Shown: in pieces, positions 1 through 64,000 of the stretch
Layout: each line of letters starts with the position of its first letter
Numbering within the stretch: position 1 is the first letter of the stretch
Source of the DNA: Armatimonadia bacterium
GTDB lineage: Bacteria > Armatimonadota > Zipacnadia > Zipacnadales > JABUFB01
Length of the DNA stretch: 64,000 nt
Assembly: GCA_039679385.1 (NCBI GenBank)
Contig: JBDKVB010000097.1
Span: forward strand, 1-64,000
Direction: 5' to 3'
Notes under the pieces: model-generated
What the model was told of the DNA's origin: nothing
What the model saw: the letters and a program-made list of their open reading frames with translations, nothing else
The model's database searches: none
Translations under genes and position numbers: made by a program

Positions 1-2
1 CG

Positions 3-440
3 CGTCCAACTCCGCCGCCTCCGCCACCGCCTGCTCCCCTTGTGCCTCCTGGAGGACCTGTTCCGCCCGCTGGTCCGGGCGCTCCGCCACCAGCCGGACT
101 GGGCGCTCCAGGTGGACCGGCGGCCCCGCCGCCGCCAATGCCCCCGATGCCTGGTGCGGTTCGTCCTGGCGCTCTTGTCGCCGTGACCGAGCAGGCTGCC
201 GCGACCTACACACGCTACTATGGGAGCATGTCGGCGCCCGAACAAGTTTTCGCCGTCGACAAGGAGGGCCGCGAGTTCCCGGCGGTCTCCACGTCCACCT
301 CAATGCGCAACGGTGTCACTACCGTCTCGCTGACCTTCAGGGGAGTGAAGGACCCGGAGTTCGTCCGCTACCTTGCCACGCGTCGCGGGGCGCCGGACAA
401 GCTGCTGCCCTTCGTTATCGAGAACATCCCGATCCCCTAG
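3..440 (+). CDS. 3' end of a Pro/Gly-rich protein of unknown function (5' truncated)
   Basis: The reading frame is open to the left edge of the window, so only the C-terminal ~145 residues are visible. The first ~55 residues are almost entirely Pro, Gly and Ala, which looks like a disordered linker. A compact ~85-residue tail follows, containing alternating hydrophobic strands (for example TTVSLTFRGVKDPEFVRYL). No family was recognised. An in-frame GTG at 42 is probably internal because the proline-rich frame continues upstream of it. The gene ends just before a strong 13-bp hairpin. It could be the tail of a secreted or membrane-anchored protein, but no signal is visible. Confidence 0.6.
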   Translation, partial: RPTPPPPPPPAPLVPPGGPVPPAGPGAPPPAGLGAPGGPAAPPPPMPPMPGAVRPGALVAVTEQAAATYTRYYGSMSAPEQVFAVDKEGREFPAVSTSTSMRNGVTTVSLTFRGVKDPEFVRYLATRRGAPDKLLPFVIENIPIP

Positions 441-447
441 CCTCCAG

Positions 448-480
448 CGGCATGGCCCTCGCAGCCGGAGGGCCATGCCG
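448..480 (+). terminator. 13-bp perfect hairpin after the first gene
   Basis: Arms 448-460 and 468-480 are perfectly complementary with a 7-nt loop, starting 8 nt after the stop codon. There is no T-tract, so it may be a Rho-type or mRNA-stabilising hairpin. Confidence 0.5.
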
Positions 481-495
481 TCGCCATATTCCCCG

Positions 496-525
496 TTTCC
501 TCCCGTTACCCGATCGTGCTATACT
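496..525 (+). promoter_or_regulatory. candidate promoter for the ABC transporter cluster
   Basis: A TATACT -10 hexamer at 520-525 follows a weak -35 (TTTCCT, 496-501) with an 18-nt spacer, about 50 nt before the TTG start at 579. The -10 is good and the -35 poor. Confidence 0.4.
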
Positions 526-578
526 ACGTTTTCGGTGTCTTGCTCGATTCCCCGCTAAGCTCCAGGAGGCGTTGCGTC

Positions 579-3551
579 TTGCGCCGTTCGACACTTGCCG
601 CTGCGTTGGCGCTTACCGCCTGCCTTGCCCTTCTGTGCACGGGTCAGGCGGCCGCCAAGAAGATCGTCCTGCGCGTCCAGTTTCTCCCCACGCGTGACCT
701 CGCGGTCACTCCCGACCAGAAGGCCATTCTCGCCATTGCCGACGCCTTCCGTGAGAAGCACCCCAACGTCGAGCTTCTTCCCTTTGAGGGTCTTGTCATC
801 CAGGGCGTAGGCGCGATGGACTCCGGTCCACTCATGGCTATGGCCGGCGGTGTTGCGCCCGAGGTTCTGTACGTCAACTTCCGCCAGTCGGAGACCTACA
901 TCTCCCAGAAGTTCCTCTACCCGCTCGACAAGTACGTAGAGAAGTGGCAGCAGGAAGAGGACATCAGCAAGCTCATTCCTCCCCAGGTCTGGCAGGTCAT
1001 CAAGCGGAAGGGCCCCGACAATCAGGAGCACGTCTGGTCGATCCCCTACGGCGTGGTCGTCATGGCCCTTCAGTACCGCAAGGACCTCTTCAAGAAGGCC
1101 GGCCTCGATCCCAACAAGCCGCCCCAGAACTGGGATGAGATGTACGACTTCGCTCTCCGCATGACCGATCCCGAGCGCGGCGTCTATGGACTTGGGCTGG
1201 CCACCAAGGGCAGTGCCGCCTGGAACTTCATGAGCTTCCTGTGGTCGGCGGGAAGTGATGCCGTCGTTCAGGACAAGCAGGGAAACTGGCGCGCCGCCTA
1301 TGATGACGACGGCGCGGTCAAGGCCATCCAGTTCTACTGGAAGCTGCGACGCGGGAAGTGGACCCGCTGCCCCAACGACGGCGAGCCGGTTCCCTTCGAG
1401 ATCGGGCAGACCGAGGCTCAGTGCAAGAAGTGCCACCGGACCTTCACCATCGATGAACTCAAGAAGGAAAAGCGCCTCTATGAGGGCTGTGTCGACGGCG
1501 ACCCGGCCAGCAGTCTCGGCTGGCAGCGTGGCAAGATCGGCATGATGTTCCAGTACCTGCGCGACGAGTACATCGCCCAGGTCAACCCGTCCCAGGTAGG
1601 TCTCGCCCCCATTCCTAAGGGCCCCGGCGGCGAGAGCCATGGTGAGATCAATGCCACCATGTACGGCATCAACTCCACCATCACCGACCCCGAGGTCCGC
1701 GACGCCGCCTGGGAGTACATCAAGTTCTACGCCTCCACCGAGGCTAAGCGCATCAAGACCAAGATCTTCATCGACTCCGGGTTCGCCAAGTACGTCAACC
1801 CGCAGTGGCTGACCGAGTTCGGCTACAACGACTACCTGCGCGAGGTACCCAAGGGCTGGGCCGACGTATTCCAGACCACCGTTGCCAACGCACGGCCCGA
1901 ACCTTACGGTAAGAACTGCCAGCTCATCTACATCGAGATGACCGTGCCCATCGAGCGGGCGCTGCAGGTCGATGATCCCAGCGCTGACCAGATCCGGACA
2001 ATCCTCAAGGAGGAAGTGGCTAACACCAACGCCAAGCTCCTTGGCCGGATCCCGCCCAACATACAGCGGATGCGCACGATCATCACGTTCTTCGTCGTCT
2101 TGTTCATGGCGATCGCCTTCATCACCCTCATGCGCAAGAGCCTGTCGCACTACTCGGTGCAGATCCAGTCTCAAAGCTCGGGGGCAAAGACGGAGACGGT
2201 CGGCTACAAGCGCCGACGGAACATCTATGCATGGATGCTGCTGCTGCCGGCGCTGGTGCTCATCGGCATATGGCAGTACTACCCCCTGGCTCGCGGCTCG
2301 ATCATGGCCTTCCAAGACTACCGCATCATCGCAGGCACAGCCTTCGTGGGGCTTCAGAACTTCTCCGAGGCGATCTTCTCGAAGGACTTCTGGCTCACGA
2401 TGTACCGGACGCTGTGGTATGCCTTCATGATGCTGTCCCTGGGCTTCTGCGCTCCGATTGCCCTGGCTGTGCTGCTACATGAGGTGCCGCGGCTCAAGGT
2501 CTTCTACCGCACCCTCTACTACCTGCCGGCGGTCACTACCGGGTTGGTCATCTACATGCTCTGGAAGCAGTTCTATGACCCCAGCCCGCACGGCTTCCTC
2601 AACAGCATCTACGGGCCGGCCAGCGAGATCGCGCGTGAGCTTTTGGTCTTGTTGGTCGCAGGGCTTGGGGCTGGTCTGGCTACCAGCTTCTGGAACAACC
2701 GCGACCGTGAGCCGGAGAAGCTAGCCTGGTGGATGTGGCCTATCTACGGGATCGTTCCACTGTGGTTCTACCGGCGGGCAGAGGGGGAACGGGCCACCCG
2801 CCTCTGGCGGTTCGCGAATCTCGCAGCCATGGTCGTCTGGTCGGCGATCGCCGTATACGCGGTCGTGCAGGGCGTCCGTATCACGGGCGTCTGGGTGCTG
2901 TTCCTGGCCGCTCTGGCCGCAGCAGGCGCTGTCCTGGCCTTCACGAACCCCTCACCTTCGCCGCTGAAGTATGTTGTCGGTCTGATCTCCTGCGCGGCGA
3001 CGGTTCTGGTCGTCACCTATGGCGTGCAGCACGTGTGGCCCGAGCTGTTCCGAGCCGACACTCAGCAGTTCCTGGATGACGCGAACCCGGTCTTCGGCAT
3101 CCCCATCTTCCCGGCGATCGCTATGGTGTGCATTATCTTGCCGCAGATCTGGGCCTCCGTTGGCCCGGGCTGCATCATCTACCTGGCCGCCATGAGAGCC
3201 ATTCCGGAAGAGATGTACGAGGCCGCCGATCTTGACGGCGCCGGCTTCTGGACCAAGTTCTGGACCATCACGGTGCCCTTCCTGCGGGCCCTGATCATCA
3301 TCAACTTCGTGGGCGCCTTCATCGGAGCCTTCCGCGCCTTTGAGCCCATCTTCATCATGACTTCCGGTGGCCCGGCGAACGCCACCACCGTTCTCGGGCT
3401 CGAGATCTGGCGCAACGCTTACATGTACCTCAAGTACGGGTTTGCCGTCTCCATGGCATGGATACTCGGTTCGCTGCTCATCGGGTTCACCGTCATGCAG
3501 TTGCGCATCCTGTCGCGGCTGGAGTTCCGCACCGCCAGCGCCAAGGACTAG
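579..3551 (+). CDS. ABC sugar importer: substrate-binding protein fused to a MalF-type permease
   Basis: The 990-residue start is TTG 579, 9 nt after AGGAGG (564-569), giving a signal peptide (MRRSTLAAALALTACLALL). Residues ~25-490 are a family-1 extracellular solute-binding domain. A single membrane helix (~498-520) links it to a MalF-like permease whose EAA loop (EEMYEAADLDGAG) lies near residue 877. Two oddities are visible. The binding domain carries an inserted Cys cluster (C264, C282, C285, C304; CPND...CKKCH) resembling a degenerate zinc ribbon. Residues ~685-825 add four or five extra hydrophobic segments inside the permease. Fusion of binding protein to permease tethers the receptor to its translocator. 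The partner permease is the next gene; no ATPase is encoded nearby. The substrate is unknown, but sugars or oligosaccharides are likely from family and context. Confidence 0.9.
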   Translation: MRRSTLAAALALTACLALLCTGQAAAKKIVLRVQFLPTRDLAVTPDQKAILAIADAFREKHPNVELLPFEGLVIQGVGAMDSGPLMAMAGGVAPEVLYVNFRQSETYISQKFLYPLDKYVEKWQQEEDISKLIPPQVWQVIKRKGPDNQEHVWSIPYGVVVMALQYRKDLFKKAGLDPNKPPQNWDEMYDFALRMTDPERGVYGLGLATKGSAAWNFMSFLWSAGSDAVVQDKQGNWRAAYDDDGAVKAIQFYWKLRRGKWTRCPNDGEPVPFEIGQTEAQCKKCHRTFTIDELKKEKRLYEGCVDGDPASSLGWQRGKIGMMFQYLRDEYIAQVNPSQVGLAPIPKGPGGESHGEINATMYGINSTITDPEVRDAAWEYIKFYASTEAKRIKTKIFIDSGFAKYVNPQWLTEFGYNDYLREVPKGWADVFQTTVANARPEPYGKNCQLIYIEMTVPIERALQVDDPSADQIRTILKEEVANTNAKLLGRIPPNIQRMRTIITFFVVLFMAIAFITLMRKSLSHYSVQIQSQSSGAKTETVGYKRRRNIYAWMLLLPALVLIGIWQYYPLARGSIMAFQDYRIIAGTAFVGLQNFSEAIFSKDFWLTMYRTLWYAFMMLSLGFCAPIALAVLLHEVPRLKVFYRTLYYLPAVTTGLVIYMLWKQFYDPSPHGFLNSIYGPASEIARELLVLLVAGLGAGLATSFWNNRDREPEKLAWWMWPIYGIVPLWFYRRAEGERATRLWRFANLAAMVVWSAIAVYAVVQGVRITGVWVLFLAALAAAGAVLAFTNPSPSPLKYVVGLISCAATVLVVTYGVQHVWPELFRADTQQFLDDANPVFGIPIFPAIAMVCIILPQIWASVGPGCIIYLAAMRAIPEEMYEAADLDGAGFWTKFWTITVPFLRALIIINFVGAFIGAFRAFEPIFIMTSGGPANATTVLGLEIWRNAYMYLKYGFAVSMAWILGSLLIGFTVMQLRILSRLEFRTASAKD

Positions 3552-3620
3552 GCGTCGGTCTGCTGTCCAGCCGCCTGCGCCGCACTAAGCACCGCCCTAC
3601 CAAGGGGAGGACGTCTGCCA

Positions 3621-5519
3621 ATGCCTCACATCGCCGTAGTGGGTCGCCGCGCGCCCAAAACCCGCCTGCTGATCGCAGCTATCTACCTGACCCTGAGCCT
3701 GGGCGCAGTCACCATGGTCGTGCCCTTCTGGCTCATGGTCAGTAGCTCCTTTACCAGTAACGTAGACTCCAACGACTTCCGCCTGGTGCCCGCCTACTGG
3801 TACAGCGATGAGGCGCTCTACAAGAAGTTCATGGAGAGCGCCTTCAACGAGGACTCCACCCTCTACAATTACGCCACCGGCGAGGACATCGGCGACTTCC
3901 TGGACGTGAAGCGCCCGGCGACGGTGAACCAGAAGCAGGTCGAGGACTATACGCAGTGGCTCGACTCGTTGCCCCTCACCTATACCTTCACGGCCCACGC
4001 CTACTCGATCGCCAAGCCCAAGATCAGCCTCGACGGCGCGCGCCGCTACCAGGAGTTCCTGTCCAAACGGTACAACGGCGACGTCCTCAAGCTGAACGCC
4101 GCCTACCGCGAGGACCGCGAGTACTTCGACTTGCAGTTGCGGCGCGAGGAATGGCACAAGCGCGTCTTCCAACCCCTCAAGGACCTGCGCTACACCGAGC
4201 AGATGGAGTTCAAGAAGACGCTTCCGTCACGGTTCCGCGTCCCTGCGCCGGTCGAGGGCATGTTCCAGGAGTTCCTGACCAATCAGGACCTCGGCCCCGG
4301 CCAGCCGACCAACGAGCCCAAGACCTACGCGAAGCGCTACCAGCTGCCCATCAAGTCCATCGCCGACCTTCGGCTGCCCGAGCGAATGCCGAAGCAGACC
4401 AACTTCGCCACGGACTGGCTCAAGTATGTACGAACCGACGTGCCGTACCAGTTCGTCGTGTTCGAACCCGGCGCCCAGCCCTCCTTCACCGAGTGGCTGA
4501 AGAAGCGCTACAGCAACGACCTCAAGTTCCTGCACAAGGTCTATGGGACCGCCGGGAAGGCCGTCAACAACTGGACGGACGTGACGCTGAGTCCGCACTA
4601 CCCCTGGGATGGCATCCCGGCTGCTGACTGGGCCGCTTTCCTCGAGGACGAGAAGGGCGCGCCCGCCCAGTTCATCCATCTCGAGACGCCGCAGATCCTG
4701 TATCGCAACTGGCTCCGTGACCACTACCACACAGTCGCAGCCGTGAACGCGGCCTACCAGACGAAGCTCACGAGCTTCGACGTCGCTGAGCCCCCGATGA
4801 AGGAAGCCCAGTGGAGCGCTATGCAGGCAGATCGCAGTGCGATCAAGCGCGACTTCGTGACGCGCAACTATCGCGACGTCATCGCCTACATCTCCGTGCA
4901 CGGCAGGGCGCTGCGGAATACCTTCATCCTGGTCGTGTGCGTCCTGGCGCTCACGCTCACCATCAACCCACTCTCGGCCTACGCCTTGAGCCGCTACAAT
5001 CTGCCGCAGACCTACAAGATCCTGCTGTTCTTCCTCGCGACCATGGCCTTCCCGGCTGAGGTCACGGCCATCCCGAACTTCTTGCTCATGAAGCACTTGC
5101 ACTTGCTCAACACCTTCTACGCCCTGATCTTGCCCAGCGCGGCCAATGGCTACTCGATCTTCCTGCTGAAGGGCTTCTTCGACGGTCTGCCACGCGATCT
5201 GTACGAGGCGGCCGAACTCGACGGGGCTTCCGAGGTGCAGATGTTCACGAGGATCTGCCTGCCGATGTCGACCCCGGTACTGGCGGTCATCGGTCTTGGC
5301 GCCTTCACCGCAGCCTACGGGTCCTTCATGTGGGCCTTCGTTGTCTGCCAGGACAAGAACATGTGGACCCTCATGGTCTGGTTGCAGCAGATGGGCAGTT
5401 GGGCTCCACAGAGCATGATCTACGCAGCGCTGGTGCTCGCAGCCATCCCAACGCTGTTAGTGTTCATCTTTGCCCAGGACATCATCATGCGCGGTGTCAT
5501 CATTCCGATGGAGAAGTAG
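3621..5519 (+). CDS. ABC sugar importer permease (MalG type) with ~390-residue extracellular insert
   Basis: This 632-residue protein starts at ATG 3621 behind GGGGAGG (3604-3610). A first helix (~residues 16-42) is followed by ~390 hydrophilic residues. The canonical MalG-type permease core then begins near residue 430, with EAA motif DLYEAAELDGAS. Usual family length is 270-300 residues. The insert contains at least three related units, near residues 143 (YQEFLSKRYNGD..LNAAY), 289 (FTEWLKKRYSND..HKVYG) and 361 (YRNWLRDHYHTV..NAAYQ). They resemble the F..WL..RYG....LN.A.GT motif found in GH42-type glycosidases. By topology the insert should face the periplasm, so it may capture glycans or contact the fused binding protein encoded just upstream. 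Confidence 0.9.
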   Translation: MPHIAVVGRRAPKTRLLIAAIYLTLSLGAVTMVVPFWLMVSSSFTSNVDSNDFRLVPAYWYSDEALYKKFMESAFNEDSTLYNYATGEDIGDFLDVKRPATVNQKQVEDYTQWLDSLPLTYTFTAHAYSIAKPKISLDGARRYQEFLSKRYNGDVLKLNAAYREDREYFDLQLRREEWHKRVFQPLKDLRYTEQMEFKKTLPSRFRVPAPVEGMFQEFLTNQDLGPGQPTNEPKTYAKRYQLPIKSIADLRLPERMPKQTNFATDWLKYVRTDVPYQFVVFEPGAQPSFTEWLKKRYSNDLKFLHKVYGTAGKAVNNWTDVTLSPHYPWDGIPAADWAAFLEDEKGAPAQFIHLETPQILYRNWLRDHYHTVAAVNAAYQTKLTSFDVAEPPMKEAQWSAMQADRSAIKRDFVTRNYRDVIAYISVHGRALRNTFILVVCVLALTLTINPLSAYALSRYNLPQTYKILLFFLATMAFPAEVTAIPNFLLMKHLHLLNTFYALILPSAANGYSIFLLKGFFDGLPRDLYEAAELDGASEVQMFTRICLPMSTPVLAVIGLGAFTAAYGSFMWAFVVCQDKNMWTLMVWLQQMGSWAPQSMIYAALVLAAIPTLLVFIFAQDIIMRGVIIPMEK

Positions 5520-5550
5520 CCGCGCCGATGTCCGCCAGGTTGCTCTACCG

Positions 5551-5580
5551 ACGGGCCGCCCTTCTGACAGGGCGGCCCGT
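5551..5580 (+). terminator. 11-bp hairpin after the permease gene
   Basis: Arms 5551-5561 and 5570-5580 (ACGGGCCGCCC and its complement) enclose an 8-nt loop, followed by TTCTAT. It is a likely partial terminator between the transporter and the enzyme genes. Confidence 0.6.
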
Positions 5581-5717
5581 TCTATGGTCCGGTAGCCGCA
5601 AGGTCCCGGGCACAAGCCCCTCGACCACTGCAGAAGGGCAAAGGCAGTGTACCGGGAATAGCTCCAGGTGTGGATGCAACGCCTTGTGAGGTTCACGCGA
5701 AGGAAGGTGCCTGTGCC

Positions 5718-7850
5718 ATGCGCGTCATCCTATCGGCTCTTGCTCTTTGCCTCACCTGCGCCACCTATGCGGCCGTCATCACCGTGACACCCGGCGGCGA
5801 GCTGACCGTGCAGGCCGCTCTGGATCGTGCGAAGCCGGGAGACACCGTGCGGATGCAGCCCGGTGTGTACCACGAGCAGGTGAGCTTCAACTTCGGCGGC
5901 GAGTACCTCAAGCCCGTGACGCTCGAGGGCGAGCCCGGAGCCGTGATCGACGGGAGTACCCCGATCACCCCGGACTGGCAGCCCGCGACCGATATTGCCC
6001 CCGGTGTCTGGCGTGCCAAGATCCCCTTCCTGCCCTTCACCGTCACCGCTGACGGCAAGATCGTCACCATGCTCGACGAGAGGCGCGTCGACCCACGGAC
6101 GGTGAAGGAGCAGCGCTGGCAGTGGCCCTACATCTTCCAGCATGGGATCGAGCCCTCCGGCTGGGTCGGCGTCAAGGCCCTCGGGATGTACCAGCGGGAT
6201 GCCCAGACCCTCCTGATCCGCTTCCAGGACGACCGTGATCCTCGGACGATCCCCATGACCTTCGCCCCGAGAGTGGCGTGTGTGGACATCTCCAGTGCAG
6301 ATCGCTGCGTCGTCCGCGGGGTAACCTTGCGCAACGCCGCCTTTGGTGTGCGAATCGAGGCGTCGCTGGGCTCGGTGGTCGAGAACTGCACCCTCGGCCC
6401 GGTCGACTACGGAGTATGGCTCGACAACGAATCAGACCGCTGCACCGTCCGGTTCAACGAGATCTTCATGAACCCCTATGCCGGTGCGAACCCGAGGCTC
6501 CCCGGGGCCTGGGACAACTGGCAGGCCCACAAGACCGGCGGCTTCTACGACCGCTATGGCGTGCAGATCAACCAGAGCCTGGGCGGCCACGAGGTCCACG
6601 ACAACAACATCCACGACGTGTGGGATGGGATTGAGGACCGAGGAGCTCCCGGAGCCAATCGCGGCCTGCGCATCCACCACAACCTGATCTCGAACTGCTC
6701 CGACGACGGCCTCGAACCGAATGGTGCCGAGGAAGACTGCCGGTGGAACGGTAACATCGTGCAGCAGTGCATCTGCGGGTTCCGCATCAAAGCCCCGAAG
6801 GTCGGCCCACTCTACGCCTACCGCAACGTGTTCTTCAGCAACTCCGAGGACTACCGCAACTACGGCGAGGTGGAGCTGAAGCCCGCCTTTGTCTACGTCT
6901 ACCATAACACCTGCACCGCCGGAGCCGCCGTCCAGTCCAACAAGGTCTTCGGCATCGGGACCCCCAACTACCACTACTACAACAACCTGTTCTGGTGCAA
7001 AGCCTGGTGGGGCAACTCCGGCAAGTCGGTGGACCCCAACTGGAAGGGCGACTACAACGTCTACGTGCGGCGCGACACGGACCAGCGCTGGGACGCAGGC
7101 CGTGAGCTCGCTGCCAGGCTTGGCCTCGACGCCCATAGCCTGTGGGTGAATCCAGGCGATCCTTCCTTCACCGATGCCGCAGGCCGCGACGCCTCTCTCA
7201 AGGCCGACAGTCCTGCCCGTGGCCGTGGTGTGGATCTCTCCAGTCTCCTGGGCCAGCCCTTACCCGGCTGTGAGCCCGGGTACTTCACCGGTCCGGCCCC
7301 GGACTGTGGCGCTGTCCCCTTCGGATCGCCCATGCCGAAGCTCCCGCGCACACCGGCCCAGGTCGAAGTCGTGCCTGCGGGTTCCTGGCCGGGTCCTGAG
7401 CCACCTCGTGTTCTCACTCTGATTGGTCCGAACCTGGTCCAGAACGGTGGTTTCGAGGACGGTCTGAAGGGCTGGAGCACGCCCACGACGAAGACCTTCA
7501 AGGTCGCCGCCGATGGGGCCGCTGAGGGTGCCTCGCGTCTGCAGATCAACGCCTCGCAGCAGCAGGAAACGATCCGCCAGACCATCAAGGGCCTCAAGCC
7601 CGGTGCCCTGTACCTCCTGGTCTACCAGAGCCGCTTGAATACCGTCAGCGATATGCGTATCATCGTCCGCAACCTGGCGAACGCGGGCTACCTCGCCCAG
7701 GGCGGCGCTCACCAGAGCAAGGCTTGGTGGCGCACCAGTCTCACCTTCACGGCCCCGGCCGCCGAAGTGGGCCTTGAGATCAGCCCTCGTGCCCAGGGCG
7801 TCTGCGAGCTGGACAGTATGTCGATCACCGTGGCTCCGCAACCTGACTGA
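5718..7850 (+). CDS. secreted right-handed beta-helix protein with C-terminal carbohydrate-binding-like domain
   Basis: The start is ATG 5718, 10 nt after AGGAAGG (5701-5707); an upstream in-frame GTG at 5670 lacks a site. The protein has 710 residues. A signal peptide (MRVILSALALCLTCATYAA) is followed by PGGELTVQAALDRAKPGDTV, the typical opening of pectate-lyase-like parallel beta-helix proteins. Repeated short rungs rich in N, H and V follow (HHNLISNCSDDG, YHNTC). The C-terminal ~150 residues begin with NLVQNGGFEDGLKGW, typical of CBM4/9-like jelly-roll modules. The protein probably binds or cleaves a polyuronate or other glycan in the periplasm or outside. Catalytic residues could not be assigned, so lyase, epimerase or hydrolase activity is open. 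Confidence 0.85.
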   Translation: MRVILSALALCLTCATYAAVITVTPGGELTVQAALDRAKPGDTVRMQPGVYHEQVSFNFGGEYLKPVTLEGEPGAVIDGSTPITPDWQPATDIAPGVWRAKIPFLPFTVTADGKIVTMLDERRVDPRTVKEQRWQWPYIFQHGIEPSGWVGVKALGMYQRDAQTLLIRFQDDRDPRTIPMTFAPRVACVDISSADRCVVRGVTLRNAAFGVRIEASLGSVVENCTLGPVDYGVWLDNESDRCTVRFNEIFMNPYAGANPRLPGAWDNWQAHKTGGFYDRYGVQINQSLGGHEVHDNNIHDVWDGIEDRGAPGANRGLRIHHNLISNCSDDGLEPNGAEEDCRWNGNIVQQCICGFRIKAPKVGPLYAYRNVFFSNSEDYRNYGEVELKPAFVYVYHNTCTAGAAVQSNKVFGIGTPNYHYYNNLFWCKAWWGNSGKSVDPNWKGDYNVYVRRDTDQRWDAGRELAARLGLDAHSLWVNPGDPSFTDAAGRDASLKADSPARGRGVDLSSLLGQPLPGCEPGYFTGPAPDCGAVPFGSPMPKLPRTPAQVEVVPAGSWPGPEPPRVLTLIGPNLVQNGGFEDGLKGWSTPTTKTFKVAADGAAEGASRLQINASQQQETIRQTIKGLKPGALYLLVYQSRLNTVSDMRIIVRNLANAGYLAQGGAHQSKAWWRTSLTFTAPAAEVGLEISPRAQGVCELDSMSITVAPQPD

Positions 7851-7902
7851 ACAACCCGGTGCCGCAAGAGCGGCGCCTCAACCCGTACTGGAGGTCCTGC
7901 TG

Positions 7903-8754
7903 TTGCCTTTGCTCCCGATGTCCGAGATTCTGGATCGCGCCTACGCTGAGGGCTATGGTGTCCCTGCCTTCGATACCTGGAATGCGGAGACCACAGCCGC
8001 CATCCTTGGCCTCGCGCAAGACCTGCGGGCCCCGGTGATTCTCATGCATGCCGGACCCGATTACGGCATCCTGTCGCCGCTGATGCTCGCCGATATGACC
8101 CGCCTGTTCATGGGCTACTACAACGTCCCCGCGGCGCTCCATCTCGACCACGGGCGGTCTCTGGAGCAGGTCCAGGACTGCCTGGACGCCCGCTATACCT
8201 CCGTAATGCTCGACTACTCCGCCAAGCCCTTCGAGGAGAACGCGGCGGCCCTGCGAGAGACCGTGGCCAGGGCGCATCCGCTGGGCGTCACGGTAGAAGC
8301 CGAGATCGGGCATGTCGGTCGGGCCGGGGCGAGCCACGAGAGCTCCGGGGCCTCCACACTCACCGACGCGCAGGAGGCCGCCGACTTCGTGGCCCAGACC
8401 GGCGTCGATGCCCTCGCCGTGTCCATCGGCAATGCCCACGGCCACTACACCGCTCTGCCCCAGTTCGACTTCGAGCGACTTGCGCAGATCCGCGACGCCG
8501 TCAGCCTTCCCCTCGTTCTGCACGGTGGAAGCGGAACCCCCGACGAGGAGTTGCGCCGTGCCATCTCCCTGGGGATCACCAAGGTGAACGTCGTCACCGA
8601 GCTGGTCACAGCGGTTCGCCAGTCGCTCCTGGATCAGTGGGGCGAGAGCCGCAACAAGCACATCCCCTTCGCCTACACCGAAGCGACCCAAGCCATGCTG
8701 CCGGTTGCCGAGAAGTGGTTCCGCGTCTGTGGCGCGGTCGGTAAGGCCGGCTAA
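7903..8754 (+). CDS. class II (zinc) ketose-bisphosphate aldolase
   Basis: A TTG start at 7903 lies 8 nt after TGGAGGT (7889-7895) and gives 283 residues, the usual family length; ATG 7918 is too far from the site. Landmarks are LHLDHGRS (catalytic D82, zinc ligand H83), VEAEIGHVGRAG, SIGNAHGHY, LVLHGGSG and ITKVNVVTEL, which together mark fructose- or tagatose-bisphosphate aldolases (FbaA/GatY/KbaY). It splits a phosphorylated ketose into DHAP and an aldehyde. Its position between secreted glycan proteins and an aminotransferase suggests it acts on the imported sugar rather than in central glycolysis. Exact substrate stereochemistry cannot be read from sequence. Confidence 0.9.
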   Translation: MPLLPMSEILDRAYAEGYGVPAFDTWNAETTAAILGLAQDLRAPVILMHAGPDYGILSPLMLADMTRLFMGYYNVPAALHLDHGRSLEQVQDCLDARYTSVMLDYSAKPFEENAAALRETVARAHPLGVTVEAEIGHVGRAGASHESSGASTLTDAQEAADFVAQTGVDALAVSIGNAHGHYTALPQFDFERLAQIRDAVSLPLVLHGGSGTPDEELRRAISLGITKVNVVTELVTAVRQSLLDQWGESRNKHIPFAYTEATQAMLPVAEKWFRVCGAVGKAG

Positions 8755-8793
8755 CACACCCAGGTACTACCTGGACGGATCCGAGGTCAGAAC

Positions 8794-10095
8794 ATGCCTG
8801 GTCCACTGAAGCTCGATCGATCGCAGGAGCTCTACGCCCGCGCTGTCGAGGTCATCCCCGGCGGCTCACAGACCAGCAGCAAGCGCCCGCAGGGCTATGC
8901 GCCGGGCGCCTTCCCCATCTACGTCGATCACGGCAAGGGTTGCCGAGTCTGGGACGTCGATGGTCAGGAGTACATCGACTACATCCTCGCACTGGGCCCC
9001 ATCACCCTCGGCTACTGCTACGAGGCGGTTGATGAGGCCGTCCGTGCGCAGCTCAGCAAAGGCATGATCTTCGGCCTGCTGCATGAGGTCGAGGTCGAGG
9101 CCGCCGAGCGCATCTGCAACATGGTCCCCTGCGCCGAGATGGTGCGCTTCCTCAAGGGCGGCGCTGAGGTGACCTCAGCGGCAGCCCGCATCGCCAGGGC
9201 CTACACCGGCAAGGAGCTCATTCTCAACTCCGGCTATCGAGGTTGGGCTGACACCTGGGCCGCGCAGAGCGAGCCACCTTCCGGTGCCGGGGTTCCCGAA
9301 TGTCTCCGCGCGATGGTCAAGGGCTTCCCGCGCGACGACAACGCAGCCCTGCGCAACCTGCTGGAGAGGTACAAGGGCAAGGTCGCGGCGGTCTTCGTCG
9401 ATGTCGCCTCCGGGACGGCTGCTCCGAAGGAAGCCATCCAGGGCATGCGCGACCTGTGCGATGAGTTCGGCGTGGTGCTGTGCTTCGACGAGATCGTCAC
9501 CGGCTTTAGGCTCGCGCCCGGAGGCGGGCAGGAGTACTATGGCGTCACCCCGGACCTGGCCTGCTTCGCCAAGGGCATCGCCAACGGTATGCCCGTCGCC
9601 TGCGTCTGCGGCAAGCGCGAGATCATGCAACCGGCCAAGGACCTGCTCATCAGCGTTACCTATGGCGGCGAGTGCCTCTCCCTGGCGGCCGTCGCGGCAG
9701 CCCTCGACGAGTACAAGAACAAGCCCGTCCACGAGCATATCTGGCAGCAGGGCCAGCGCCTCATGGACGGCATCAAGTCCCTCGGCGAGAAGCACGGCGT
9801 ACCGATCTGGTGCAGCGGACTGGCCCCGATGTCCATGCCGGGCTTCCACTACGACGACGCGAAGCTCAACGCCGACGTATGGAGCCTGTTCCTCCAGGAG
9901 ACCGCAGTCCGTGGCGTGCTCCTCCGGCGCGGCGGCCTGCTTTTCATCACCTACATGCACAAGGCCGAGGACATCGACGAGACCCTTGGTGCGACGGACG
10001 AGGCCCTGGCTGTCGTTGCCGACGCCGTCGCGAAGGGCGACCTCACACAGCGCCTGCGTGTCAAGAAGATCGAGGAGAGCTTCCGCCGGTTCTAG
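8794..10095 (+). CDS. class III PLP aminotransferase, glutamate-1-semialdehyde aminomutase-like
   Basis: This 433-residue protein starts at ATG 8794 with GAGGT 6 nt upstream. The N-terminus (ELYARAVEVIPGGSQTSSKRP) and core match the HemL-like branch of class III aminotransferases. D232 (CFDEIVTGFR) should hold the PLP ring nitrogen and K260 (CFAKGIANGMP) form the Schiff base. Family members include HemL and sugar or amino-sugar aminotransferases. A catabolic cluster with no other haem genes argues for a sugar-related or amino-acid substrate rather than tetrapyrrole synthesis, but this is inference. It lies 39 nt after the aldolase and is probably co-transcribed. Confidence 0.85.
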   Translation: MPGPLKLDRSQELYARAVEVIPGGSQTSSKRPQGYAPGAFPIYVDHGKGCRVWDVDGQEYIDYILALGPITLGYCYEAVDEAVRAQLSKGMIFGLLHEVEVEAAERICNMVPCAEMVRFLKGGAEVTSAAARIARAYTGKELILNSGYRGWADTWAAQSEPPSGAGVPECLRAMVKGFPRDDNAALRNLLERYKGKVAAVFVDVASGTAAPKEAIQGMRDLCDEFGVVLCFDEIVTGFRLAPGGGQEYYGVTPDLACFAKGIANGMPVACVCGKREIMQPAKDLLISVTYGGECLSLAAVAAALDEYKNKPVHEHIWQQGQRLMDGIKSLGEKHGVPIWCSGLAPMSMPGFHYDDAKLNADVWSLFLQETAVRGVLLRRGGLLFITYMHKAEDIDETLGATDEALAVVADAVAKGDLTQRLRVKKIEESFRRF

Positions 10096-10109
10096 TCCAG
10101 CCCTCCGAG

Positions 10110-10148
10110 CTGTGGGGGACATGCCGGCACCTCACCTGTCCCCCACAG
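10110..10148 (+). terminator. 12-bp hairpin after the aminotransferase
   Basis: Arms CTGTGGGGGACA (10110-10121) and TGTCCCCCACAG (10137-10148) are perfectly complementary around a 15-nt loop. No T-tract follows, so it may attenuate or stabilise rather than terminate. Confidence 0.5.
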
Positions 10149-10281
10149 CCATACTCCTCTCCCCTCGCCTCTCTCCCAGACACCCCTGTGAGAGGTCAGG
10201 CCCCCGTCGGCGACGAAAGACCCTCCCGTATCCGCAACGGTGTCGTGAACCGTGAGCATGTCCAAGTCAGGTGGAACCCCA

Positions 10282-12765
10282 ATGAGAGTGCTCGTCCTCG
10301 TATCCGTGCTCGCCTTGAGTCCCCTGGTGTCCTTTGCCGACACCCTCATGACCCTCGACGACGTCGAGGGCACCTTCGCCTCGTGGTCCAAGATGCAGCC
10401 GGTCACCAGCCCGGTCCACAGCGGCGGCCACGCCCTCGAGTGGGATGTAGCCGCAGCTCCGATCTGCGACTCTCCGCGCTTCTCCGCCGACTGGCGGGAG
10501 TTCGATGAACTGCGCTTCTGGGCCTACCTCAAGACCCCGGTCAACCTCTCGGTTCCGATCGTCTTCGTCGCCCCGGGTGGGTACTACATGGCCCAGTGGA
10601 GGCTCGACTGGACGGGCTGGAAGGAGCAGCGCATCAAGCTCTCCGACTGCTCGAAGGCCCACGAGCCGGCGGGCTGGGATCAGATCCAGTCCTTCGGCTT
10701 CCGCGCCCAGGGATACGGACAGCCCCCGGTTCCGGCCGGCCTCACAGTCGTCCTCGATGACTTCACACTCCACTCGCCGAAGGACCTTCCCCACAAGACG
10801 CTTCAGGATTGGATCGTTCAGGAGCGAAAGCAACGCATGCAGCAGCTCAAGGAAAGCGGAAACCCGTACTTCCAGACAGTGATCGAGAGCCTCAAGTCCG
10901 TCAAGGCCACTCCCGACCTGCCCGAGAATCCGACTTCAGCCTGGTCCTACCGCGGTGTGTGCGCACGACTGCTCCCCGTGGCCTGGGCCGCCGCCAGCGA
11001 TCAGTCGCCCCGGAAGGGCGACCCGACGCTCATCGCCAACGCCCTTGCGGTGATCGACTACTGCCTCGCCAACCAGAAGGAGGGAAGCTGGTACTACACC
11101 CGCAAGTGGGAGCAGACCAGCGACCCGAACGCCGATCGCTTCGCCCTGGGCCCGCTCATGGATGCCGTCTGGTTCCTGCGCCAACTCCCCGAGGGCAAGG
11201 AGGCCTGGAAGCGCTGGGATGCTCCTCTGCGCCAGTTGGCCGACTTTCAGTACGAGAAGTGGTGGCGCTACGCCGAGCATGGCTACACCGATAACGTCGC
11301 GTGGGGCTCCAGCGCGCGCATCTACCCGAATCAGGACGTCTTCGTCCTGTATATCATGGCCGTTGCCTACGAGCTGTGGGGCGACCCGAAGTACCAGGAG
11401 GCGGCCCACGGGACTCTCGCAGCCCTCGACAAGGCGCTCCTGCCAGATGGCGGCTTTCACTACATCGGCCCGGAGACCGAATGCGACACCTACCACACGC
11501 TGAACCTCGTGTGGATCGGGCGCTACTACCAGCTCACCCACGATGAGAAGGCCCGCGAGCTCCTCGCGAAGACGGTCAACTACTACCCGCTCAGCTACAC
11601 CGCCGAGGCGCGGCCCGAGTACTACACCGACTGCTGGTGGAAGCACTACTGGGCAGACGCCTCTCCCAACGGCCCGGAGATTGTGGCCGGCGTGACCGGA
11701 GACGGGCAGAACAAGTACCTGGCAGATCGCGCGATGGAGCGCAAGGGCATCGGCAGCGACGACGCGGCCGTCTACACCGGCATGTTCTACCGCGGTGACG
11801 TGGAGGCCAGGAAGCCCGCCGACAACTGGCTCAAGCTGGACCGCAACATTGGCGGTCCCCGCGGTGCTTTCGGTACGTGGCATTTCGCCGGCACCGTCGG
11901 TGGCGGCGCCCGAGACACCTTCGTCGGCGGCATGGTCAGCGACCCGCAGCGCAGCCAGCCGCTCTACGGCGCCTTCCTGGCGGCAAACATCGAGGTCGCC
12001 CTGGGTGGGAGCGGTGCCCGTGACCGAACCCATCTGTTCCTCTCCGGGCCGGATGACCAGACCTCGGTCGCCGTCGCCGGGGACGCCTCTATCCTGGCCG
12101 CTCGCTACTCACCCCGCAAGGGCTACATCAACGGCATCTTCAACCCGCAGGTCGCACCAACGCCCTGGCAGGCGACCCAGGTGTGGCTGCTCAGCCGCTG
12201 GGGCCTTCTGGGACTCGTCGAGCTGGAGGCAAAGGAGGCCCAGACCGTGCCCTATCTGGGCGGCGAACTCCGGTTCGGTCCCGAGCTCGCGCTGACGGCG
12301 GAGGGCGATGGCTTCCGCTGTGGCGACCTGACTGCCCGCGTGCTGGAGCACAACTTCGCCACCCTCGAGACCATGCCGGCACGACCGGGATACGCCCAGC
12401 AGCGGACCGCCAACAGCATGCTGTACCTGCGCACTGCCGGCGATTCCTACGCAGCGAAGCCAGGGGAACCGCTCCGCTATGTAGCCTGGATCGCTCCAGC
12501 GGGCGCCCCGACAGTTGAGGATTTCAGCCGTCTCCAAGTCCCGGGCGTCTGGGGCTTCAGAGCACGGATCGCCGGTCGTCCGCTCGCAGCCGTGTACAAC
12601 CCGGCAGGAACGCCGGTGACGGTCTCAATCACCTGGCCGACAACGAGCGCCACGATCTACCGGGGAGATGGCACGAGTGCCGCCCTCAAGATCGAGCGTG
12701 CGGCCGACGGAAGCCTGAGCCTGAGTGTGCCTGCTCAGACCGCCCTGCTGGTCGACACCGAGTAG
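10282..12765 (+). CDS. large secreted protein, probable polysaccharide lyase or alpha/alpha-toroid glycan enzyme
   Basis: The start is ATG 10282, 7 nt after AGGTGG (10269-10274), giving 827 residues with a signal peptide (MRVLVLVSVLALSPLVSFA). Residues ~20-165 look like a beta-sandwich binding module (DDVEGTFASWSKM, LRFWAYLKTPVN). Residues ~200-480 are rich in paired aromatic helices (YYTRKWEQTSDPNADRF, DNVAWGSSARIYPNQDVF, WWKHYWADASPNGPE), typical of alpha/alpha barrel lyases and hydrolases. The rest is beta-rich, as in heparinase-like lyases. No catalytic residue was assigned. The neighbouring sulfatase and importer make a role in depolymerising a sulfated or acidic polysaccharide plausible. 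Confidence 0.75.
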   Translation: MRVLVLVSVLALSPLVSFADTLMTLDDVEGTFASWSKMQPVTSPVHSGGHALEWDVAAAPICDSPRFSADWREFDELRFWAYLKTPVNLSVPIVFVAPGGYYMAQWRLDWTGWKEQRIKLSDCSKAHEPAGWDQIQSFGFRAQGYGQPPVPAGLTVVLDDFTLHSPKDLPHKTLQDWIVQERKQRMQQLKESGNPYFQTVIESLKSVKATPDLPENPTSAWSYRGVCARLLPVAWAAASDQSPRKGDPTLIANALAVIDYCLANQKEGSWYYTRKWEQTSDPNADRFALGPLMDAVWFLRQLPEGKEAWKRWDAPLRQLADFQYEKWWRYAEHGYTDNVAWGSSARIYPNQDVFVLYIMAVAYELWGDPKYQEAAHGTLAALDKALLPDGGFHYIGPETECDTYHTLNLVWIGRYYQLTHDEKARELLAKTVNYYPLSYTAEARPEYYTDCWWKHYWADASPNGPEIVAGVTGDGQNKYLADRAMERKGIGSDDAAVYTGMFYRGDVEARKPADNWLKLDRNIGGPRGAFGTWHFAGTVGGGARDTFVGGMVSDPQRSQPLYGAFLAANIEVALGGSGARDRTHLFLSGPDDQTSVAVAGDASILAARYSPRKGYINGIFNPQVAPTPWQATQVWLLSRWGLLGLVELEAKEAQTVPYLGGELRFGPELALTAEGDGFRCGDLTARVLEHNFATLETMPARPGYAQQRTANSMLYLRTAGDSYAAKPGEPLRYVAWIAPAGAPTVEDFSRLQVPGVWGFRARIAGRPLAAVYNPAGTPVTVSITWPTTSATIYRGDGTSAALKIERAADGSLSLSVPAQTALLVDTE

Positions 12766-12896
12766 TCTGAACGCAGCCGGGGGTAGGTCCGTCACTAAGG
12801 GCAGTCTCACAGGATGCAAGTGCTTGCGTGGTCGCGCTGTTGGGGTAACAAGGCCCTGCCTGGGCCCACTACGCGGAGACTCCTGGAGGTGATTGC

Positions 12897-13673
12897 ATGC
12901 CTGAGGTGCCCGAACTGGCGCCCGCGGATCTGCCCCTATCACTGCGTCGCTTGTGGCCGGCGCTGCGGACCTTCGTCCCGCCCGCGGGTAGCTTCAGCCC
13001 GGCCGGTCAGTGGGAACACACCTACGCCGTGCGAGCCGTTTTCCCCTCTGGGCCTGCGGAGATCGACGCCCTCGCAGGGCCCGGGGTGCTGAGGCTGCGG
13101 AAGAGTCCGACCGCTGCCGACACCTTCACGCTGCAGGTCGGCATCTCGCCGATGGTCGGCGGCAACTCCGAACGCGTCGAAGTCCTGATCACCTGCGCCG
13201 CAGACAAGCTGTCGACGCCCCTGCGCTGGGAGCTTCACTCTCTGATGCTCGACGCGCAGGGCGCCCCGATTCCCGCCACCGACCTTCGCGAGAAGGGTGA
13301 ACTCCTCGGCGCGGAGGTCCGCCGCACCAGGACTCGCACTCGGGTAACCCCGGTCCGACTTCCTCTGTCTGCCAACTGGTGCGTGATGGAGGCGCTGCAG
13401 CGGTGGCCTGCCGATGACCCTTCCGAGGCCGACTTCGACATGCTCGAGGAGCTGCAGCTCCTGCGACCCGGGCAGCGTCTGGCCTACCGGCGCACTGTCG
13501 AGGTACCCCTTGCCGCCGGGCCGCTGCGCCTGCATGGTTACGAGCAGTTCGGTCAGGGCCTTCTCCCCTACACCTACTGGCTCGATGACCAGCGCCGCCT
13601 GCTGTTTGCGATCGGCGGTCTGCGTGCCTACCTGTGGCAACCCTCGCTGAAGATGACGGAGGTGAGCCTGTGA
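12897..13673 (+). CDS. protein of unknown function, translationally coupled to the sulfatase
   Basis: The 258-residue protein starts at ATG 12897, 7 nt after GGAGG (12885-12889). No signal peptide or membrane segment is visible, and no family was recognised. The composition (alternating strands, many Arg/Leu, SFSPAGQWEHTYAVRAVF, RLHGYEQFGQGLLPYTYW) suggests an all-beta cytoplasmic protein. Its TGA overlaps the ATG of the next gene by one base (TGATG), so sulfatase translation is probably coupled to it. It could be an accessory factor or a non-catalytic sugar-binding fold. Confidence 0.75.
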   Translation: MPEVPELAPADLPLSLRRLWPALRTFVPPAGSFSPAGQWEHTYAVRAVFPSGPAEIDALAGPGVLRLRKSPTAADTFTLQVGISPMVGGNSERVEVLITCAADKLSTPLRWELHSLMLDAQGAPIPATDLREKGELLGAEVRRTRTRTRVTPVRLPLSANWCVMEALQRWPADDPSEADFDMLEELQLLRPGQRLAYRRTVEVPLAAGPLRLHGYEQFGQGLLPYTYWLDDQRRLLFAIGGLRAYLWQPSLKMTEVSL

Positions 13674-15094
13674 TGGCCAGGGGCATGACCCGGCGTCAGT
13701 TTCTCCAGACCGGAGCTCTGGGTGCAGCGGCCCTCGCCGCAGGAGGGAGCTCGGTACTCGGAGCCCCCGCGGTTCACCTCAACCGGCCGCCGAACCTGCT
13801 CCTCATCACCGTGGACCAGCTCAACGGGAACATCCTCTCCGGGCATGGCTGCGAGTACGTGCACACGCCGAACCTCGACCGGCTCCTGGCTCGCGGCGTC
13901 TCCTTCCGCGAGTCCTACTCTGCCAATCCGGTCTGCTGTCCCGCTCGGGCTGCCTGGGTCACGGGCCGACCACCCAGCGAAAACGGCGTTGTGATCAACG
14001 ACGTCTACCCGATCGCCGAGACCATGCCCGACTTCGGGCAGTGGTTCTCGACTCGCGGCTATGAGTCGCTCTACTCAGGCAAGTGGCACGTGACCGGACG
14101 GAACTTCGCCCAGACCTTCAGGGTGCTCACCAACGGCAGCGGGATCGGTGAGAACACGGACTCCGTCGTCTCGCGGGCGGCCGAGAGCTTCCTGCTCAAC
14201 TACACGGGCGACAAGCCCTTCTTCCTGACCCTGGGCTTCCTGCAGCCGCACGACATCTGCTACTGGGTGTTCCTCCACAGCCAGCACCCGGAGGAGCTGC
14301 CCTACCCACAGATTGAGGCTGAGCTGCCGCCGCTGCAGCCCAACTTCAACTTCGACCCGCGCGAGCCCGAAAAGGTCAAGCAAGCCTGGCGAGGACCCCA
14401 GGGCGCCTGGGGCAAGTACATGTCCAGATGGCCTGACTGGATGTGGCGCTACTACCGCTGGGCCTACTACCGGCACGTCGAGATGGTCGATGCACAGATC
14501 GGGCGCGTGCTCGATGCGCTGGAGGACTCGCCCCACGCGGACAACACCGTCGTGGTCTTCACTGCCGACCATGGTGACGGGATGGGCTGCCATCACCTGT
14601 GGCAGAAGATGTACCTGTACGACGAGGCCGCCCTGGTGCCCTTCATCGTGTCCTGGCCAGGGCAGATTGCCGAGGGCGTGCAGGACCGCACGCACCTGGT
14701 CTCAGGCCTCGACGTAGCGGCGACGCTGACCGACTATGCGGGTATCGAGGCCATGCCGAAGGCCCGAGGACGCAGTCTCCGGCCTCTGGCCGAAGGTCGC
14801 GACGTCTCCTGGCGCGAGTTCGTCGTCAGTGAGGCCGCCATCACGGGCCGCATGGTGCGGACGCCGGAATGGAAGCTCATCACCTACAAGGGCGATCCGA
14901 CTGAGCAGCTCTTCAGCATGACCGCCGACCGTGGCGAGACCCTGAACCTCGCCGCCGAGGGCACGCACCCAAACACGATCGAAGACCTGCACAAGTGCCT
15001 GACAGACTGGGAAGCGTCCCTTGAGCCGCTGAACCTGGAGGGCCGCCTGCGACCCCGGCCTCAGCCTCCTCGACGACCGGCGGGTCGGCAGTAG
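13673..15094 (+). CDS. Tat-exported arylsulfatase (Cys-type, formylglycine-dependent)
   Basis: The start chosen is ATG 13673, 9 nt after GGAGGT (13658-13663) and overlapping the previous stop. Residues 6-30 form a Tat signal (TRRQFLQTGALGAAALAAG). The sulfatase signature CCPARAAWVTGR places the formylglycine cysteine at C88 in C-x-P-x-R. NLLLITVDQL supplies metal ligand D48, and TADHGDGMG is the second metal site. At 473 residues it fits the family. It should remove sulfate esters from glycans in the periplasm after folding and Cys-to-formylglycine conversion in the cytoplasm. No formylglycine-generating enzyme is in the window. It is the last gene of the + strand cluster. Confidence 0.92.
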   Translation: MARGMTRRQFLQTGALGAAALAAGGSSVLGAPAVHLNRPPNLLLITVDQLNGNILSGHGCEYVHTPNLDRLLARGVSFRESYSANPVCCPARAAWVTGRPPSENGVVINDVYPIAETMPDFGQWFSTRGYESLYSGKWHVTGRNFAQTFRVLTNGSGIGENTDSVVSRAAESFLLNYTGDKPFFLTLGFLQPHDICYWVFLHSQHPEELPYPQIEAELPPLQPNFNFDPREPEKVKQAWRGPQGAWGKYMSRWPDWMWRYYRWAYYRHVEMVDAQIGRVLDALEDSPHADNTVVVFTADHGDGMGCHHLWQKMYLYDEAALVPFIVSWPGQIAEGVQDRTHLVSGLDVAATLTDYAGIEAMPKARGRSLRPLAEGRDVSWREFVVSEAAITGRMVRTPEWKLITYKGDPTEQLFSMTADRGETLNLAAEGTHPNTIEDLHKCLTDWEASLEPLNLEGRLRPRPQPPRRPAGRQ

Positions 15095-15124
15095 CGGCGT
15101 CCCCACCTGTCTGCACCCACGCAA

Positions 15125-15156
15125 AGGGCACGGGAGCCTCTCGTCACCCGTGCCCT
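15125..15156. terminator. hairpin between convergent sulfatase and Cys-rich gene
   Basis: AGGGCACGGG (15125-15134) pairs with CCCGTGCCCT (15147-15156) around a 12-nt loop, followed by CTTGTGTTCT on +. It can serve both converging genes. Confidence 0.6.
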
Positions 15157-15186
15157 CTTGTGTTCTGTCCGGCAGCGTACCGGCCG

Positions 15187-15603
15187 CTACTCCTTCTTGC
15201 GGAAACGCTGCACGCAGCTTCCCTGTCCGCCCTCTATCTCGACGCCAACTCCGACCGGCTCCAGCATCCCCTGCGAGACGTACAGGCAGTGGTCGCAGTA
15301 CAGCGGCATCGGTTCACGGCCATGAGCGAGGAGATGGCGGAAGGCCGGGCACGTGCGGACCTCCAGGGTCAGGCAGTCGCCCTCCAGCACGCAGGCGATC
15401 TCGCTACCGGGCTCCTCTGCAAAGAGCTGTTCCCAGTGCTCCTGCAGCGCCGGCAATCCTCGCTCACGCACCGCCTCTGTCACGGCCGCATAGTGTTCGC
15501 GACCCATCTCTTCCCAGTAGGCGTACAGCGCACCCTCACCGAAGTGTCTCAGGATATGGTTGAAGGTTGCGTTGATGGCGAAGTAGAAGTCGGGTGCCCC
15601 CAT
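15187..15603 (-). CDS. small Cys-containing cytoplasmic protein, possibly ATC-hydrolase-like
   Basis: The start is ATG 15603, preceded by AGGAGA, one base after the stop of the upstream GHL10 gene, so the two are co-translated. The 138-residue protein has no signal. A CPAFRHL motif and YCDHCLYV near the C-terminus could bind a metal. The layout (N-terminal helices, central acidic strand, C-terminal Cys-x-x-Cys) recalls the L-2-amino-thiazoline-4-carboxylate hydrolase family, but this similarity is from memory and weak. In-frame sequence continues upstream of 15603 but overlaps the preceding gene and is not credible coding. Confidence 0.7.
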   Translation of the reverse strand: MGAPDFYFAINATFNHILRHFGEGALYAYWEEMGREHYAAVTEAVRERGLPALQEHWEQLFAEEPGSEIACVLEGDCLTLEVRTCPAFRHLLAHGREPMPLYCDHCLYVSQGMLEPVGVGVEIEGGQGSCVQRFRKKE

Positions 15604-15604
15604 C

Positions 15605-17578
15605 TCAGTCTCCTGCGAAGACCCCGCGGCGGAGAGCCGGCAGAAACCGGTCGCCCAGGTCGGTAGTGTACGAGAACAGCAGGAACCCATCGGCGCCAAG
15701 CTCACGGTCGGCCACGACGGACTCGGCCACGGTGCGAGGCCCGGGATGCAGCCACGCGCCGATCCCCACGTACAGCGGCTTGTCACCGGCTGCCTCGCGC
15801 TGGCGCTTCACTCGGTCGGTGTGGCGCTCGAAGCCCGAGGGCGAATCGTAGGCCATCGGACAGACGAAGTCGATCCAGCCCTCGCGCAGCCAGCGTGCCC
15901 AGTCCTGACCGACCATGGTGCGATGGTAGGGCCAACTCGGATAGACCGACGCTGAGATCGTCACCGGGTTCTGCGTGCCACGAACCTTGTGGACCTCCTC
16001 CGCGACCGCACGGACGACGTTACTCACCTGCTCACAGCGCCACTCGGCGAACTTCTCGAACAGCGGGCCATCGGGCTTACCGCCGGAACCCGCGAGGACG
16101 TCATCCGGCCATTTCGCGGCCGTCACTTTGGCCCACTTCTCGAACCGCTCGCGGTCACGGGGTCCGTAGGACCCGCTGTAGTTCTCGTAGCGGATGTAGT
16201 CGAAGTGCACGCCGTCGGCCGGGTAGTTCGCGGCGAACTCAGCCATCATGTCGGCCTGAAGCTGCACCACCCCGGGCTCCGAGGGGTTCAGCCAGAATAC
16301 CCGGTCGCCACCCTCGAGCACACGGTCGGACCCGTCAGGGCCGATCTGCCACCAGCCCTTCTCGCGACCGCGGGCGATGATCTCGTCTGTAGGAGTGCGC
16401 CAGTTGTTGTTGATGAACCAGGCGTGATAGCGCAGCCCGTACTTGTGGCAGGCCGCGATTCCCTCGGCCACCGGGTCTTCGTCACCCTCAAGCCGACTGG
16501 GGATGATCTTGCTGTGGTAGGAGGCTCGTCCTCCCCACTCCACGCGCACGAACAGGTCTGTCAGGCCGTTCTCCTTCGCGACCCGGGCGGTCTTCTCCCA
16601 GCCCCAGTCACTGGCTCCCTGCGGTATCACGACCCAGGCGCCACGCAGCTTGTCCGGCCGCGAGGGCAGCGAAGCAAGGTACAGGTCTTCGGCCTGCGAG
16701 CGCAACTGCACAGCTTCGCGGAAGACCTCCCAGGGCTTCGCCTCAGCACCCGAGGTCGTCAGTCGGTCAAAGCGTGCGACCAGCGCCTCGACCTCGCTCT
16801 TCACCGGCTTGTCGGCCGCCAGCTTCTTCAGCCCGTCCCAGTCCGCAGCGAACTGGTAACCCAGTTCTTTCCGGCACGCGAAGGCGGCTGCTCGCTGCCA
16901 GACTTCCGGCCTCCAACTCCCGAACACCGCGAGCAGCATCTGGGCCTTCCCGGCCAAGTCACCGGGCGTCATGACGTGCCCGATCCAGGCGACCTGATCC
17001 GACATCACCATGCCCGGCCCAGAGTCGGTCTTGCCATCGCCCGCCACCCAGTCCAGCACGGGTCGGGACTTGCCCGTCTCCAGCCCTGAAAGCAGGTAGG
17101 CGTTCCAGCTCCCCTGGCCGACCTCCGCAGGCATCCCCGGTGGCGCGTAACTCGTCGCCCGCAAGGTGGCGAAGGACTGGGCCTCACCGGCCGGGGCAAA
17201 CAGCAGCTCACCCATGCCGAGGCGCTCGCGCACGGCCGTCGGGCAGAAGAAGCACAGCAGCGCTCGGCCGCCATCATCGAGAAACCGCAGCAAGGCTGCC
17301 TCGACTTCCGCGGGCATGTCGGGGTTGTAGGGGCATGCCACGAACTCGCTCACCGGGACCTGCTTGGCCACCAGCGCAGTCTCTTCGACTGTGTGGTAGC
17401 GCAGCCCGGCCACGTCGAGAACGTTGCGAAGGTTCTGGAAGTAGGTGGAGACATCGCCACCGGCTGAGGGTCGCTGAGCGAGCAGACTCGTCGGCCGGAT
17501 CAGCGCCACGTCATAGGTCGTCTGGCATAGTCCTGCCCAGGGCAGAAGCAGCGCAGCAACGACCAGGAGCTTCCGCAT
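15605..17578 (-). CDS. secreted glycoside-hydrolase-like protein (GHL10/DUF187 family)
   Basis: The start is ATG 17578, 7 nt after GGGAGG; 657 residues. The signal peptide (MRKLLVVAALLLPWAGLCQ) is followed by ~300 residues unlike the usual family, then a TIM-barrel region beginning RGAWVVIPQGASDWGW. GVHFDYIRYENYSG and WIDFVCPMAYDS are hallmarks of the GHL10 (DUF187) group, whose acidic residues (D in FDYIRY) are the presumed active site. The N-terminal region contains a segment resembling a glutamine-amidotransferase-like fold (VALIRPTSLLAQ...AALLRFLDDGGRALLCF). It probably cleaves a glycan in the periplasm. It belongs to the - strand group with the upstream dehydrogenase and beta-helix lipoprotein. 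Confidence 0.85.
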   Translation of the reverse strand: MRKLLVVAALLLPWAGLCQTTYDVALIRPTSLLAQRPSAGGDVSTYFQNLRNVLDVAGLRYHTVEETALVAKQVPVSEFVACPYNPDMPAEVEAALLRFLDDGGRALLCFFCPTAVRERLGMGELLFAPAGEAQSFATLRATSYAPPGMPAEVGQGSWNAYLLSGLETGKSRPVLDWVAGDGKTDSGPGMVMSDQVAWIGHVMTPGDLAGKAQMLLAVFGSWRPEVWQRAAAFACRKELGYQFAADWDGLKKLAADKPVKSEVEALVARFDRLTTSGAEAKPWEVFREAVQLRSQAEDLYLASLPSRPDKLRGAWVVIPQGASDWGWEKTARVAKENGLTDLFVRVEWGGRASYHSKIIPSRLEGDEDPVAEGIAACHKYGLRYHAWFINNNWRTPTDEIIARGREKGWWQIGPDGSDRVLEGGDRVFWLNPSEPGVVQLQADMMAEFAANYPADGVHFDYIRYENYSGSYGPRDRERFEKWAKVTAAKWPDDVLAGSGGKPDGPLFEKFAEWRCEQVSNVVRAVAEEVHKVRGTQNPVTISASVYPSWPYHRTMVGQDWARWLREGWIDFVCPMAYDSPSGFERHTDRVKRQREAAGDKPLYVGIGAWLHPGPRTVAESVVADRELGADGFLLFSYTTDLGDRFLPALRRGVFAGD

Positions 17579-17665
17579 CGGTGCCTCCCTTTGATCACGC
17601 GCCAGGGACGTTCCGGGGGCCCAGGCACAGACCCGAGCCCCCGTTGGCAATGATGGACAGGTTGG

Positions 17666-18730
17666 CTATCGCTTGACCTTCTTGGGCTTGAGGGTCCCGT
17701 CCTCGATCATCGACAGGTAAGCGGAGTCCTTCTGCTTCAGCGGCATATCGACGCGGCCGCGTCGCCGGCTGGACTCATAGGTCGCGAAGATGACCTCGGT
17801 GGTCTGCAGGGCGCGACGAGCCGCCAGTTCCGGTTCGCGTCCCTCCTTGAGCGCATCGAGGAGGTCCTTGATCCCCAGCGTGATTGCATCTCCGCCGTGC
17901 AGTCCGCCGCCGAGCTTCGGCGTCTTCCACTTGCTGTCGCCCTTGCCGCGCACCCACAGCGGAGTGTCGCCACCACGCAGCTCAACGACGCCGTCGGTGC
18001 CGATGATGCGCATGGAGCAGCCGATATCGCTGTCCTCGCCGGTGAACAGCACGCCGCGCACGCCGTTCTCGAACTTCATTTCGCAGATCGCCTGGTGCTC
18101 GTAGGGTAGTCCGAAGACTTCATGCCACTCACGGGCGTCAATCTGCCCCAGGACCCACTTGACGGGGTTCTCGTTGTTGAAGAAGAACATCATGTCGATC
18201 CAGTGGGTACCCCAGTCGATCATGTTGCTGCAGGAGCCCTCCAGCCGCACGATGTCGCCGATGGCGCCACTGTGGGCGACTTCCTTCGCCTTCCGGAAGG
18301 CGGGCAGGAAGCGGCGCTGGTGGTTGAAGGTGAGCTGCGTGCCAGCCTTCTCGCAGGCGGCGGCCATCTTCTGGGCCTCGCCCCAGGTCGGCGCCATGGG
18401 CTTCTCCGAGTGCACGGCGCGAACCCCGGCCTTCGCGCAGGCCATGACGGCCATTCCGTGCAGTTGCGGCCACAGGCAGACGCTCACCACATCCGGCTTC
18501 TCGGCCTTGAGCATCTTCTTGAAGTCGGTGTAGAGCGCAGCCTTCGGGCAGTGCTGCTCGGCGAAGGCCTGGGCGTTCTCCGGGCGGATGTCGGCAAGAG
18601 CGACGATCTCGGCCCCGGGATAGGCGTTGTACCCGCGGGCGTGGGAATGGGCCATTCCTGACCCCGTTCGTCCTTCGCTTCCGTGTGGACGTCCCGTGCC
18701 GATGATGGCGGCGCGCAGTGTCTCTGGCAT
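17666..18730 (-). CDS. Gfo/Idh/MocA family NAD(P)-dependent sugar dehydrogenase
   Basis: The start is ATG 18730, 9 nt after AAAGGAG; 354 residues. A Rossmann fold opens with LRAAIIGTGRP; the glycine-rich loop is longer than usual (an insert of ~9-10 residues before GMAHSHARGY). HSEKPMAPTWGEA contains the conserved EKP lysine and GTHWIDMMFFF the conserved catalytic-region His/Asp. The C-terminal alpha/beta domain binds substrate. Enzymes of this family oxidise or isomerise sugars and cyclitols. Its neighbours (beta-helix lipoprotein and glycosidase) suggest action on a released monosaccharide. No signal peptide is present, so it acts in the cytoplasm. Confidence 0.9.
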   Translation of the reverse strand: MPETLRAAIIGTGRPHGSEGRTGSGMAHSHARGYNAYPGAEIVALADIRPENAQAFAEQHCPKAALYTDFKKMLKAEKPDVVSVCLWPQLHGMAVMACAKAGVRAVHSEKPMAPTWGEAQKMAAACEKAGTQLTFNHQRRFLPAFRKAKEVAHSGAIGDIVRLEGSCSNMIDWGTHWIDMMFFFNNENPVKWVLGQIDAREWHEVFGLPYEHQAICEMKFENGVRGVLFTGEDSDIGCSMRIIGTDGVVELRGGDTPLWVRGKGDSKWKTPKLGGGLHGGDAITLGIKDLLDALKEGREPELAARRALQTTEVIFATYESSRRRGRVDMPLKQKDSAYLSMIEDGTLKPKKVKR

Positions 18731-18853
18731 ATCGGTTGGCTCCTTTTGGCTTCGCATGGCGAGAACACTTGCAGGGGTTCGCCGCGCGAATCTGAAACCC
18801 TTCGTCCTTCGCCAAAGTGAACGCTGTTCGACGCAAGCTGTGTGCGCCGCAGC

Positions 18854-20635
18854 CTACTTCGCAGCCTCTTCCGGTCGCGGTCCGAAGTGCGGCAGGTCGC
18901 CTCCAAGTTCGTAGGCGCCAAGATCAGGGGCCTTCCCCGCATACCCATCGTTGAGACCGGGAAGCACCTCCCCCGCGTCCACGGCTTCGCAGCCCGGTCG
19001 CAGTCGCAGGTCAACGCTCTCCGGGTCGGCCCTACCCGCCGGGTCTCCAGGTACCTGAAGACCCGAGGCGAAGGCCTGGTCGGCCCGTACCAGGACCGCG
19101 TGTTTCTCGACGGGGCTGCGGGCCTGCACCTCCTCGAGGGTCGCGTAGCGCACGCGATTCCACTTCAGCAGGTTGCCGCTGCGGATGCGGGCGAAGCCGT
19201 CATAGTCGAAATCGCAGCCCGCCATCGGCGACGTGAACTCTGCAGCGTAGGCGGCATCCGTGCCCAGGAACAGGTTGTTGCGCCACACGCAGTTGCGCAC
19301 CGTTGCCGAGGTCGCGACCATGACCGGCATTCCTGACTTGACGCAGGTGTTGTGCAGCATCAGGGCGCCCGAGGGGCTGTTGTGCATCTTGAAGGGCTCG
19401 ACCGTCACGTTGTAGAGCGCATTCCGGAAGATGTAGACAGGGCCGCCAACGACCGGCTGAGTGGAGATGCCCTGAAAGACGTTCGTGAGCCGGTTGAGGA
19501 AGCACCGCGTGTTCCGATAGGACTCATCCATCTCAATCCCGTCGTCGACGCACTCGCTGATCTCGTTGTTGTGGAAGTCGATGGCCTCGCAGCGTTGGCT
19601 GGGGAAGGTGTCGATGGCATCCTTGAAGTTCCGAACCCGGTTGTAGCAGACCACATGGCCCACGCCGGACACTTGGATACCGCGGTCTTCCTCGATGTCG
19701 CCCGCGTTCGCCGGACGTGGCCAGTTCAGCGGACCTTCGAGGGTGTTGTCGGAAATAAAGAGCCCGCGGAGGGTGTCGCCGTCGTTGCGAGTCGCGGTGA
19801 TCCCGTTCTTCACAGCCTCGAACCGGCAGCGGCGGATCACCACCCGAGACGAGCCGTGGGCCACAAGTCCCCACTGGGCGCGGCGAATCGTCAGCCTCTC
19901 GAACCAGACATCGTGCACGTCGGAGGCAGAGACAGCGCGTGCCGGCACCTCCGGCGCCTTGCCCTGAGCGTCGAGAATGACCTCGCCATCTCCCCTCGCG
20001 GTCCAGACGATCGGGTGTCCCGGCTCGCCTGACTTCGTAACCTCAAAGGTGCCTTCGTACACGCCGACGCCGAGCAGCATCAGGCTCCCGGGCTGCGCCC
20101 TTGCCTGAGCGGCTGCGAGGCCCCGAAAGGGGTCCTGGGCCGTGCCGCTCCCTCCACCCTTGCCCGGCATGACATACAGCGGGGTCAGGTCGGGCGGTCG
20201 AACGGGCTCAGCCAGCGTCCGGCAGGCGAGGAGACGCTCCGCTTCTCCCCCCTCAGGGTCAATCAGATTCAGACGCAACTCGTAGGCCGTGCCCGGCTCC
20301 AGGAGCAGTGCACTACCGGCGAAGAGCCAGGCATCCGAGGGAACCGCGAAGGCGGTGCCGCCACGACTGCCGCGAAGTGCTTCCTTCTCGACGCGGAAGA
20401 GGGGCAGTCCGAGCCGCCAGTCGGCACTGCCTGCCTTCCGGAAGCGCAGCTCGACTCGCGCATTGCGGTTCTCGTCACCACGGATCACCCAGTAGGCTCC
20501 GAGGCAATGCAGCGTCGGGGCCTCCAGCACGGGTTCTCCGAGCGGTATGGACGCGTCCTCTGCCGAACTGCACCCGGCACACCCTAGAAGGACCAGACCC
20601 AGCACGAACCACCGACAGGAGCTCACGGAACGCAT
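18854..20635 (-). CDS. right-handed beta-helix lipoprotein
   Basis: The start is ATG 20635 behind GGGAGG; 593 residues. The signal peptide ends in a lipobox (VLLGC, lipidated C19). An N-terminal fibronectin-like sandwich (~residues 35-160) precedes PLYVMPGKGGGSGTAQDPFR and AAQARAQPGSLMLLGVG, the opening of a parallel beta-helix. Rungs with repeated asparagine-containing turns follow (FISDNTLEG, CYNRVRNFKDAID, DFHNNEISECVDDG). It resembles polysaccharide lyase or alginate-epimerase-like proteins. The catalytic residues are not identifiable by eye. It begins the - strand glycan cluster, divergent from the repeat protein at 20846. Confidence 0.85.
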   Translation of the reverse strand: MRSVSSCRWFVLGLVLLGCAGCSSAEDASIPLGEPVLEAPTLHCLGAYWVIRGDENRNARVELRFRKAGSADWRLGLPLFRVEKEALRGSRGGTAFAVPSDAWLFAGSALLLEPGTAYELRLNLIDPEGGEAERLLACRTLAEPVRPPDLTPLYVMPGKGGGSGTAQDPFRGLAAAQARAQPGSLMLLGVGVYEGTFEVTKSGEPGHPIVWTARGDGEVILDAQGKAPEVPARAVSASDVHDVWFERLTIRRAQWGLVAHGSSRVVIRRCRFEAVKNGITATRNDGDTLRGLFISDNTLEGPLNWPRPANAGDIEEDRGIQVSGVGHVVCYNRVRNFKDAIDTFPSQRCEAIDFHNNEISECVDDGIEMDESYRNTRCFLNRLTNVFQGISTQPVVGGPVYIFRNALYNVTVEPFKMHNSPSGALMLHNTCVKSGMPVMVATSATVRNCVWRNNLFLGTDAAYAAEFTSPMAGCDFDYDGFARIRSGNLLKWNRVRYATLEEVQARSPVEKHAVLVRADQAFASGLQVPGDPAGRADPESVDLRLRPGCEAVDAGEVLPGLNDGYAGKAPDLGAYELGGDLPHFGPRPEEAAK

Positions 20636-20845
20636 CTTGCGTGCCTCCCTTCGACAGCCAGACCCCCAACTCATGGGATGCCCTCTGACCTGCTGTGCGT
20701 CGCGGAGAGCTTGCATCCTCCCTCGCGTGGGGCCAGGACCCCGAGAGGAGGGAAATGGCAGTGGAACGTAGAAGGATGAATTGTTGTTCTTGGGCCATAG
20801 TAACAGCGGTCTCTGACTGCGGCCCTCAGGTGGAGGTCCTTGCCG

Positions 20846-23395
20846 ATGATGGTTCGTTCCGCACGCCCACTCATCCTGCTGTTGCTCTCCCTGGTTCTGC
20901 TGCCGACTCCGTTGCTGCTGGCCGACGGCACCGATTCGGTGTCCACGGTGGGTCAGCTTCCTGCTCCGGAGGGAACGGCCAAGTCTGCGTCCGACGGTGC
21001 GGTGCCGGTAACCGGTGCCGCCCAGACGCCGCAGGCCCCAGCGGCCGGTGTCGAGGTCCTTGGCCCGGCCCAGGAGCGCACGACGGTCACCGTGGCCGGC
21101 TTCCCGGTCGAGGCAGTCACCTCCCTTCGTGACGGCGTGACAATGGGCAGCGGCACGGTCGAGGTTCCTGAGGTCGGGAAGGTCGACCTCAACTTCGCCC
21201 TGGATGCCAGGAAGCGCGTCTCCGGCACCTGGCAGGGGTCGGTGGCTATCCCCGGGCTGAGCGCTGCGCAGGCTAGCTCCGGCACCATCTCACCCTCCGG
21301 CCTAGAGGGGTCACGCACGCTGACGCTGGCCGGCAACGAGGTCAAGCTGGGCTATGTGATCAGGCCCGGCGGGATGACGGCCGACTGGACCGGGGCCATG
21401 AACCTGGGGACCTTCGCCTTCCAGCGCGCCGCCGTCAGGGTCCGCAGCGTCCGATCGGGCGGCGGCTTCACACATCAGGCAACACTCGAGGGCTCGCAGG
21501 CACTTGATCTCCCGGGCCTCGGTGGCGCGAAGGCTTTCCAGCTCTCCCTCGAGCAGGGCGCACCGAAGGCCGCCTGGCGGGGCACGATCCGGCTTGGCTC
21601 CTATGCCTTCAACGACGCCGTGATCAGCATTTCCAGCGCCGGGCAGGTCGACGTGACCGGCTCCTACCGTCTGACGGCGCCCGGCGGGGTGGCGATCGAC
21701 TTCGCGCTGGCCTATGACGGTCAGCAGCTCTCGGCAAAGGGCCTCGCGAAGGCTACTCTGGGCACCAACGTCATGCCGGAAGCGCCCGTCACGATCGGCC
21801 CCGGCGGCGAAATGAGCTTTGCCGCCAAGGCACCGATCACCCTTCCCGGGCTGGGGGAGCGCGAGTTCGGCCTCACTTACGAGGGCGCGCAGGTGCGCGG
21901 CTTGTGGGCTGGGACTGTGAGTCTGGGCACCTTCTCCTTCCCGAACACCAGGATACTGATCAGCACAACGGGACAGGTCACGGTTGCCGGCGTAGCGACC
22001 CTGAGCGTCCCCGGGATCACCGGCGCACGCGACTTCACCCTCGACTACACGAAGGACCAACTCACCGCCTTCTGGCAGGGCACCCTGGCCCTGGGGACCT
22101 ACAACTTCCCGAACACTCGAGGCGTCATCAGCAGCGACGGCGTCTTCAGCATCACCGGGGCGGCCAATCAGGCGGTTCCGGGCGTGGGTGGCGGGAGGCG
22201 CTTCGTACTGGGCTACGCGAAGGACACGCTCTCGGCGGACTGGTCTGGTGCGCTGAACCTGGGGACCTACAGCTTCCCCAAGACCTCCGCAAGCATCACC
22301 GGCTTCGGTCAGGTAAGCTTCACCGGCAAGGCCGGCCTTACGCCGGTTGCAGCCCTTGGTGCGCACGAGTTTGACCTGCGCTACGCGGCCAACACCCTTC
22401 GCGCAGTGTATGACGGCACGCTCAGCTTCAGCGGGCACGACCTCATGGACGGCCATCTGGAGATCAGCAGCAACGGCCAGGTGAGCGGCTCCGGCTCAGC
22501 GTCGATCAACATCCCCGTCCTCGGAGCACGCACCTTCGCCCTGCAACTGACGAACCTGCAGCCGTCGCTGGTCTGGAGCGGCAGCACGAACATCGCTGGA
22601 CTGGCACGCGACCTGACCTACACGATCGCACCGGACGGCAAGATGCGCTGGCGGTCCAGTACCGGCATCAAGGTCGGAGCATGGACCCTCGCCGAGGCGA
22701 AGGTCGACCGTGAGGTCGACCCCGCAGCCGGGATCAAGTTCCCGCTGCAGGTTCTGGGCAAGCCGCTGAACGCCGTCCTCGATGCCGCCGGGAACCTCAA
22801 TGGAAGCTGGTCGGGGAAGGTGGAGGCCTTCGGCATCCCTCTTGCAGAGGCCAGACTCGTCGCAGACAACACCGGCGTCTCGGGAACGGGCAGCATCGGC
22901 TTCGGGGTCCGGCAGATCACGGGGGCGAGTTTCACCGTGCAGCCGGAGGGGACACTCGCAGGCACTGGAAGCGTGGCGCTGGGTGGCGGCCTCAGCATCG
23001 GGGCGGACTTCAGGATCGCCAAGAACTCGTACTCGGTCACAGGTACTCTCGCGAAGGATATGATGATCCCGGGCGTGGTCGCCAACTGGCATTTCACCGC
23101 AGGCCTCAGCCTGGGCCTTGCGAACAAGGATATCATCACCACGGTTGGTGGCGCAGTCACCCGGAACCCCAAGCATATCTGCACGGTCGGCACCTGCCCC
23201 AATCGTACCGGCGGACCACTTGGACCCGGTCGCCTGGGAACCCAGTCCTGCCCGGCGGATGGCAAGGAGACCGGAGACAAGCAGACCTTCGGCGATGCCA
23301 CCGGGTCCCTCGACATGGCCAACGGCGAGGTCAAGCTGCACATCTCCGCCATGTACGGCGTCGCGTCGCAGGACTTGGTCTTCCACCTGTGGTAG
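20846..23395 (+). CDS. secreted protein built of ~56-residue beta repeats, function unknown
   Basis: ATG 20846 lies 9 nt after GGAGG (20832-20836); the in-frame TTG at 20840 is too close. The 849 residues start with a signal peptide (MMVRSARPLILLLLSLVLL). Roughly nine repeats follow of the type LPGLG.R.F.L.Y....L.A.W.GTL.LGTY.FPNT..ISS.G.V. The LGT(F/Y) landmarks at 21923, 22091 and 22259 are spaced exactly 168 bp (56 codons). The C-terminus differs and carries CTVGTCPNRTGG and QSCPADGKE, possibly two disulfides. Repeats rich in alternating hydrophobics and Gly suggest a long beta-solenoid or beta-sandwich rod on the cell surface. No enzymatic motif is seen. Confidence 0.8.
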   Translation: MMVRSARPLILLLLSLVLLPTPLLLADGTDSVSTVGQLPAPEGTAKSASDGAVPVTGAAQTPQAPAAGVEVLGPAQERTTVTVAGFPVEAVTSLRDGVTMGSGTVEVPEVGKVDLNFALDARKRVSGTWQGSVAIPGLSAAQASSGTISPSGLEGSRTLTLAGNEVKLGYVIRPGGMTADWTGAMNLGTFAFQRAAVRVRSVRSGGGFTHQATLEGSQALDLPGLGGAKAFQLSLEQGAPKAAWRGTIRLGSYAFNDAVISISSAGQVDVTGSYRLTAPGGVAIDFALAYDGQQLSAKGLAKATLGTNVMPEAPVTIGPGGEMSFAAKAPITLPGLGEREFGLTYEGAQVRGLWAGTVSLGTFSFPNTRILISTTGQVTVAGVATLSVPGITGARDFTLDYTKDQLTAFWQGTLALGTYNFPNTRGVISSDGVFSITGAANQAVPGVGGGRRFVLGYAKDTLSADWSGALNLGTYSFPKTSASITGFGQVSFTGKAGLTPVAALGAHEFDLRYAANTLRAVYDGTLSFSGHDLMDGHLEISSNGQVSGSGSASINIPVLGARTFALQLTNLQPSLVWSGSTNIAGLARDLTYTIAPDGKMRWRSSTGIKVGAWTLAEAKVDREVDPAAGIKFPLQVLGKPLNAVLDAAGNLNGSWSGKVEAFGIPLAEARLVADNTGVSGTGSIGFGVRQITGASFTVQPEGTLAGTGSVALGGGLSIGADFRIAKNSYSVTGTLAKDMMIPGVVANWHFTAGLSLGLANKDIITTVGGAVTRNPKHICTVGTCPNRTGGPLGPGRLGTQSCPADGKETGDKQTFGDATGSLDMANGEVKLHISAMYGVASQDLVFHLW

Positions 23396-23637
23396 GGCCT
23401 CGGCTTCTCGCGGGCTCCCTCTCTGCTGCCGAGCCGTCAGCGCCGAACTCGGGTGACGCTCGGTTTCCCGGGATGTGGGCGTTCGCCTTGGCACCCCACA
23501 GGAAGGGAGTCTTTCGCGTCTGAGTCCGGCCGGCCATGCCGGCTCAGACACGTGGCTGGACGCAGACTATCACCGCAACCGTGCCCGGCTCGCACAGACC
23601 TCAGGACGCAGGGGCGGGCACAGAAGGAGACAGTGCT

Positions 23638-25620
23638 GTGGCAAGAGCAGAGCGTGCGGTCTTCCTCGGTCTTGATGCGATGGTCCCCACGATGGTCGAA
23701 CGTTTCCTGGCTGAAGGAGCCATGCCCAACCTGGCCCGGCTGATCGGCCACGGAGTCTTCACCAGGATTCGTCCTGCCATCCCCGCCCAGACACCCACCA
23801 ACTGGACCACCCTCGCTACAGGCGCTACTCCAGGAAACCACGGGGTTGTGCAGTGGGGATCGCACCTGCCGGGCGAGCCAGTCTGGGAGTACCACCGGGC
23901 TGAGGCTTTCAATGCTGGACTGTGTCGGGCCGAGTACCTCTGGGAGACCGCAGCCAGAGCAGGGATGCGGAGTGTCGTCGTCAACTACGCCGGGTATCCC
24001 CCGACCACCGAGATGGCAGTCCACCTTGACCGCCTCTTCCAGCCTGCTCGCTCGTACTACGACCTCGCCGCTCCGACGGTGTACCACAATCTCCCCGACC
24101 AGCAGGGCGGCACGCTGATCGAGCTGCGTGAGGCTACCGGCTGGACCAACACTCCGGAGAGCAAGCTCCCGCTGCTTGAGACCGAGGTCGAGGTGCTCAC
24201 GGCAACCGAGGGAACCGGCCCCCGCTACCAGGTCCTGATCTGGAGCCAGGGCGGCGGCTACGACACCGTCACGATCGCGCAGTCCAAGGACCTCCAGACG
24301 CAGGTAGCCGAGCTCTCCGCGCGCGAATGGAGCGGCTGGCTCCGCGCACCCTTCACCACCGCCGACCAGGGAGACTGCGAAGGCGCCTTCCGCTTCAAGC
24401 TCCTGGAGATCGCCCCTGACGCTTCAGTTCTGCGGCTGTTCCGCCTGGACGCCTTCCCCACCGACGGCCGGATCATCTCCAACCCCTGGTTGGGTCAGCG
24501 CCTGACCGAGGTCCTGGGCCCGTACCTGCACGCGGGAGGCACCTGTGGTCTGCATTGCCACGGCCTGCTGGGCTTTGACACCGTGGACCAAGTCATGGGT
24601 GCCGAGGCGAGCCGCTGGGCGAAGGCCGTCCACCTGGCCGTCGAGGAGCTCGACGCCTCACTCGTGTACCTGCACTGGCACATCCTCGACGAGATGGGAC
24701 ACACCTTCCAGGCTCGCGTCGATCCGACGGGCACCGACTACGATCCGGGCAACCTGGAGGAGAACTGGGAGATCCTGCGCGACTACTACAGGGCGGCGGA
24801 CCGCTTCGTCGGTGCCTTCGTCGAGGAGCTCACGGATGGCCAGACGGTGTTCGCCGTTGCCTCTGACCACGGAACGCCGGCCAATGCCAAAGCGGTATCC
24901 CTCCTCAACCTGTTCAAGACGCGCGGCTGGGTCGCCCTGAGTGATGACGGCCGGCACGTGGACTGGAAGCGCAGCAAGGTCTTCCTGTCTCAGAACCACC
25001 TCTGGGTCAACCTTCAGGGGCGCGACGAGGGCGGAATCGTGCCGCAGGGCGAGTACGAGGACCTGCGCAGGGAGGTCCTAACGGCCCTCCGAGACCTCAA
25101 AGACCCTGACACCGGGTGTCATGTTCTTCCGATCGTTCTAGCACGGGAAGACGCACCAATGATCGGTCTGTGGGGCGAGTACATCGGCGACATCGTGTTC
25201 GTCTACGCCGGAGGGTACCGGTGGTCAGGCGACGAGACCTTGCGGCTGGGCGAAGAGCGTCTGATCTTCCCCTGCGGCGGCGGTAACCACGGTCCGATGA
25301 TTCCGACCTACGAGACCGAGGTCTCCTCCGTCATGGGCGCGCTCATTCTGTCCGGGGCGGGCGTCAAGCGCGGTGTGAAGGTGCCCAGGGACGCGCAGTT
25401 CAGCTATACCACTGCGGACGTCGCGCCGACCCTGGCTCACCTTCTGGGTCTTGCGCCGCCCGCGCAGAACGAGGGCAGAATCCTGCACGAGTTCGTCCAG
25501 GGCAGCACCAGCCAGCGCCCGGACCATCCCCTGGTCCCAACCGACCGCCCAGTCGTGAAGGCACCGGCACGACACCCTCAGCGTCCAGCGCTCCAGGGCG
25601 ACGTTACTGACGAGCAGTGA
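23638..25620 (+). CDS. alkaline-phosphatase-superfamily phosphodiesterase/nucleotide pyrophosphatase
   Basis: GTG 23638 is 8 nt after AAGGAG (23624-23629), giving 660 residues. ARAERAVFLGLDAMVP starts the metal-binding core. TPTNWTTLATGATPGNHG carries the expected nucleophilic Thr and the GNHG turn of type I phosphodiesterases. Later HWHILDEMGH and VASDHGTP supply further metal ligands. There is no obvious signal peptide. Relatives hydrolyse phosphodiesters, pyrophosphates or phosphonates. The substrate is unknown. It lies alone between the repeat protein and a sensor kinase and ends before a strong hairpin. Confidence 0.85.
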   Translation: MARAERAVFLGLDAMVPTMVERFLAEGAMPNLARLIGHGVFTRIRPAIPAQTPTNWTTLATGATPGNHGVVQWGSHLPGEPVWEYHRAEAFNAGLCRAEYLWETAARAGMRSVVVNYAGYPPTTEMAVHLDRLFQPARSYYDLAAPTVYHNLPDQQGGTLIELREATGWTNTPESKLPLLETEVEVLTATEGTGPRYQVLIWSQGGGYDTVTIAQSKDLQTQVAELSAREWSGWLRAPFTTADQGDCEGAFRFKLLEIAPDASVLRLFRLDAFPTDGRIISNPWLGQRLTEVLGPYLHAGGTCGLHCHGLLGFDTVDQVMGAEASRWAKAVHLAVEELDASLVYLHWHILDEMGHTFQARVDPTGTDYDPGNLEENWEILRDYYRAADRFVGAFVEELTDGQTVFAVASDHGTPANAKAVSLLNLFKTRGWVALSDDGRHVDWKRSKVFLSQNHLWVNLQGRDEGGIVPQGEYEDLRREVLTALRDLKDPDTGCHVLPIVLAREDAPMIGLWGEYIGDIVFVYAGGYRWSGDETLRLGEERLIFPCGGGNHGPMIPTYETEVSSVMGALILSGAGVKRGVKVPRDAQFSYTTADVAPTLAHLLGLAPPAQNEGRILHEFVQGSTSQRPDHPLVPTDRPVVKAPARHPQRPALQGDVTDEQ

Positions 25621-25626
25621 ACCTCA

Positions 25627-25658
25627 GCGGGGCCCAGGCAGTCTGACCTGGGCCCCGC
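25627..25658 (+). terminator. 12-bp GC hairpin after the phosphodiesterase
   Basis: GCGGGGCCCAGG (25627-25638) pairs with CCTGGGCCCCGC (25647-25658). No T-tract follows. The remaining 25659-25998 holds the promoter below and no convincing gene; a 44-codon frame from ATG 25862 has no recognisable product. Confidence 0.55.
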
Positions 25659-25820
25659 CAGGCAACTCTCCGTCGGCTCTCCTCCCGTCACCTCCGCAGC
25701 CTCCTGGGAGTGACAGATACGCCACAGGCCACTCACGGCCTGACGACTGCGGTCGGACCTCTGTTTGCGCGGCGGTTGCCTTCACGAAACCTTCCGGTGA
25801 CGGCACAGAAAAACTCAAGC

Positions 25821-25849
25821 TTTCATCAGTTTCACCTCTGTGCTATAAT
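25821..25849 (+). promoter_or_regulatory. promoter upstream of the hybrid kinase
   Basis: A perfect TATAAT at 25844-25849 stands 17 nt after a weak TTTCAT (25821-25826) in a locally AT-rich stretch. It implies a leader of about 300 nt before the kinase frame is convincingly protein-like. Confidence 0.6.
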
Positions 25850-26178
25850 AAGCCACGTGTCATGGCGGCGGTCAGATCCTATACTGGCCGATCAAGAGCA
25901 TCGGATGTTCGCCCTTTGGTCCGTGGCGTCACAGCTTCCCGCAGCATCGTCACTGGGAGCGAACCTGTTCTGGGCGTGAGCGCCATGCTTCACTGAGGTT
26001 GCCCGAAGCGTACTCGGACCAGCAGCCACCTGCTATCTGCCAGGGGCGCGGTCCGAGGGCAAGGCAAGCCGCGAGCGAGTTGCGTCGAATCGGGGCAAGC
26101 GCAGCGCAAGGCCCTCCTCCGCGCGACACAAGGGCCCCGAGGTCTCACGACGCCGACGAACACCGGGGTGAACGCCAA

Positions 26179-28317
26179 GTGCCTGCGACCGCTGCCCAAG
26201 CCCATCGCGTACTCGCACTCCACGCCGAGGCAACGGCCCTGGAGGAGTACGACCTCGCACTGGGAGGTCGAACCCCATCGCAGGCGGGCGTCCCGCCGGC
26301 GCCCCAGGGAGGCCCTGGGCCGACCGGTCCAGGTGCTGATCAGACTTGCCCTCTCAGCTTCGAGTTGAGCGCGTACCAGGACGCGGCCGCAGCAGTCGAG
26401 GCCGTGCGTCATTCCCTCGCCGCCGACGATCCCTTCACCATCGCCTTTATCGACGCCCACCTGCCACCAGGTCTTGACGGGGTGCGAGTGACGCGAGAGA
26501 TCCTCGCTCTTGATCCCGAACTGACGGTCGTGCTGCTGACAGAGGGGTCTGTGGAGGGGCTCAACGACCTGGCGGGACAGCTCGGAGCTACGAGTACTGT
26601 ACTCTACGCGCGGAGGCCGCTGGCCGCTTGCGAGATCCGCCAATTCGCCGAGGTCATCTGTGCCCGCCGGCAGGAAGCCGCCGATTCGCAGCGTGCCCAG
26701 ACCCGGCTTGAGCGTCTTCTGGCTCGCCAGAAGGAGGAGCTGCAGCAGGTGACGGACCAGTTGCTGCGCGACCTCGCAGGGCTCACCATGGCCGAGGCGG
26801 ATCTGCGCGAGCGCGAGGAGTGTACCCGCGGGCTCCTGGAGCACATCCCCGGCGTGTCGATTCAGGGCTATGACGAGGACGGGACGATCCGCTACTGGAA
26901 CCGTGCCTGTGCCGACATCTTCGGCTACCCGGCGGCTGAGGCTCTCGGGCGCCACATCGATCATCTGGGGTTGCCCGAAGAGGTGATGGAGAGCCATCGT
27001 GAGGCGCTGCGACTGGGCACCGGCGCTACGCACTCGGGTGCCCTCATGCCTGCGTACGAAGGCACCGTCCGTCGTGTTGACGGTCACGCGACCGATGTAT
27101 ACACGATCCACACGGTCGTTGTGGCGCCGGGGAACAACGCGCAGGTATTCCGCATCGACCTTGACCTGACGGAGCGCAGACGTGCGGAGGAGGCCCTGCG
27201 ACGCTCTGAGAAGCTGGCCGCCGTTGGGACTCTTGCTGCCGGCGTCGCCCACAACTTCAACAACCTCCTCGCGGTCATCATGGGCCACGCGCAACTGGCG
27301 CTACGGGAACCGCCGGGGACCGTGCAGACGAAACGTTTCACCTCGATTGAGCAGGCCTGTCGCCGCGGGGCCGAGTTGGTGCGTGGGCTGCACACCTATG
27401 CAGCCGGTGGCAGCACAGCGACGAGCCCCTTCGATCTCCGCGACCTGGTCGCTGAGGTGTTGCATTTCTCGCGACCGCTCTGGAAGGATGAGCCCGATCG
27501 GAAAGGACTACCCCTGGTGCTGCTGCACGACCTGCAGCCAACGGGCCAGGTGCGCGCCTCGGAGTCTGAGCTGGCGGATGGGCTGTTGTGCCTGCTCACG
27601 AATGCGGTGCAGGCCATGCCCGAGGGCGGCACCCTCACGATCCGGACCTGGGCGGAGGGGACACAGGCGTGCCTGTCGGTTTCCGACACAGGCATCGGCA
27701 TGTCACCAGGTACGCAGGCACGGATCTTCACGCCCTTCTTCACGACCAAAGGGCCGCGTTCTCACGGCCTGGGCCTGGCTGCTCTCCATGGACTGCTCTC
27801 CCGGCTAGACGGCACAATCGACGTGGACAGCCGCGAGGGTGCCGGTGCTACCTTCGTTGTCAGGATCCCGTGCATGACGGCCCCCGACACGCTGCAGGGA
27901 GACGACACAGGGGCTCTTGCCGAAGCCAGTCAGCAGCAGAGCGTCGTGCTCGTGGTGGACGATGACCTTGAAGTGGGGGTCGTACTTTCCGGCATGATAC
28001 AGGCTCTGGGACACAAGGCCTGCAGTGCAACCAGCGGCCAACAGGCCCTGTCCCTTCTGGCCACGCACAAGGTCGACCTGGTGATCACGGATCTGGGGAT
28101 GCCCGAGATGAACGGCTGGGACTTGGCCGCTCTGATCGCCAAGCACTACCCCGACACCCCAGTAGTCCTCTTGACTGGCTGGGGTGTCGAGTTCTCGGCT
28201 GATCAGACAGAGCCTTCGGGCGTGTGTGGGGTGCTGCGCAAGCCTCTGAGACTGGATGCCCTGCGCGAGGCTCTTGCGGGGCACATCACAGCGCCGGTGG
28301 TCAGGCAGGAAGGCTGA
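26179..28317 (+). CDS. hybrid sensor histidine kinase with degenerate N-terminal receiver, PAS, kinase and C-terminal receiver
   Basis: The frame is open from 25999, but the first ~60 codons do not look like protein. GTG 26179, 8 nt after GGGGTGA, is the best start (712 residues); the true start is uncertain. Domains in order are a receiver-like region (IAFIDAHLPPGLDGVRV), a short coiled coil, a PAS domain (HIPGVSIQGYDEDGTIRYW), HisKA with H358 (GVAHNFNNLLAVIMGHAQ), and HATPase (LLTNAVQAMPEGG, DTGIGMSP, GLGLAA). The last is a full receiver with VVDDD and phosphoacceptor D638 (VITDLGMP). The FNN-type H box is common in NtrB-like hybrids. The first receiver lacks the usual DD strand. Probably cytosolic: no membrane segment. 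Confidence 0.85.
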   Translation: MPATAAQAHRVLALHAEATALEEYDLALGGRTPSQAGVPPAPQGGPGPTGPGADQTCPLSFELSAYQDAAAAVEAVRHSLAADDPFTIAFIDAHLPPGLDGVRVTREILALDPELTVVLLTEGSVEGLNDLAGQLGATSTVLYARRPLAACEIRQFAEVICARRQEAADSQRAQTRLERLLARQKEELQQVTDQLLRDLAGLTMAEADLREREECTRGLLEHIPGVSIQGYDEDGTIRYWNRACADIFGYPAAEALGRHIDHLGLPEEVMESHREALRLGTGATHSGALMPAYEGTVRRVDGHATDVYTIHTVVVAPGNNAQVFRIDLDLTERRRAEEALRRSEKLAAVGTLAAGVAHNFNNLLAVIMGHAQLALREPPGTVQTKRFTSIEQACRRGAELVRGLHTYAAGGSTATSPFDLRDLVAEVLHFSRPLWKDEPDRKGLPLVLLHDLQPTGQVRASESELADGLLCLLTNAVQAMPEGGTLTIRTWAEGTQACLSVSDTGIGMSPGTQARIFTPFFTTKGPRSHGLGLAALHGLLSRLDGTIDVDSREGAGATFVVRIPCMTAPDTLQGDDTGALAEASQQQSVVLVVDDDLEVGVVLSGMIQALGHKACSATSGQQALSLLATHKVDLVITDLGMPEMNGWDLAALIAKHYPDTPVVLLTGWGVEFSADQTEPSGVCGVLRKPLRLDALREALAGHITAPVVRQEG

Positions 28318-29014
28318 TCCCCAGGGCCTTGCAGTGGAAGGCGATGGCCTGCTGAACGTGCTCGTCCCAGTAGCCCCAGTTGTGGGTGCCTGGGAATTCC
28401 TCGTACTCGTGCGCGATGCCCAGCTTGGTCAGGTGGGCGTCGAAGTCACGGTTGTGCTGGATCAGGAAGTCCTCGGTGCCGCAGTCGAAGCGGATCGCCG
28501 GGGCCTTTGAGGCGTCCAGCTTCTCCGCCAGGACGAAGGGGCAATCCTCCTCCGACAGTGCCGTGTCGCCCTTCTTCACGAAGCCGTAGGCACCGCTGTG
28601 GCCCGCCACGCTGCAGAACATCTCCGGGTACTTCAGAGCCAGCTTCATCGAGCCGTAGCCGCCCATCGAGAGCCCACCGATCACCCGTCCCTTCCCCTCG
28701 GCGACGGTCGGCAGCCACTTGTCGACGAAGGGGATCAGGTCCTGGACCAGGGCGTCCTCGTACTTCGGCCCGTCGGGCATGTTGGAGTACCAGCAGCGGT
28801 CGCCGTCGGGCAGCACGACGATCAGGGGCAGAGAGCGTACATAGCGCTCGATGCTCGTCCAGCGCAGCCAGGCTGTGTAGTCGTCGGACAGCCCATGGAG
28901 CAGGTAGTAGACGGGGTAAGGTCCGGGTGCCTCCTGGCGGTCTGGAAGCAGCGCGTAGAAGGCGACTTCCTTCTGCAGCGCCTTGTTGTAGTAGTTCATG
29001 TGGGCCAAAGCCAT
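28301..29014 (-). CDS. alpha/beta-hydrolase esterase (tributyrin esterase / S-formylglutathione hydrolase-like)
   Basis: The start is ATG 29014, 6 nt after GGGAGG; 237 residues with no signal peptide. PVYYLLHGLSDDY supplies the oxyanion region and GGLSMGGYG the nucleophile S116. D182 (FDCGTED) and H211 (PGTHNW) complete a likely triad. The family hydrolyses short acyl esters, including acetyl groups on sugars and feruloyl esters. It is convergent with the sensor kinase (its 3' end overlaps that frame by 17 nt) and divergent from the GH2 glycosidase, which suggests a role in deacylating carbohydrate. Confidence 0.88.
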   Translation of the reverse strand: MALAHMNYYNKALQKEVAFYALLPDRQEAPGPYPVYYLLHGLSDDYTAWLRWTSIERYVRSLPLIVVLPDGDRCWYSNMPDGPKYEDALVQDLIPFVDKWLPTVAEGKGRVIGGLSMGGYGSMKLALKYPEMFCSVAGHSGAYGFVKKGDTALSEEDCPFVLAEKLDASKAPAIRFDCGTEDFLIQHNRDFDAHLTKLGIAHEYEEFPGTHNWGYWDEHVQQAIAFHCKALGISLPA

Positions 29015-29168
29015 GGTGTTCCTCCCTGTGCGACTGTCGGTCTAGGGCCACGATCTGTTCGCCCCGCTACGGCCACTCACCTCTTCCCCACGCCGGGAAG
29101 GACATGGACAGGTCGATGCTGAAGGAACACGCCATCTCAGATCGCCGAACCTGACGGGAGGGCCCAAG

Positions 29169-31445
29169 ATGCACAGAATCTCACGAGGCTGCCTGGCAGC
29201 CGTTCTCGCAGTAGTGGCGTCGACGGTCTGCATGGCTGGACCGGCGCCACGCCCCGAGCACCCAAGGCCGGATTTGCGCCGTGACCTGTGGCTGAACCTC
29301 AACGGGACCTGGCAGTTCGAGGTCGACCAGGAGGCCACCGGCGAGCAGCGCGGTCTCATGACCGGCCACGACCTTGCCCGGACGATCACGGTCCCCTTCT
29401 GCCCCGAGAGCAAGCTGTCCGGTGTCGCCAACACCGACTTCATGACTCAGGTATGGTACCGCCGCACCTTCGAGGTACCGGCCAACATGGAGGGCAAGCG
29501 CCTACTCCTGAACTTCGGCGCAGTCGACTGGGAGGCCCGCGTCTGGCTCAACGGCGTGTATGTGGGGAGCCATCGTGGCGGCTACACACCCTTCCGCTTC
29601 GACGTGACGAAGCAGGCGAAGGAAGGCACTAACGAGCTGGTGCTCCAGGTCAAGGATGACACCCGGTCCGGGCTCCAGGCAACCGGCAAACAGTCGCACC
29701 GGCCGGAGAGCTATGGCTGCCTGTACACGCGCACCACGGGCATCTGGCAGACGGTCTGGCTGGAGGCGGCCGGTGACACCTGGGTGCAGAGCTTGACAGT
29801 GACCCCGGATGTGCAGGGACGCCGCGCGGTTGTTCAGGCCCAGATTGGTGGGCCCTCGACGGGTGCGACGGTTCGCGTTGCCGCCTATGACGCCGGTAAG
29901 GTCGTGGCGGAGGAGACGGTTCCGGCTGCCTGGCGCTCGACTCTCGCAGTCCTGCCAATCACACAGCCGAAGCTGTGGGAGCCCGGCTCGCCGAACCTGT
30001 ATGACTTGCGCGTGACGATCGAGCGTGAGGGGAAAGTGGTGGACGAGGTCTGGGGCTACTTCGGCATGCGAACACTCCGAGTAGAGGGCAACCGGGTACT
30101 GCTCAATGACAAGCCGGTCTTCCAGCGTCTGGTGCTGGATCAGGGCTTCTACCCGGAGGGCATCTACACGGCCCCCACTGACGACGCGCTGCGCGGCGAC
30201 ATCGAACTGTCGATGGCGGCCGGCTTCAACGGAGCGCGGCTGCACCAGAAGGTCTTCGAGCCCCGCCTGCTGTACTGGGCCGACCGACTCGGCTATCTCG
30301 TCTGGGGTGAATACCCGAGCTGGGGTGTCAATCTGGACGACCCGGCGGCCCTCACCCAGGTCATGGTCGAGTGGCAGGAAGTCCTCGCTCGCGATCGCAA
30401 TCACCCCAGCATCGTCGGATGGTGCCCGCTCAACGAGACCGGCAGCAATGTGGGGGCAGCCAGGGCCCAGCAGCTCCTCGCCGTGACGCAGTTGGTCGAT
30501 CCGAGCCGGCCCTTCCTGGACACGAGTGGCTATGTCCACTTCGTCCCCGAGACCGACGTGTACGACTGCCACGACTACAACCAGAATCCCGACGGCTTCC
30601 GCGCCCGGTACAGCCTGTTCTCGCTGACCGGTGCAAACGCCTGGAACAACCGGCCGGAGGATCCGCGCAGCGCCTACCGCGGCCAGCCCTACTTTGTCAG
30701 CGAGTACGGCGGAACACGCCTCCAGGCCGCCGGAGAGGGCCAGGAGAAGGCCTGGGGCTACGGTGCGGCCACCACCAGTACACAGGAGTTCCTGGTGCGC
30801 TACAAGGGCCTGACGGACGCCCTGCTGGACAACCCGAACATGTTTGGCTTCTGCTACACCCAGCTCACCGACATTGAGCAGGAGCAGAACGGCGTGTACT
30901 TCTACGACCGGCGGCCGAAGTACGACCCGGCCCTCCTCAAGGCGATCAACTCACGCCCCGCTGCCTACGAGACGCAGCCGCCACGATTGGCGGAACTCCA
31001 CCCACAGGTGCTACTGCCGACCTCGCAGCAGAAGCCGCAGACCTGGCGCTACACAATGGACAAGCCCGAGGGTGAATGGATGGCCGTGGCCTATGACGAC
31101 CGCGTCTGGAAGACGGGCCCTGGTGGCTTCGGCACCACGACCACGCCTGGCGCCGTCGTGGGAACTGAGTGGAAGACGGAGGACCTGTGGCTGCGGCAGG
31201 AGTTCACGGTAGCGGACAACAAGATGACGCTTGGGCTACTGGAGATCCATCACGACGAGGACGCCGACGTCTACCTCAATGGCAAGCTGCTGGCGACCCT
31301 CACCGGGTTCACGACGGACTACGGGGTGGTTGAGGTAACGGAGGCACTTCGGAAGGCACTAGTTCCGGGCCGCAACGTGCTGGCCGTTCATTGCCATCAG
31401 ACCGTTGGCGGACAGTTCCTTGACGCAGGGCTGAGTGTGCAGTAG
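29169..31445 (+). CDS. secreted GH2 family glycosidase (beta-galactosidase/glucuronidase-like)
   Basis: ATG 29169 follows GGGAGGG (29157-29163); 758 residues. The signal peptide (MHRISRGCLAAVLAVVA) leads to the GH2 jelly-roll domain (NLNGTWQFEVDQ), an immunoglobulin-like domain and a TIM barrel. The predicted acid/base is E423 in CPLNETGSN and the nucleophile E512 in FVSEYGGTRL. An extra C-terminal beta-sandwich (~residues 625-758) containing EIHHDEDADVYLNGKLLA may bind carbohydrate. It probably cleaves terminal beta-linked sugars in the periplasm. Substrate specificity cannot be fixed from sequence. It ends before a canonical terminator. Confidence 0.9.
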   Translation: MHRISRGCLAAVLAVVASTVCMAGPAPRPEHPRPDLRRDLWLNLNGTWQFEVDQEATGEQRGLMTGHDLARTITVPFCPESKLSGVANTDFMTQVWYRRTFEVPANMEGKRLLLNFGAVDWEARVWLNGVYVGSHRGGYTPFRFDVTKQAKEGTNELVLQVKDDTRSGLQATGKQSHRPESYGCLYTRTTGIWQTVWLEAAGDTWVQSLTVTPDVQGRRAVVQAQIGGPSTGATVRVAAYDAGKVVAEETVPAAWRSTLAVLPITQPKLWEPGSPNLYDLRVTIEREGKVVDEVWGYFGMRTLRVEGNRVLLNDKPVFQRLVLDQGFYPEGIYTAPTDDALRGDIELSMAAGFNGARLHQKVFEPRLLYWADRLGYLVWGEYPSWGVNLDDPAALTQVMVEWQEVLARDRNHPSIVGWCPLNETGSNVGAARAQQLLAVTQLVDPSRPFLDTSGYVHFVPETDVYDCHDYNQNPDGFRARYSLFSLTGANAWNNRPEDPRSAYRGQPYFVSEYGGTRLQAAGEGQEKAWGYGAATTSTQEFLVRYKGLTDALLDNPNMFGFCYTQLTDIEQEQNGVYFYDRRPKYDPALLKAINSRPAAYETQPPRLAELHPQVLLPTSQQKPQTWRYTMDKPEGEWMAVAYDDRVWKTGPGGFGTTTTPGAVVGTEWKTEDLWLRQEFTVADNKMTLGLLEIHHDEDADVYLNGKLLATLTGFTTDYGVVEVTEALRKALVPGRNVLAVHCHQTVGGQFLDAGLSVQ

Positions 31446-31470
31446 GCCGCTCAGTACGCACGAGAACACG

Positions 31471-31500
31471 AAACGACCGCCCAAACAGGGCGGTCGTTTT
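31471..31500. terminator. bidirectional intrinsic terminator
   Basis: AAACGACCGCCC (31471-31482) pairs with GGGCGGTCGTTT (31488-31499) around a 5-nt loop. There are T residues on + and matching A residues on the left arm, so it can end both the GH2 gene and the convergent response regulator. Confidence 0.88.
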
Positions 31501-31548
31501 GCATACACGGGCAGCAAACCGAGGGAGTCTGGCTTCGGTTGAAAGGCT

Positions 31549-31965
31549 TCAGACTTCCCAGACGCTCTGGTCGTCGCCGCCGGCAGGCCCTTCGTCTAGG
31601 CTCTGGAAGATGCGCTCGACAAAGGTCAGCAACTCGCGGGGGTTGAAGGGCTTGGTCAGGTAGGAGCTAACCCCGGACTGCCATCCCTTGAAGACGTCGG
31701 CGTCCTGAGCTTTGGCCGTCAGCATGATGACCGGGATATCCGCCGTAGCCGGGTTTCCCTGGAGATCCTGCAGCACTTCGAAACCATCTTTGCGCGGCAT
31801 CATAACGTCCAGGACGATCATGTCAGGCTTCTCAGCCTTGACCTTCTCGAGCGCTTCGACGCCGTCATAGGCCGTGACCACATCATAGCCGGCGCGCTGC
31901 AGGTTAACTTCGACTAGGCGGACGATGTGACGCTCGTCATCAACGACAAGGATCTTCCTCGCCAT
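31549..31965 (-). CDS. receiver-only (CheY-like) response regulator
   Basis: The start is ATG 31965 with AAGGAGG about 12 nt upstream; 138 residues. It is a complete receiver: D9/D10 (VVDDE), phosphoacceptor D53 (IVLDVMMPRKDG), T83 and K105 (YLTKPFNP). No DNA-binding output domain follows; only a ~15-residue acidic tail remains. Such proteins relay phosphate or bind a partner. No cognate kinase is adjacent. Transcription is probably strong, from a perfect consensus promoter about 100 nt upstream. Confidence 0.93.
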   Translation of the reverse strand: MARKILVVDDERHIVRLVEVNLQRAGYDVVTAYDGVEALEKVKAEKPDMIVLDVMMPRKDGFEVLQDLQGNPATADIPVIMLTAKAQDADVFKGWQSGVSSYLTKPFNPRELLTFVERIFQSLDEGPAGGDDQSVWEV

Positions 31966-32067
31966 TTTGCGGTACGGCCTCCTTGCGCGGGGGACACGGA
32001 TGCATGCCAGACGCCCCGTGAGGCGCTACAGGGTCGGTTCAGGGCACTCTCCGACAGAAACGCGGCC

Positions 32068-32096
32068 ATTATAGCAGAGCCCCTGGAGAGTGTCAA
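32068..32096 (-). promoter_or_regulatory. perfect sigma-70 consensus promoter for the response regulator
   Basis: On the minus strand TTGACA (32096-32091) and TATAAT (32073-32068) are separated by exactly 17 nt, both hexamers matching consensus 6/6. The leader to ATG 31965 is about 95 nt. Confidence 0.85.
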
Positions 32097-32188
32097 ACTC
32101 AGGGCTCCAGGAAAGCGGCAGAGAATCGCCGCCCTCAGGCCTGCCTGGCGCTTTCTGGAGAGGGACCTGTCGGCAACGACGACAACGT

Positions 32189-33169
32189 CTAGAGCAGACG
32201 CTGCTGTCGCGGCGCGTTGTTACCGAGTGTAGCGCTGATAGACTGACTGTTGTGAATCCGATGAATTGCCTCGGCCAGAAGTGGTGCTACGCTCAACACC
32301 ACAAGTTTGTCGAGTTGCTGCAGTTCCGGCGTCAAGGGGATGGTGTCGGTGACCACGATGGAGTCGAGAGCGTCGTCGCTGAGCTTCTCCATTGCAGGCC
32401 CAGACAGGATCGCGTGTGTCGCGGCACCATGAACCTCGACTGCACCCAGGTTGCGCAGGGCGCGAGCGCCGCCGGCGAGACTGCCGCCGGTGTCAATCAT
32501 GTCATCGAGCATGATCGCGCGCTTGCCCTTGAGGTCGCCGATGATCTCCTGGACTTCGGAGATGTTCGGGCGCGGGCGACGCTTGGCAATGATGGCGATG
32601 GAAGCGTCGAGCTCGTCGGCCATGCGGTTGACCTCATCGAGCGCGCCCACGTCGGGAGCCACGATGACGGTGTCGTCACCGCCGAAGCCCCTACCGCGGA
32701 AGTACTCGGCCAGGATTCGGCGGGCCGGGAGATGATCAAGGGGAATGTCGAAGAAACCCTGGATCTGGTCGGTGTGGAGGTCGATGGAGAGCAGGCGGCT
32801 TGCCCCTGCACCGGTGATGAGGTTCGCCACCAGCTTAGCAGTGATGGGCTCGCGGCCGCGCGACTTGCGATCCTGGCGCGCATAGCCATAGTAGGGCAAG
32901 ACGGCGACGATGCGCTCGGCAGAGCCACGACGGAAGGCGTCCAGCATGACGAGCAACTCGACGAGATGCTCATTGACCGGGTGGCAGGTGGACTGGATGA
33001 GGAAGACATCGCTGCCACGGACGCTATCGTTGATCTTGACCTGAACCTCTCCGTCAGAGAAGCGGTCTACGACCATGTCCCCGAGGGGTTCGCCAAGGAT
33101 CTCGCAAATGCTCTTCGCCAACTCGGGGTTGGCGTTGCCCGAGAAGATCTTCAGGGGTCCGTATTGCAC
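32189..33169 (-). CDS. prs: ribose-phosphate pyrophosphokinase
   Basis: The enzyme makes PRPP from ribose 5-phosphate and ATP for nucleotide, His and Trp synthesis. GTG 33169 with GAGGTG 8 nt upstream gives 326 residues. The frame runs further upstream to 33256, but that part is the tRNA-Gln gene and cannot be coding. Motifs are KIFSGNANPELA, LPYYGYARQDRKS (ATP loop), DLHTDQIQGFFDIP and the PRPP loop MLDDMIDTGGSLAGGA. A short C-terminal tail (~12 residues) extends past the usual end. It probably lies on one transcript with rsmA, ispE, the nucleotidyltransferase and tRNA-Gln, resembling the Bacillus order ispE...glmU-prs. Confidence 0.97.
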   Translation of the reverse strand: MQYGPLKIFSGNANPELAKSICEILGEPLGDMVVDRFSDGEVQVKINDSVRGSDVFLIQSTCHPVNEHLVELLVMLDAFRRGSAERIVAVLPYYGYARQDRKSRGREPITAKLVANLITGAGASRLLSIDLHTDQIQGFFDIPLDHLPARRILAEYFRGRGFGGDDTVIVAPDVGALDEVNRMADELDASIAIIAKRRPRPNISEVQEIIGDLKGKRAIMLDDMIDTGGSLAGGARALRNLGAVEVHGAATHAILSGPAMEKLSDDALDSIVVTDTIPLTPELQQLDKLVVLSVAPLLAEAIHRIHNSQSISATLGNNAPRQQRLL

Positions 33170-33213
33170 AATAGTGCACCTCAGATGTGACTTGCTGACT
33201 TCCCGAAAGGGGT

Positions 33214-33288
33214 TGGCTGGGGCGGAAGGATTCGAACCTTCGAATGCGGGATCCAAAGTCCCGTGCCTTACCGCTTGGCGACGCCCCA
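33214..33288 (-). tRNA. tRNA-Gln (anticodon TTG)
   Basis: 75 nt including an encoded CCA. Acceptor TGGGGCG/CGCCCCA, anticodon arm CGGGA-CTTTGGA-TCCCG, and T arm GAAGG-TTCGAAT-CCTTC are all intact; discriminator G. It lies between the nucleotidyltransferase and prs, with no promoter of its own seen. Confidence 0.97.
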
Positions 33289-33352
33289 GTGTTCAGAGGT
33301 CGTCCCGTCCCGCCTTCGCGGTAACGACGCCCCTCCCAGGACGCAGCCGCGC

Positions 33353-34120
33353 CTAGGTGGAACGCTGTGCCAGACATGCTTCTACACTCGCCAGGTGGGA
33401 GGGCTTGTCAACGTCGAAGCCGAGCTCGGGATACGGGCTGTAGACCACCAGCACCCTGGAGCCCAGCACCTTTTCGGCGCGAGCAGCAACTTCCGGAATG
33501 CCCAAACGCCCAAGCAGAAGACGCAAAAGGAAACCCCACCCCAACATCGAGCACAAGCGGAGTGGGTTCTTGCGTGCTGCGAAGGCTTCAGATAGGCGGT
33601 CTCCCTGGTGCTGCAGGAAGTCGCGGCTGAGCACCGCCACGTTTCCCCCGGTGACCTCTTCCTCCCGCAGGCGGATGAAGGTACGCTGGCCCCCTGGGAA
33701 TACGCGTTCGCTATCCCCCCGACGCACCACAGGATAAACTATATGGGCGTCGCATTGCAAGGCTTGGCGGCAAAAATGGTCGAGGCCTTCTGAGGTCACC
33801 AGAGGCACGTCGCCGGTGACGACCAGGAGCCGCTCCGGCATGCCCAGAGCTTCGGCTCCGGTCATCAGCGTATCGATGAAGCCAGGCCCCTGAGCCTCGA
33901 CTGCGCGCGGCCCAACATGCTTGAGAACCGGCGAGTCCTTGGCGCAGACTACCCGGACCTCGTCGACCGTCTCCGCACCGTCCAGGGCACCGAGAATCCG
34001 GTCGATGATCGGTTGACCGCCCACCGGGATCAGGGCTTTCGCCTCTGCCCCAGTGGCCTGGCGCAGCTTCGTGTCGATGCGACCGGCAGCAAGAACTGCG
34101 GCCGCGAGTTTTTCACTCAT
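33353..34120 (-). CDS. nucleotidyltransferase-fold protein (MobA/GlmU-N-like)
   Basis: The ATG at 34120 overlaps the ispE stop (ATGA), so the two are translationally coupled; 255 residues. It opens with KLAAAVLAAGRIDTKL and AKALIPVGGQPIIDRIL, the glycine-rich and lysine motifs of sugar-phosphate and molybdopterin nucleotidyltransferases. VTGDVPLVT is the metal-binding aspartate motif. The left-handed beta-helix of GlmU is absent. The C-terminal third is unusual, with a helical MLGWGFLLRLLLGRLG segment. The position between ispE and prs is where GlmU sits in Bacillus. It probably transfers NMP to a sugar phosphate or polyol; substrate unknown. Confidence 0.85.
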   Translation of the reverse strand: MSEKLAAAVLAAGRIDTKLRQATGAEAKALIPVGGQPIIDRILGALDGAETVDEVRVVCAKDSPVLKHVGPRAVEAQGPGFIDTLMTGAEALGMPERLLVVTGDVPLVTSEGLDHFCRQALQCDAHIVYPVVRRGDSERVFPGGQRTFIRLREEEVTGGNVAVLSRDFLQHQGDRLSEAFAARKNPLRLCSMLGWGFLLRLLLGRLGIPEVAARAEKVLGSRVLVVYSPYPELGFDVDKPSHLASVEACLAQRST

Positions 34121-35022
34121 CGCTGGTCCTCCCAGACCTTGTGTCCTGCTGGAACCGTCTTGACTGCCCGCACCCAGAACCTGCGATCCTGGAGGCGCTG
34201 AGCCATGTCACGGGCATGCGCTGCGTCCTCGGCGACCCCGAATACCGCAGAGCCCGAGCCGGTCATCTCGGCCCCAAGCGCTCCGACCTCCCGCAGTTCG
34301 TCGACTACCTCGTCGATCTGCGGGTAGCGCTGAGCCACCTTGTCCCGGAAGGTGTTGACCAGACTCCCGGCGATTGCGGCCGGCTCCGCGCCCTGGGTCA
34401 GATGCTCGGCAAGTGCCTTCACCTGCTCGCCGCTGGTGAAGTCGGCGGGCTGGAGCAGTGAGTAGGCCTCCGGCGTGGACACAGAGCAGTCGGGACGCGC
34501 CAGGACCAGATGGTACTCGCGCGGGCAGGGAACCGGGGTCACGATTTCGCCGCGTCCACTGCACAGCGCAGCGCCTCCGCGCACGAATAGAGCAGTATCT
34601 GAGCCCAGCTTGCCCGCCAGCTCAAGCAGGCTCTCGGTGTCACCCTTCCTGCTGAGCCGTGACAAGGCCATCAGGACCGCCACAGCATCGCTGCTGCCGC
34701 CGCCAAGGCCACTACCCACAGGCACTTCCTTGGAAAGCCACAGGTCAACCGCCTCCGGCCAGCCAAAGCGTTCACGGAAGGCCAGTGCGGCCTTCCAGCA
34801 CAGGTTGGAGGGACTCGCCGGCGCAGGCCAGTCACCTTCGACACTGAGGGTGACGGGTGGTGCCGGCGGCACCAGGTCCCGCACGGAGACACGCAACTGG
34901 TCACACAGGGACACCGTCTGGGTCAGCGTGCGGATCTCGTGGTACCCGTCGGGGCGCTTGCCCAGAAGCTCCAGCGCCCAGTTGATCTTGGCATAGGCGT
35001 CAAGGCCCAGTGAAGCGGTCAA
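34117..35022 (-). CDS. ispE: 4-diphosphocytidyl-2-C-methyl-D-erythritol kinase
   Basis: The TTG start at 35022 overlaps the rsmA stop (TTGA) and follows AAGGAG by 5 nt; 301 residues. AYAKINWALELLGKRPDGYHEI is the family N-terminus (given here as KINWALELLGKRPDGYHEI region, residues 12-30), and VPVGSGLGGGSSDA (101-113) is the GHMP kinase ATP loop. It phosphorylates CDP-methylerythritol in the non-mevalonate isoprenoid pathway. Coupled on both sides to rsmA and the nucleotidyltransferase. Confidence 0.96.
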   Translation of the reverse strand: MTASLGLDAYAKINWALELLGKRPDGYHEIRTLTQTVSLCDQLRVSVRDLVPPAPPVTLSVEGDWPAPASPSNLCWKAALAFRERFGWPEAVDLWLSKEVPVGSGLGGGSSDAVAVLMALSRLSRKGDTESLLELAGKLGSDTALFVRGGAALCSGRGEIVTPVPCPREYHLVLARPDCSVSTPEAYSLLQPADFTSGEQVKALAEHLTQGAEPAAIAGSLVNTFRDKVAQRYPQIDEVVDELREVGALGAEMTGSGSAVFGVAEDAAHARDMAQRLQDRRFWVRAVKTVPAGHKVWEDQR

Positions 35023-35930
35023 GGCGTCTCCTTGTGCCCGGCGATTGAGTTACCGAGGGCGACGAACTCCGTGAAGCTCAGCGTCTCGCCCCGGCGTTGG
35101 CCGTCGATTCCGGCGCTGACGAGCACCTCCTGGGCCTGCTCGCGTGTCAGGCTCAGATCGGGCGACGATGCCAGGGCCTTCGCCAGCGTTTTGCGTCGGT
35201 AGCCGAAGCTAGCCCGCAGCCCCAGGAAGAAGGAGACCGGGTCGCGGACCTCCCGTGGCTGCTCACGGCGCGGGATCATCCGCAGCGCCGAGGAGGCCAC
35301 GCCTGGCTGTGGCAGGAAGACGCTGGGCCCCAGGCGACAGAGCTCCTCCACGCGTTCCATGTAGTAGGTGCAGAAAACAGTCAGCGAGCCGTACTCGGCG
35401 GTCCCCGGACGCGCGGTCAACCGTTGCGCAACTTCTCGCTGGACCGTGACGATGACCCCGAGAAAGGGCGGACTGGTCAGGAACAGCTTCTCGAGAATCG
35501 GGGTGGTCACGTAGTAGGGCAGGTTCCCCACGGCGACGGAGCCGGGGCTCAGCTCGTCCAGGCCCTCAGCCTCCAAAAAGTCGCCCATGCGCAGCTCGAC
35601 GCCCGCGTATGACACCAGCAGCTCGCGCAGCGGCGCCTCAAGCTTGCGGTCCTTCTCGAAGGCCACGACTTCGACACCGCCGTCGGCCAGGGCAGTAGTC
35701 AGCGCGCCCAGACCGGGGCCCACCTCGACGATCCGCTTCGGCTGGAACTCAAGTGCCGCCGCCGCAATCTTGCGGGCGAGGTTGTCGTCGATCAGGAAGT
35801 TCTGCCCCAGCGACTTCACCGGGCGCAGTTGGTGGCTCTCGAGCAGTGTCCGCGTCCGCTGCAGGAGGGACAGCGATGTCAGCGCTCCGGCGTCTGAGGC
35901 GCCAGCGCGCTCTAGTGAGGGATCATTCAT
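35019..35930 (-). CDS. rsmA: 16S rRNA (adenine1518/1519-N6)-dimethyltransferase
   Basis: The start is ATG 35930 with only a weak upstream GAGG; 303 residues. SAM-binding motifs are KSLGQNFLIDD (40-49), VEVGPGLGALT (69-78) and the catalytic NLPYY (136-140). It dimethylates two adenines in helix 45 during small-subunit maturation, also known as KsgA. A ~30-residue N-terminal extension precedes the typical start. It heads the housekeeping operon and follows the terminator-like hairpin of the giant gene. Confidence 0.96.
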   Translation of the reverse strand: MNDPSLERAGASDAGALTSLSLLQRTRTLLESHQLRPVKSLGQNFLIDDNLARKIAAAALEFQPKRIVEVGPGLGALTTALADGGVEVVAFEKDRKLEAPLRELLVSYAGVELRMGDFLEAEGLDELSPGSVAVGNLPYYVTTPILEKLFLTSPPFLGVIVTVQREVAQRLTARPGTAEYGSLTVFCTYYMERVEELCRLGPSVFLPQPGVASSALRMIPRREQPREVRDPVSFFLGLRASFGYRRKTLAKALASSPDLSLTREQAQEVLVSAGIDGQRRGETLSFTEFVALGNSIAGHKETP

Positions 35931-35986
35931 TGAGGTCGGCCTCGTGCAGTGTGCAGTGAGGAGGGCAATTCGCGGCGACAGGCCAG

Positions 35987-36029
35987 ACGTCCTGCATACC
36001 GGCGGAAGAAGGCCGGGCCTGCAGGACGT
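35987..36029 (-). terminator. imperfect hairpin after the giant gene
   Basis: ACGTCCTGCA (35987-35996) pairs with TGCAGGACGT (36020-36029), with an inner 5-bp stem around GCCGG. It lies 20 nt past the giant-gene stop and has no T-tract. Confidence 0.5.
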
Positions 36030-36050
36030 GGGCGAGGAGACTGGCGGCGG

Positions 36051-39000
36051 TTAGCCCGTGATCGCTTCGGCGGCGGCCTCCATCATCTCGGCGATCCAGA
36101 CCTCCGGTTCGCGCGCGGCTGCTTTCCGCAGGGCCGGTGCGGCACTGGGATGACCGTCCTGGCGCAGAACCTGGGCAGCAGCGGCTCTGACGTCGGCGGA
36201 GTCATGCTGCAGCAGGCCCACGATGCCCTGCCGCAAGGCGCCAGTCATCAGCGCGGGTGCGACGGAAGCGGCAACCATGCGGACGTTGGTGTCGCTGTCG
36301 GCCAGCGCGTCGACGAGGACCAGGGCGTCCTCGCCGGTAGCCAGGCGACGCAAGGCACCGACGGAGGCGACCCTGACCTTGGGAGCCGGGTCCTGCAGGC
36401 CGGCCAGGACAGCCTCACGGCCCCTCGGATCACCAATGCGTCCCAGAGCTCGGAAGGCGTCTGAACGGGCGTCTGGTGCGTCCTGGCGCGCCAGGAGCAC
36501 CAGGGTATCCACGGCCTGCGGTCCGAGCTGTCCCAGGGCCCAGCAGGCTGCATAGCGACGTTCCGGATCTCCGGACAGGGCGTCCTCGGAGAGTGCCTCC
36601 ATCGCAGAATCACCGAACAGAGGCAGGGACTCGATCGCTGCGTTGCAGACGCCTTCGTCCTCGTCTCGGAGCATCCCGAGGAGCAGCTTAAGGGCCTGCG
36701 GATCGCGCGGCACTTCACGCAGAGCGCAGGCAACAGCGGTTCTCACCTGCGGATCGGGATGGTGAATGTACGGGTACAGCATCGGGATCTCGTCGGCCGA
36801 AAGGTGACGGAAGGCCCGGGTGACGGCCTCACGAACCCGCTCGCTGGAGTCGTCGATCAGCGACACCAGGGCGAGGGCAACCGTTCCGCCAAGGTCGGCG
36901 AGAGCCTCGGCGGCCTGCCCGCGGGTATCGTCATCGGGCGAGTGCAGGGCCGTCTCGAGGCTGGTCAGGCCGTCTGGATGCCCCAGGCGTGCGAGTCCTG
37001 CAGCGGCCGACACCTGGACCAACTCGTCGCTCTCTCTGTGCATGGCCTCGCGCAAGGCCGAGACAGCCCGTGGCGAGGTGCTGCGTCCCAGGGCAGTGCA
37101 GACGAGGGCCTTGAGTGCGGTGTCATTGCTGGAGTTCAGTTGCTGCACCAGCAGTTCGGCGCCGCCCTGCTCGATAGTTGCCAGTACGTCGGCGGCGGCT
37201 CGTCGCACGTCAGGCTCCGGATCGCCCAGGAGTGCGGCCAAGGGTCGAACGGCCTCGGCGCCCATGCGTCCGAGGGCCACCGCTGCGGCTTTGCGCACGG
37301 CCACATCCGGGTCGCGTGCTTTGCGGACGAGGGCACGCAGCGACTGGCTGTCGCCGATGTCGCCGAGGATGACTGCCGCAGCCCGGCGCACGGGTTCATC
37401 CGGATCCGCGAGGAGCTCGTCGACGATTCCGGGAGCGCTCCGAGCAAGGTCGGTGGCGACGGAGGCATAGTCCGGGTCCGGCGGCGCCTCAGGACGTGCG
37501 GCCAGTCGTACCAAGATCGGGATGGCCAGGGACGGGTGCCCCCGCAGAAGCTCAAGGATGACCTGCGCCAACTCCAGGCGCGGGGTGATGGCGGTCTCGG
37601 CCAAGACCTTGATAGCACGCTCGGTCCCGATCTCGCTGAGAGCGATGGCTGCCTCGCGGTTGATCGCCAGCGAGGTGTCCTGGAGCCGCTGCTGAAGGGT
37701 CGGAACCGCCTCTTCCCTACCGTACCGACCGGCCATCTTCACCGCGGCAAAGCGCATCTTCTCGTCGGCGTCGCGAGCGCGCTCCATCAGGCTGTAGATC
37801 GGGTCGACCGTCATCGCTCGCAGGGCCAGCAGTACCGCTGTGGACACCCGCGGATCGGGATCAGTCAGGCGATCAAGAACCGGGGCAACCGCTGGACCTC
37901 CGAGGGCTCCGAGGGCACTCGCGACTGCACACTGGACCTCGTCGTCGGGATCACTGAGGCGCTTTGCGAGGGGATCAATGACGGCGTGCGAGTCGAGCAC
38001 CGCAAGTACCCTGGCGGCCGCGACGCGCATTGCGGGCAACTCGCTGTTCAGCCGGCCCACCAGCGCGGTCTCTGCCGGACGTCCCAGACGACGCAGGGCG
38101 GTAGTCGCCTGCTGGACGACCAGCGGGTCCTCCGAGGTCAGCAGGTCCGTCAGCGGGAGAGCGACTGCCGGTCCCATCACGGGAAGTGCGTACTCGAGGG
38201 CCTCGCGGATCGCCGGACTGGTAGCGCCGACACAACGAACGATGGGCGTTGCTGCACGGGCGTCACCGAGGTCTGCGAGTGCATGGATCGACTCGGCGAC
38301 GACGCCGGTGTCCTTGTCCTCGAGCAGATCGATGAGGTCGGGAACCAGCGAGACGTCACCGACGCGGGCGACACCACGAGCGGCCAAGGTCCGCACCGCC
38401 GGATTTGAGTGACCGAGAGCGCGACGCAGCACAGGAGCCGCCACCATACCCATGCGGCCCAGGACCTCAGCACCCACGTTGCGCAGCCGCTCGTCGTTGT
38501 TCTCCAGGAGTGCGACGACCTCGGATAGCGCAGCCTCGCGCAGATCGGCCAGAGCTGCGACCAGGGCTTCGCCACCGTCCGGTGCCACTGACTGCCGAAG
38601 GGAGGCGACCAGCACCGGAACTGCTACTCGACCGATGGCCCGTACGCCTTGACTGGCCTCAGCGCGAACGGCTGCGAGGGGATCATAGAGTGCAGCCACC
38701 AGCCGCTGGGCTGCCTTCTCACCACCGATGATCGTCAAAGCCCGCAGGGCCGCCACGGTCACATCGGTCTGCTGACCGTTGCTCGCGCGAAGGAGGGGCT
38801 CTACGGCAGCCTCACCGATGCCGGCGAGAGCGAAGACAACGTCATCGCGAACCGTTCCATCGGGGGTCAGGATGCGACTGACGAGACCATCGACGGCCGG
38901 CTCACCAATGCGTGCGAAGGCTGCGACGGCGGCCTTCGATACCCGGCTGTCCGGGTCCTCAAGAGCGCCGACCAGGTGAGCGATGGCACTGACGGCACCG

Positions 39001-42000
39001 AGCAGACCAAGTGAACCGGCGGCCTCCGCACGGACCTCGGCTGCGGCATCCTTGAGGCGGACGACCAGGTGTGCGATTGCTCGCTCATCACCAAGGCTCC
39101 CAAGCAACCGGGCGGCACCGGCTCTGGCCCCGACCTCCGAAGAGCGGAGGATCGGCAGGACATCGTCGAAGATGTCGCGCTCAAACCGGCCCAGAAGGTC
39201 GGCGGCGGACAGGGCGCCGGGAAGCTTGCCGGCACGCAGGACATCGAGAGCGCTCCCGGCAACCGAGGGGCCGATCTGCTGCAGGGAGTCGACGGCCACC
39301 TGGCGGACAGGTTCGGCTGGATCGTCGAGGAGGCCGAGGAAGTCCCCGGTCGCCTCGGCGCCGGCCACGGAGAAGAGGGCTCTCGCAGCGGCAGTTCGAA
39401 CGGCAACAGAGTCGCGGGTCAGGCACTCGCGCAGTACCGGCGCGGCAGCGTCGCCGGCCACGGCCATGGCGCGGACGATGCGCTCATCCAGTTCGCCGTT
39501 CTCGCGCACGAGTCTCGGCACCAGGACCTCGTAGGCGACGTCGCCCAGGGCCCCCATAGCCTCGACAGCAGCATCGAAGACAGCCTCCTGCGAGTCACCC
39601 AGGGCCTCCACCAGGGCTTCAGCAGCCTGTCGATTGCCGAAGCGAGCCAGGGCAGTGCAGGCAGCGCAGCGGACGGCAACGTCATCGTCGACGAGGCAGG
39701 CCTCCACAGTGCCCTGATCCGAAGGTCGAAGAGCATAGGAGAGGGTCTGCAGGGCAGCGAGTCGCGCCTCCACGTTCCCGTCGGAGAGGAGATGGGCCAC
39801 CAGGTCGAGGACTTCGTCGCCCTGAACGGACAGGGCCCGCGCGTAGTACTCACGGAGCACCGGGTCCGTGGTGGCGAAGTGGTCCAGCAGAGGCCGGGCA
39901 CCCGCTGTTCCGTAGGCCCGGAGTGCCCGTGCAGCCGCCATGCGGACCTGCTCATCCGAGTCGAGGACCGTCGCGGCCAGAGGCGCAAGGGCATCCTCGG
40001 GCTTCATGCGCTCCAGCACCCGAGCTGCCAGGGCTCGTCGCGTCGGAGTCTCGTCGGAGAGCATGCCCAGGATGACACCGTGGGACACGTCTTCCAGGCG
40101 AGCCAGACACTCATGGAGAGCTGCAACCTGCGCGTACTGCGGGTCCTCCAGGCGCTCCAGGAGCAGAGGAACCGACGCAGCGCCAAAGCTGCAGATGGCA
40201 TCGACCCGCGCACCCCGCGCCACCGTGTCTTCGTCGGAGATACCCTTGATGAGCTGAGGGAGCGCCTCGAGATAGCGGAAGCGCTGCACGGCACCGGCGG
40301 CAGCGGCACGGACAGCGGCTTCAGGGTCTGTGAGGTGAGCTGTGACCTGCGGCGCAACGGCAGCGTCGCCGATGTCGGTCAGGGCGCGGATCGCCTCGAC
40401 ACGGGCCTCCACAGGACTGCCCGGGATGCCCTGCACCAGCGCAGAGACGGCGGCCAGGCCAATCCGCGCGAGAGTAGCGCCAGCGGCACTGCAGGCAGGT
40501 GCAACTCCCTTGAGGAGAACCGCATGCACTTGTGCAACGGCGTTAGCACCGAACTCGGCCAGAGCCTCCTCGGCTGCCGCCCGGACTGCCATCGCGGAAA
40601 CGCCGAGACAACCGGCCAGGGGCGCCATAGAGGCCGGCTGCTTGACCCGCATCAGGACTTCGATCGTGCGCGTGCGGACCGCGACGTCGTCGCGCTCGAG
40701 GTACGAGTGCAAGGCAGCGAGAGCCGGCTCGCCCAGGGCTGTCAGTGCGGTCAGGAGCACCTCGTCCTCGGGGCCGGTCTCCTCGACGAGGATGGTCGCC
40801 AGGGCCTCGCCACCGACTTCGCCGAGGGCCCTGAGGCCCTCGACCGCTCTGTCAGTGACCTTTGGTTCGGGGTCGCGGAGAGCCTGCACCAACATCGCAG
40901 CGCAGTCCGGAGTCTGCCACTCGGCAAGGGCATCACAGACCGCGAGCCGCACCGCAACCGACGGGTCCTGCAACAGGGTGCTGAGTACCGGGAGGTCACC
41001 GGGACGCTGCGACAAGGCCACAACCTCGGCGATGCCGAGGCGCCCGCTGACGTGCGCAGTCTCGCAGGCCCTGACAGCGGCATCGACGCCGGCGTCGCCG
41101 ATTTCCACGAGTGCCCGGGAGACCCGCTGCCGACGCACGACGTCCGGCTCCTCGAGGCACTGAGCGGCTGCTTCGGCTCCCCTTTGGCCTGCGACCGAAA
41201 GGGTGACCAGAGCGGCCTCGCGGACCTGGGCATCCTCATCAGCAAGCAGCGGCGCGACACACATCGCGTGTGCGGAAGTGTCCAGCAGCCCGAGGGCCTT
41301 CACCGCCATCCAGCGCAAATGGTGCTCCTCAGAGCTGAGCATCTCCACACACTGCTGGGCTGCGGGCTCGTCCAGACGGCGCAGGATTGCGACGACCTGG
41401 CGCTCACTTGACCAGCCGTGGTGGTCCAGATCCTCGAGGACGTTCGCAACGGCCAGAGCACCGAAGCCCACGACGACCTCAGCCTTGGCCTCGCGGACCT
41501 CGGGCACCTCGCTGTCGAGGTTCTGGAGTAGCGTGCCGATCGCCGGTGCATAGCGGAACCGCTGTAGGGCTCGCGCCGCTGCGATCCGGACGCCATCGAC
41601 CGGATCTGACAGGTAGTCGAGGATCTCCGGCGCGGGCAGCGGGTCGCCGATCTCACACAGGGTCTCGATGACCCGGCGTCTGGCGGTCGCATCGGCTGCA
41701 GGCAGCATCTCCGTCAAGGGATCGACGGCGGCCTGACCGAAGGCAAGGAGGGTCTGCTGGACAAGGTCGATGCTGTTGGCCTCGCCGCGCTGGAGGTGCT
41801 GCAGCAGGTATGGCAAAGAGGCTTCGCCAATCCGCAGAAGCGCTCCTGCGCCAGCCTCACGGACCTGCGCGACGTCATCAGAAAGCAACTCGGCAAGGAC
41901 TGGAGCGTCGTCGCCGGCCCCCAGGTGCCCAAGAGCCCGTGCTGCGGCCACTCGGAACTGCGGCTCGGAGGAGGTCAGGCATCCGCGCACGAGCGACATG

Positions 42001-45000
42001 CCAGTGGCTTCAGGCAACTCGAGAACCCGGGCGACGCGGGCATCCAGTTCGTCGGACTCGGTGACCAGGCGCTGCACGATGAGCGGATGGGCCACAGCGC
42101 CAAGGCCGTGTAGAGCGGAGACGACCGCCTCGTATACTCTCTCGTCGGGGTCGGCGAGGGCGTCCAGCAGCACGACGGCCACCTCGGCCGAGCGGTAGCG
42201 TGACAAGGCCCAGGTGGCAGCGACGCGGACCTGTGGCACCTCGTCGCGAAGCCTTGCCGTGAGAGGGGCGAAGTCTGCGTCACGGCGAACGCGTCCCAGG
42301 GCGAGGATGACCCCGGCGCGCATGGCTGGGTCGGTGTCGTCAAGGTGCTCGGCGGCGATGTCCAGGAACTCCTCGGACTGTGCAGCCACGGCTGCCATGT
42401 ACAGCTTGGCCACATCATGATCCGGGTGCCTGAGGCCGTCGAGGAGCGGGACTGATAGGTGCGACGGAAGGGCTGCCAGTGCCAGGGCGGCTGCAGCACG
42501 CACCTCGGAGCTCTCGTCAACGACCAGGGCCAGAAGCTGCGGCGCAGCACGCTCCACCTTCATGTCTAGCAGCGTACGTGTCGCGAGAAGACGGCGCTCG
42601 GGACGCTTGTCGCCCAGCAGCTCCAGGATGGCCTCTTCGACGATGTCACCAAGAGTCGCCAGCGCCCGTGCCAGAGCCGGTGAGCTGGCCCAGCCCGGGT
42701 CCTCCATGCGCTCCAGGAGGAGGGGAACGGCCACTTCGCCGAAGCTGCAGATAGCCTGCAGTCGGGCATCACGCGAGGGCTCGGTGTCGCCGTCGATGCC
42801 GTCGAGGAGATCGGGAATCGCGGCTTCGTCATGGATGGTCCTGAGTGCGTTCGCCGCCGCAACGCGCATGCGCTCGTCGTTGTTGCGCAGCCACCCGACG
42901 AAGTGCGAGGCGCAGCCAATCGGGTTGATCCGCGCAATCACATCGATGGCGGCGTCACGACGTTCAACGGTCCGGTCTTCCGCAGCAGCCAGCAGTGGCG
43001 GGACGGCGCAGTCACCAAGTCGCTCCAGACAGTCACCGGCAGGAGTGACGAGGGCCTCGTCTCCCGTGGTCAAGGCAGACACCAGGGCGGCGACGGCGTT
43101 TGCCCCAGCTCGTACGAGAGCGTCGGCCGCTGCCTGCTGGACAGTCAGTTCCGGATCCGCGAGCAGAGAGGCCACCTGCGGGAAGGTGTCGGTATGGCCC
43201 AGGGCACACAGGCAGCTCACTGCTCCGGCACGACGCAGCGCCGTGGGTGAGGCGAGTGCGGTGAGCAGTGCCTGTGCTGCAACGTCGTCGAAGATGCTCA
43301 GCGCGCGGATGACCTGTGCGGGTGGCGCGACGAGGTTGGGCTCGAAGGCATCCAGGATCGCCTGGACTGCCAGGATGCCGTGATCGGCCAGAGCCTCGAT
43401 GGCCGCCTCGCAGACCGTGCGGTCTTCGTCGTTGACCAGCGGAGCGGCAGTGGCGAGGTCGCCCATTCGCACTAGGATCTGGACCGCCAGGGCGCGTACC
43501 TGCGCCTCTGGATCGGTCGCGGCGATGGAGACGGCGAGGCGCGCAGTAGCGCCCCCGAGGGCTTCCAGACCTCGCAGGGCAGCCATACGCCCAGCCATCG
43601 GGGAGTCCACCGCGGCATTCGCGAGAGTCTGGAGCGCGGGCTCGCCAACGGACACCATCAGATCGACGGCGGCGTCTCGCAGGCTTGCCTCCTGGGAAGC
43701 CAGCTTCTCACCCAGGAGCGGCAGCGCGAGATCCACATGGTCAGTGAGGTAGTCGCGGGCGGCCTCTCCCAGGTCTCCGGAGATCGCGATCAGATCGACC
43801 ACGAGCGGCACGCCGTCGCTGACCTGCATGCTCTGCAGGACCCGGATCGCCATGGCTCGGCGAGTGTCCGGCGCCTCAGTGAGGACGTCAAGGATCGCCG
43901 GCAAGGCGAGGTCTGTCATCCGCCCCAGGGAGGTGACAACGGATTCCCGCAGCACCGGGTTCGGATCATCCAGATGCTCGAGAAGGATCGGGATGGCTTC
44001 GTCGCCGAAGCTGACGATGGTGTCCTGGGCCGGAACGCGGACGCTATCATCACGTTCGGCCATGACCTGAACCAGGGGCTCGAGACACGTTGCGGAACCA
44101 ACCTGGGCCAGCGCCGTGATGGCTCGGACCCGGAAGGGGCTGTTGAAGTCGAGTAGGAGCTCGACGAGAGGCTGTACCGACATCTCGCCCAGCAAGGCGA
44201 AACACTCACGGCCCAGCTCCTCGGCGGGAGCACTGTCGCCCAGGAACCCTCGAAGGACGTGAGGCAAGGCCTCCCGACCGAAGCGTCGGACGGCGGACCG
44301 CACGGATCCGCGCACCTCGTCGTCGAGGTCGCCCATCAGGCCGGGCAGCAGGTCAAGCAAGTCCTGGTGCTCAAGCGCTACCAGGCAGTTGATCGCCCCG
44401 GCTCGCACGTGAGCCGACTGCGAACGTGCCAGGTCCATCAGCCCGGCGGCGGCAGCATCCCCCATCGCGCGAAGTGTTAGCGTGACGATCGGCTCGGGAA
44501 GTCGACTGCGCAGGCTGTAGTAGTCGATCAGCGCGGTGAGCGCGTCGCGTCCATGAACCAGGAGCGAGTTGGCTGCGGCACTCCGCACCTCGGCGTCCGT
44601 GTCTGCAATGAGGCGGCACAGGGCGGATAGACCGTCCGCGGTCCGCACCAGCCCAAGCGCGCTCGCGGCATGGACCCGCACCACTCCCGCTTCGTCACGA
44701 GTGGCCTCAACGATCGGCTCGCGTGCGATCCCTGCCCCTGACAGGGCGAGGGCGTCCAGGGCAGCGACCCTGGCGACCTCCTCACCGGTGCTCAAGACTT
44801 CCACGAGGGCCTGCAGTCCAGTCGGACCAAGGGCGACACAGATGTCCGCCGCGATCCTCCGGAGCTCAGAGCGCTCGGCACGCAGCTTCTCAACTAGTGC
44901 GGGGAGAGAGAGAGCGGGCAGTTGGAGAGCGAACTCCCGTGCGGCCTCTCCCACAGGCGCCGGTGTGTCAAGCAGCTCGAGAACCGGAGCGGCCGCCTCA

Positions 45001-47654
45001 GGTGCGGCAATCCTCTGCAAGGCCTGAACCGCGGCTGCCTGCCGTGGCGGCGTGTCGTGCGAGAGGATCTGCACCAGGGCTGGAGTGGCGGCTGCCGGGA
45101 TCGTGGCCAGGGCAGCAGCGACTGCTTCGCCCAGTCCCGCGACGGTCGTCTCCAGATGGTTCAGGAGAGCGTTGAGGGCACGGTCGCCCAGATGCGCCAC
45201 AGCGTCGCTGGCCAGGGCAGCAACCCGTGAGTCTGCGTCAGCCATGGCGAGAACGATGGGCTCCAGCGCTTCAACGGTGCCCAGGTCAACCAGGGCACGA
45301 AGGACTGCGAGACGAACCCGGCTGTCTTCGTCGGCAGCGGCCCGAGTGAGAGCCCCAAGAGAGGCCTCGTGTCGCATCTCACCCAGGGTCCGTGCAGCGG
45401 CGGCACGTGCCAGTGGTTCGCGGTCGACGAGCGCGCCCTCGACCACAGCAACAGCCGGTTCACCGAGGCGCGCCAACACATGACCAGCGTCCTCACGGAC
45501 GCGGTCACGGCGGTCGGCCAGAAGCTCCGCGACGGGCGACACCGCGTCAGACCCGAACTCCACCAGCCGCTCAGCGGCAGCCTCGACGACCTCGCGGTCT
45601 TCATCACGCAGGCACCCGACGATGGGTGGAACGGACTGCGAAGGTGGGAAGAAGCGCAACCCACGCAAGCCGACCAGCCGCTCGCTGACCTCCGGGGCGC
45701 CCAGGGCGTCGAGCAGTGCAACTCGCGCGTTCTCGCCGAAGGTCACCAGGGCCCTGGCGGCAGCCTCCTGTAGCTGAAGGCTGGCGTCGGCCAGGCAGTG
45801 CATGAGCGCCGGAACGGCATCGCGGTGCCCAAGGCTGGTCAGAGTATCGGCGGCCGCTTCGCGAACTCGCGGGCTTTCATCAATGAGAAGAGCGCCGACC
45901 GCGTCGACTGCGCCAGTGTAGCCCAGAGAGGCGATCGCTGACAGCGCCGCAATCCGCACCTCGGACTCTGGGTCGCCCAGGCAAGTTGCCAACGCCTTGC
46001 CCGCGCGTCTGTCGGCGAGTGCAGTCAGGGCCTCGATCGCAGCCAGTCGTAGCACGGACGCCTCTGCCGTCAGCGTTCTCTCCAGGGCATCGAAGGCCTC
46101 GCCCGAGGAGATGCGACCAAGGAGGCGGATCGCCACGAGCTGCAGCTCAACGTCCGGCGCGGCCAGCAGGCTTGCTACAGCGCCGGCAGCAGGCGCGCCG
46201 ATCTCACAGAGGCACTCCTCGGCGACCAGCTTCAGCTCGCTGTCGGGGTACGAAAGGCCGACAACCAGATAGCGGATGGCACGTTGCCCGGCGGTCGCTC
46301 GCAGCAGATGTGCCGCGGTTACCCGCTGGGCGGTAGTCGGCGAGTGATGCCCCTGCCAGATCTCGACGGCCAGCGCAGCGGCCTGCTTGCGGAAGGTCTC
46401 CAGTTCTTCATCCTCAGAATCGGCCACGACAAGCTGCAGGACCCGGAGGGCCGTCTCGGGATCGTCAGCCTGCGCGGCCTGCCCGGCCTCGATCAGTTGT
46501 GCCTGGAGACGCCGTCGCAGAACCAGAACGCTTGTCGGGATACCACGCCTTCGTGAGCGCGCCAGGGCCGACCGCAGCTCAGGCCACTGGAACCGGAGAT
46601 GAGGTGGGTCGCCCTGGGGCACGAGATCGAGGACCGGCGCGCCCTGACGCAACTGCAGGAGCTGCTCCGCGAACTCCTCCGGCGTCGCGACAGCGTTCTC
46701 AATCTGCAGGCGCCGCTCGAGATCGGAGAGGTGGATGTAGCCGCCTGCAGGCCAGTCAACCAGTGCGGAGAGCAAAGCGTTGCAGCGAGGCAAGGCAAGG
46801 CCCTCGAGCTCATCGGCGATGGTGCGGGTACCCAGGGCCTCCCACTCCACCGGTCCGATCTCCGACAGACCAGCCGCCTCCGCCCGTGAGGCAATGCTGC
46901 GCATCGCTGCCCGCAGGACGTGGAGGTTGCCACGTGCCCGGGCTGCGGCAACCGGCCGCACCGTCGGCGAGAAGGGAAGCCCAGTCGCCGAGTCCGAACC
47001 CAGGACGAGCTCGATCAGCTTGTCGACCGGCTCCCCCACCGGGAAGTGGAGCAGTCCACTACGAGCCAGACCCTCCAACCTGGAGGACTGGAAACCGGAG
47101 CGCAACTCCACGAGGGTCAGGCAGTTGCGGAGCTGCCGTCGTCCCTGCTCGAGGAGGGTTGAGACGTAACCGAAGACGTCGAGGCTAGCGGGTGCGTCGA
47201 GATGTGCGTTTAGCCCTGAGAAGGCCAGCACTGTCGCGACTTGGCCCGCCTGGGCCTGCAAGTCGACTGCGGCGAGAAGTTGCGGCAGCAGCTCAGGATC
47301 GGCCGAGGGCTTGACTGCATCGGTGAGCGTCAACTGGGGATGGAGCTCAATCAGGCGCTGCGAGACGCGCCCGGCAAGACCTGCGGGAGTGAAGTAACGG
47401 TCGACGTGGACATGCAGGGCGATGTGTCCGGCGGCCCTGGCTTCGTCGATGAGCGCACCAAGTAGCCAGCTCTTGCCGCGCCCCGGTGGACCAACGACGA
47501 TCGCCGTCTGCGCCGTACCGGAAGAGGCTGCCGCGAGCAACCGGATGAACTGCTCGCTTTCGGCCGGCCAGTACTGGGCGGCGCCACTTGCCGCGGACTT
47601 CTCGGAGACCGAGGCGGCTTCGTTGCCTAGATTGAGGATGTCGGATTCTGCCAT
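36051..47654 (-). CDS. giant 3,867-residue P-loop NTPase-HEAT-repeat protein
   Basis: One uninterrupted 11.6 kb frame. Residues 1-45 form a leader. VVGPPGRGKSWLL (53-65) is a clear Walker A; the candidate Walker B strand TVLAFSGLN (141-149) lacks an acidic residue. Residues ~290-360 look like a winged-helix segment and ~370-440 are helical. From about residue 455 to the end there are ~110 HEAT/PBS-lyase-type repeats of ~30 residues (P.L...L.D....VR.AA..AL..IG). No signal peptide or membrane segment is present. The plan (NTPase switch plus very long repeat sensor) recalls STAND-type NTPases, but no effector domain was recognised. The protein may be a solenoid scaffold or sensor. Start ATG 47654 lacks a clear ribosome site. 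It is flanked by housekeeping genes, not defence genes. Confidence 0.93.
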   Translation of the reverse strand: MAESDILNLGNEAASVSEKSAASGAAQYWPAESEQFIRLLAAASSGTAQTAIVVGPPGRGKSWLLGALIDEARAAGHIALHVHVDRYFTPAGLAGRVSQRLIELHPQLTLTDAVKPSADPELLPQLLAAVDLQAQAGQVATVLAFSGLNAHLDAPASLDVFGYVSTLLEQGRRQLRNCLTLVELRSGFQSSRLEGLARSGLLHFPVGEPVDKLIELVLGSDSATGLPFSPTVRPVAAARARGNLHVLRAAMRSIASRAEAAGLSEIGPVEWEALGTRTIADELEGLALPRCNALLSALVDWPAGGYIHLSDLERRLQIENAVATPEEFAEQLLQLRQGAPVLDLVPQGDPPHLRFQWPELRSALARSRRRGIPTSVLVLRRRLQAQLIEAGQAAQADDPETALRVLQLVVADSEDEELETFRKQAAALAVEIWQGHHSPTTAQRVTAAHLLRATAGQRAIRYLVVGLSYPDSELKLVAEECLCEIGAPAAGAVASLLAAPDVELQLVAIRLLGRISSGEAFDALERTLTAEASVLRLAAIEALTALADRRAGKALATCLGDPESEVRIAALSAIASLGYTGAVDAVGALLIDESPRVREAAADTLTSLGHRDAVPALMHCLADASLQLQEAAARALVTFGENARVALLDALGAPEVSERLVGLRGLRFFPPSQSVPPIVGCLRDEDREVVEAAAERLVEFGSDAVSPVAELLADRRDRVREDAGHVLARLGEPAVAVVEGALVDREPLARAAAARTLGEMRHEASLGALTRAAADEDSRVRLAVLRALVDLGTVEALEPIVLAMADADSRVAALASDAVAHLGDRALNALLNHLETTVAGLGEAVAAALATIPAAATPALVQILSHDTPPRQAAAVQALQRIAAPEAAAPVLELLDTPAPVGEAAREFALQLPALSLPALVEKLRAERSELRRIAADICVALGPTGLQALVEVLSTGEEVARVAALDALALSGAGIAREPIVEATRDEAGVVRVHAASALGLVRTADGLSALCRLIADTDAEVRSAAANSLLVHGRDALTALIDYYSLRSRLPEPIVTLTLRAMGDAAAAGLMDLARSQSAHVRAGAINCLVALEHQDLLDLLPGLMGDLDDEVRGSVRSAVRRFGREALPHVLRGFLGDSAPAEELGRECFALLGEMSVQPLVELLLDFNSPFRVRAITALAQVGSATCLEPLVQVMAERDDSVRVPAQDTIVSFGDEAIPILLEHLDDPNPVLRESVVTSLGRMTDLALPAILDVLTEAPDTRRAMAIRVLQSMQVSDGVPLVVDLIAISGDLGEAARDYLTDHVDLALPLLGEKLASQEASLRDAAVDLMVSVGEPALQTLANAAVDSPMAGRMAALRGLEALGGATARLAVSIAATDPEAQVRALAVQILVRMGDLATAAPLVNDEDRTVCEAAIEALADHGILAVQAILDAFEPNLVAPPAQVIRALSIFDDVAAQALLTALASPTALRRAGAVSCLCALGHTDTFPQVASLLADPELTVQQAAADALVRAGANAVAALVSALTTGDEALVTPAGDCLERLGDCAVPPLLAAAEDRTVERRDAAIDVIARINPIGCASHFVGWLRNNDERMRVAAANALRTIHDEAAIPDLLDGIDGDTEPSRDARLQAICSFGEVAVPLLLERMEDPGWASSPALARALATLGDIVEEAILELLGDKRPERRLLATRTLLDMKVERAAPQLLALVVDESSEVRAAAALALAALPSHLSVPLLDGLRHPDHDVAKLYMAAVAAQSEEFLDIAAEHLDDTDPAMRAGVILALGRVRRDADFAPLTARLRDEVPQVRVAATWALSRYRSAEVAVVLLDALADPDERVYEAVVSALHGLGAVAHPLIVQRLVTESDELDARVARVLELPEATGMSLVRGCLTSSEPQFRVAAARALGHLGAGDDAPVLAELLSDDVAQVREAGAGALLRIGEASLPYLLQHLQRGEANSIDLVQQTLLAFGQAAVDPLTEMLPAADATARRRVIETLCEIGDPLPAPEILDYLSDPVDGVRIAAARALQRFRYAPAIGTLLQNLDSEVPEVREAKAEVVVGFGALAVANVLEDLDHHGWSSERQVVAILRRLDEPAAQQCVEMLSSEEHHLRWMAVKALGLLDTSAHAMCVAPLLADEDAQVREAALVTLSVAGQRGAEAAAQCLEEPDVVRRQRVSRALVEIGDAGVDAAVRACETAHVSGRLGIAEVVALSQRPGDLPVLSTLLQDPSVAVRLAVCDALAEWQTPDCAAMLVQALRDPEPKVTDRAVEGLRALGEVGGEALATILVEETGPEDEVLLTALTALGEPALAALHSYLERDDVAVRTRTIEVLMRVKQPASMAPLAGCLGVSAMAVRAAAEEALAEFGANAVAQVHAVLLKGVAPACSAAGATLARIGLAAVSALVQGIPGSPVEARVEAIRALTDIGDAAVAPQVTAHLTDPEAAVRAAAAGAVQRFRYLEALPQLIKGISDEDTVARGARVDAICSFGAASVPLLLERLEDPQYAQVAALHECLARLEDVSHGVILGMLSDETPTRRALAARVLERMKPEDALAPLAATVLDSDEQVRMAAARALRAYGTAGARPLLDHFATTDPVLREYYARALSVQGDEVLDLVAHLLSDGNVEARLAALQTLSYALRPSDQGTVEACLVDDDVAVRCAACTALARFGNRQAAEALVEALGDSQEAVFDAAVEAMGALGDVAYEVLVPRLVRENGELDERIVRAMAVAGDAAAPVLRECLTRDSVAVRTAAARALFSVAGAEATGDFLGLLDDPAEPVRQVAVDSLQQIGPSVAGSALDVLRAGKLPGALSAADLLGRFERDIFDDVLPILRSSEVGARAGAARLLGSLGDERAIAHLVVRLKDAAAEVRAEAAGSLGLLGAVSAIAHLVGALEDPDSRVSKAAVAAFARIGEPAVDGLVSRILTPDGTVRDDVVFALAGIGEAAVEPLLRASNGQQTDVTVAALRALTIIGGEKAAQRLVAALYDPLAAVRAEASQGVRAIGRVAVPVLVASLRQSVAPDGGEALVAALADLREAALSEVVALLENNDERLRNVGAEVLGRMGMVAAPVLRRALGHSNPAVRTLAARGVARVGDVSLVPDLIDLLEDKDTGVVAESIHALADLGDARAATPIVRCVGATSPAIREALEYALPVMGPAVALPLTDLLTSEDPLVVQQATTALRRLGRPAETALVGRLNSELPAMRVAAARVLAVLDSHAVIDPLAKRLSDPDDEVQCAVASALGALGGPAVAPVLDRLTDPDPRVSTAVLLALRAMTVDPIYSLMERARDADEKMRFAAVKMAGRYGREEAVPTLQQRLQDTSLAINREAAIALSEIGTERAIKVLAETAITPRLELAQVILELLRGHPSLAIPILVRLAARPEAPPDPDYASVATDLARSAPGIVDELLADPDEPVRRAAAVILGDIGDSQSLRALVRKARDPDVAVRKAAAVALGRMGAEAVRPLAALLGDPEPDVRRAAADVLATIEQGGAELLVQQLNSSNDTALKALVCTALGRSTSPRAVSALREAMHRESDELVQVSAAAGLARLGHPDGLTSLETALHSPDDDTRGQAAEALADLGGTVALALVSLIDDSSERVREAVTRAFRHLSADEIPMLYPYIHHPDPQVRTAVACALREVPRDPQALKLLLGMLRDEDEGVCNAAIESLPLFGDSAMEALSEDALSGDPERRYAACWALGQLGPQAVDTLVLLARQDAPDARSDAFRALGRIGDPRGREAVLAGLQDPAPKVRVASVGALRRLATGEDALVLVDALADSDTNVRMVAASVAPALMTGALRQGIVGLLQHDSADVRAAAAQVLRQDGHPSAAPALRKAAAREPEVWIAEMMEAAAEAITG
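37629..45191 (-). repeat. higher-order super-repeat of ~426 codons inside the giant gene
   Basis: The equivalent residue of one recognisable HEAT unit (xFGxxAVxxLLxxLxD) falls at 45189, 44007, 42741, 41463, 40185, 38907 and 37629. Spacings are 394, 422, 426, 426, 426 and 426 codons. The units at 42741 and 40185 share AICSFG..SVPLLLER-like sequence (AICSFGEVAVPLLLERMED and AICSFGAASVPLLLERLED). About 14 HEAT repeats make one block. Positions were counted by eye. Confidence 0.75.
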
Positions 47655-47730
47655 CTGCGTTCAGTACCCGTGGATCAGTGTGAGAGCGGTTGTTCGGCTG
47701 GGCACGAAGCGTCTGGCGCGGGTAGAGGGG

Positions 47731-47751
47731 TGGATGGCCGGTGGCCATCCA
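47731..47751 (-). other. 9-bp hairpin in the giant-gene leader
   Basis: TGGATGGCC (47731-47739) and GGCCATCCA (47743-47751) form a tight stem with a 3-nt loop, about 80 nt before the start codon in the presumed mRNA leader. It may control translation or stability. Confidence 0.4.
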
Positions 47752-47847
47752 CGGAGGCGGAGTTTGCCCCACACCGCCTGCCGTGGTGACCCCCCACCCG
47801 GCTCAGAGGCTGTTGGGACTTGCAGGAGTTGCCAGCAATGCGTCCGT

Positions 47848-47877
47848 ATTCTAAACGAAAATGAAAGGTAAAATCAA
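47848..47877 (-). promoter_or_regulatory. promoter for the giant gene
   Basis: On the minus strand TTGATT (47877-47872) and TAGAAT (47853-47848) are separated by 18 nt in an AT-rich pocket. The leader would be ~190 nt. The rest of 47655-48068 shows no gene I would support. Confidence 0.6.
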
Positions 47878-48068
47878 GAGTTGCTCATGAAATTCTATAG
47901 AGACTCTCCAGAGGCGCTTCCGGTCCGTGGTAAGAGCGCGAAGGGCGGGAGATCGGTCAGGTGGAGCAGCGAGGCGGTTACTTATCGTAATATAGATTCT
48001 GGGGCTTATCTGTCCACGGAGCTTGAGGAGCGACCTACCTGCCCTCCGGGTAGCCTCGATTGACGAAA

Positions 48069-48100
48069 CGAGCCGGTGCACAGAGATGCGCACCGGCTCG
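48069..48100 (-). terminator. hairpin after eno
   Basis: CGAGCCGGTGC (48069-48079) pairs with GCACCGGCTCG (48090-48100). On the minus strand the stem is followed by TTTCGTC, a weak T-run. It lies 26 nt past the eno stop. Confidence 0.65.
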
Positions 48101-48125
48101 CGGCAGGTCGGAACTCAGCTAAGGA

Positions 48126-49421
<1,296 letters not shown>

Positions 49422-49713
49422 TCACCCATTCCTATGCACGATACCTCGGCAGGAGCACCCCGGAGGCAAGCAAGGCCTCAGCATCTGGTGGCCTTGCGGC
49501 GTCCCGGCACGGGGCTCCGAAGGAGGTTCATCCCTCAAACAGCTAAGTCAAATCGTCTCTGGCAATCAGCGGTGTCCGGACTGAGGAGCGGTCGTCGCGG
49601 CCGCAGGTGGTGCGTTGCGGTTATCCGCCAGGTCGTGTGTGGTAACGAGGGCTTCGCCTGGCGTATCCGGCGTCCCCGCCCAATGACAAGCCGGACCCTA
49701 CACAAAACGAGCA

Positions 49714-49746
49714 ACGCCAGGGGGAGGACGGGCCTCCCCCTGGCGT
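49714..49746 (-). terminator. 14-bp terminator after ppdK
   Basis: ACGCCAGGGGGAGG (49714-49727) pairs with CCTCCCCCTGGCGT (49733-49746). On the minus strand TTGCTCGTTTTG follows. The rest of 49416-49713, upstream of eno, shows no gene or clear promoter. Confidence 0.75.
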
Positions 49747-49754
49747 ACAGAGGC

Positions 49755-52490
49755 TTATTCGCCGACGGTGTTCTTGTCGTCCTTGTCCTTGATCGCTGCC
49801 TGGGCAGAGGCGAGGCGGGCGATCGGGACGCGCAGCGGCGAGCACGACACGTAGTTCAGGCCGACCCTGTGGCAGAACTCGACGGACGCGGGATCTCCGC
49901 CGTGCTCTCCGCAGATACCGAGCTCGAGCTTCGGGTTGGTGCCGCGACCGAGCTCAACAGCCATCTTCACGAGCTTGCCAACGCCCTGCTGGTCCAGCGT
50001 CTCGAAGGGGCTGACCTGGAAGATGCGCTTCTCGATGTAGTCGCCGAAGAACTTGCCCTCGACGTCGTCGCGGGAGAAGCCGAAGGTGGTCTGGGTCAGG
50101 TCGTTCGTACCGAAGCTGAAGAACTTGGCCTTCTGCGCAATCTCATCGGCGATCAGGGCAGCACGCGGCAGCTCGATCATCGTACCGATCATGTACTCGA
50201 CTTCGACGCCCTTCTTGGCCATGACTTCCTTGGCGATCCGCTCGGTGTACTCGAAGCAGATCTCGAGCTCGCCCTGGAGGCTGACCAGCGGGATCATGAC
50301 CTCAGGCTTCGGGTTGAGGCCCTTCTTCTTAAGGTCGCAAGCGGCCTCGAAGATGGCGCGCACCTGCATCTCGTAGATCTCGGGGAAGGTGACGCCGAGG
50401 CGGCAGCCACGGTGACCGAGCATCGGGTTGGACTCGTGCAGGGCCTCGGTCATCTCGACGACCTGCTTGGGCGTCTTGCCGATGGCTGCGGCGACTTCGG
50501 CCACCGCTTCCTTCTCGCGCGGCAGGAACTCGTGCAGCGGCGGGTCGAGCAGGCGGATGATGACGGGCATGCCGTCCATGGCCTTGAGGATGCCGGTGAA
50601 GTCCTTGCGCTGATGCGGGAGGAGCTCCTTGAGGGCGACGGTCTCGCGCTGCTCAGCGGTCTCGCCGAGGATCATCTTGCGGAAGCTCAGGATGCGCTCC
50701 TCATTGAAGAACATGTGCTCGGTGCGGGTGAGGCCGATACCCTCGGCGCCAAGAGCGATGGCCAGAGTGCTGTCTTCGGGCGTATCGGCGTTGGCGCGCA
50801 CACCCATGGTCCGCGCATTGTCCGCCCAGCTCATCAGCCGGGTGAAGTAGACATACATCGGGTCCTTCTGGGACTTCTTGTCGCCACGGAGGCCACGGAT
50901 GATGACGGACTCGCCGAGGCGGACTTCGCCACTCATGACCTCGCCGTCGCCGCCGTCGATGGAGATCCAGTCGCCTTCCTTGACGACGGTCGTGCCGCGG
51001 GCGACGAACTGCTTCTTCTTCTCGTCGATCTCGATCTCGCCGCAGCCGACGACACACGGGGTGCCCATCTGGCGACCAACAACAGCAGCGTGGGAGGTCT
51101 TGCCGCCGAAGGAGGTGAGAATACCCCTGGCTGCCTTCATGCCGCGGATGTCTTCCGGCGAGGTCTCGGTGCGGACGAGAATGACGCGCTCGCCCTGCTC
51201 GGCCCACTTCTCGGCGTCGCTGGCGTGGAAGACGACCTTACCGGCTGCCGCGCCTGGCGAAGCGTCGACGCCCTCGGCGATGACAGGGTGCTTCTTGCGG
51301 GACGCCGGGTCGAACTGGGGATGCAGGACCTGGTCGAGCTGATCCGGCGGGACGAGCATGACGGCCTCGTCCTCGGTGATGCGCTCCTCATCGTGGAGGT
51401 CTACAGCGATCTTGAGGGCGGCCTGCGCGGTCCGCTTGCCATTGCGGGTCTGCAGCATGAAGAGCTTGCCCTTTTCGATCGTGAACTCCATGTCCTGGAC
51501 GTCCTTGTAGAAGGCTTCCAGGCGCGCGCAGATGTCGACGAACTGGTCGTAGCACTTCTTGTCGATCTTCTCGAGTTCGGCGATCGGCACGGGGGTGCGG
51601 ATGCCGGCCACAACGTCCTCGCCCTGGGCGTTCTGTAGGTACTCGCCGTAGAGGACCTTCTCACCGGTTGCGGGGTCGCGGGTGAAGGCGACGCCCGTAC
51701 CGGAGTCTTCGCCCATGTTGCCGAAGACCATGGTCTGCACGTTGACAGCAGTGCCCCAGTCGTGGGGGATCTTGTTCATGTTGCGGTAGGCGATTGCGCG
51801 GTCATTCTCCCAGGACTCGAAGACGGCGCGGACACCCTCCATGAGCTGCTCTTCGGACTTGTGCGGGAAGGGCTTGCCGACTTCCTTGCTGTAGACCTTC
51901 TTCTCCATCGCGACGACCTTCTTCAGGCCCTCGACGGAGACTTCGGTGTCCTCGGTGACGCCCTCTTCCTTCTTGACCTCGGTGAAACACCCCTCGAAGA
52001 GCTCGCGCTTGACGCCCATGACGACGTTACCGAACATCATGATGAGGCGCCGATAGGCGTCCCAGACGAAGCGCTCGTTGCCGGTGATGGCGATCATGCC
52101 GTCGGCAACTTCGTCGTTCATGCCAAGGTTCAGTACGGTGTCCATCATGCCGGGCATCGAGGAACGAGCGCCGGAGCGCACGGAGACGAGCAACGGGTTC
52201 TGGGGGTTGCCGAACTCCTTGCCGGTCTCGGCCTCGAGCTTGCGCATGCAGGCAAGGATGGCGTCCTTGAGGCCGGCGGGGTACTTACCACCGAGCCTGG
52301 TGAACTCGTTGCACATCTCAGTGGTAACGGTGAAGCCCTGCGGAACCGGCAGCTTGGCGCGGGTCATGATGTTGAGGTTGGCGCCCTTGCCACCCAGCAG
52401 GTTCTTGAGGGCCTCGCCCTCGTGCTTCAGTTCCTTCTCCAGCTCCGTGGTGTCGTCGCTGAACATGTAGACGGGCTTGTACTTCGCCAT
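49755..52490 (-). CDS. ppdK: pyruvate, phosphate dikinase
   Basis: It interconverts pyruvate + ATP + Pi with PEP + AMP + PPi; cytosolic. 911 residues, ATG 52490 7 nt after GGGAGGA. The N-terminal ATP-grasp domain opens with LLGGKGANLN; the swivelling domain carries the phosphorylated H467 in GGKTSHAAVVGRQMGTPC. The C-terminal PEP barrel contains TRTEHMFF, GHRGCRLG, GTNDLTQTTFG and CGEHGGDP. All key residues are present. Whether it runs toward PEP (gluconeogenesis) or pyruvate is not visible here. Confidence 0.97.
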   Translation of the reverse strand: MAKYKPVYMFSDDTTELEKELKHEGEALKNLLGGKGANLNIMTRAKLPVPQGFTVTTEMCNEFTRLGGKYPAGLKDAILACMRKLEAETGKEFGNPQNPLLVSVRSGARSSMPGMMDTVLNLGMNDEVADGMIAITGNERFVWDAYRRLIMMFGNVVMGVKRELFEGCFTEVKKEEGVTEDTEVSVEGLKKVVAMEKKVYSKEVGKPFPHKSEEQLMEGVRAVFESWENDRAIAYRNMNKIPHDWGTAVNVQTMVFGNMGEDSGTGVAFTRDPATGEKVLYGEYLQNAQGEDVVAGIRTPVPIAELEKIDKKCYDQFVDICARLEAFYKDVQDMEFTIEKGKLFMLQTRNGKRTAQAALKIAVDLHDEERITEDEAVMLVPPDQLDQVLHPQFDPASRKKHPVIAEGVDASPGAAAGKVVFHASDAEKWAEQGERVILVRTETSPEDIRGMKAARGILTSFGGKTSHAAVVGRQMGTPCVVGCGEIEIDEKKKQFVARGTTVVKEGDWISIDGGDGEVMSGEVRLGESVIIRGLRGDKKSQKDPMYVYFTRLMSWADNARTMGVRANADTPEDSTLAIALGAEGIGLTRTEHMFFNEERILSFRKMILGETAEQRETVALKELLPHQRKDFTGILKAMDGMPVIIRLLDPPLHEFLPREKEAVAEVAAAIGKTPKQVVEMTEALHESNPMLGHRGCRLGVTFPEIYEMQVRAIFEAACDLKKKGLNPKPEVMIPLVSLQGELEICFEYTERIAKEVMAKKGVEVEYMIGTMIELPRAALIADEIAQKAKFFSFGTNDLTQTTFGFSRDDVEGKFFGDYIEKRIFQVSPFETLDQQGVGKLVKMAVELGRGTNPKLELGICGEHGGDPASVEFCHRVGLNYVSCSPLRVPIARLASAQAAIKDKDDKNTVGE

Positions 52491-52626
52491 CTAGGGTCCT
52501 CCCTATCCAGTTGTGGGCTCGGATCTCTTGTCGCGAATGCTCCGAGTTGATATGGTTCGACGGCGTTCGCCGGTCTACTGACCTGGGCGACGCCCAGTGA
52601 TGCACAAGGTTACGTAACGTCGCGTC

Positions 52627-52896
52627 TCAGAGTTCGACTTCCAGCTTTTCTGTTCGCAAGAGCTTTGCGTAGTCTTCTCGCGTTGCTTTGGGCACAGGCC
52701 GCAGGGGTACTTGCAGCACCTCGTACTCGCTGATGCGCAGCCCGAGCTTCAGTGTTAGCCGGTCGCCGACCCGGACTTCGGCTGCGGGCTTCGCCGGTTT
52801 GCCATTGAGCTCGACCAGCGACTCATCGCACGCCGTCTTGGCGACGGTGCGGCGGACGATGAGGCCCGTGTTTCGCAGGAACTGGTCCAGACGCAA
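52627..52896 (-). CDS. rqcP: S4-domain RNA-binding protein, RqcP (YabO/Hsp15-like)
   Basis: 89 residues from TTG 52896, one base after the mazG stop, with GGAG just upstream. LRLDQFLRNTGLIVRRTVAK, residues 2-20, is a typical S4 domain start, followed by VELNGKPAKPAAEVRVGDRL. In Bacillus the mazG-like yabN is directly followed by yabO, whose product RqcP assists C-terminal tailing in ribosome-associated quality control. The same gene order supports that identity. The frame extends further upstream but overlaps mazG and is not credible. The alternative is a generic Hsp15-type ribosome-recycling factor. Confidence 0.85.
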   Translation of the reverse strand: MRLDQFLRNTGLIVRRTVAKTACDESLVELNGKPAKPAAEVRVGDRLTLKLGLRISEYEVLQVPLRPVPKATREDYAKLLRTEKLEVEL

Positions 52897-52897
52897 G

Positions 52898-53671
52898 CTA
52901 CTCCGCCTTCTTCGCAGCGTCCCAGAGTGCGTCCATCTCCGCAAGGTCCATTCCGTGCAGGTCCTTGCCGGCAGCCTGCGCGGCGTCTTCGACATACCGG
53001 AAACGTCCGTAGAACCGCTCGCAAGCCATCCGCAACGCCTGCTCGCTGTCGACTTTGAGGAAGCGGGCCACGTTGACAACGGCGAAGAGCAGGTCACCCA
53101 GCTCGTGCGCAAGCGCCTGGCTGTCGCCGGTCTTCTGTGCCTGCTCGAGCTCGGCCAGCTCTTCACGGACCTTGGCAAGCGGACCGGAGATGTCCTCCCA
53201 GTCGAAGCCGACCTTGGAGGCCTTCTTCTGCAGAGAGGTTGCCCGCATCAGGGCGGGGAGCGCCGGGGGAACGCCGTCGAGGGCCGACTCCCGCTCGCCG
53301 TTCTCCGCTTCCATCCGTTTGAGCTGTTCCCAGTTGGTGACTACTTCGTCGCTGTCGCGCACCTCCACATCACCGAAGACGTGCGGGTGTCGGAAGGTGA
53401 GCTTTTCGCTGATGCGCCTGCAGACGTCCTCGATGCTGAAGTTGTGCTCTTCGTCGGCCACCTGGGCGTGGAAGACAACCTGCAGCAGGACGTCGCCCAG
53501 TTCGGCACAGAGCTTCTGGGGGTCGCCGCTGTCAACGGCCTCCAGCGTCTCATAGGCTTCCTCGAGCAGGTAGGGCTTGAGGGTTTGGTGGGTCTGCTCG
53601 CGGTCCCAGGGACAACCTTCCTCCGCACGGAGGCGGGCCATGATTCGTACGAGCTCGTCAAACTGCTTCAT
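52898..53671 (-). CDS. mazG: nucleoside triphosphate pyrophosphohydrolase
   Basis: It hydrolyses (d)NTPs to the monophosphates, cleaning damaged or excess nucleotides. ATG 53671 gives 257 residues (an in-frame TTG lies 6 nt upstream; neither has a strong site). LRAEEGCPWDREQTHQTL, EEAYETLEAV and ELGDVLLQVVFHAQ are tandem MazG motifs with EExxE...ExxD metal ligands. A second weaker MazG half follows (EELAELEQA...HELGDLLFAVVN). It sits between the PPIase lipoprotein and rqcP as one operon. Confidence 0.95.
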   Translation of the reverse strand: MKQFDELVRIMARLRAEEGCPWDREQTHQTLKPYLLEEAYETLEAVDSGDPQKLCAELGDVLLQVVFHAQVADEEHNFSIEDVCRRISEKLTFRHPHVFGDVEVRDSDEVVTNWEQLKRMEAENGERESALDGVPPALPALMRATSLQKKASKVGFDWEDISGPLAKVREELAELEQAQKTGDSQALAHELGDLLFAVVNVARFLKVDSEQALRMACERFYGRFRYVEDAAQAAGKDLHGMDLAEMDALWDAAKKAE

Positions 53672-53777
53672 GTGCAAGGCCAGTCCTGTCGCAACGTTGG
53701 GCGCCCGCCTCTGTCAATGGCGGACGCCCGGAAACCGATCAAGGTCGGGTATGGCATGGAGGGGAGCTGACTGCGAA

Positions 53778-54776
53778 CTAGCGGCCCTGCGGCGCCGGCT
53801 GCTGCCCCTGCGGCTGAGCTTCGTTTGACCCCGCGGCGGGCGCCCCGGCTCCACCGGTGCCGAACTGCGGGAGGGCACTCTTGGGCTTGAACTTCTCGTT
53901 GAGGTCCGCGTACTTGGGGTCAACGATGTTAACGTTCGCCTTCGAGAGAAGTTCCTGAAGCAGCTCGGGGCCGGCCTTCGCCTGACTGGCCTTGTACATC
54001 TCCTCGATCTTCTGGCGGTCGCGGTCGAAGTCAGCCTTCTGCGCAGGCGTGATGCTCTCGAGCTTGACGATGTACCATCGGCCCTGAGAGGTGATCGGCG
54101 CGCTCACGCTGCCCGGCTTGAGAGTGCGCAGTGCCTCAGCAACCTCTGCCGGGGAAATGGCCTGCCAGGGAAGCGGAGAGACCTTACCGCCACGATCGCG
54201 GGTATCGGAGACGCTGTCCTGCTTGGCAAGATCGGCGAAGTTGGCGTTAGGCTTGGCCACCGACGCGGCGACGCGCTTCGCGACGTCTTCCGAAGCGACG
54301 ACGATCTCACTGTAGTTGACCATCTCTGGCCGATCGAGCTGCATCTTGTACTGCTCGAAAAAGGCGCGCAGCGCCTTGTCGTCGACTTTGACGTCCTTCG
54401 TGGCCAGCATCTCAAGCTTGAGGTTCGAAGCAATCTGGTCACGGAGGTCCTGCTCGGTCATGCCCTGAGCGGTCAGAGCCTTGTTGAGACCCTCTGCCCC
54501 GCCAAGCCGCTCTTTGAGCGTGTTGATCTGCTCGGTGATCTTTGCTTCCGGAATGGTGAGTTTGGCGGCGGTGAAGGCATCGTCCAGCAACTGACGCTGC
54601 ACCATCGCTACCAAGGCGTCACGTCCGGATTCCTTCTCGAGTCGGTCGAGGAATTCCTTACGGGTGATCTTCTTCCCGTTGACCACGGCAATCGGTTGGT
54701 TCCCGCAGCCTGCCAGGACGAGGAGGGAGCATGCTACGAGCAGCCCCGCTCCGATCAGCCTCATGTACCTTGACAA
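53778..54776 (-). CDS. SurA/PrsA-like peptidyl-prolyl isomerase lipoprotein
   Basis: TTG 54776 is 9 nt after GGGAG (54786-54790) and gives 332 residues; ATG 54764 is an alternative four codons later. The signal peptide ends in VLAGC (lipidated C24). AVVNGKKITRKEFLDRLE begins a SurA-N-type chaperone region. A parvulin domain follows (VNYSEIVVASEDVAKRV, LAKQDSVSDTRDRGGKVS, GSVSAPITSQGRWYIVKL). The tail is Gln/Pro/Gly-rich. It should help fold exported proteins at the outer face of a membrane. First gene of the mazG-rqcP operon, as a PrsA-like gene is in some other phyla. Confidence 0.9.
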   Translation of the reverse strand: MSRYMRLIGAGLLVACSLLVLAGCGNQPIAVVNGKKITRKEFLDRLEKESGRDALVAMVQRQLLDDAFTAAKLTIPEAKITEQINTLKERLGGAEGLNKALTAQGMTEQDLRDQIASNLKLEMLATKDVKVDDKALRAFFEQYKMQLDRPEMVNYSEIVVASEDVAKRVAASVAKPNANFADLAKQDSVSDTRDRGGKVSPLPWQAISPAEVAEALRTLKPGSVSAPITSQGRWYIVKLESITPAQKADFDRDRQKIEEMYKASQAKAGPELLQELLSKANVNIVDPKYADLNEKFKPKSALPQFGTGGAGAPAAGSNEAQPQGQQPAPQGR

Positions 54777-54825
54777 TACAGACAACTCCCTTCGCAATGG
54801 GACAGCCGTCCAGAACAACCACGCG

Positions 54826-54854
54826 ATTATAGCATACGGCTCCCAGCGATACAA
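54826..54854 (-). promoter_or_regulatory. promoter of the PPIase-mazG-rqcP operon
   Basis: TATAAT (54831-54826 on minus) with TTGTAT (54854-54849) 17 nt upstream, ~50 nt before the start. The -10 is perfect and the -35 matches 3/6. Confidence 0.65.
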
Positions 54855-55037
54855 ACAAAAGTTGCCTTCCCAAGGTGCCCGTGGCCAGCGCTTCCGGCGG
54901 TCTGGCGGAGCCCTGATCGAGGCGGCACCCAGTTCGGTGCAGGCATGAGGGCAGGCTGCGAGCGGACGCCACGGAGTCGCAGGAGTAGGCCCCATGAGGG
55001 CAGATCGCCCCTGGGGCCCAGAAAGGGACGGACACCT

Positions 55038-55769
55038 CTAGTGAGGAACGGCCACAAGCAGCTCGCGGGCCGCGACGCCTCGTAGCCTGGCGATTGCCTG
55101 ACTGTGGATCTGGCAGACCCGTGATTCGGTGACTCCGAGTACAGCACCGATCTCCTTGAGGGTCAGCCCCTCCTGGTAGTACATGCCGACGACCTGTCGC
55201 TCGCGCTCGGGCAGACGCTCGACGGCTCCGACCAGCACCCTCCGCACGTCCTCGTTCTCGACCTGCAGGGCCGGATCCGCAAACTCGCCGCAACCGTCCT
55301 GACGCGTGCTGGGCGGCTCGCGCTCGTCGTCGACTCCCGCGAGGGTCTCCTCGAGGGATAGCACGGCTGCTGCGCTTGTTTCGTCGAGAAGCTTGCGGTA
55401 CTGGTCGATGTCGACGCCCATCGCCTCGGCGATCTCGGCCTCGGTCGGCGCCCGGCCCAGCTCGTACTCAAGGCCGGCCGACAGGGTCGCCAACTCCCTG
55501 GCCCTTCTCCGTACACTTCGTGGTGCCCAGTCCTTGGAGCGAAGCCACTCCATGATCTCGCCCTTGATCACCGAACTGGCATAGGTTGCGAGCTTCGCTC
55601 CGCGTCCTGGGTCATAGCGGTCGACTGCCTTGATCAGCCCCAGGATACCCGCACTCACCAAGTCTTCCCTTTCGACAGTCTCCGGCAGGTGTGCACCAAT
55701 GCGCCCGACAATCTGGTGCACAAGACGAATATGATCGGCGATGAGACGCTCACGTTCGGCGCGAGTCAC
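55038..55769 (-). CDS. FliA/WhiG-type RNA polymerase sigma factor
   Basis: GTG 55769, 8 nt after AGGGGGGA, gives 243 residues, the normal length; the frame extends to 55907 but without a site. Region 2 contains RLVHQIVGRIGAHLP, EDLVSAGILGLIKAVDRYDPGRGAKLATYAS and IKGEIMEWLRSKDWAPRSVRR, typical of sigma-28/WhiG. Region 3 follows (TEAEIAEAMGVDI). Region 4 ends LPERERQVVGMYYQEGLTL and a helix-turn-helix (LKEIGAVLGVTESRVCQIHS). In other bacteria such factors drive flagellar, chemotaxis or sporulation genes; no flagellar genes are near. No anti-sigma gene is adjacent. Confidence 0.92.
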   Translation of the reverse strand: MTRAERERLIADHIRLVHQIVGRIGAHLPETVEREDLVSAGILGLIKAVDRYDPGRGAKLATYASSVIKGEIMEWLRSKDWAPRSVRRRARELATLSAGLEYELGRAPTEAEIAEAMGVDIDQYRKLLDETSAAAVLSLEETLAGVDDEREPPSTRQDGCGEFADPALQVENEDVRRVLVGAVERLPERERQVVGMYYQEGLTLKEIGAVLGVTESRVCQIHSQAIARLRGVAARELLVAVPH

Positions 55770-55958
55770 CGGCCGTCCCCCCTGGGTGGTCTGCGTCAAA
55801 TGGCCAAGTGCGGTCTTCGGCGGGTGGGTCGGGTTCGACGTCGACCGAGCTGCCCCAAGCCCGGACCAATCCCCGACTGCCGCCGGCGCCGCAGAGAATA
55901 GCCACAACTTAGACCATATTACACTTCTCGCGACATGACATCAGCTTCAGACATACAG

Positions 55959-55987
55959 AGAATAGGCGCTTTGCTCTGTTTTGTCAA
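55959..55987 (-). promoter_or_regulatory. promoter of the sigma-factor gene
   Basis: TTGACA (55987-55982 on minus) and TATTCT (55964-55959) are spaced by 17 nt. The leader would be ~185 nt. Nothing else was recognised in 55988-56200. Confidence 0.6.
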
Positions 55988-56200
55988 CCACTCACTTCCA
56001 GAATGTATCCACTGTTGCTTGTCACGTACGTAAGGAGGCCGTTCTTTGACACAAATGCGTTATCGAGACATGCAGTCCGTCGATTGGGGTCGTGATAGCT
56101 GGGGACGTGACACGTCCGGGGGTGGCATGGGCAACCAGACGCACTGGTACCAGGCAAGGGGAAAGGGCAGAGAGAGGGCTTCTGGGGTCGGTGATCAGTG

Positions 56201-56980
56201 TTAGGCCGCAGCGCCAATCCTGCTGCAGTTGCTGTGCAGGGGCGCTAACCGGAGCGTGATGCCCACCCACTCGCCAAGGGGTTCGACAGCCCCACCATGC
56301 TGAGCGATGAGGCTGCAGACGGAGAGTAGCGGCAGTCGGTGCCAGGGCAGACCGGAGCTGTCAACGGGGAGCCCGGGGCCTGCTTCTGGGGCTTCGGCCA
56401 GCATGGTCAGCGTGGTGTCATCGGAGGGGCTAACCGGCGATGCCTCCATGAGTCTGGCAGTGACCTGCCCTCCCGGGGGCGTGATGCTTACGAGGACGTG
56501 CAGCACACATCGAACAGCATGGTGCAGGGCCTGCGGAACGCCTGCCACCATCACCGGCTCCGAGGCAGTGAGCAGCGTGGTCGTTACCTGGCGCGAACCG
56601 CTCAGCGGGGACAAGTCGGCAGCGGCCCCGCGCAGAACCCGCGCGAGGTCGACGGGCTCCATGGGCGCGTCCTGGAGCTGCTCCTCGTCCGCCAGCATGA
56701 CCAGGCTCTCCAGACCCCAGGCGATGGTCCGTGCCTGATCAGACACGACGCCTGCCAGCCTGGCGCGCATCCTGGGGTCGTCCCGCTCGGCAAGGATCTC
56801 GGCGGCCATCTGGATTGCCGTCAGCGGCGACCGCAGATCGTGGGCGAGCATGTGGGCGAAGTCACGATCAATGAACTGCGGGCATTGCAGGCCAGGAAAG
56901 GCATGGCGCCCTGTGGCCTGGTCGCCTGCCAGTGGGTCGTCCGCGTCATGCTTCAGCAGGGCAGCAGTCGGGCGAGGCAT
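56201..56980 (-). CDS. short histidine kinase with degenerate ATPase domain
   Basis: ATG 56980 (259 residues) is the first ATG; TTG 56986 is in frame, and neither has a good site. FAHMLAHDLRSPLTAIQMAAEIL is an intact HisKA H-box region (shown here as AHDLRSPLTAIQMAAE, His in residues 45-50). The C-terminal half has an ATPase-like layout, but N-box, G1 and G2 motifs are not recognisable (HHAVRCVLHVLVSITPPGG; LPLLSVCSLIAQHGGAVEP). It may be a dimerisation or phosphotransfer partner, or a kinase losing activity. A strong AGGAGG at 57024-57029 has no start codon at proper distance. Confidence 0.65.
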   Translation of the reverse strand: MPRPTAALLKHDADDPLAGDQATGRHAFPGLQCPQFIDRDFAHMLAHDLRSPLTAIQMAAEILAERDDPRMRARLAGVVSDQARTIAWGLESLVMLADEEQLQDAPMEPVDLARVLRGAAADLSPLSGSRQVTTTLLTASEPVMVAGVPQALHHAVRCVLHVLVSITPPGGQVTARLMEASPVSPSDDTTLTMLAEAPEAGPGLPVDSSGLPWHRLPLLSVCSLIAQHGGAVEPLGEWVGITLRLAPLHSNCSRIGAAA

Positions 56981-57111
56981 TCGCAAGCATCCGTTCCATG
57001 GCGGTTCTGGCTGAAGTACTACACCTCCTATCGGTGAGCGAGGACCATGCCTGAACCAACGGCGGCGTAACGGAAGCGTTGCGGAAAGACTCCAGGGAGT
57101 CTGCCCGGACC

Positions 57112-58101
57112 TTAGTGCGTACGGGTCAGCAGGTCGTGCAGCGCGGGCAAGGTGTCGAGGAAGTTGCCCGCCACCATGTAGCCCTGTCCGCCGAAGGCCT
57201 GCGGGATCCGCGTCACCACGCTCTTGATGTCCCTGTAGTAGAACTTGTGCTTCGAAGGGTCGACGATATCGTCTGGGGCTCCCGTGCGCAGATCGAAGTT
57301 GGCGGTGATAAGCCCCGTGGGGGCCTTCCCAAGATTGGCGGCCATCGACACCGTCTTGAGGAGGACCTCCGGGCCGGTCACGGCCGACCCAACGTTCAGG
57401 ACCACTCCCCCACCGGCCAGATGAGTGACGTGCTCGGCGAACACTCCCAGGTCGCGACCGCTGCAGCCGCCCTTCGCCTCGCCGTCGAACTCTGGATGCT
57501 GGTCGATGATGTCCGTGCCCAGGGTTGCGTGGACCGTCGCCGGGACGCCGAGGGCGTAGGCCTGCCCCAACAGGCTGAAGTCGCGGTGCGGGCAGTCGAC
57601 CCCGAGCGGGGCGCCTGTGGCGATCAGTCGTCCCAGGCTCTCCCCGTACCCTAGTCGTTCGCGATTGCCGGCTTTGAGGGCAAGGTTCATGTAGCGGCCG
57701 GTCTCCTCCGCCATCCCGAACAGACCCTTGGGCAGGGCGTTCGGCACGCTCTCGCTGGTCTCACCGATCAGCGAGAGCTCGAAGTCGTGGATGGAGCCGG
57801 CTCCGTTCGTTGCGAGAAGCGTGATGATCCCGCGCCGCATCAGATCGATGAGCAAGGGTGACTGCCCCAGCTTGATACAGTGGGCTCCCGTGAACAGGAT
57901 GACGGGCAGGTTGCGGGACCGCGCTTCGAGAACGCGCTGGGCAACTTCCTGCAAAGTATCGTCCTGCCAACGCTGAGCCGCACCGGCGGTTGCCTCAGGC
58001 GAGACCAACTGGTGGAGCTTGAGCACATTGGGGCGCTCGGCCAGCGGGTAAGTCTTCACCTGTGACCAGTCGAAGAAGGGGTATCGGCCGGCATACTCCA
58101 T
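57112..58101 (-). CDS. deoxyhypusine-synthase-like protein of unknown role
   Basis: ATG 58101 is 9 nt after AGAGGAG; 329 residues. Central motifs ILFTGAHCIKLGQSPLLI, ITLLATNGAGSIHDFELS, VHATLGTDIIDQHPEFDG and VVLNVGSAVTGPEV suggest a Rossmann-like NAD-binding fold similar to deoxyhypusine synthase homologues found in bacteria. Bacterial members often act on polyamines (homospermidine-type reactions) rather than eIF5A. That link is from memory and uncertain. The active-site lysine was not identified. It lies directly downstream of the MFS transporter gene. Confidence 0.7.
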   Translation of the reverse strand: MEYAGRYPFFDWSQVKTYPLAERPNVLKLHQLVSPEATAGAAQRWQDDTLQEVAQRVLEARSRNLPVILFTGAHCIKLGQSPLLIDLMRRGIITLLATNGAGSIHDFELSLIGETSESVPNALPKGLFGMAEETGRYMNLALKAGNRERLGYGESLGRLIATGAPLGVDCPHRDFSLLGQAYALGVPATVHATLGTDIIDQHPEFDGEAKGGCSGRDLGVFAEHVTHLAGGGVVLNVGSAVTGPEVLLKTVSMAANLGKAPTGLITANFDLRTGAPDDIVDPSKHKFYYRDIKSVVTRIPQAFGGQGYMVAGNFLDTLPALHDLLTRTH

Positions 58102-58115
58102 GGGTAACGTCTCCT

Positions 58116-59681
58116 CTAGGCCGGAGGGCCTGGTTCTGATGGCGGTTCAAGGGGCAGCTTCTGCCCACGCAGCCTTGCCGCCGTGCGTCGCAGAGCCCGA
58201 GCCGCGCGTCGGGCAGTGCGAGTTGTCGTTCGTCCTGCCGCGACCGAGACGACGCGGAAGGAGTACTCGAGCCCCAGGAAGGGGTTCACTGATCGCACGT
58301 GACTGAGCACGCGGATCATGTGGCGGACGGATTTGGCCTTGGGTTCCTCAACCTTCTGGAACCTCCGCGAACCCAGCCAGCGAGTGGTGCTGGAGGCCAG
58401 GAAGATGAAGTGGTAGTTGAGGAAGGTAAAGTCCCCCACGTGCAGTGCCAGGTGTTCGGTATGCTGCAGGATATACCCCGCGATAACCGGCATGATCAGG
58501 CTGGGAAGTCCGCCGAGCGCATAGTAGATGGCGATGTACACGGACTTGCGCTTCTGCGGCGTGATCTTGAAGACCATGTTCATCTCGGCGAGGGAATACC
58601 CGGACCAGGAGGCGCCGCCGATGGCATTGGCCAGTAGGAAGGGCCACCAGGCACCGTTCGCAGTCAGCGCCCAGAAGACCGGCATGAGGCTCACTCCGGT
58701 CAGGCAGGCGGACATGACGGGGCGACTGCCGAAGTGGTCGTTCAGCCTTCCCCACAGCCGGACCATGAAGAGACTTCCCGCCGAGCTGACTGCACCGAAC
58801 AGCCCCATCAGCCAGTAGGGCAAGTCCATGACCTTGATCATGTACACCGACACAAAGGGGCTGGCGATCCAGACCCCGCTGGTGACCAGAGCCGAGAAGG
58901 TGACGAAGTTGCGGAAGTTGGCGTCGCTCCAGGCCTCGCGCACAGCGGAGAGGAAATGGAGGCGATCACCCTCCTCCTCGCCACCCCGGATGGGCGGCTC
59001 CGGACAGCGGATGAGCGTGTACCAGCTCACCAATCCACAGGCGAGAGCGATGGCGAAAACGATCAGGAAGCTGCCGGGGCTGTCCTTGCCGTGCTGGACC
59101 TTCCATATGTCGACGAACTTGCCCGCAACGAAGGCCACGATGGCCGAGACCGTGCCGGCCCAGAGGGTCCGTCGGGCGAAGTAACGGCCGCGGATCCGTG
59201 CCGGGACAAGGTCGGCCATCCAGGCGAACCAGCTCACCGAGGCAAAGCCTGCCATGAGCGCCGACAGAACTGAGACGAGGGAGAGAACAATCAGCGCCTT
59301 CGGGGAGACGCCGCGCTGGTAGCCAATCAGTGGGAGCGCAAGCACGAAGAGCCACAGCATGCGCGCCGGTCCAAAGACCCAGACGCTGATCCTCTTGCGA
59401 ACCTGGTGGCGCTCAACGAAGTAGGACCCAAGCGGCTGCATCAGCGCCGATAGCCGAGGGAGGCCGGACAGGAGACCGATGATGGTATCGGTCGCACCGA
59501 GGAGGAGAGCGAAACCCGTCAGGAAGACGCCGCTCGTGAGAGCGCCCATGGTCGACGAGAGGACGCCATCCCACACGATCCAACGCATCCCCGCTTCGCG
59601 CTCACGGTCGGGAAGGCCGGGCCGAGGAGTGGTCGTAGCCTGTGGCTGAGCTGATGGCTTCTGGGGCTCGATGCTGGTCAC
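58116..59681 (-). CDS. MFS transporter
   Basis: 521 residues from GTG 59681 (no strong site; ATG 59588 is an alternative that would drop a polar 31-residue leader). About 12 hydrophobic segments are visible, with MADLVPARIRGRYFARR as the loop 2-3 type motif and WGRLNDHFGSRPVM at the second repeat. A long central cytoplasmic loop (RCPEPPIRGGEEEGDRL) divides the halves. The tail is Arg-rich. The family moves sugars, drugs or metabolites by proton coupling. Substrate unknown. Confidence 0.88.
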   Translation of the reverse strand: MTSIEPQKPSAQPQATTTPRPGLPDREREAGMRWIVWDGVLSSTMGALTSGVFLTGFALLLGATDTIIGLLSGLPRLSALMQPLGSYFVERHQVRKRISVWVFGPARMLWLFVLALPLIGYQRGVSPKALIVLSLVSVLSALMAGFASVSWFAWMADLVPARIRGRYFARRTLWAGTVSAIVAFVAGKFVDIWKVQHGKDSPGSFLIVFAIALACGLVSWYTLIRCPEPPIRGGEEEGDRLHFLSAVREAWSDANFRNFVTFSALVTSGVWIASPFVSVYMIKVMDLPYWLMGLFGAVSSAGSLFMVRLWGRLNDHFGSRPVMSACLTGVSLMPVFWALTANGAWWPFLLANAIGGASWSGYSLAEMNMVFKITPQKRKSVYIAIYYALGGLPSLIMPVIAGYILQHTEHLALHVGDFTFLNYHFIFLASSTTRWLGSRRFQKVEEPKAKSVRHMIRVLSHVRSVNPFLGLEYSFRVVSVAAGRTTTRTARRAARALRRTAARLRGQKLPLEPPSEPGPPA

Positions 59682-59816
59682 GGGAAAGGCCGACCTCAGA
59701 GAAGCAGTGTCTCACAGGCGACCTATCATGGACCACTCGCCCGCAAAAGGCAAGCCTTGTCGGAGGGTATCCGTGAGCGATCTTTGGGCCTGCGGAAATG
59801 GACCTCGTGGCAACGC

Positions 59817-59845
59817 TTGACAGGGCCAGGGAGCCATGGTATATT
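59817..59845 (+). promoter_or_regulatory. near-perfect promoter of tRNA-Glu
   Basis: TTGACA (59817-59822), 17-nt spacer, TATATT (59840-59845). Transcription would begin near 59852, a few nt before the mature tRNA. Confidence 0.85.
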
Positions 59846-59863
59846 TGCCAACCGTCGACTGGT

Positions 59864-59938
59864 GCCCCCATAGTCTAGCGGTCAGGACGGCGGGTTCTCA
59901 GCCCGTTAGCCGGGGTTCGAATCCCCGTGGGGGTACCA
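59864..59938 (+). tRNA. tRNA-Glu (anticodon CTC)
   Basis: 75 nt with encoded CCA. Acceptor GCCCCCA/TGGGGGT, anticodon arm GCGGG-TTCTCAG-CCCGT, T arm CGGGG-TTCGAAT-CCCCG; discriminator A. The first acceptor pair is G-U rather than G-C. Confidence 0.95.
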
Positions 59939-60017
59939 TCAGAAGCCTATGAGACGCCTGGTTGCCGACTTGTAGCTGTACTGGTGAGGGTCTGGTCGGG
60001 CGCCGGCCTTCGTATGA

Positions 60018-60044
60018 AGTCGCGCGCACGCGCGGCTTTTTTTG
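60018..60044 (+). terminator. intrinsic terminator after tRNA-Glu
   Basis: A GC stem (AGTCGCGC with GCGCGGCT, 60018-60037) is followed directly by seven T residues. Confidence 0.8.
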
Positions 60045-60173
60045 TTCTGGGGCGGGGGTACACGGCCGTCTCCTTCGGTGCTCTCCCCTTACTCGCAAGT
60101 GCTGGGAAGGGGCGCCGCGTGGGTTTCCTGCCGGTCCTGCGGCAGGGCTGCGGCCCCAGTACGGAGAGTGATC

Positions 60174-61346
60174 ATGCGCGGTATAGTCCTCGCGGGCCTT
60201 CTGGTCTGCACTCTAGGCATGTCCTATGCGGCAGTTGGCGACCTTCCGGCGCAGTATCCAACTGAGCCGGACGAGGCCGTAGCTATGTTCCTCTATGCTC
60301 GCGAAACCCTCAAGCCAGCGACACCCACCATCGGTGAAGGCGAGATCCGTCCGGCAGACTACACCAGCAAGGCCGTGGAACTGCAAGCCAACCTGGCCGG
60401 CCGCATCGTCGTGAATGCGCACGACCCCGCGGCTCGCTCCGTGATCGTGCGGCTCGCACTGCTCAATGGCCAGTGCATCAACGTCAACTCCACCAGCGAG
60501 CTGACCGGCATGCAGGAAGGCGACAGCGTTCGGGCTGTCCTGGATGTCCCACCGGCGCCTGAACTGGAGTTGCGGTTCCGCCTGCGCGGCATTGTCCTCG
60601 AGTACGATCTGCCCCGCGCAGCGTCGCTGGCCCCGGCAGCGAAGCCGGCATCCCCGGCCCAGAGCACTCCCGCACGAGCCGCTTCTTCGGCTCCTGCTAC
60701 CACGGCCGCCGCCGGTTCAGCCCTACCGCCCGAGTACCGGGATGATCGGGTTGCGGTCCAGGTACCGTCACTGGCCAGGTTCGCGGTGCCAACTCAGCGC
60801 ACCCCTCGCACTGGTCAGGAAGGCGCCTGGGACCCCGTGGGCAACGTTGGATACCCGGTAATCGACCAGCGCAAGCTGGAGGTGTGGACCAACTGGATTC
60901 GGCGCTGCAACTCCAAGCTCAGTGAGCGCCAGGCGGACTGGATCTGCCGCTGGGTGATCTATTACTCGGCCGTCAACGGCGTCGACCACCGGCTGATGTT
61001 CGCCATGATGAAGTGCGAGTCGGACTTCGATCCGTTCTGCGTCTCACGTGCGGGTGCCGTGGGCCTCACACAGCTCATGCCCTGCAACCTGGAGGACTTT
61101 CGCGTCGCGAACAAGTGGAACGTGCAGGACAACATCCGGGCCGGCGTCGAGCACTTCGCCGAGATGCTCAGGATGTGGTCGGGACGCAGCAACTACGAGC
61201 AGTTCGCTCTTGCGGCGGCCTCCTACAATGCCGGCCCAAACCGTGTGAAACGGTGCGGCGGTATCCCCGACATCACGGAGACCAAGAACTACGTCAAGAA
61301 GCTCGGCGACCTCTTCTACCAGTTGTGTAAGGACGGGTACCCGTAG
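60174..61346 (+). CDS. secreted lytic transglycosylase (SLT domain)
   Basis: ATG 60174, 5 nt after GGAGAG (60163-60168); 390 residues. A signal peptide (MRGIVLAGLLVCTLGMSYAA) leads to ~125 residues of unassigned beta-rich sequence. A Pro/Ala-rich linker (~150-185) precedes an SLT/goose-lysozyme-like domain. Catalytic E282 lies in MMKCESDFDPFC; GAVGLTQLMP and AAASYNAGPNRVKRCGG are hallmark motifs. It cleaves peptidoglycan with 1,6-anhydro product formation, in wall remodelling. Four cysteines in the domain may form disulfides. The open frame starts earlier at 60042, overlapping the terminator, and is not used. Confidence 0.9.
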   Translation: MRGIVLAGLLVCTLGMSYAAVGDLPAQYPTEPDEAVAMFLYARETLKPATPTIGEGEIRPADYTSKAVELQANLAGRIVVNAHDPAARSVIVRLALLNGQCINVNSTSELTGMQEGDSVRAVLDVPPAPELELRFRLRGIVLEYDLPRAASLAPAAKPASPAQSTPARAASSAPATTAAAGSALPPEYRDDRVAVQVPSLARFAVPTQRTPRTGQEGAWDPVGNVGYPVIDQRKLEVWTNWIRRCNSKLSERQADWICRWVIYYSAVNGVDHRLMFAMMKCESDFDPFCVSRAGAVGLTQLMPCNLEDFRVANKWNVQDNIRAGVEHFAEMLRMWSGRSNYEQFALAAASYNAGPNRVKRCGGIPDITETKNYVKKLGDLFYQLCKDGYP

Positions 61347-61398
61347 ACGCGTGGCCGGGGCCAAAGCCTCACCCGGAAACAACTACCCCAGACACAAA

Positions 61399-61433
61399 CA
61401 GGGCGGCCTCGAATAGAGGTCGCCCTTTGCTTT
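61399..61433. terminator. bidirectional terminator
   Basis: AGGGCGGCCTC (61400-61410) pairs with GAGGTCGCCCT (61416-61426), loop GAATA, then TTTGCTTT. It separates the convergent transglycosylase and amidotransferase genes. Confidence 0.8.
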
Positions 61434-61456
61434 GTATGGGAAGCTTGCGCGGAAGA

Positions 61457-62176
61457 CTAGCGTGCGGCGGCAACGAACTGTGCGAACAGCTTTCGGGCGC
61501 CCTCATCGAGGCCCACGAGATGCTCCGGGTGACACTGCAGCCCCAGGCAGAAGGCGGCATCTCTACGCTCGATGGCCTCGATGACGCCGTCCGGGGCAGT
61601 TGCAGCAACCTCGAAGCCCGCTGCCACGTCGCGCACGGCCTGGTGGTGGAAGCTGTTCACCCTCCAGGACCTCTTCCCCAGTATCCCCTCGAGGCGAGAT
61701 CCCGACACCACCTCAACACTGTGCGTCGCATGCGAGGTCGGCGCGCTCTGAGCATGCTTGATTGCGCCCTCTACCTCAGTCGGGATGTCCTGAACGAGCG
61801 TGCCGCCTGCGAAGGCGTTGAGAGACTGGATGCCGCGACAGATGCCCAGGACAGGCAGTTCCGGACGCGCGAGTGCGTAGGCGATAGCCACTTCGTCAAG
61901 ACGGTCTCGCTCCGGACTGAGCGCTCCGAGGGCCCGTGCAGGCTCCGCCCCGTAGCAAAAGGGGTCGACATCGACACCGCCGGTGATCAGCAACCCCTCT
62001 GCCCCATTGAGAACTCGCAGCAGCGCTTCGCGGCTCCCGAGACAAGGCACGAGGAAGGGTGCGCCGCCGGCTGCTACCACGGCTTCGGCGTAACTGTGGG
62101 GAAGGTGGTCACGAGGACTGGGGTCATCTGAGTAGCCACACAGGATGGCGATCCGGGGCAGCGAAGCGTCAGGCAT
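61457..62176 (-). CDS. class I glutamine-amidotransferase-like peptidase C26 (PuuD-like)
   Basis: ATG 62176, 7 nt after GGAGG inside the lnt 3' end; 239 residues. GLLITGGVDVDP, GICRGIQSLN (nucleophile C113) and GLQCHPEH (H216, E218) define the family that hydrolyses gamma-glutamyl-GABA or related gamma-glutamyl compounds. It overlaps lnt by 8 nt and is translated with it. A polyamine-degradation role, as for PuuD, is possible but no other such genes are here. Confidence 0.92.
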   Translation of the reverse strand: MPDASLPRIAILCGYSDDPSPRDHLPHSYAEAVVAAGGAPFLVPCLGSREALLRVLNGAEGLLITGGVDVDPFCYGAEPARALGALSPERDRLDEVAIAYALARPELPVLGICRGIQSLNAFAGGTLVQDIPTEVEGAIKHAQSAPTSHATHSVEVVSGSRLEGILGKRSWRVNSFHHQAVRDVAAGFEVAATAPDGVIEAIERRDAAFCLGLQCHPEHLVGLDEGARKLFAQFVAAAR

Positions 62177-63743
62177 CTTCAGGCCTCCAGAAAGCTGCTA
62201 CGAGCCAAAGTACACAGGATATGACCAGCAGCGGCGTGTCTCCGATGCGGTGATAGATGGACAGACCCTCCGCAGGTCGTACGGACTGACCGAGGACGCC
62301 CTGACCGTTGACGGGTATCTCCTGAACCACTTCACCGTAGGGCGTGTACAAGGCACTGCGGCCCGTTGTGGCGGCACGCAGCACCCATCGGCGTGACTCC
62401 ACAGCTCGCATGGAGGCAGTGAAGGAGTGCTGGGCTACCTCCGGGGTGTCCTGTGCCCAGGCATCGCTGGTGAGGAAGGCGAGCACCTCGGCGCCCTGAC
62501 GGCAGACCTCACGGGTCTGTCGCGGGAAGGTCGCCTCGAAGCAGATGAGCGGGGCCACGCGGACGCCCTTGATGTCGAACAGCTTGCGCCCACTGCCGGG
62601 CGTCAGGTCGGTGTTGCGGAGGGGATAGTCACGCAGGCAGGGGAGCTTGTCGCGTAGCGGCACGTACTCGCCAAAGATCAGCAGGTCGTTCTTGTGGTAG
62701 CGGTCGACGACCTTGCCTCCGGCGTCGTAGAGCCGTGCGGCGTTGTAGTAAGCCCCGTCGAGCTGCTCCAGCGTACCGATCAGCAGGTGTCCTTTGGTTT
62801 GCCGGGCGCCCTCTGCGGCGACGTCTTCCAGGCCCGGATAGGAGGTGATATAGGCAGGGAGAGCGCTCTCGGGCCAGACCGTGAGGTCGGTGTCTGGAGG
62901 GACGACCGTGTTGAGCCTCAGGTAGGTGTCCTTTGACCGTTGCACATCGTCATCGGTGACCGGTGTTTGGAGCGGGACGCCTCCCTGCACCACGGCAACC
63001 TTCAGCACGCGGCCCTGCGGGTCGGCTTGCCCGTCCTGGTGTCGCGCCTGCTTGAGGGCAAGAGCACCGACGAAGTAGACGCCGAGGAGGAGCGCGTAGG
63101 AGGCCAGCGCAGCCGCGTTCGCACGACGCTGCCAGCCCTTCGCGTCGGCTACGGGCGCCCATCCTCGCTCGGCGGCGAGACCAAGCAAGCCCTGCGTCAG
63201 CCCGGCATTCACCACCACCATGAGCGCCGTCAGACCAAACTCGCCGAAGACCGAGGCCACCTGGAGGACCGGAAGCTGGTCATGCTGGGTGTAGGCGAGG
63301 TCGCCAAAGGTGAAACCAAGGGCCCCGGCATTGGCGCGAACCCAGGAGAGGAGGGTCCAGGCCCCGGCCATACCAGCGACGCGCCAGCCCGGCGAAGGGT
63401 TTCGCAGCACCAGGACGGCCGCGATGCCGAACACGACCGGGTAGACGCTCAGGTACAGCACGGCGGCAATCCACGGCAGCGGATGGCCCCACATGGTCAG
63501 GTAGTGCATGAAGGGCAGGAAGAAGGTGAGGCCGAAGGCGAGGCCACACAGGGCGCCACGGCCCGCGGTTCGGGCGCTTACCAGGGCCACGAAGAGGGGC
63601 ATCAGGGCAAACCACGCGAGGGGCCCCATGTCGATCGGCGGGAAGGCCATGTACAGGAGGCCCCCCGCAAGTACGGACAGGATGATCTGGCCGGGGAAGG
63701 GGATCCCCGTGGCTCTGGCCTGGCGTGACGCTCGCATAGACAC
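62169..63743 (-). CDS. lnt: apolipoprotein N-acyltransferase
   Basis: This membrane enzyme adds the third acyl chain to lipoproteins. 524 residues from GTG 63743 (ATG 63737 two codons later is equally possible; weak site). About seven membrane helices precede a nitrilase domain. Predicted catalytic residues are E292 (VWPESALP), K351 (RYHKNDLLIFGEYVP) and C401 (LICFEATFP). Its presence supports a diderm cell plan. It follows an aminotransferase by ~25 nt and overlaps the amidotransferase gene. Confidence 0.96.
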   Translation of the reverse strand: MSMRASRQARATGIPFPGQIILSVLAGGLLYMAFPPIDMGPLAWFALMPLFVALVSARTAGRGALCGLAFGLTFFLPFMHYLTMWGHPLPWIAAVLYLSVYPVVFGIAAVLVLRNPSPGWRVAGMAGAWTLLSWVRANAGALGFTFGDLAYTQHDQLPVLQVASVFGEFGLTALMVVVNAGLTQGLLGLAAERGWAPVADAKGWQRRANAAALASYALLLGVYFVGALALKQARHQDGQADPQGRVLKVAVVQGGVPLQTPVTDDDVQRSKDTYLRLNTVVPPDTDLTVWPESALPAYITSYPGLEDVAAEGARQTKGHLLIGTLEQLDGAYYNAARLYDAGGKVVDRYHKNDLLIFGEYVPLRDKLPCLRDYPLRNTDLTPGSGRKLFDIKGVRVAPLICFEATFPRQTREVCRQGAEVLAFLTSDAWAQDTPEVAQHSFTASMRAVESRRWVLRAATTGRSALYTPYGEVVQEIPVNGQGVLGQSVRPAEGLSIYHRIGDTPLLVISCVLWLVAAFWRPEDA

Positions 63744-63767
63744 AGCGGCTTTCTACGGGGTTTCCGG

Positions 63768-64000
63768 CTACTCGACCTGCACCTTGCCTGCTTTGAGCTT
63801 GGCCAGGAAGCGCTCCATGCGTACCAGCGCTTCCTTCAGGTTGTCCATGCTCTGGGCGTAGGTGCACCGGAGGTAGCCCTCGCCGCAGTCACCGAAGGCC
63901 GTGCCGGGAACTGCAGCGACCTTCTCGTCATACAGCAAGGCCTTCGAGAACTGCTTGGACGTCAGGCCGGTGTGGGCGATGGACGGGAAGGCATAGAAGG
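63768..64000 (-). CDS. C-terminal end of a class I/II PLP aminotransferase (5' beyond window)
   Basis: Only the last ~77 residues are visible, ending in a TAG at 63768-63770. VAAVPGTAFGDCGEGYLRCTYA and DNLKEALVRMERFLAKL (near the end) are typical C-terminal segments of aspartate/alanine-type aminotransferases. The catalytic lysine lies outside the window. Confidence 0.85.
   Translation of the reverse strand, partial: FYAFPSIAHTGLTSKQFSKALLYDEKVAAVPGTAFGDCGEGYLRCTYAQSMDNLKEALVRMERFLAKLKAGKVQVE

Follow-up and report, generated by a model that had tools for sequence, protein, structure and literature searches.

In a 64,000-nucleotide window from an Armatimonadia bacterium (the window being the whole stretch of DNA that was analysed), a MalG/UgpE-type permease carries five tandem repeats in its first extracytoplasmic loop. 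The repeats are homologous to a segment of the catalytic barrel of GH42-type glycosidases, and the gene occurs in near-strict pairing with a gene for a receptor-permease fusion. The permease and the fusion probably constitute a type I carbohydrate-type ABC importer, with a sugar as the likely cargo. The features discussed are as follows.

516–3551, + strand: fusion of a solute-binding protein (residues ~46–530), a membrane anchor, and a MalF/UgpA-type permease (~571–1011), assigned from SBP_bac_1, UgpA, UgpB, and the family alignment.
3621–5519, + strand: MalG/UgpE-type permease bearing the loop, 632 aa, assigned from BPD_transp_1, the UgpE/MalG NCBIfam models, and MalG chains in Foldseek.
3747–4895, + strand: extracytoplasmic insert between TM1 and TM2 (residues ~43–425), absent from paralogues and predicted to fold alone.
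3804–4004, + strand: repeat 1 (residues 62–128), from the unit HMM, the unit profile in the same genome, and hhalign to the other units (96.7–97.9%).
4032–4256, + strand: repeat 2 (residues 138–212), from hhalign, the unit HMM, and the unit profile in the same genome.
4248–4469, + strand: repeat 3 (residues 210–283), degenerate here, from hhalign, the unit HMM, and the unit profile in the same genome.
4470–4688, + strand: repeat 4 (residues 284–356), from hhalign, the unit HMM, the unit profile in the same genome, and superposition on GH42 residues ~163–235.
4686–4889, + strand: repeat 5 (residues 356–423), the most enzyme-like, from the unit HMM, the unit profile in the same genome, and the tree; it holds the PF02449 match of the protein.

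The C-terminal third of the protein is an ordinary MalG/UgpE-type permease. Residues 467–626 match BPD_transp_1 with 48.1 bits (curated cut-off 26.4), the closest NCBIfam models are UgpE and MalG, and the best Foldseek matches to the whole-permease fold are MalG chains. The EAA coupling motif of the cytoplasmic loop, LYEAAELDGASEVQMF (residues ~527–542), is near-invariant in 30 relatives. The open reading frame starts 69 bases after that of the fusion, on the same strand, and a ribosome-binding-like site, GGGGAGGA, is located upstream of it. The Arg/Lys-rich N-terminus, as expected of a cytoplasmic end, is followed by TM1 at about residues 12–41 and then by ~380 extra residues before the next membrane helix. 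The enlarged loop corresponds to P1 of MalG, which is extracytoplasmic in the normal MalG topology. A big extracellular loop had been claimed in the first-pass annotation of this DNA, and it is indeed present between TM1 and TM2, at residues ~43–425. Four MalG-type paralogues from the same genome lack the insert. Members of the MalG/CUT1 family typically have a short TM1–TM2 loop in a subunit of ~280–300 aa, which is not the case here; the long loop is a departure inside the family, and membership is retained.

The insert contains five units of ~70 aa with the consensus EAEALYRKFLEKKYNGDIEALNKAYGTDYASFEDVRLPAREPANGRRAADWLEFVRKELPLRFVRTGFAY (30 aligned sequences). The ten unit-against-unit profile–profile pairings have probabilities of 96.7–99.2% and E-values of 3e-10 to 3e-19, whereas column-shuffled controls, 20 per unit pair, reach a maximum of 26%. 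As judged from these sequence profiles, the five units are homologous to each other, which both upholds and exceeds the at least three homologous units proposed earlier; the motif sites given at residues 143, 289, and 361 belong to repeats 2, 4, and 5. Repeats 1 and 3 are degenerate in the window protein and have strayed from the consensus. When the unit profile was run over the same genome, five units were found in the permease frame and single copies only elsewhere, with no second such array among the other proteins. In the loci examined there are 25 segments of glycosidase type, none of them in a frame with another copy. Among the matches listed for the whole permease in Foldseek there were transporter folds only, and the insert was therefore predicted and searched by itself. 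AlphaFold2 predicted the structure of the insert alone with a pLDDT of 89 and a pTM of 0.88, and that of the full permease with a pLDDT of 84; in both models, successive units are predicted to follow a helix-strand-helix-helix order. In the unit tree, units from the same position of the array cluster together irrespective of genus (U1 28/28, U4 26/30, U2 24/30, U3 24/30, and U5 16/29), and thus the common ancestor of the sampled family already had the array. The copy number varies between lineages, from about two detected units in forms of 505–567 aa to five or six elsewhere.

The repeats are related to a sub-barrel piece of glycosidases. PF02449 (GH42) matches the window protein with 26.8 bits against a gathering score of 21, at profile positions 135–193 of 376; it matches all 25 family inserts, the best at 2e-21, and ten of them match GH14 as well. 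The 33 best matches of the unit profile in the PDB are all glycosidases (GH42, GH14, GH50, and related barrels), with E-values from 1.1e-9 for GH42 to 0.015, and are followed by unrelated chains from 0.06. Together with the shuffled columns, this rules out a likeness of the motif by chance. Repeat 4 could be superposed on residues 163–235 of Gan42B (2.8 Å over 68 residues, Z 7.0) and on a Bacteroides GH42 carrageenase (1.9 Å over 61 residues, Z 6.7), and the Foldseek matches of the predicted insert, at E >1, belong nearly all to families already known from the sequence; values of Z <8 or Foldseek E >1 are weak alone, and they gain weight from agreement with the sequence result. On the basis of sequence and local structure, the glycosidase likeness of the repeats is homology.

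The segment matched by the repeats is located in the middle of the barrel, at PF02449 positions ~135–212 of 376, just past the catalytic acid of strand 4. The GH42 kinship of the motif had been recognised in the first-pass annotation, but its placement near the N-terminus of GH42 enzymes was not correct. In BiBga42A, the acid/base is Glu-160 and the nucleophile is Glu-318, and Trp-200 and Phe-221, positioned on helix tips in the region of the segment, build the substrate site of the neighbouring subunit (PMC10688820). The matched segment starts after Glu-160 and stops long before Glu-318, and therefore contains neither of the two glutamates. The equivalent of Trp-200 is unit position 30 (according to the unit/PDB alignment; the numbering is offset by four from BlGal42A), and a tryptophan is found there in none of the 147 permease units examined. 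A complete (beta/alpha)8 catalytic barrel was not found in the insert, the model of which is a helix repeat array with short strands; the partial PF02449 coverage and this model exclude an entire glycosidase within the loop.

The permease units lack the five-residue WSxxx insertion of canonical GH42, and so do several non-canonical glycosidases of the same genome, L057 and L061 among them. The glycosidases of this genome have one copy of the segment each, and 20 of 25 are nearest to permease unit 5. There are thirty PF02449 matches in the genome, most of them partial, in frames of 600–1500 aa, which form a large group of divergent GH42-like enzymes. Several of these frames have an AWGTxYxSF-type signature and no canonical WSxxx insertion.

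The fusion partner matches SBP_bac_1 (2e-25), UgpA (8e-23), and UgpB (9e-12); the UgpA/UgpB/UgpE likeness of the importer is well under the curated cut-offs. Within the solute-binding domain, residues ~286–320 (1371–1475) form a Cys-rich insert that resembles a zinc ribbon (CP..., followed by CKKC), which is odd for an extracytoplasmic receptor. The insert has a fuller set of four cysteines in L009, L011, and L080, and is longer in L091 and L112. In the MalF-type half, residues ~700–850 (2613–3065) include ~130 additional, mainly hydrophobic residues, which are shared with the close relative L011 and missing in nearly all other aligned fusions.

The distribution of the two genes was surveyed in 291 Armatimonadota genomes and, outside the phylum, in one record and its group of 14 genomes. 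The long loop is present in 138 of the 291 genomes and the fusion, counted as full-length-grade at E <1e-100, in 143. Both occur in 129 genomes and neither in 139, and the 23 discordant genomes comprise nine with the loop alone and 14 with the fusion alone. The claim that the loop is linked to the receptor fusion next door is upheld by these counts. When 13 "fusion only" genomes were searched again with a family profile, a long permease, whole or as a fragment, was recovered in ten; the remaining three are incomplete assemblies, as are most of the nine "loop only" genomes. The nominal Fisher value for the pairing, 5e-54, overstates the evidence because the genomes are related by descent. It is more telling that the pairing is kept where the genes are far apart: among the loop/fusion pairs listed, 19 of 54 are unlinked or on different contigs, with distances of 59–846 kb where unlinked. 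The same 19 pairs refute adjacency of the two genes as a universal rule.

A record titled Omnitrophota (L012:1488–6285) has both the fusion and the long permease; just one genome in its group of 14 has the pair, which may reflect transfer or mis-binning. In several lineages, among them L084, L090, and L113, the long permease is on its own next to genes that by eye are thiL-, tsaB/tsaE- or murI-like; such housekeeping-like neighbours hint that the cargo may be general and not specialised. A plasmid search with the insert gave no match, and a literature search, the coverage of which included few subscription journals, returned no account of such a permease.

We consider it somewhat more probable than not that the arm is a non-catalytic docking scaffold for the tethered receptor, within a two-subunit importer that shares a MalK-type ATPase. 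One permease carries the fused receptor, tethered in the membrane, and the other has the five-repeat arm in extracytoplasmic loop one. The ancestor of every repeat is the strand-4/helix-4 excursion in a barrel of GH42/GH14-like type, the piece by which GH42 enzymes enter the neighbouring subunit. The arm would keep the tethered receptor in place and oriented above the channel, and would replace the contacts of MalE in E. coli, which are made with MalF P2 and MalG P1 according to Daus et al. 2007, as cited in PMC3150292 (ref. 89). The complex would be driven by a shared MalK-type ATPase encoded elsewhere. Each of the seven genomes tested has a single match to the MalK OB domain, which in G184 is only partial, and the MalK-type match of the window's own genome is located on a different contig, C138, in keeping with an ATPase common to several importers. 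The reach of the GH42 segment to the neighbouring subunit and the co-occurrence with the receptor point to protein docking. However, joint inheritance for unrelated reasons would give the same co-occurrence, and the varying number of units indicates that the geometry need not be fixed. The long permeases that several lineages have away from carbohydrate genes argue against a docking importer for sugars.

The anatomy can be compared with that of known systems. The importer shares with the E. coli MalFGK2-MalE and UgpABCE type the MalG-type fold with its EAA motif, and the MalF/UgpA-type partner and SBP_bac_1 receptor. However, the first loop of E. coli MalG lacks the five-repeat array, and E. 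coli MalE is free in the periplasm and not fused to MalF. With the GH42 beta-galactosidases (BiBga42A, Gan42B, and A4 beta-gal), the permease has in common the ~70-aa post-strand-4 segment, in both sequence and local structure, but it contains this segment alone, in five tandem copies, without the full barrel, the acid/base, the nucleophile, and the sugar-contacting tryptophan. GH14 beta-amylases and GH50 agarases have this segment too, without the five-residue WSxxx insertion, like the permease repeats, but in a single copy within the catalytic barrel. A permease-tethered receptor is also found in OpuA of Lactococcus lactis, a glycine-betaine importer (PMC11065425); unlike in OpuA, the receptor from the window is joined to a subunit of the MalF/UgpA type, which has as its partner a MalG with a repeat arm. 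The whole system is still a type I ABC importer.

Alternatively, the arm may capture glycans, with the repeats binding poly- or oligosaccharides and passing them to the tethered receptor, which we regard as unlikely. The enzyme ancestry of the repeats, evident from PF02449 in the inserts and from the PDB matches of the unit profile, is consistent with such a role, as are the many PF02449 proteins of the genome, the aromatic positions conserved in every repeat, and the sulfatase, GHL10, and beta-helix genes close by in the window. However, the conserved aromatics are at helix positions and look structural, and several other lineages have the gene amid non-carbohydrate genes. The sugar-contacting tryptophan of the GH42 segment is absent throughout the 147 units, although one lost tryptophan leaves room for other sugar contacts. 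At E <= 1, the window protein matches no carbohydrate-binding family of Pfam, and at E <= 0.01 none of 25 relatives does. The earlier suggestion that the repeats are glycan-binding modules is not borne out, given the lack of such a family, the partial barrel, and the missing Trp-200 equivalent.

An arm that serves as an envelope spacer or scaffold, tying the importer to peptidoglycan, an outer-membrane porin, or an enzyme and not to its own receptor, is rather improbable. Repeat arrays of variable copy number are typical of scaffolds, and this array differs between lineages, but the near one-to-one pairing with the receptor fusion, unlinked genes included, indicates the receptor as the partner. 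A functionless, degenerate glycosidase remnant inside the permease would agree with the divergence of repeats 1 and 3, but is very improbable given the open frames kept in about half of the 291 genomes, the confidently predicted fold of the insert, and the grouping of units by position across genera, which marks an ancient, maintained array.

Elsewhere in the window, on the − strand, positions 36051–47654 contain one open reading frame of 3867 aa, a possible giant NTPase of the STAND type. Most of it consists of HEAT repeats, with HEAT_2 matched in 40 stretches, and residues 32–138 weakly match the AAA_16 ATPase family.

The origin of the arm would probably surprise a specialist, as would its near-strict pairing with the fusion. 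A piece of an enzyme smaller than a barrel can be excised, duplicated, and redeployed as a repeat array with a different job, and a "Glyco_hydro_42" label on such permeases does not denote an enzyme. The importer points to a sugar-type design in which external parts have grown on both permeases, and the strict pairing opens receptor coupling in such importers to testing. We give slightly less than an even chance to the broader interpretation, in which the glycosidase-barrel arm, amplified to a five-repeat array on the permease, and the permanently tethered receptor form a previously undescribed capture-and-delivery importer in about half of the sampled Armatimonadota, where the arm may act as a receptor clamp or a glycan guide.
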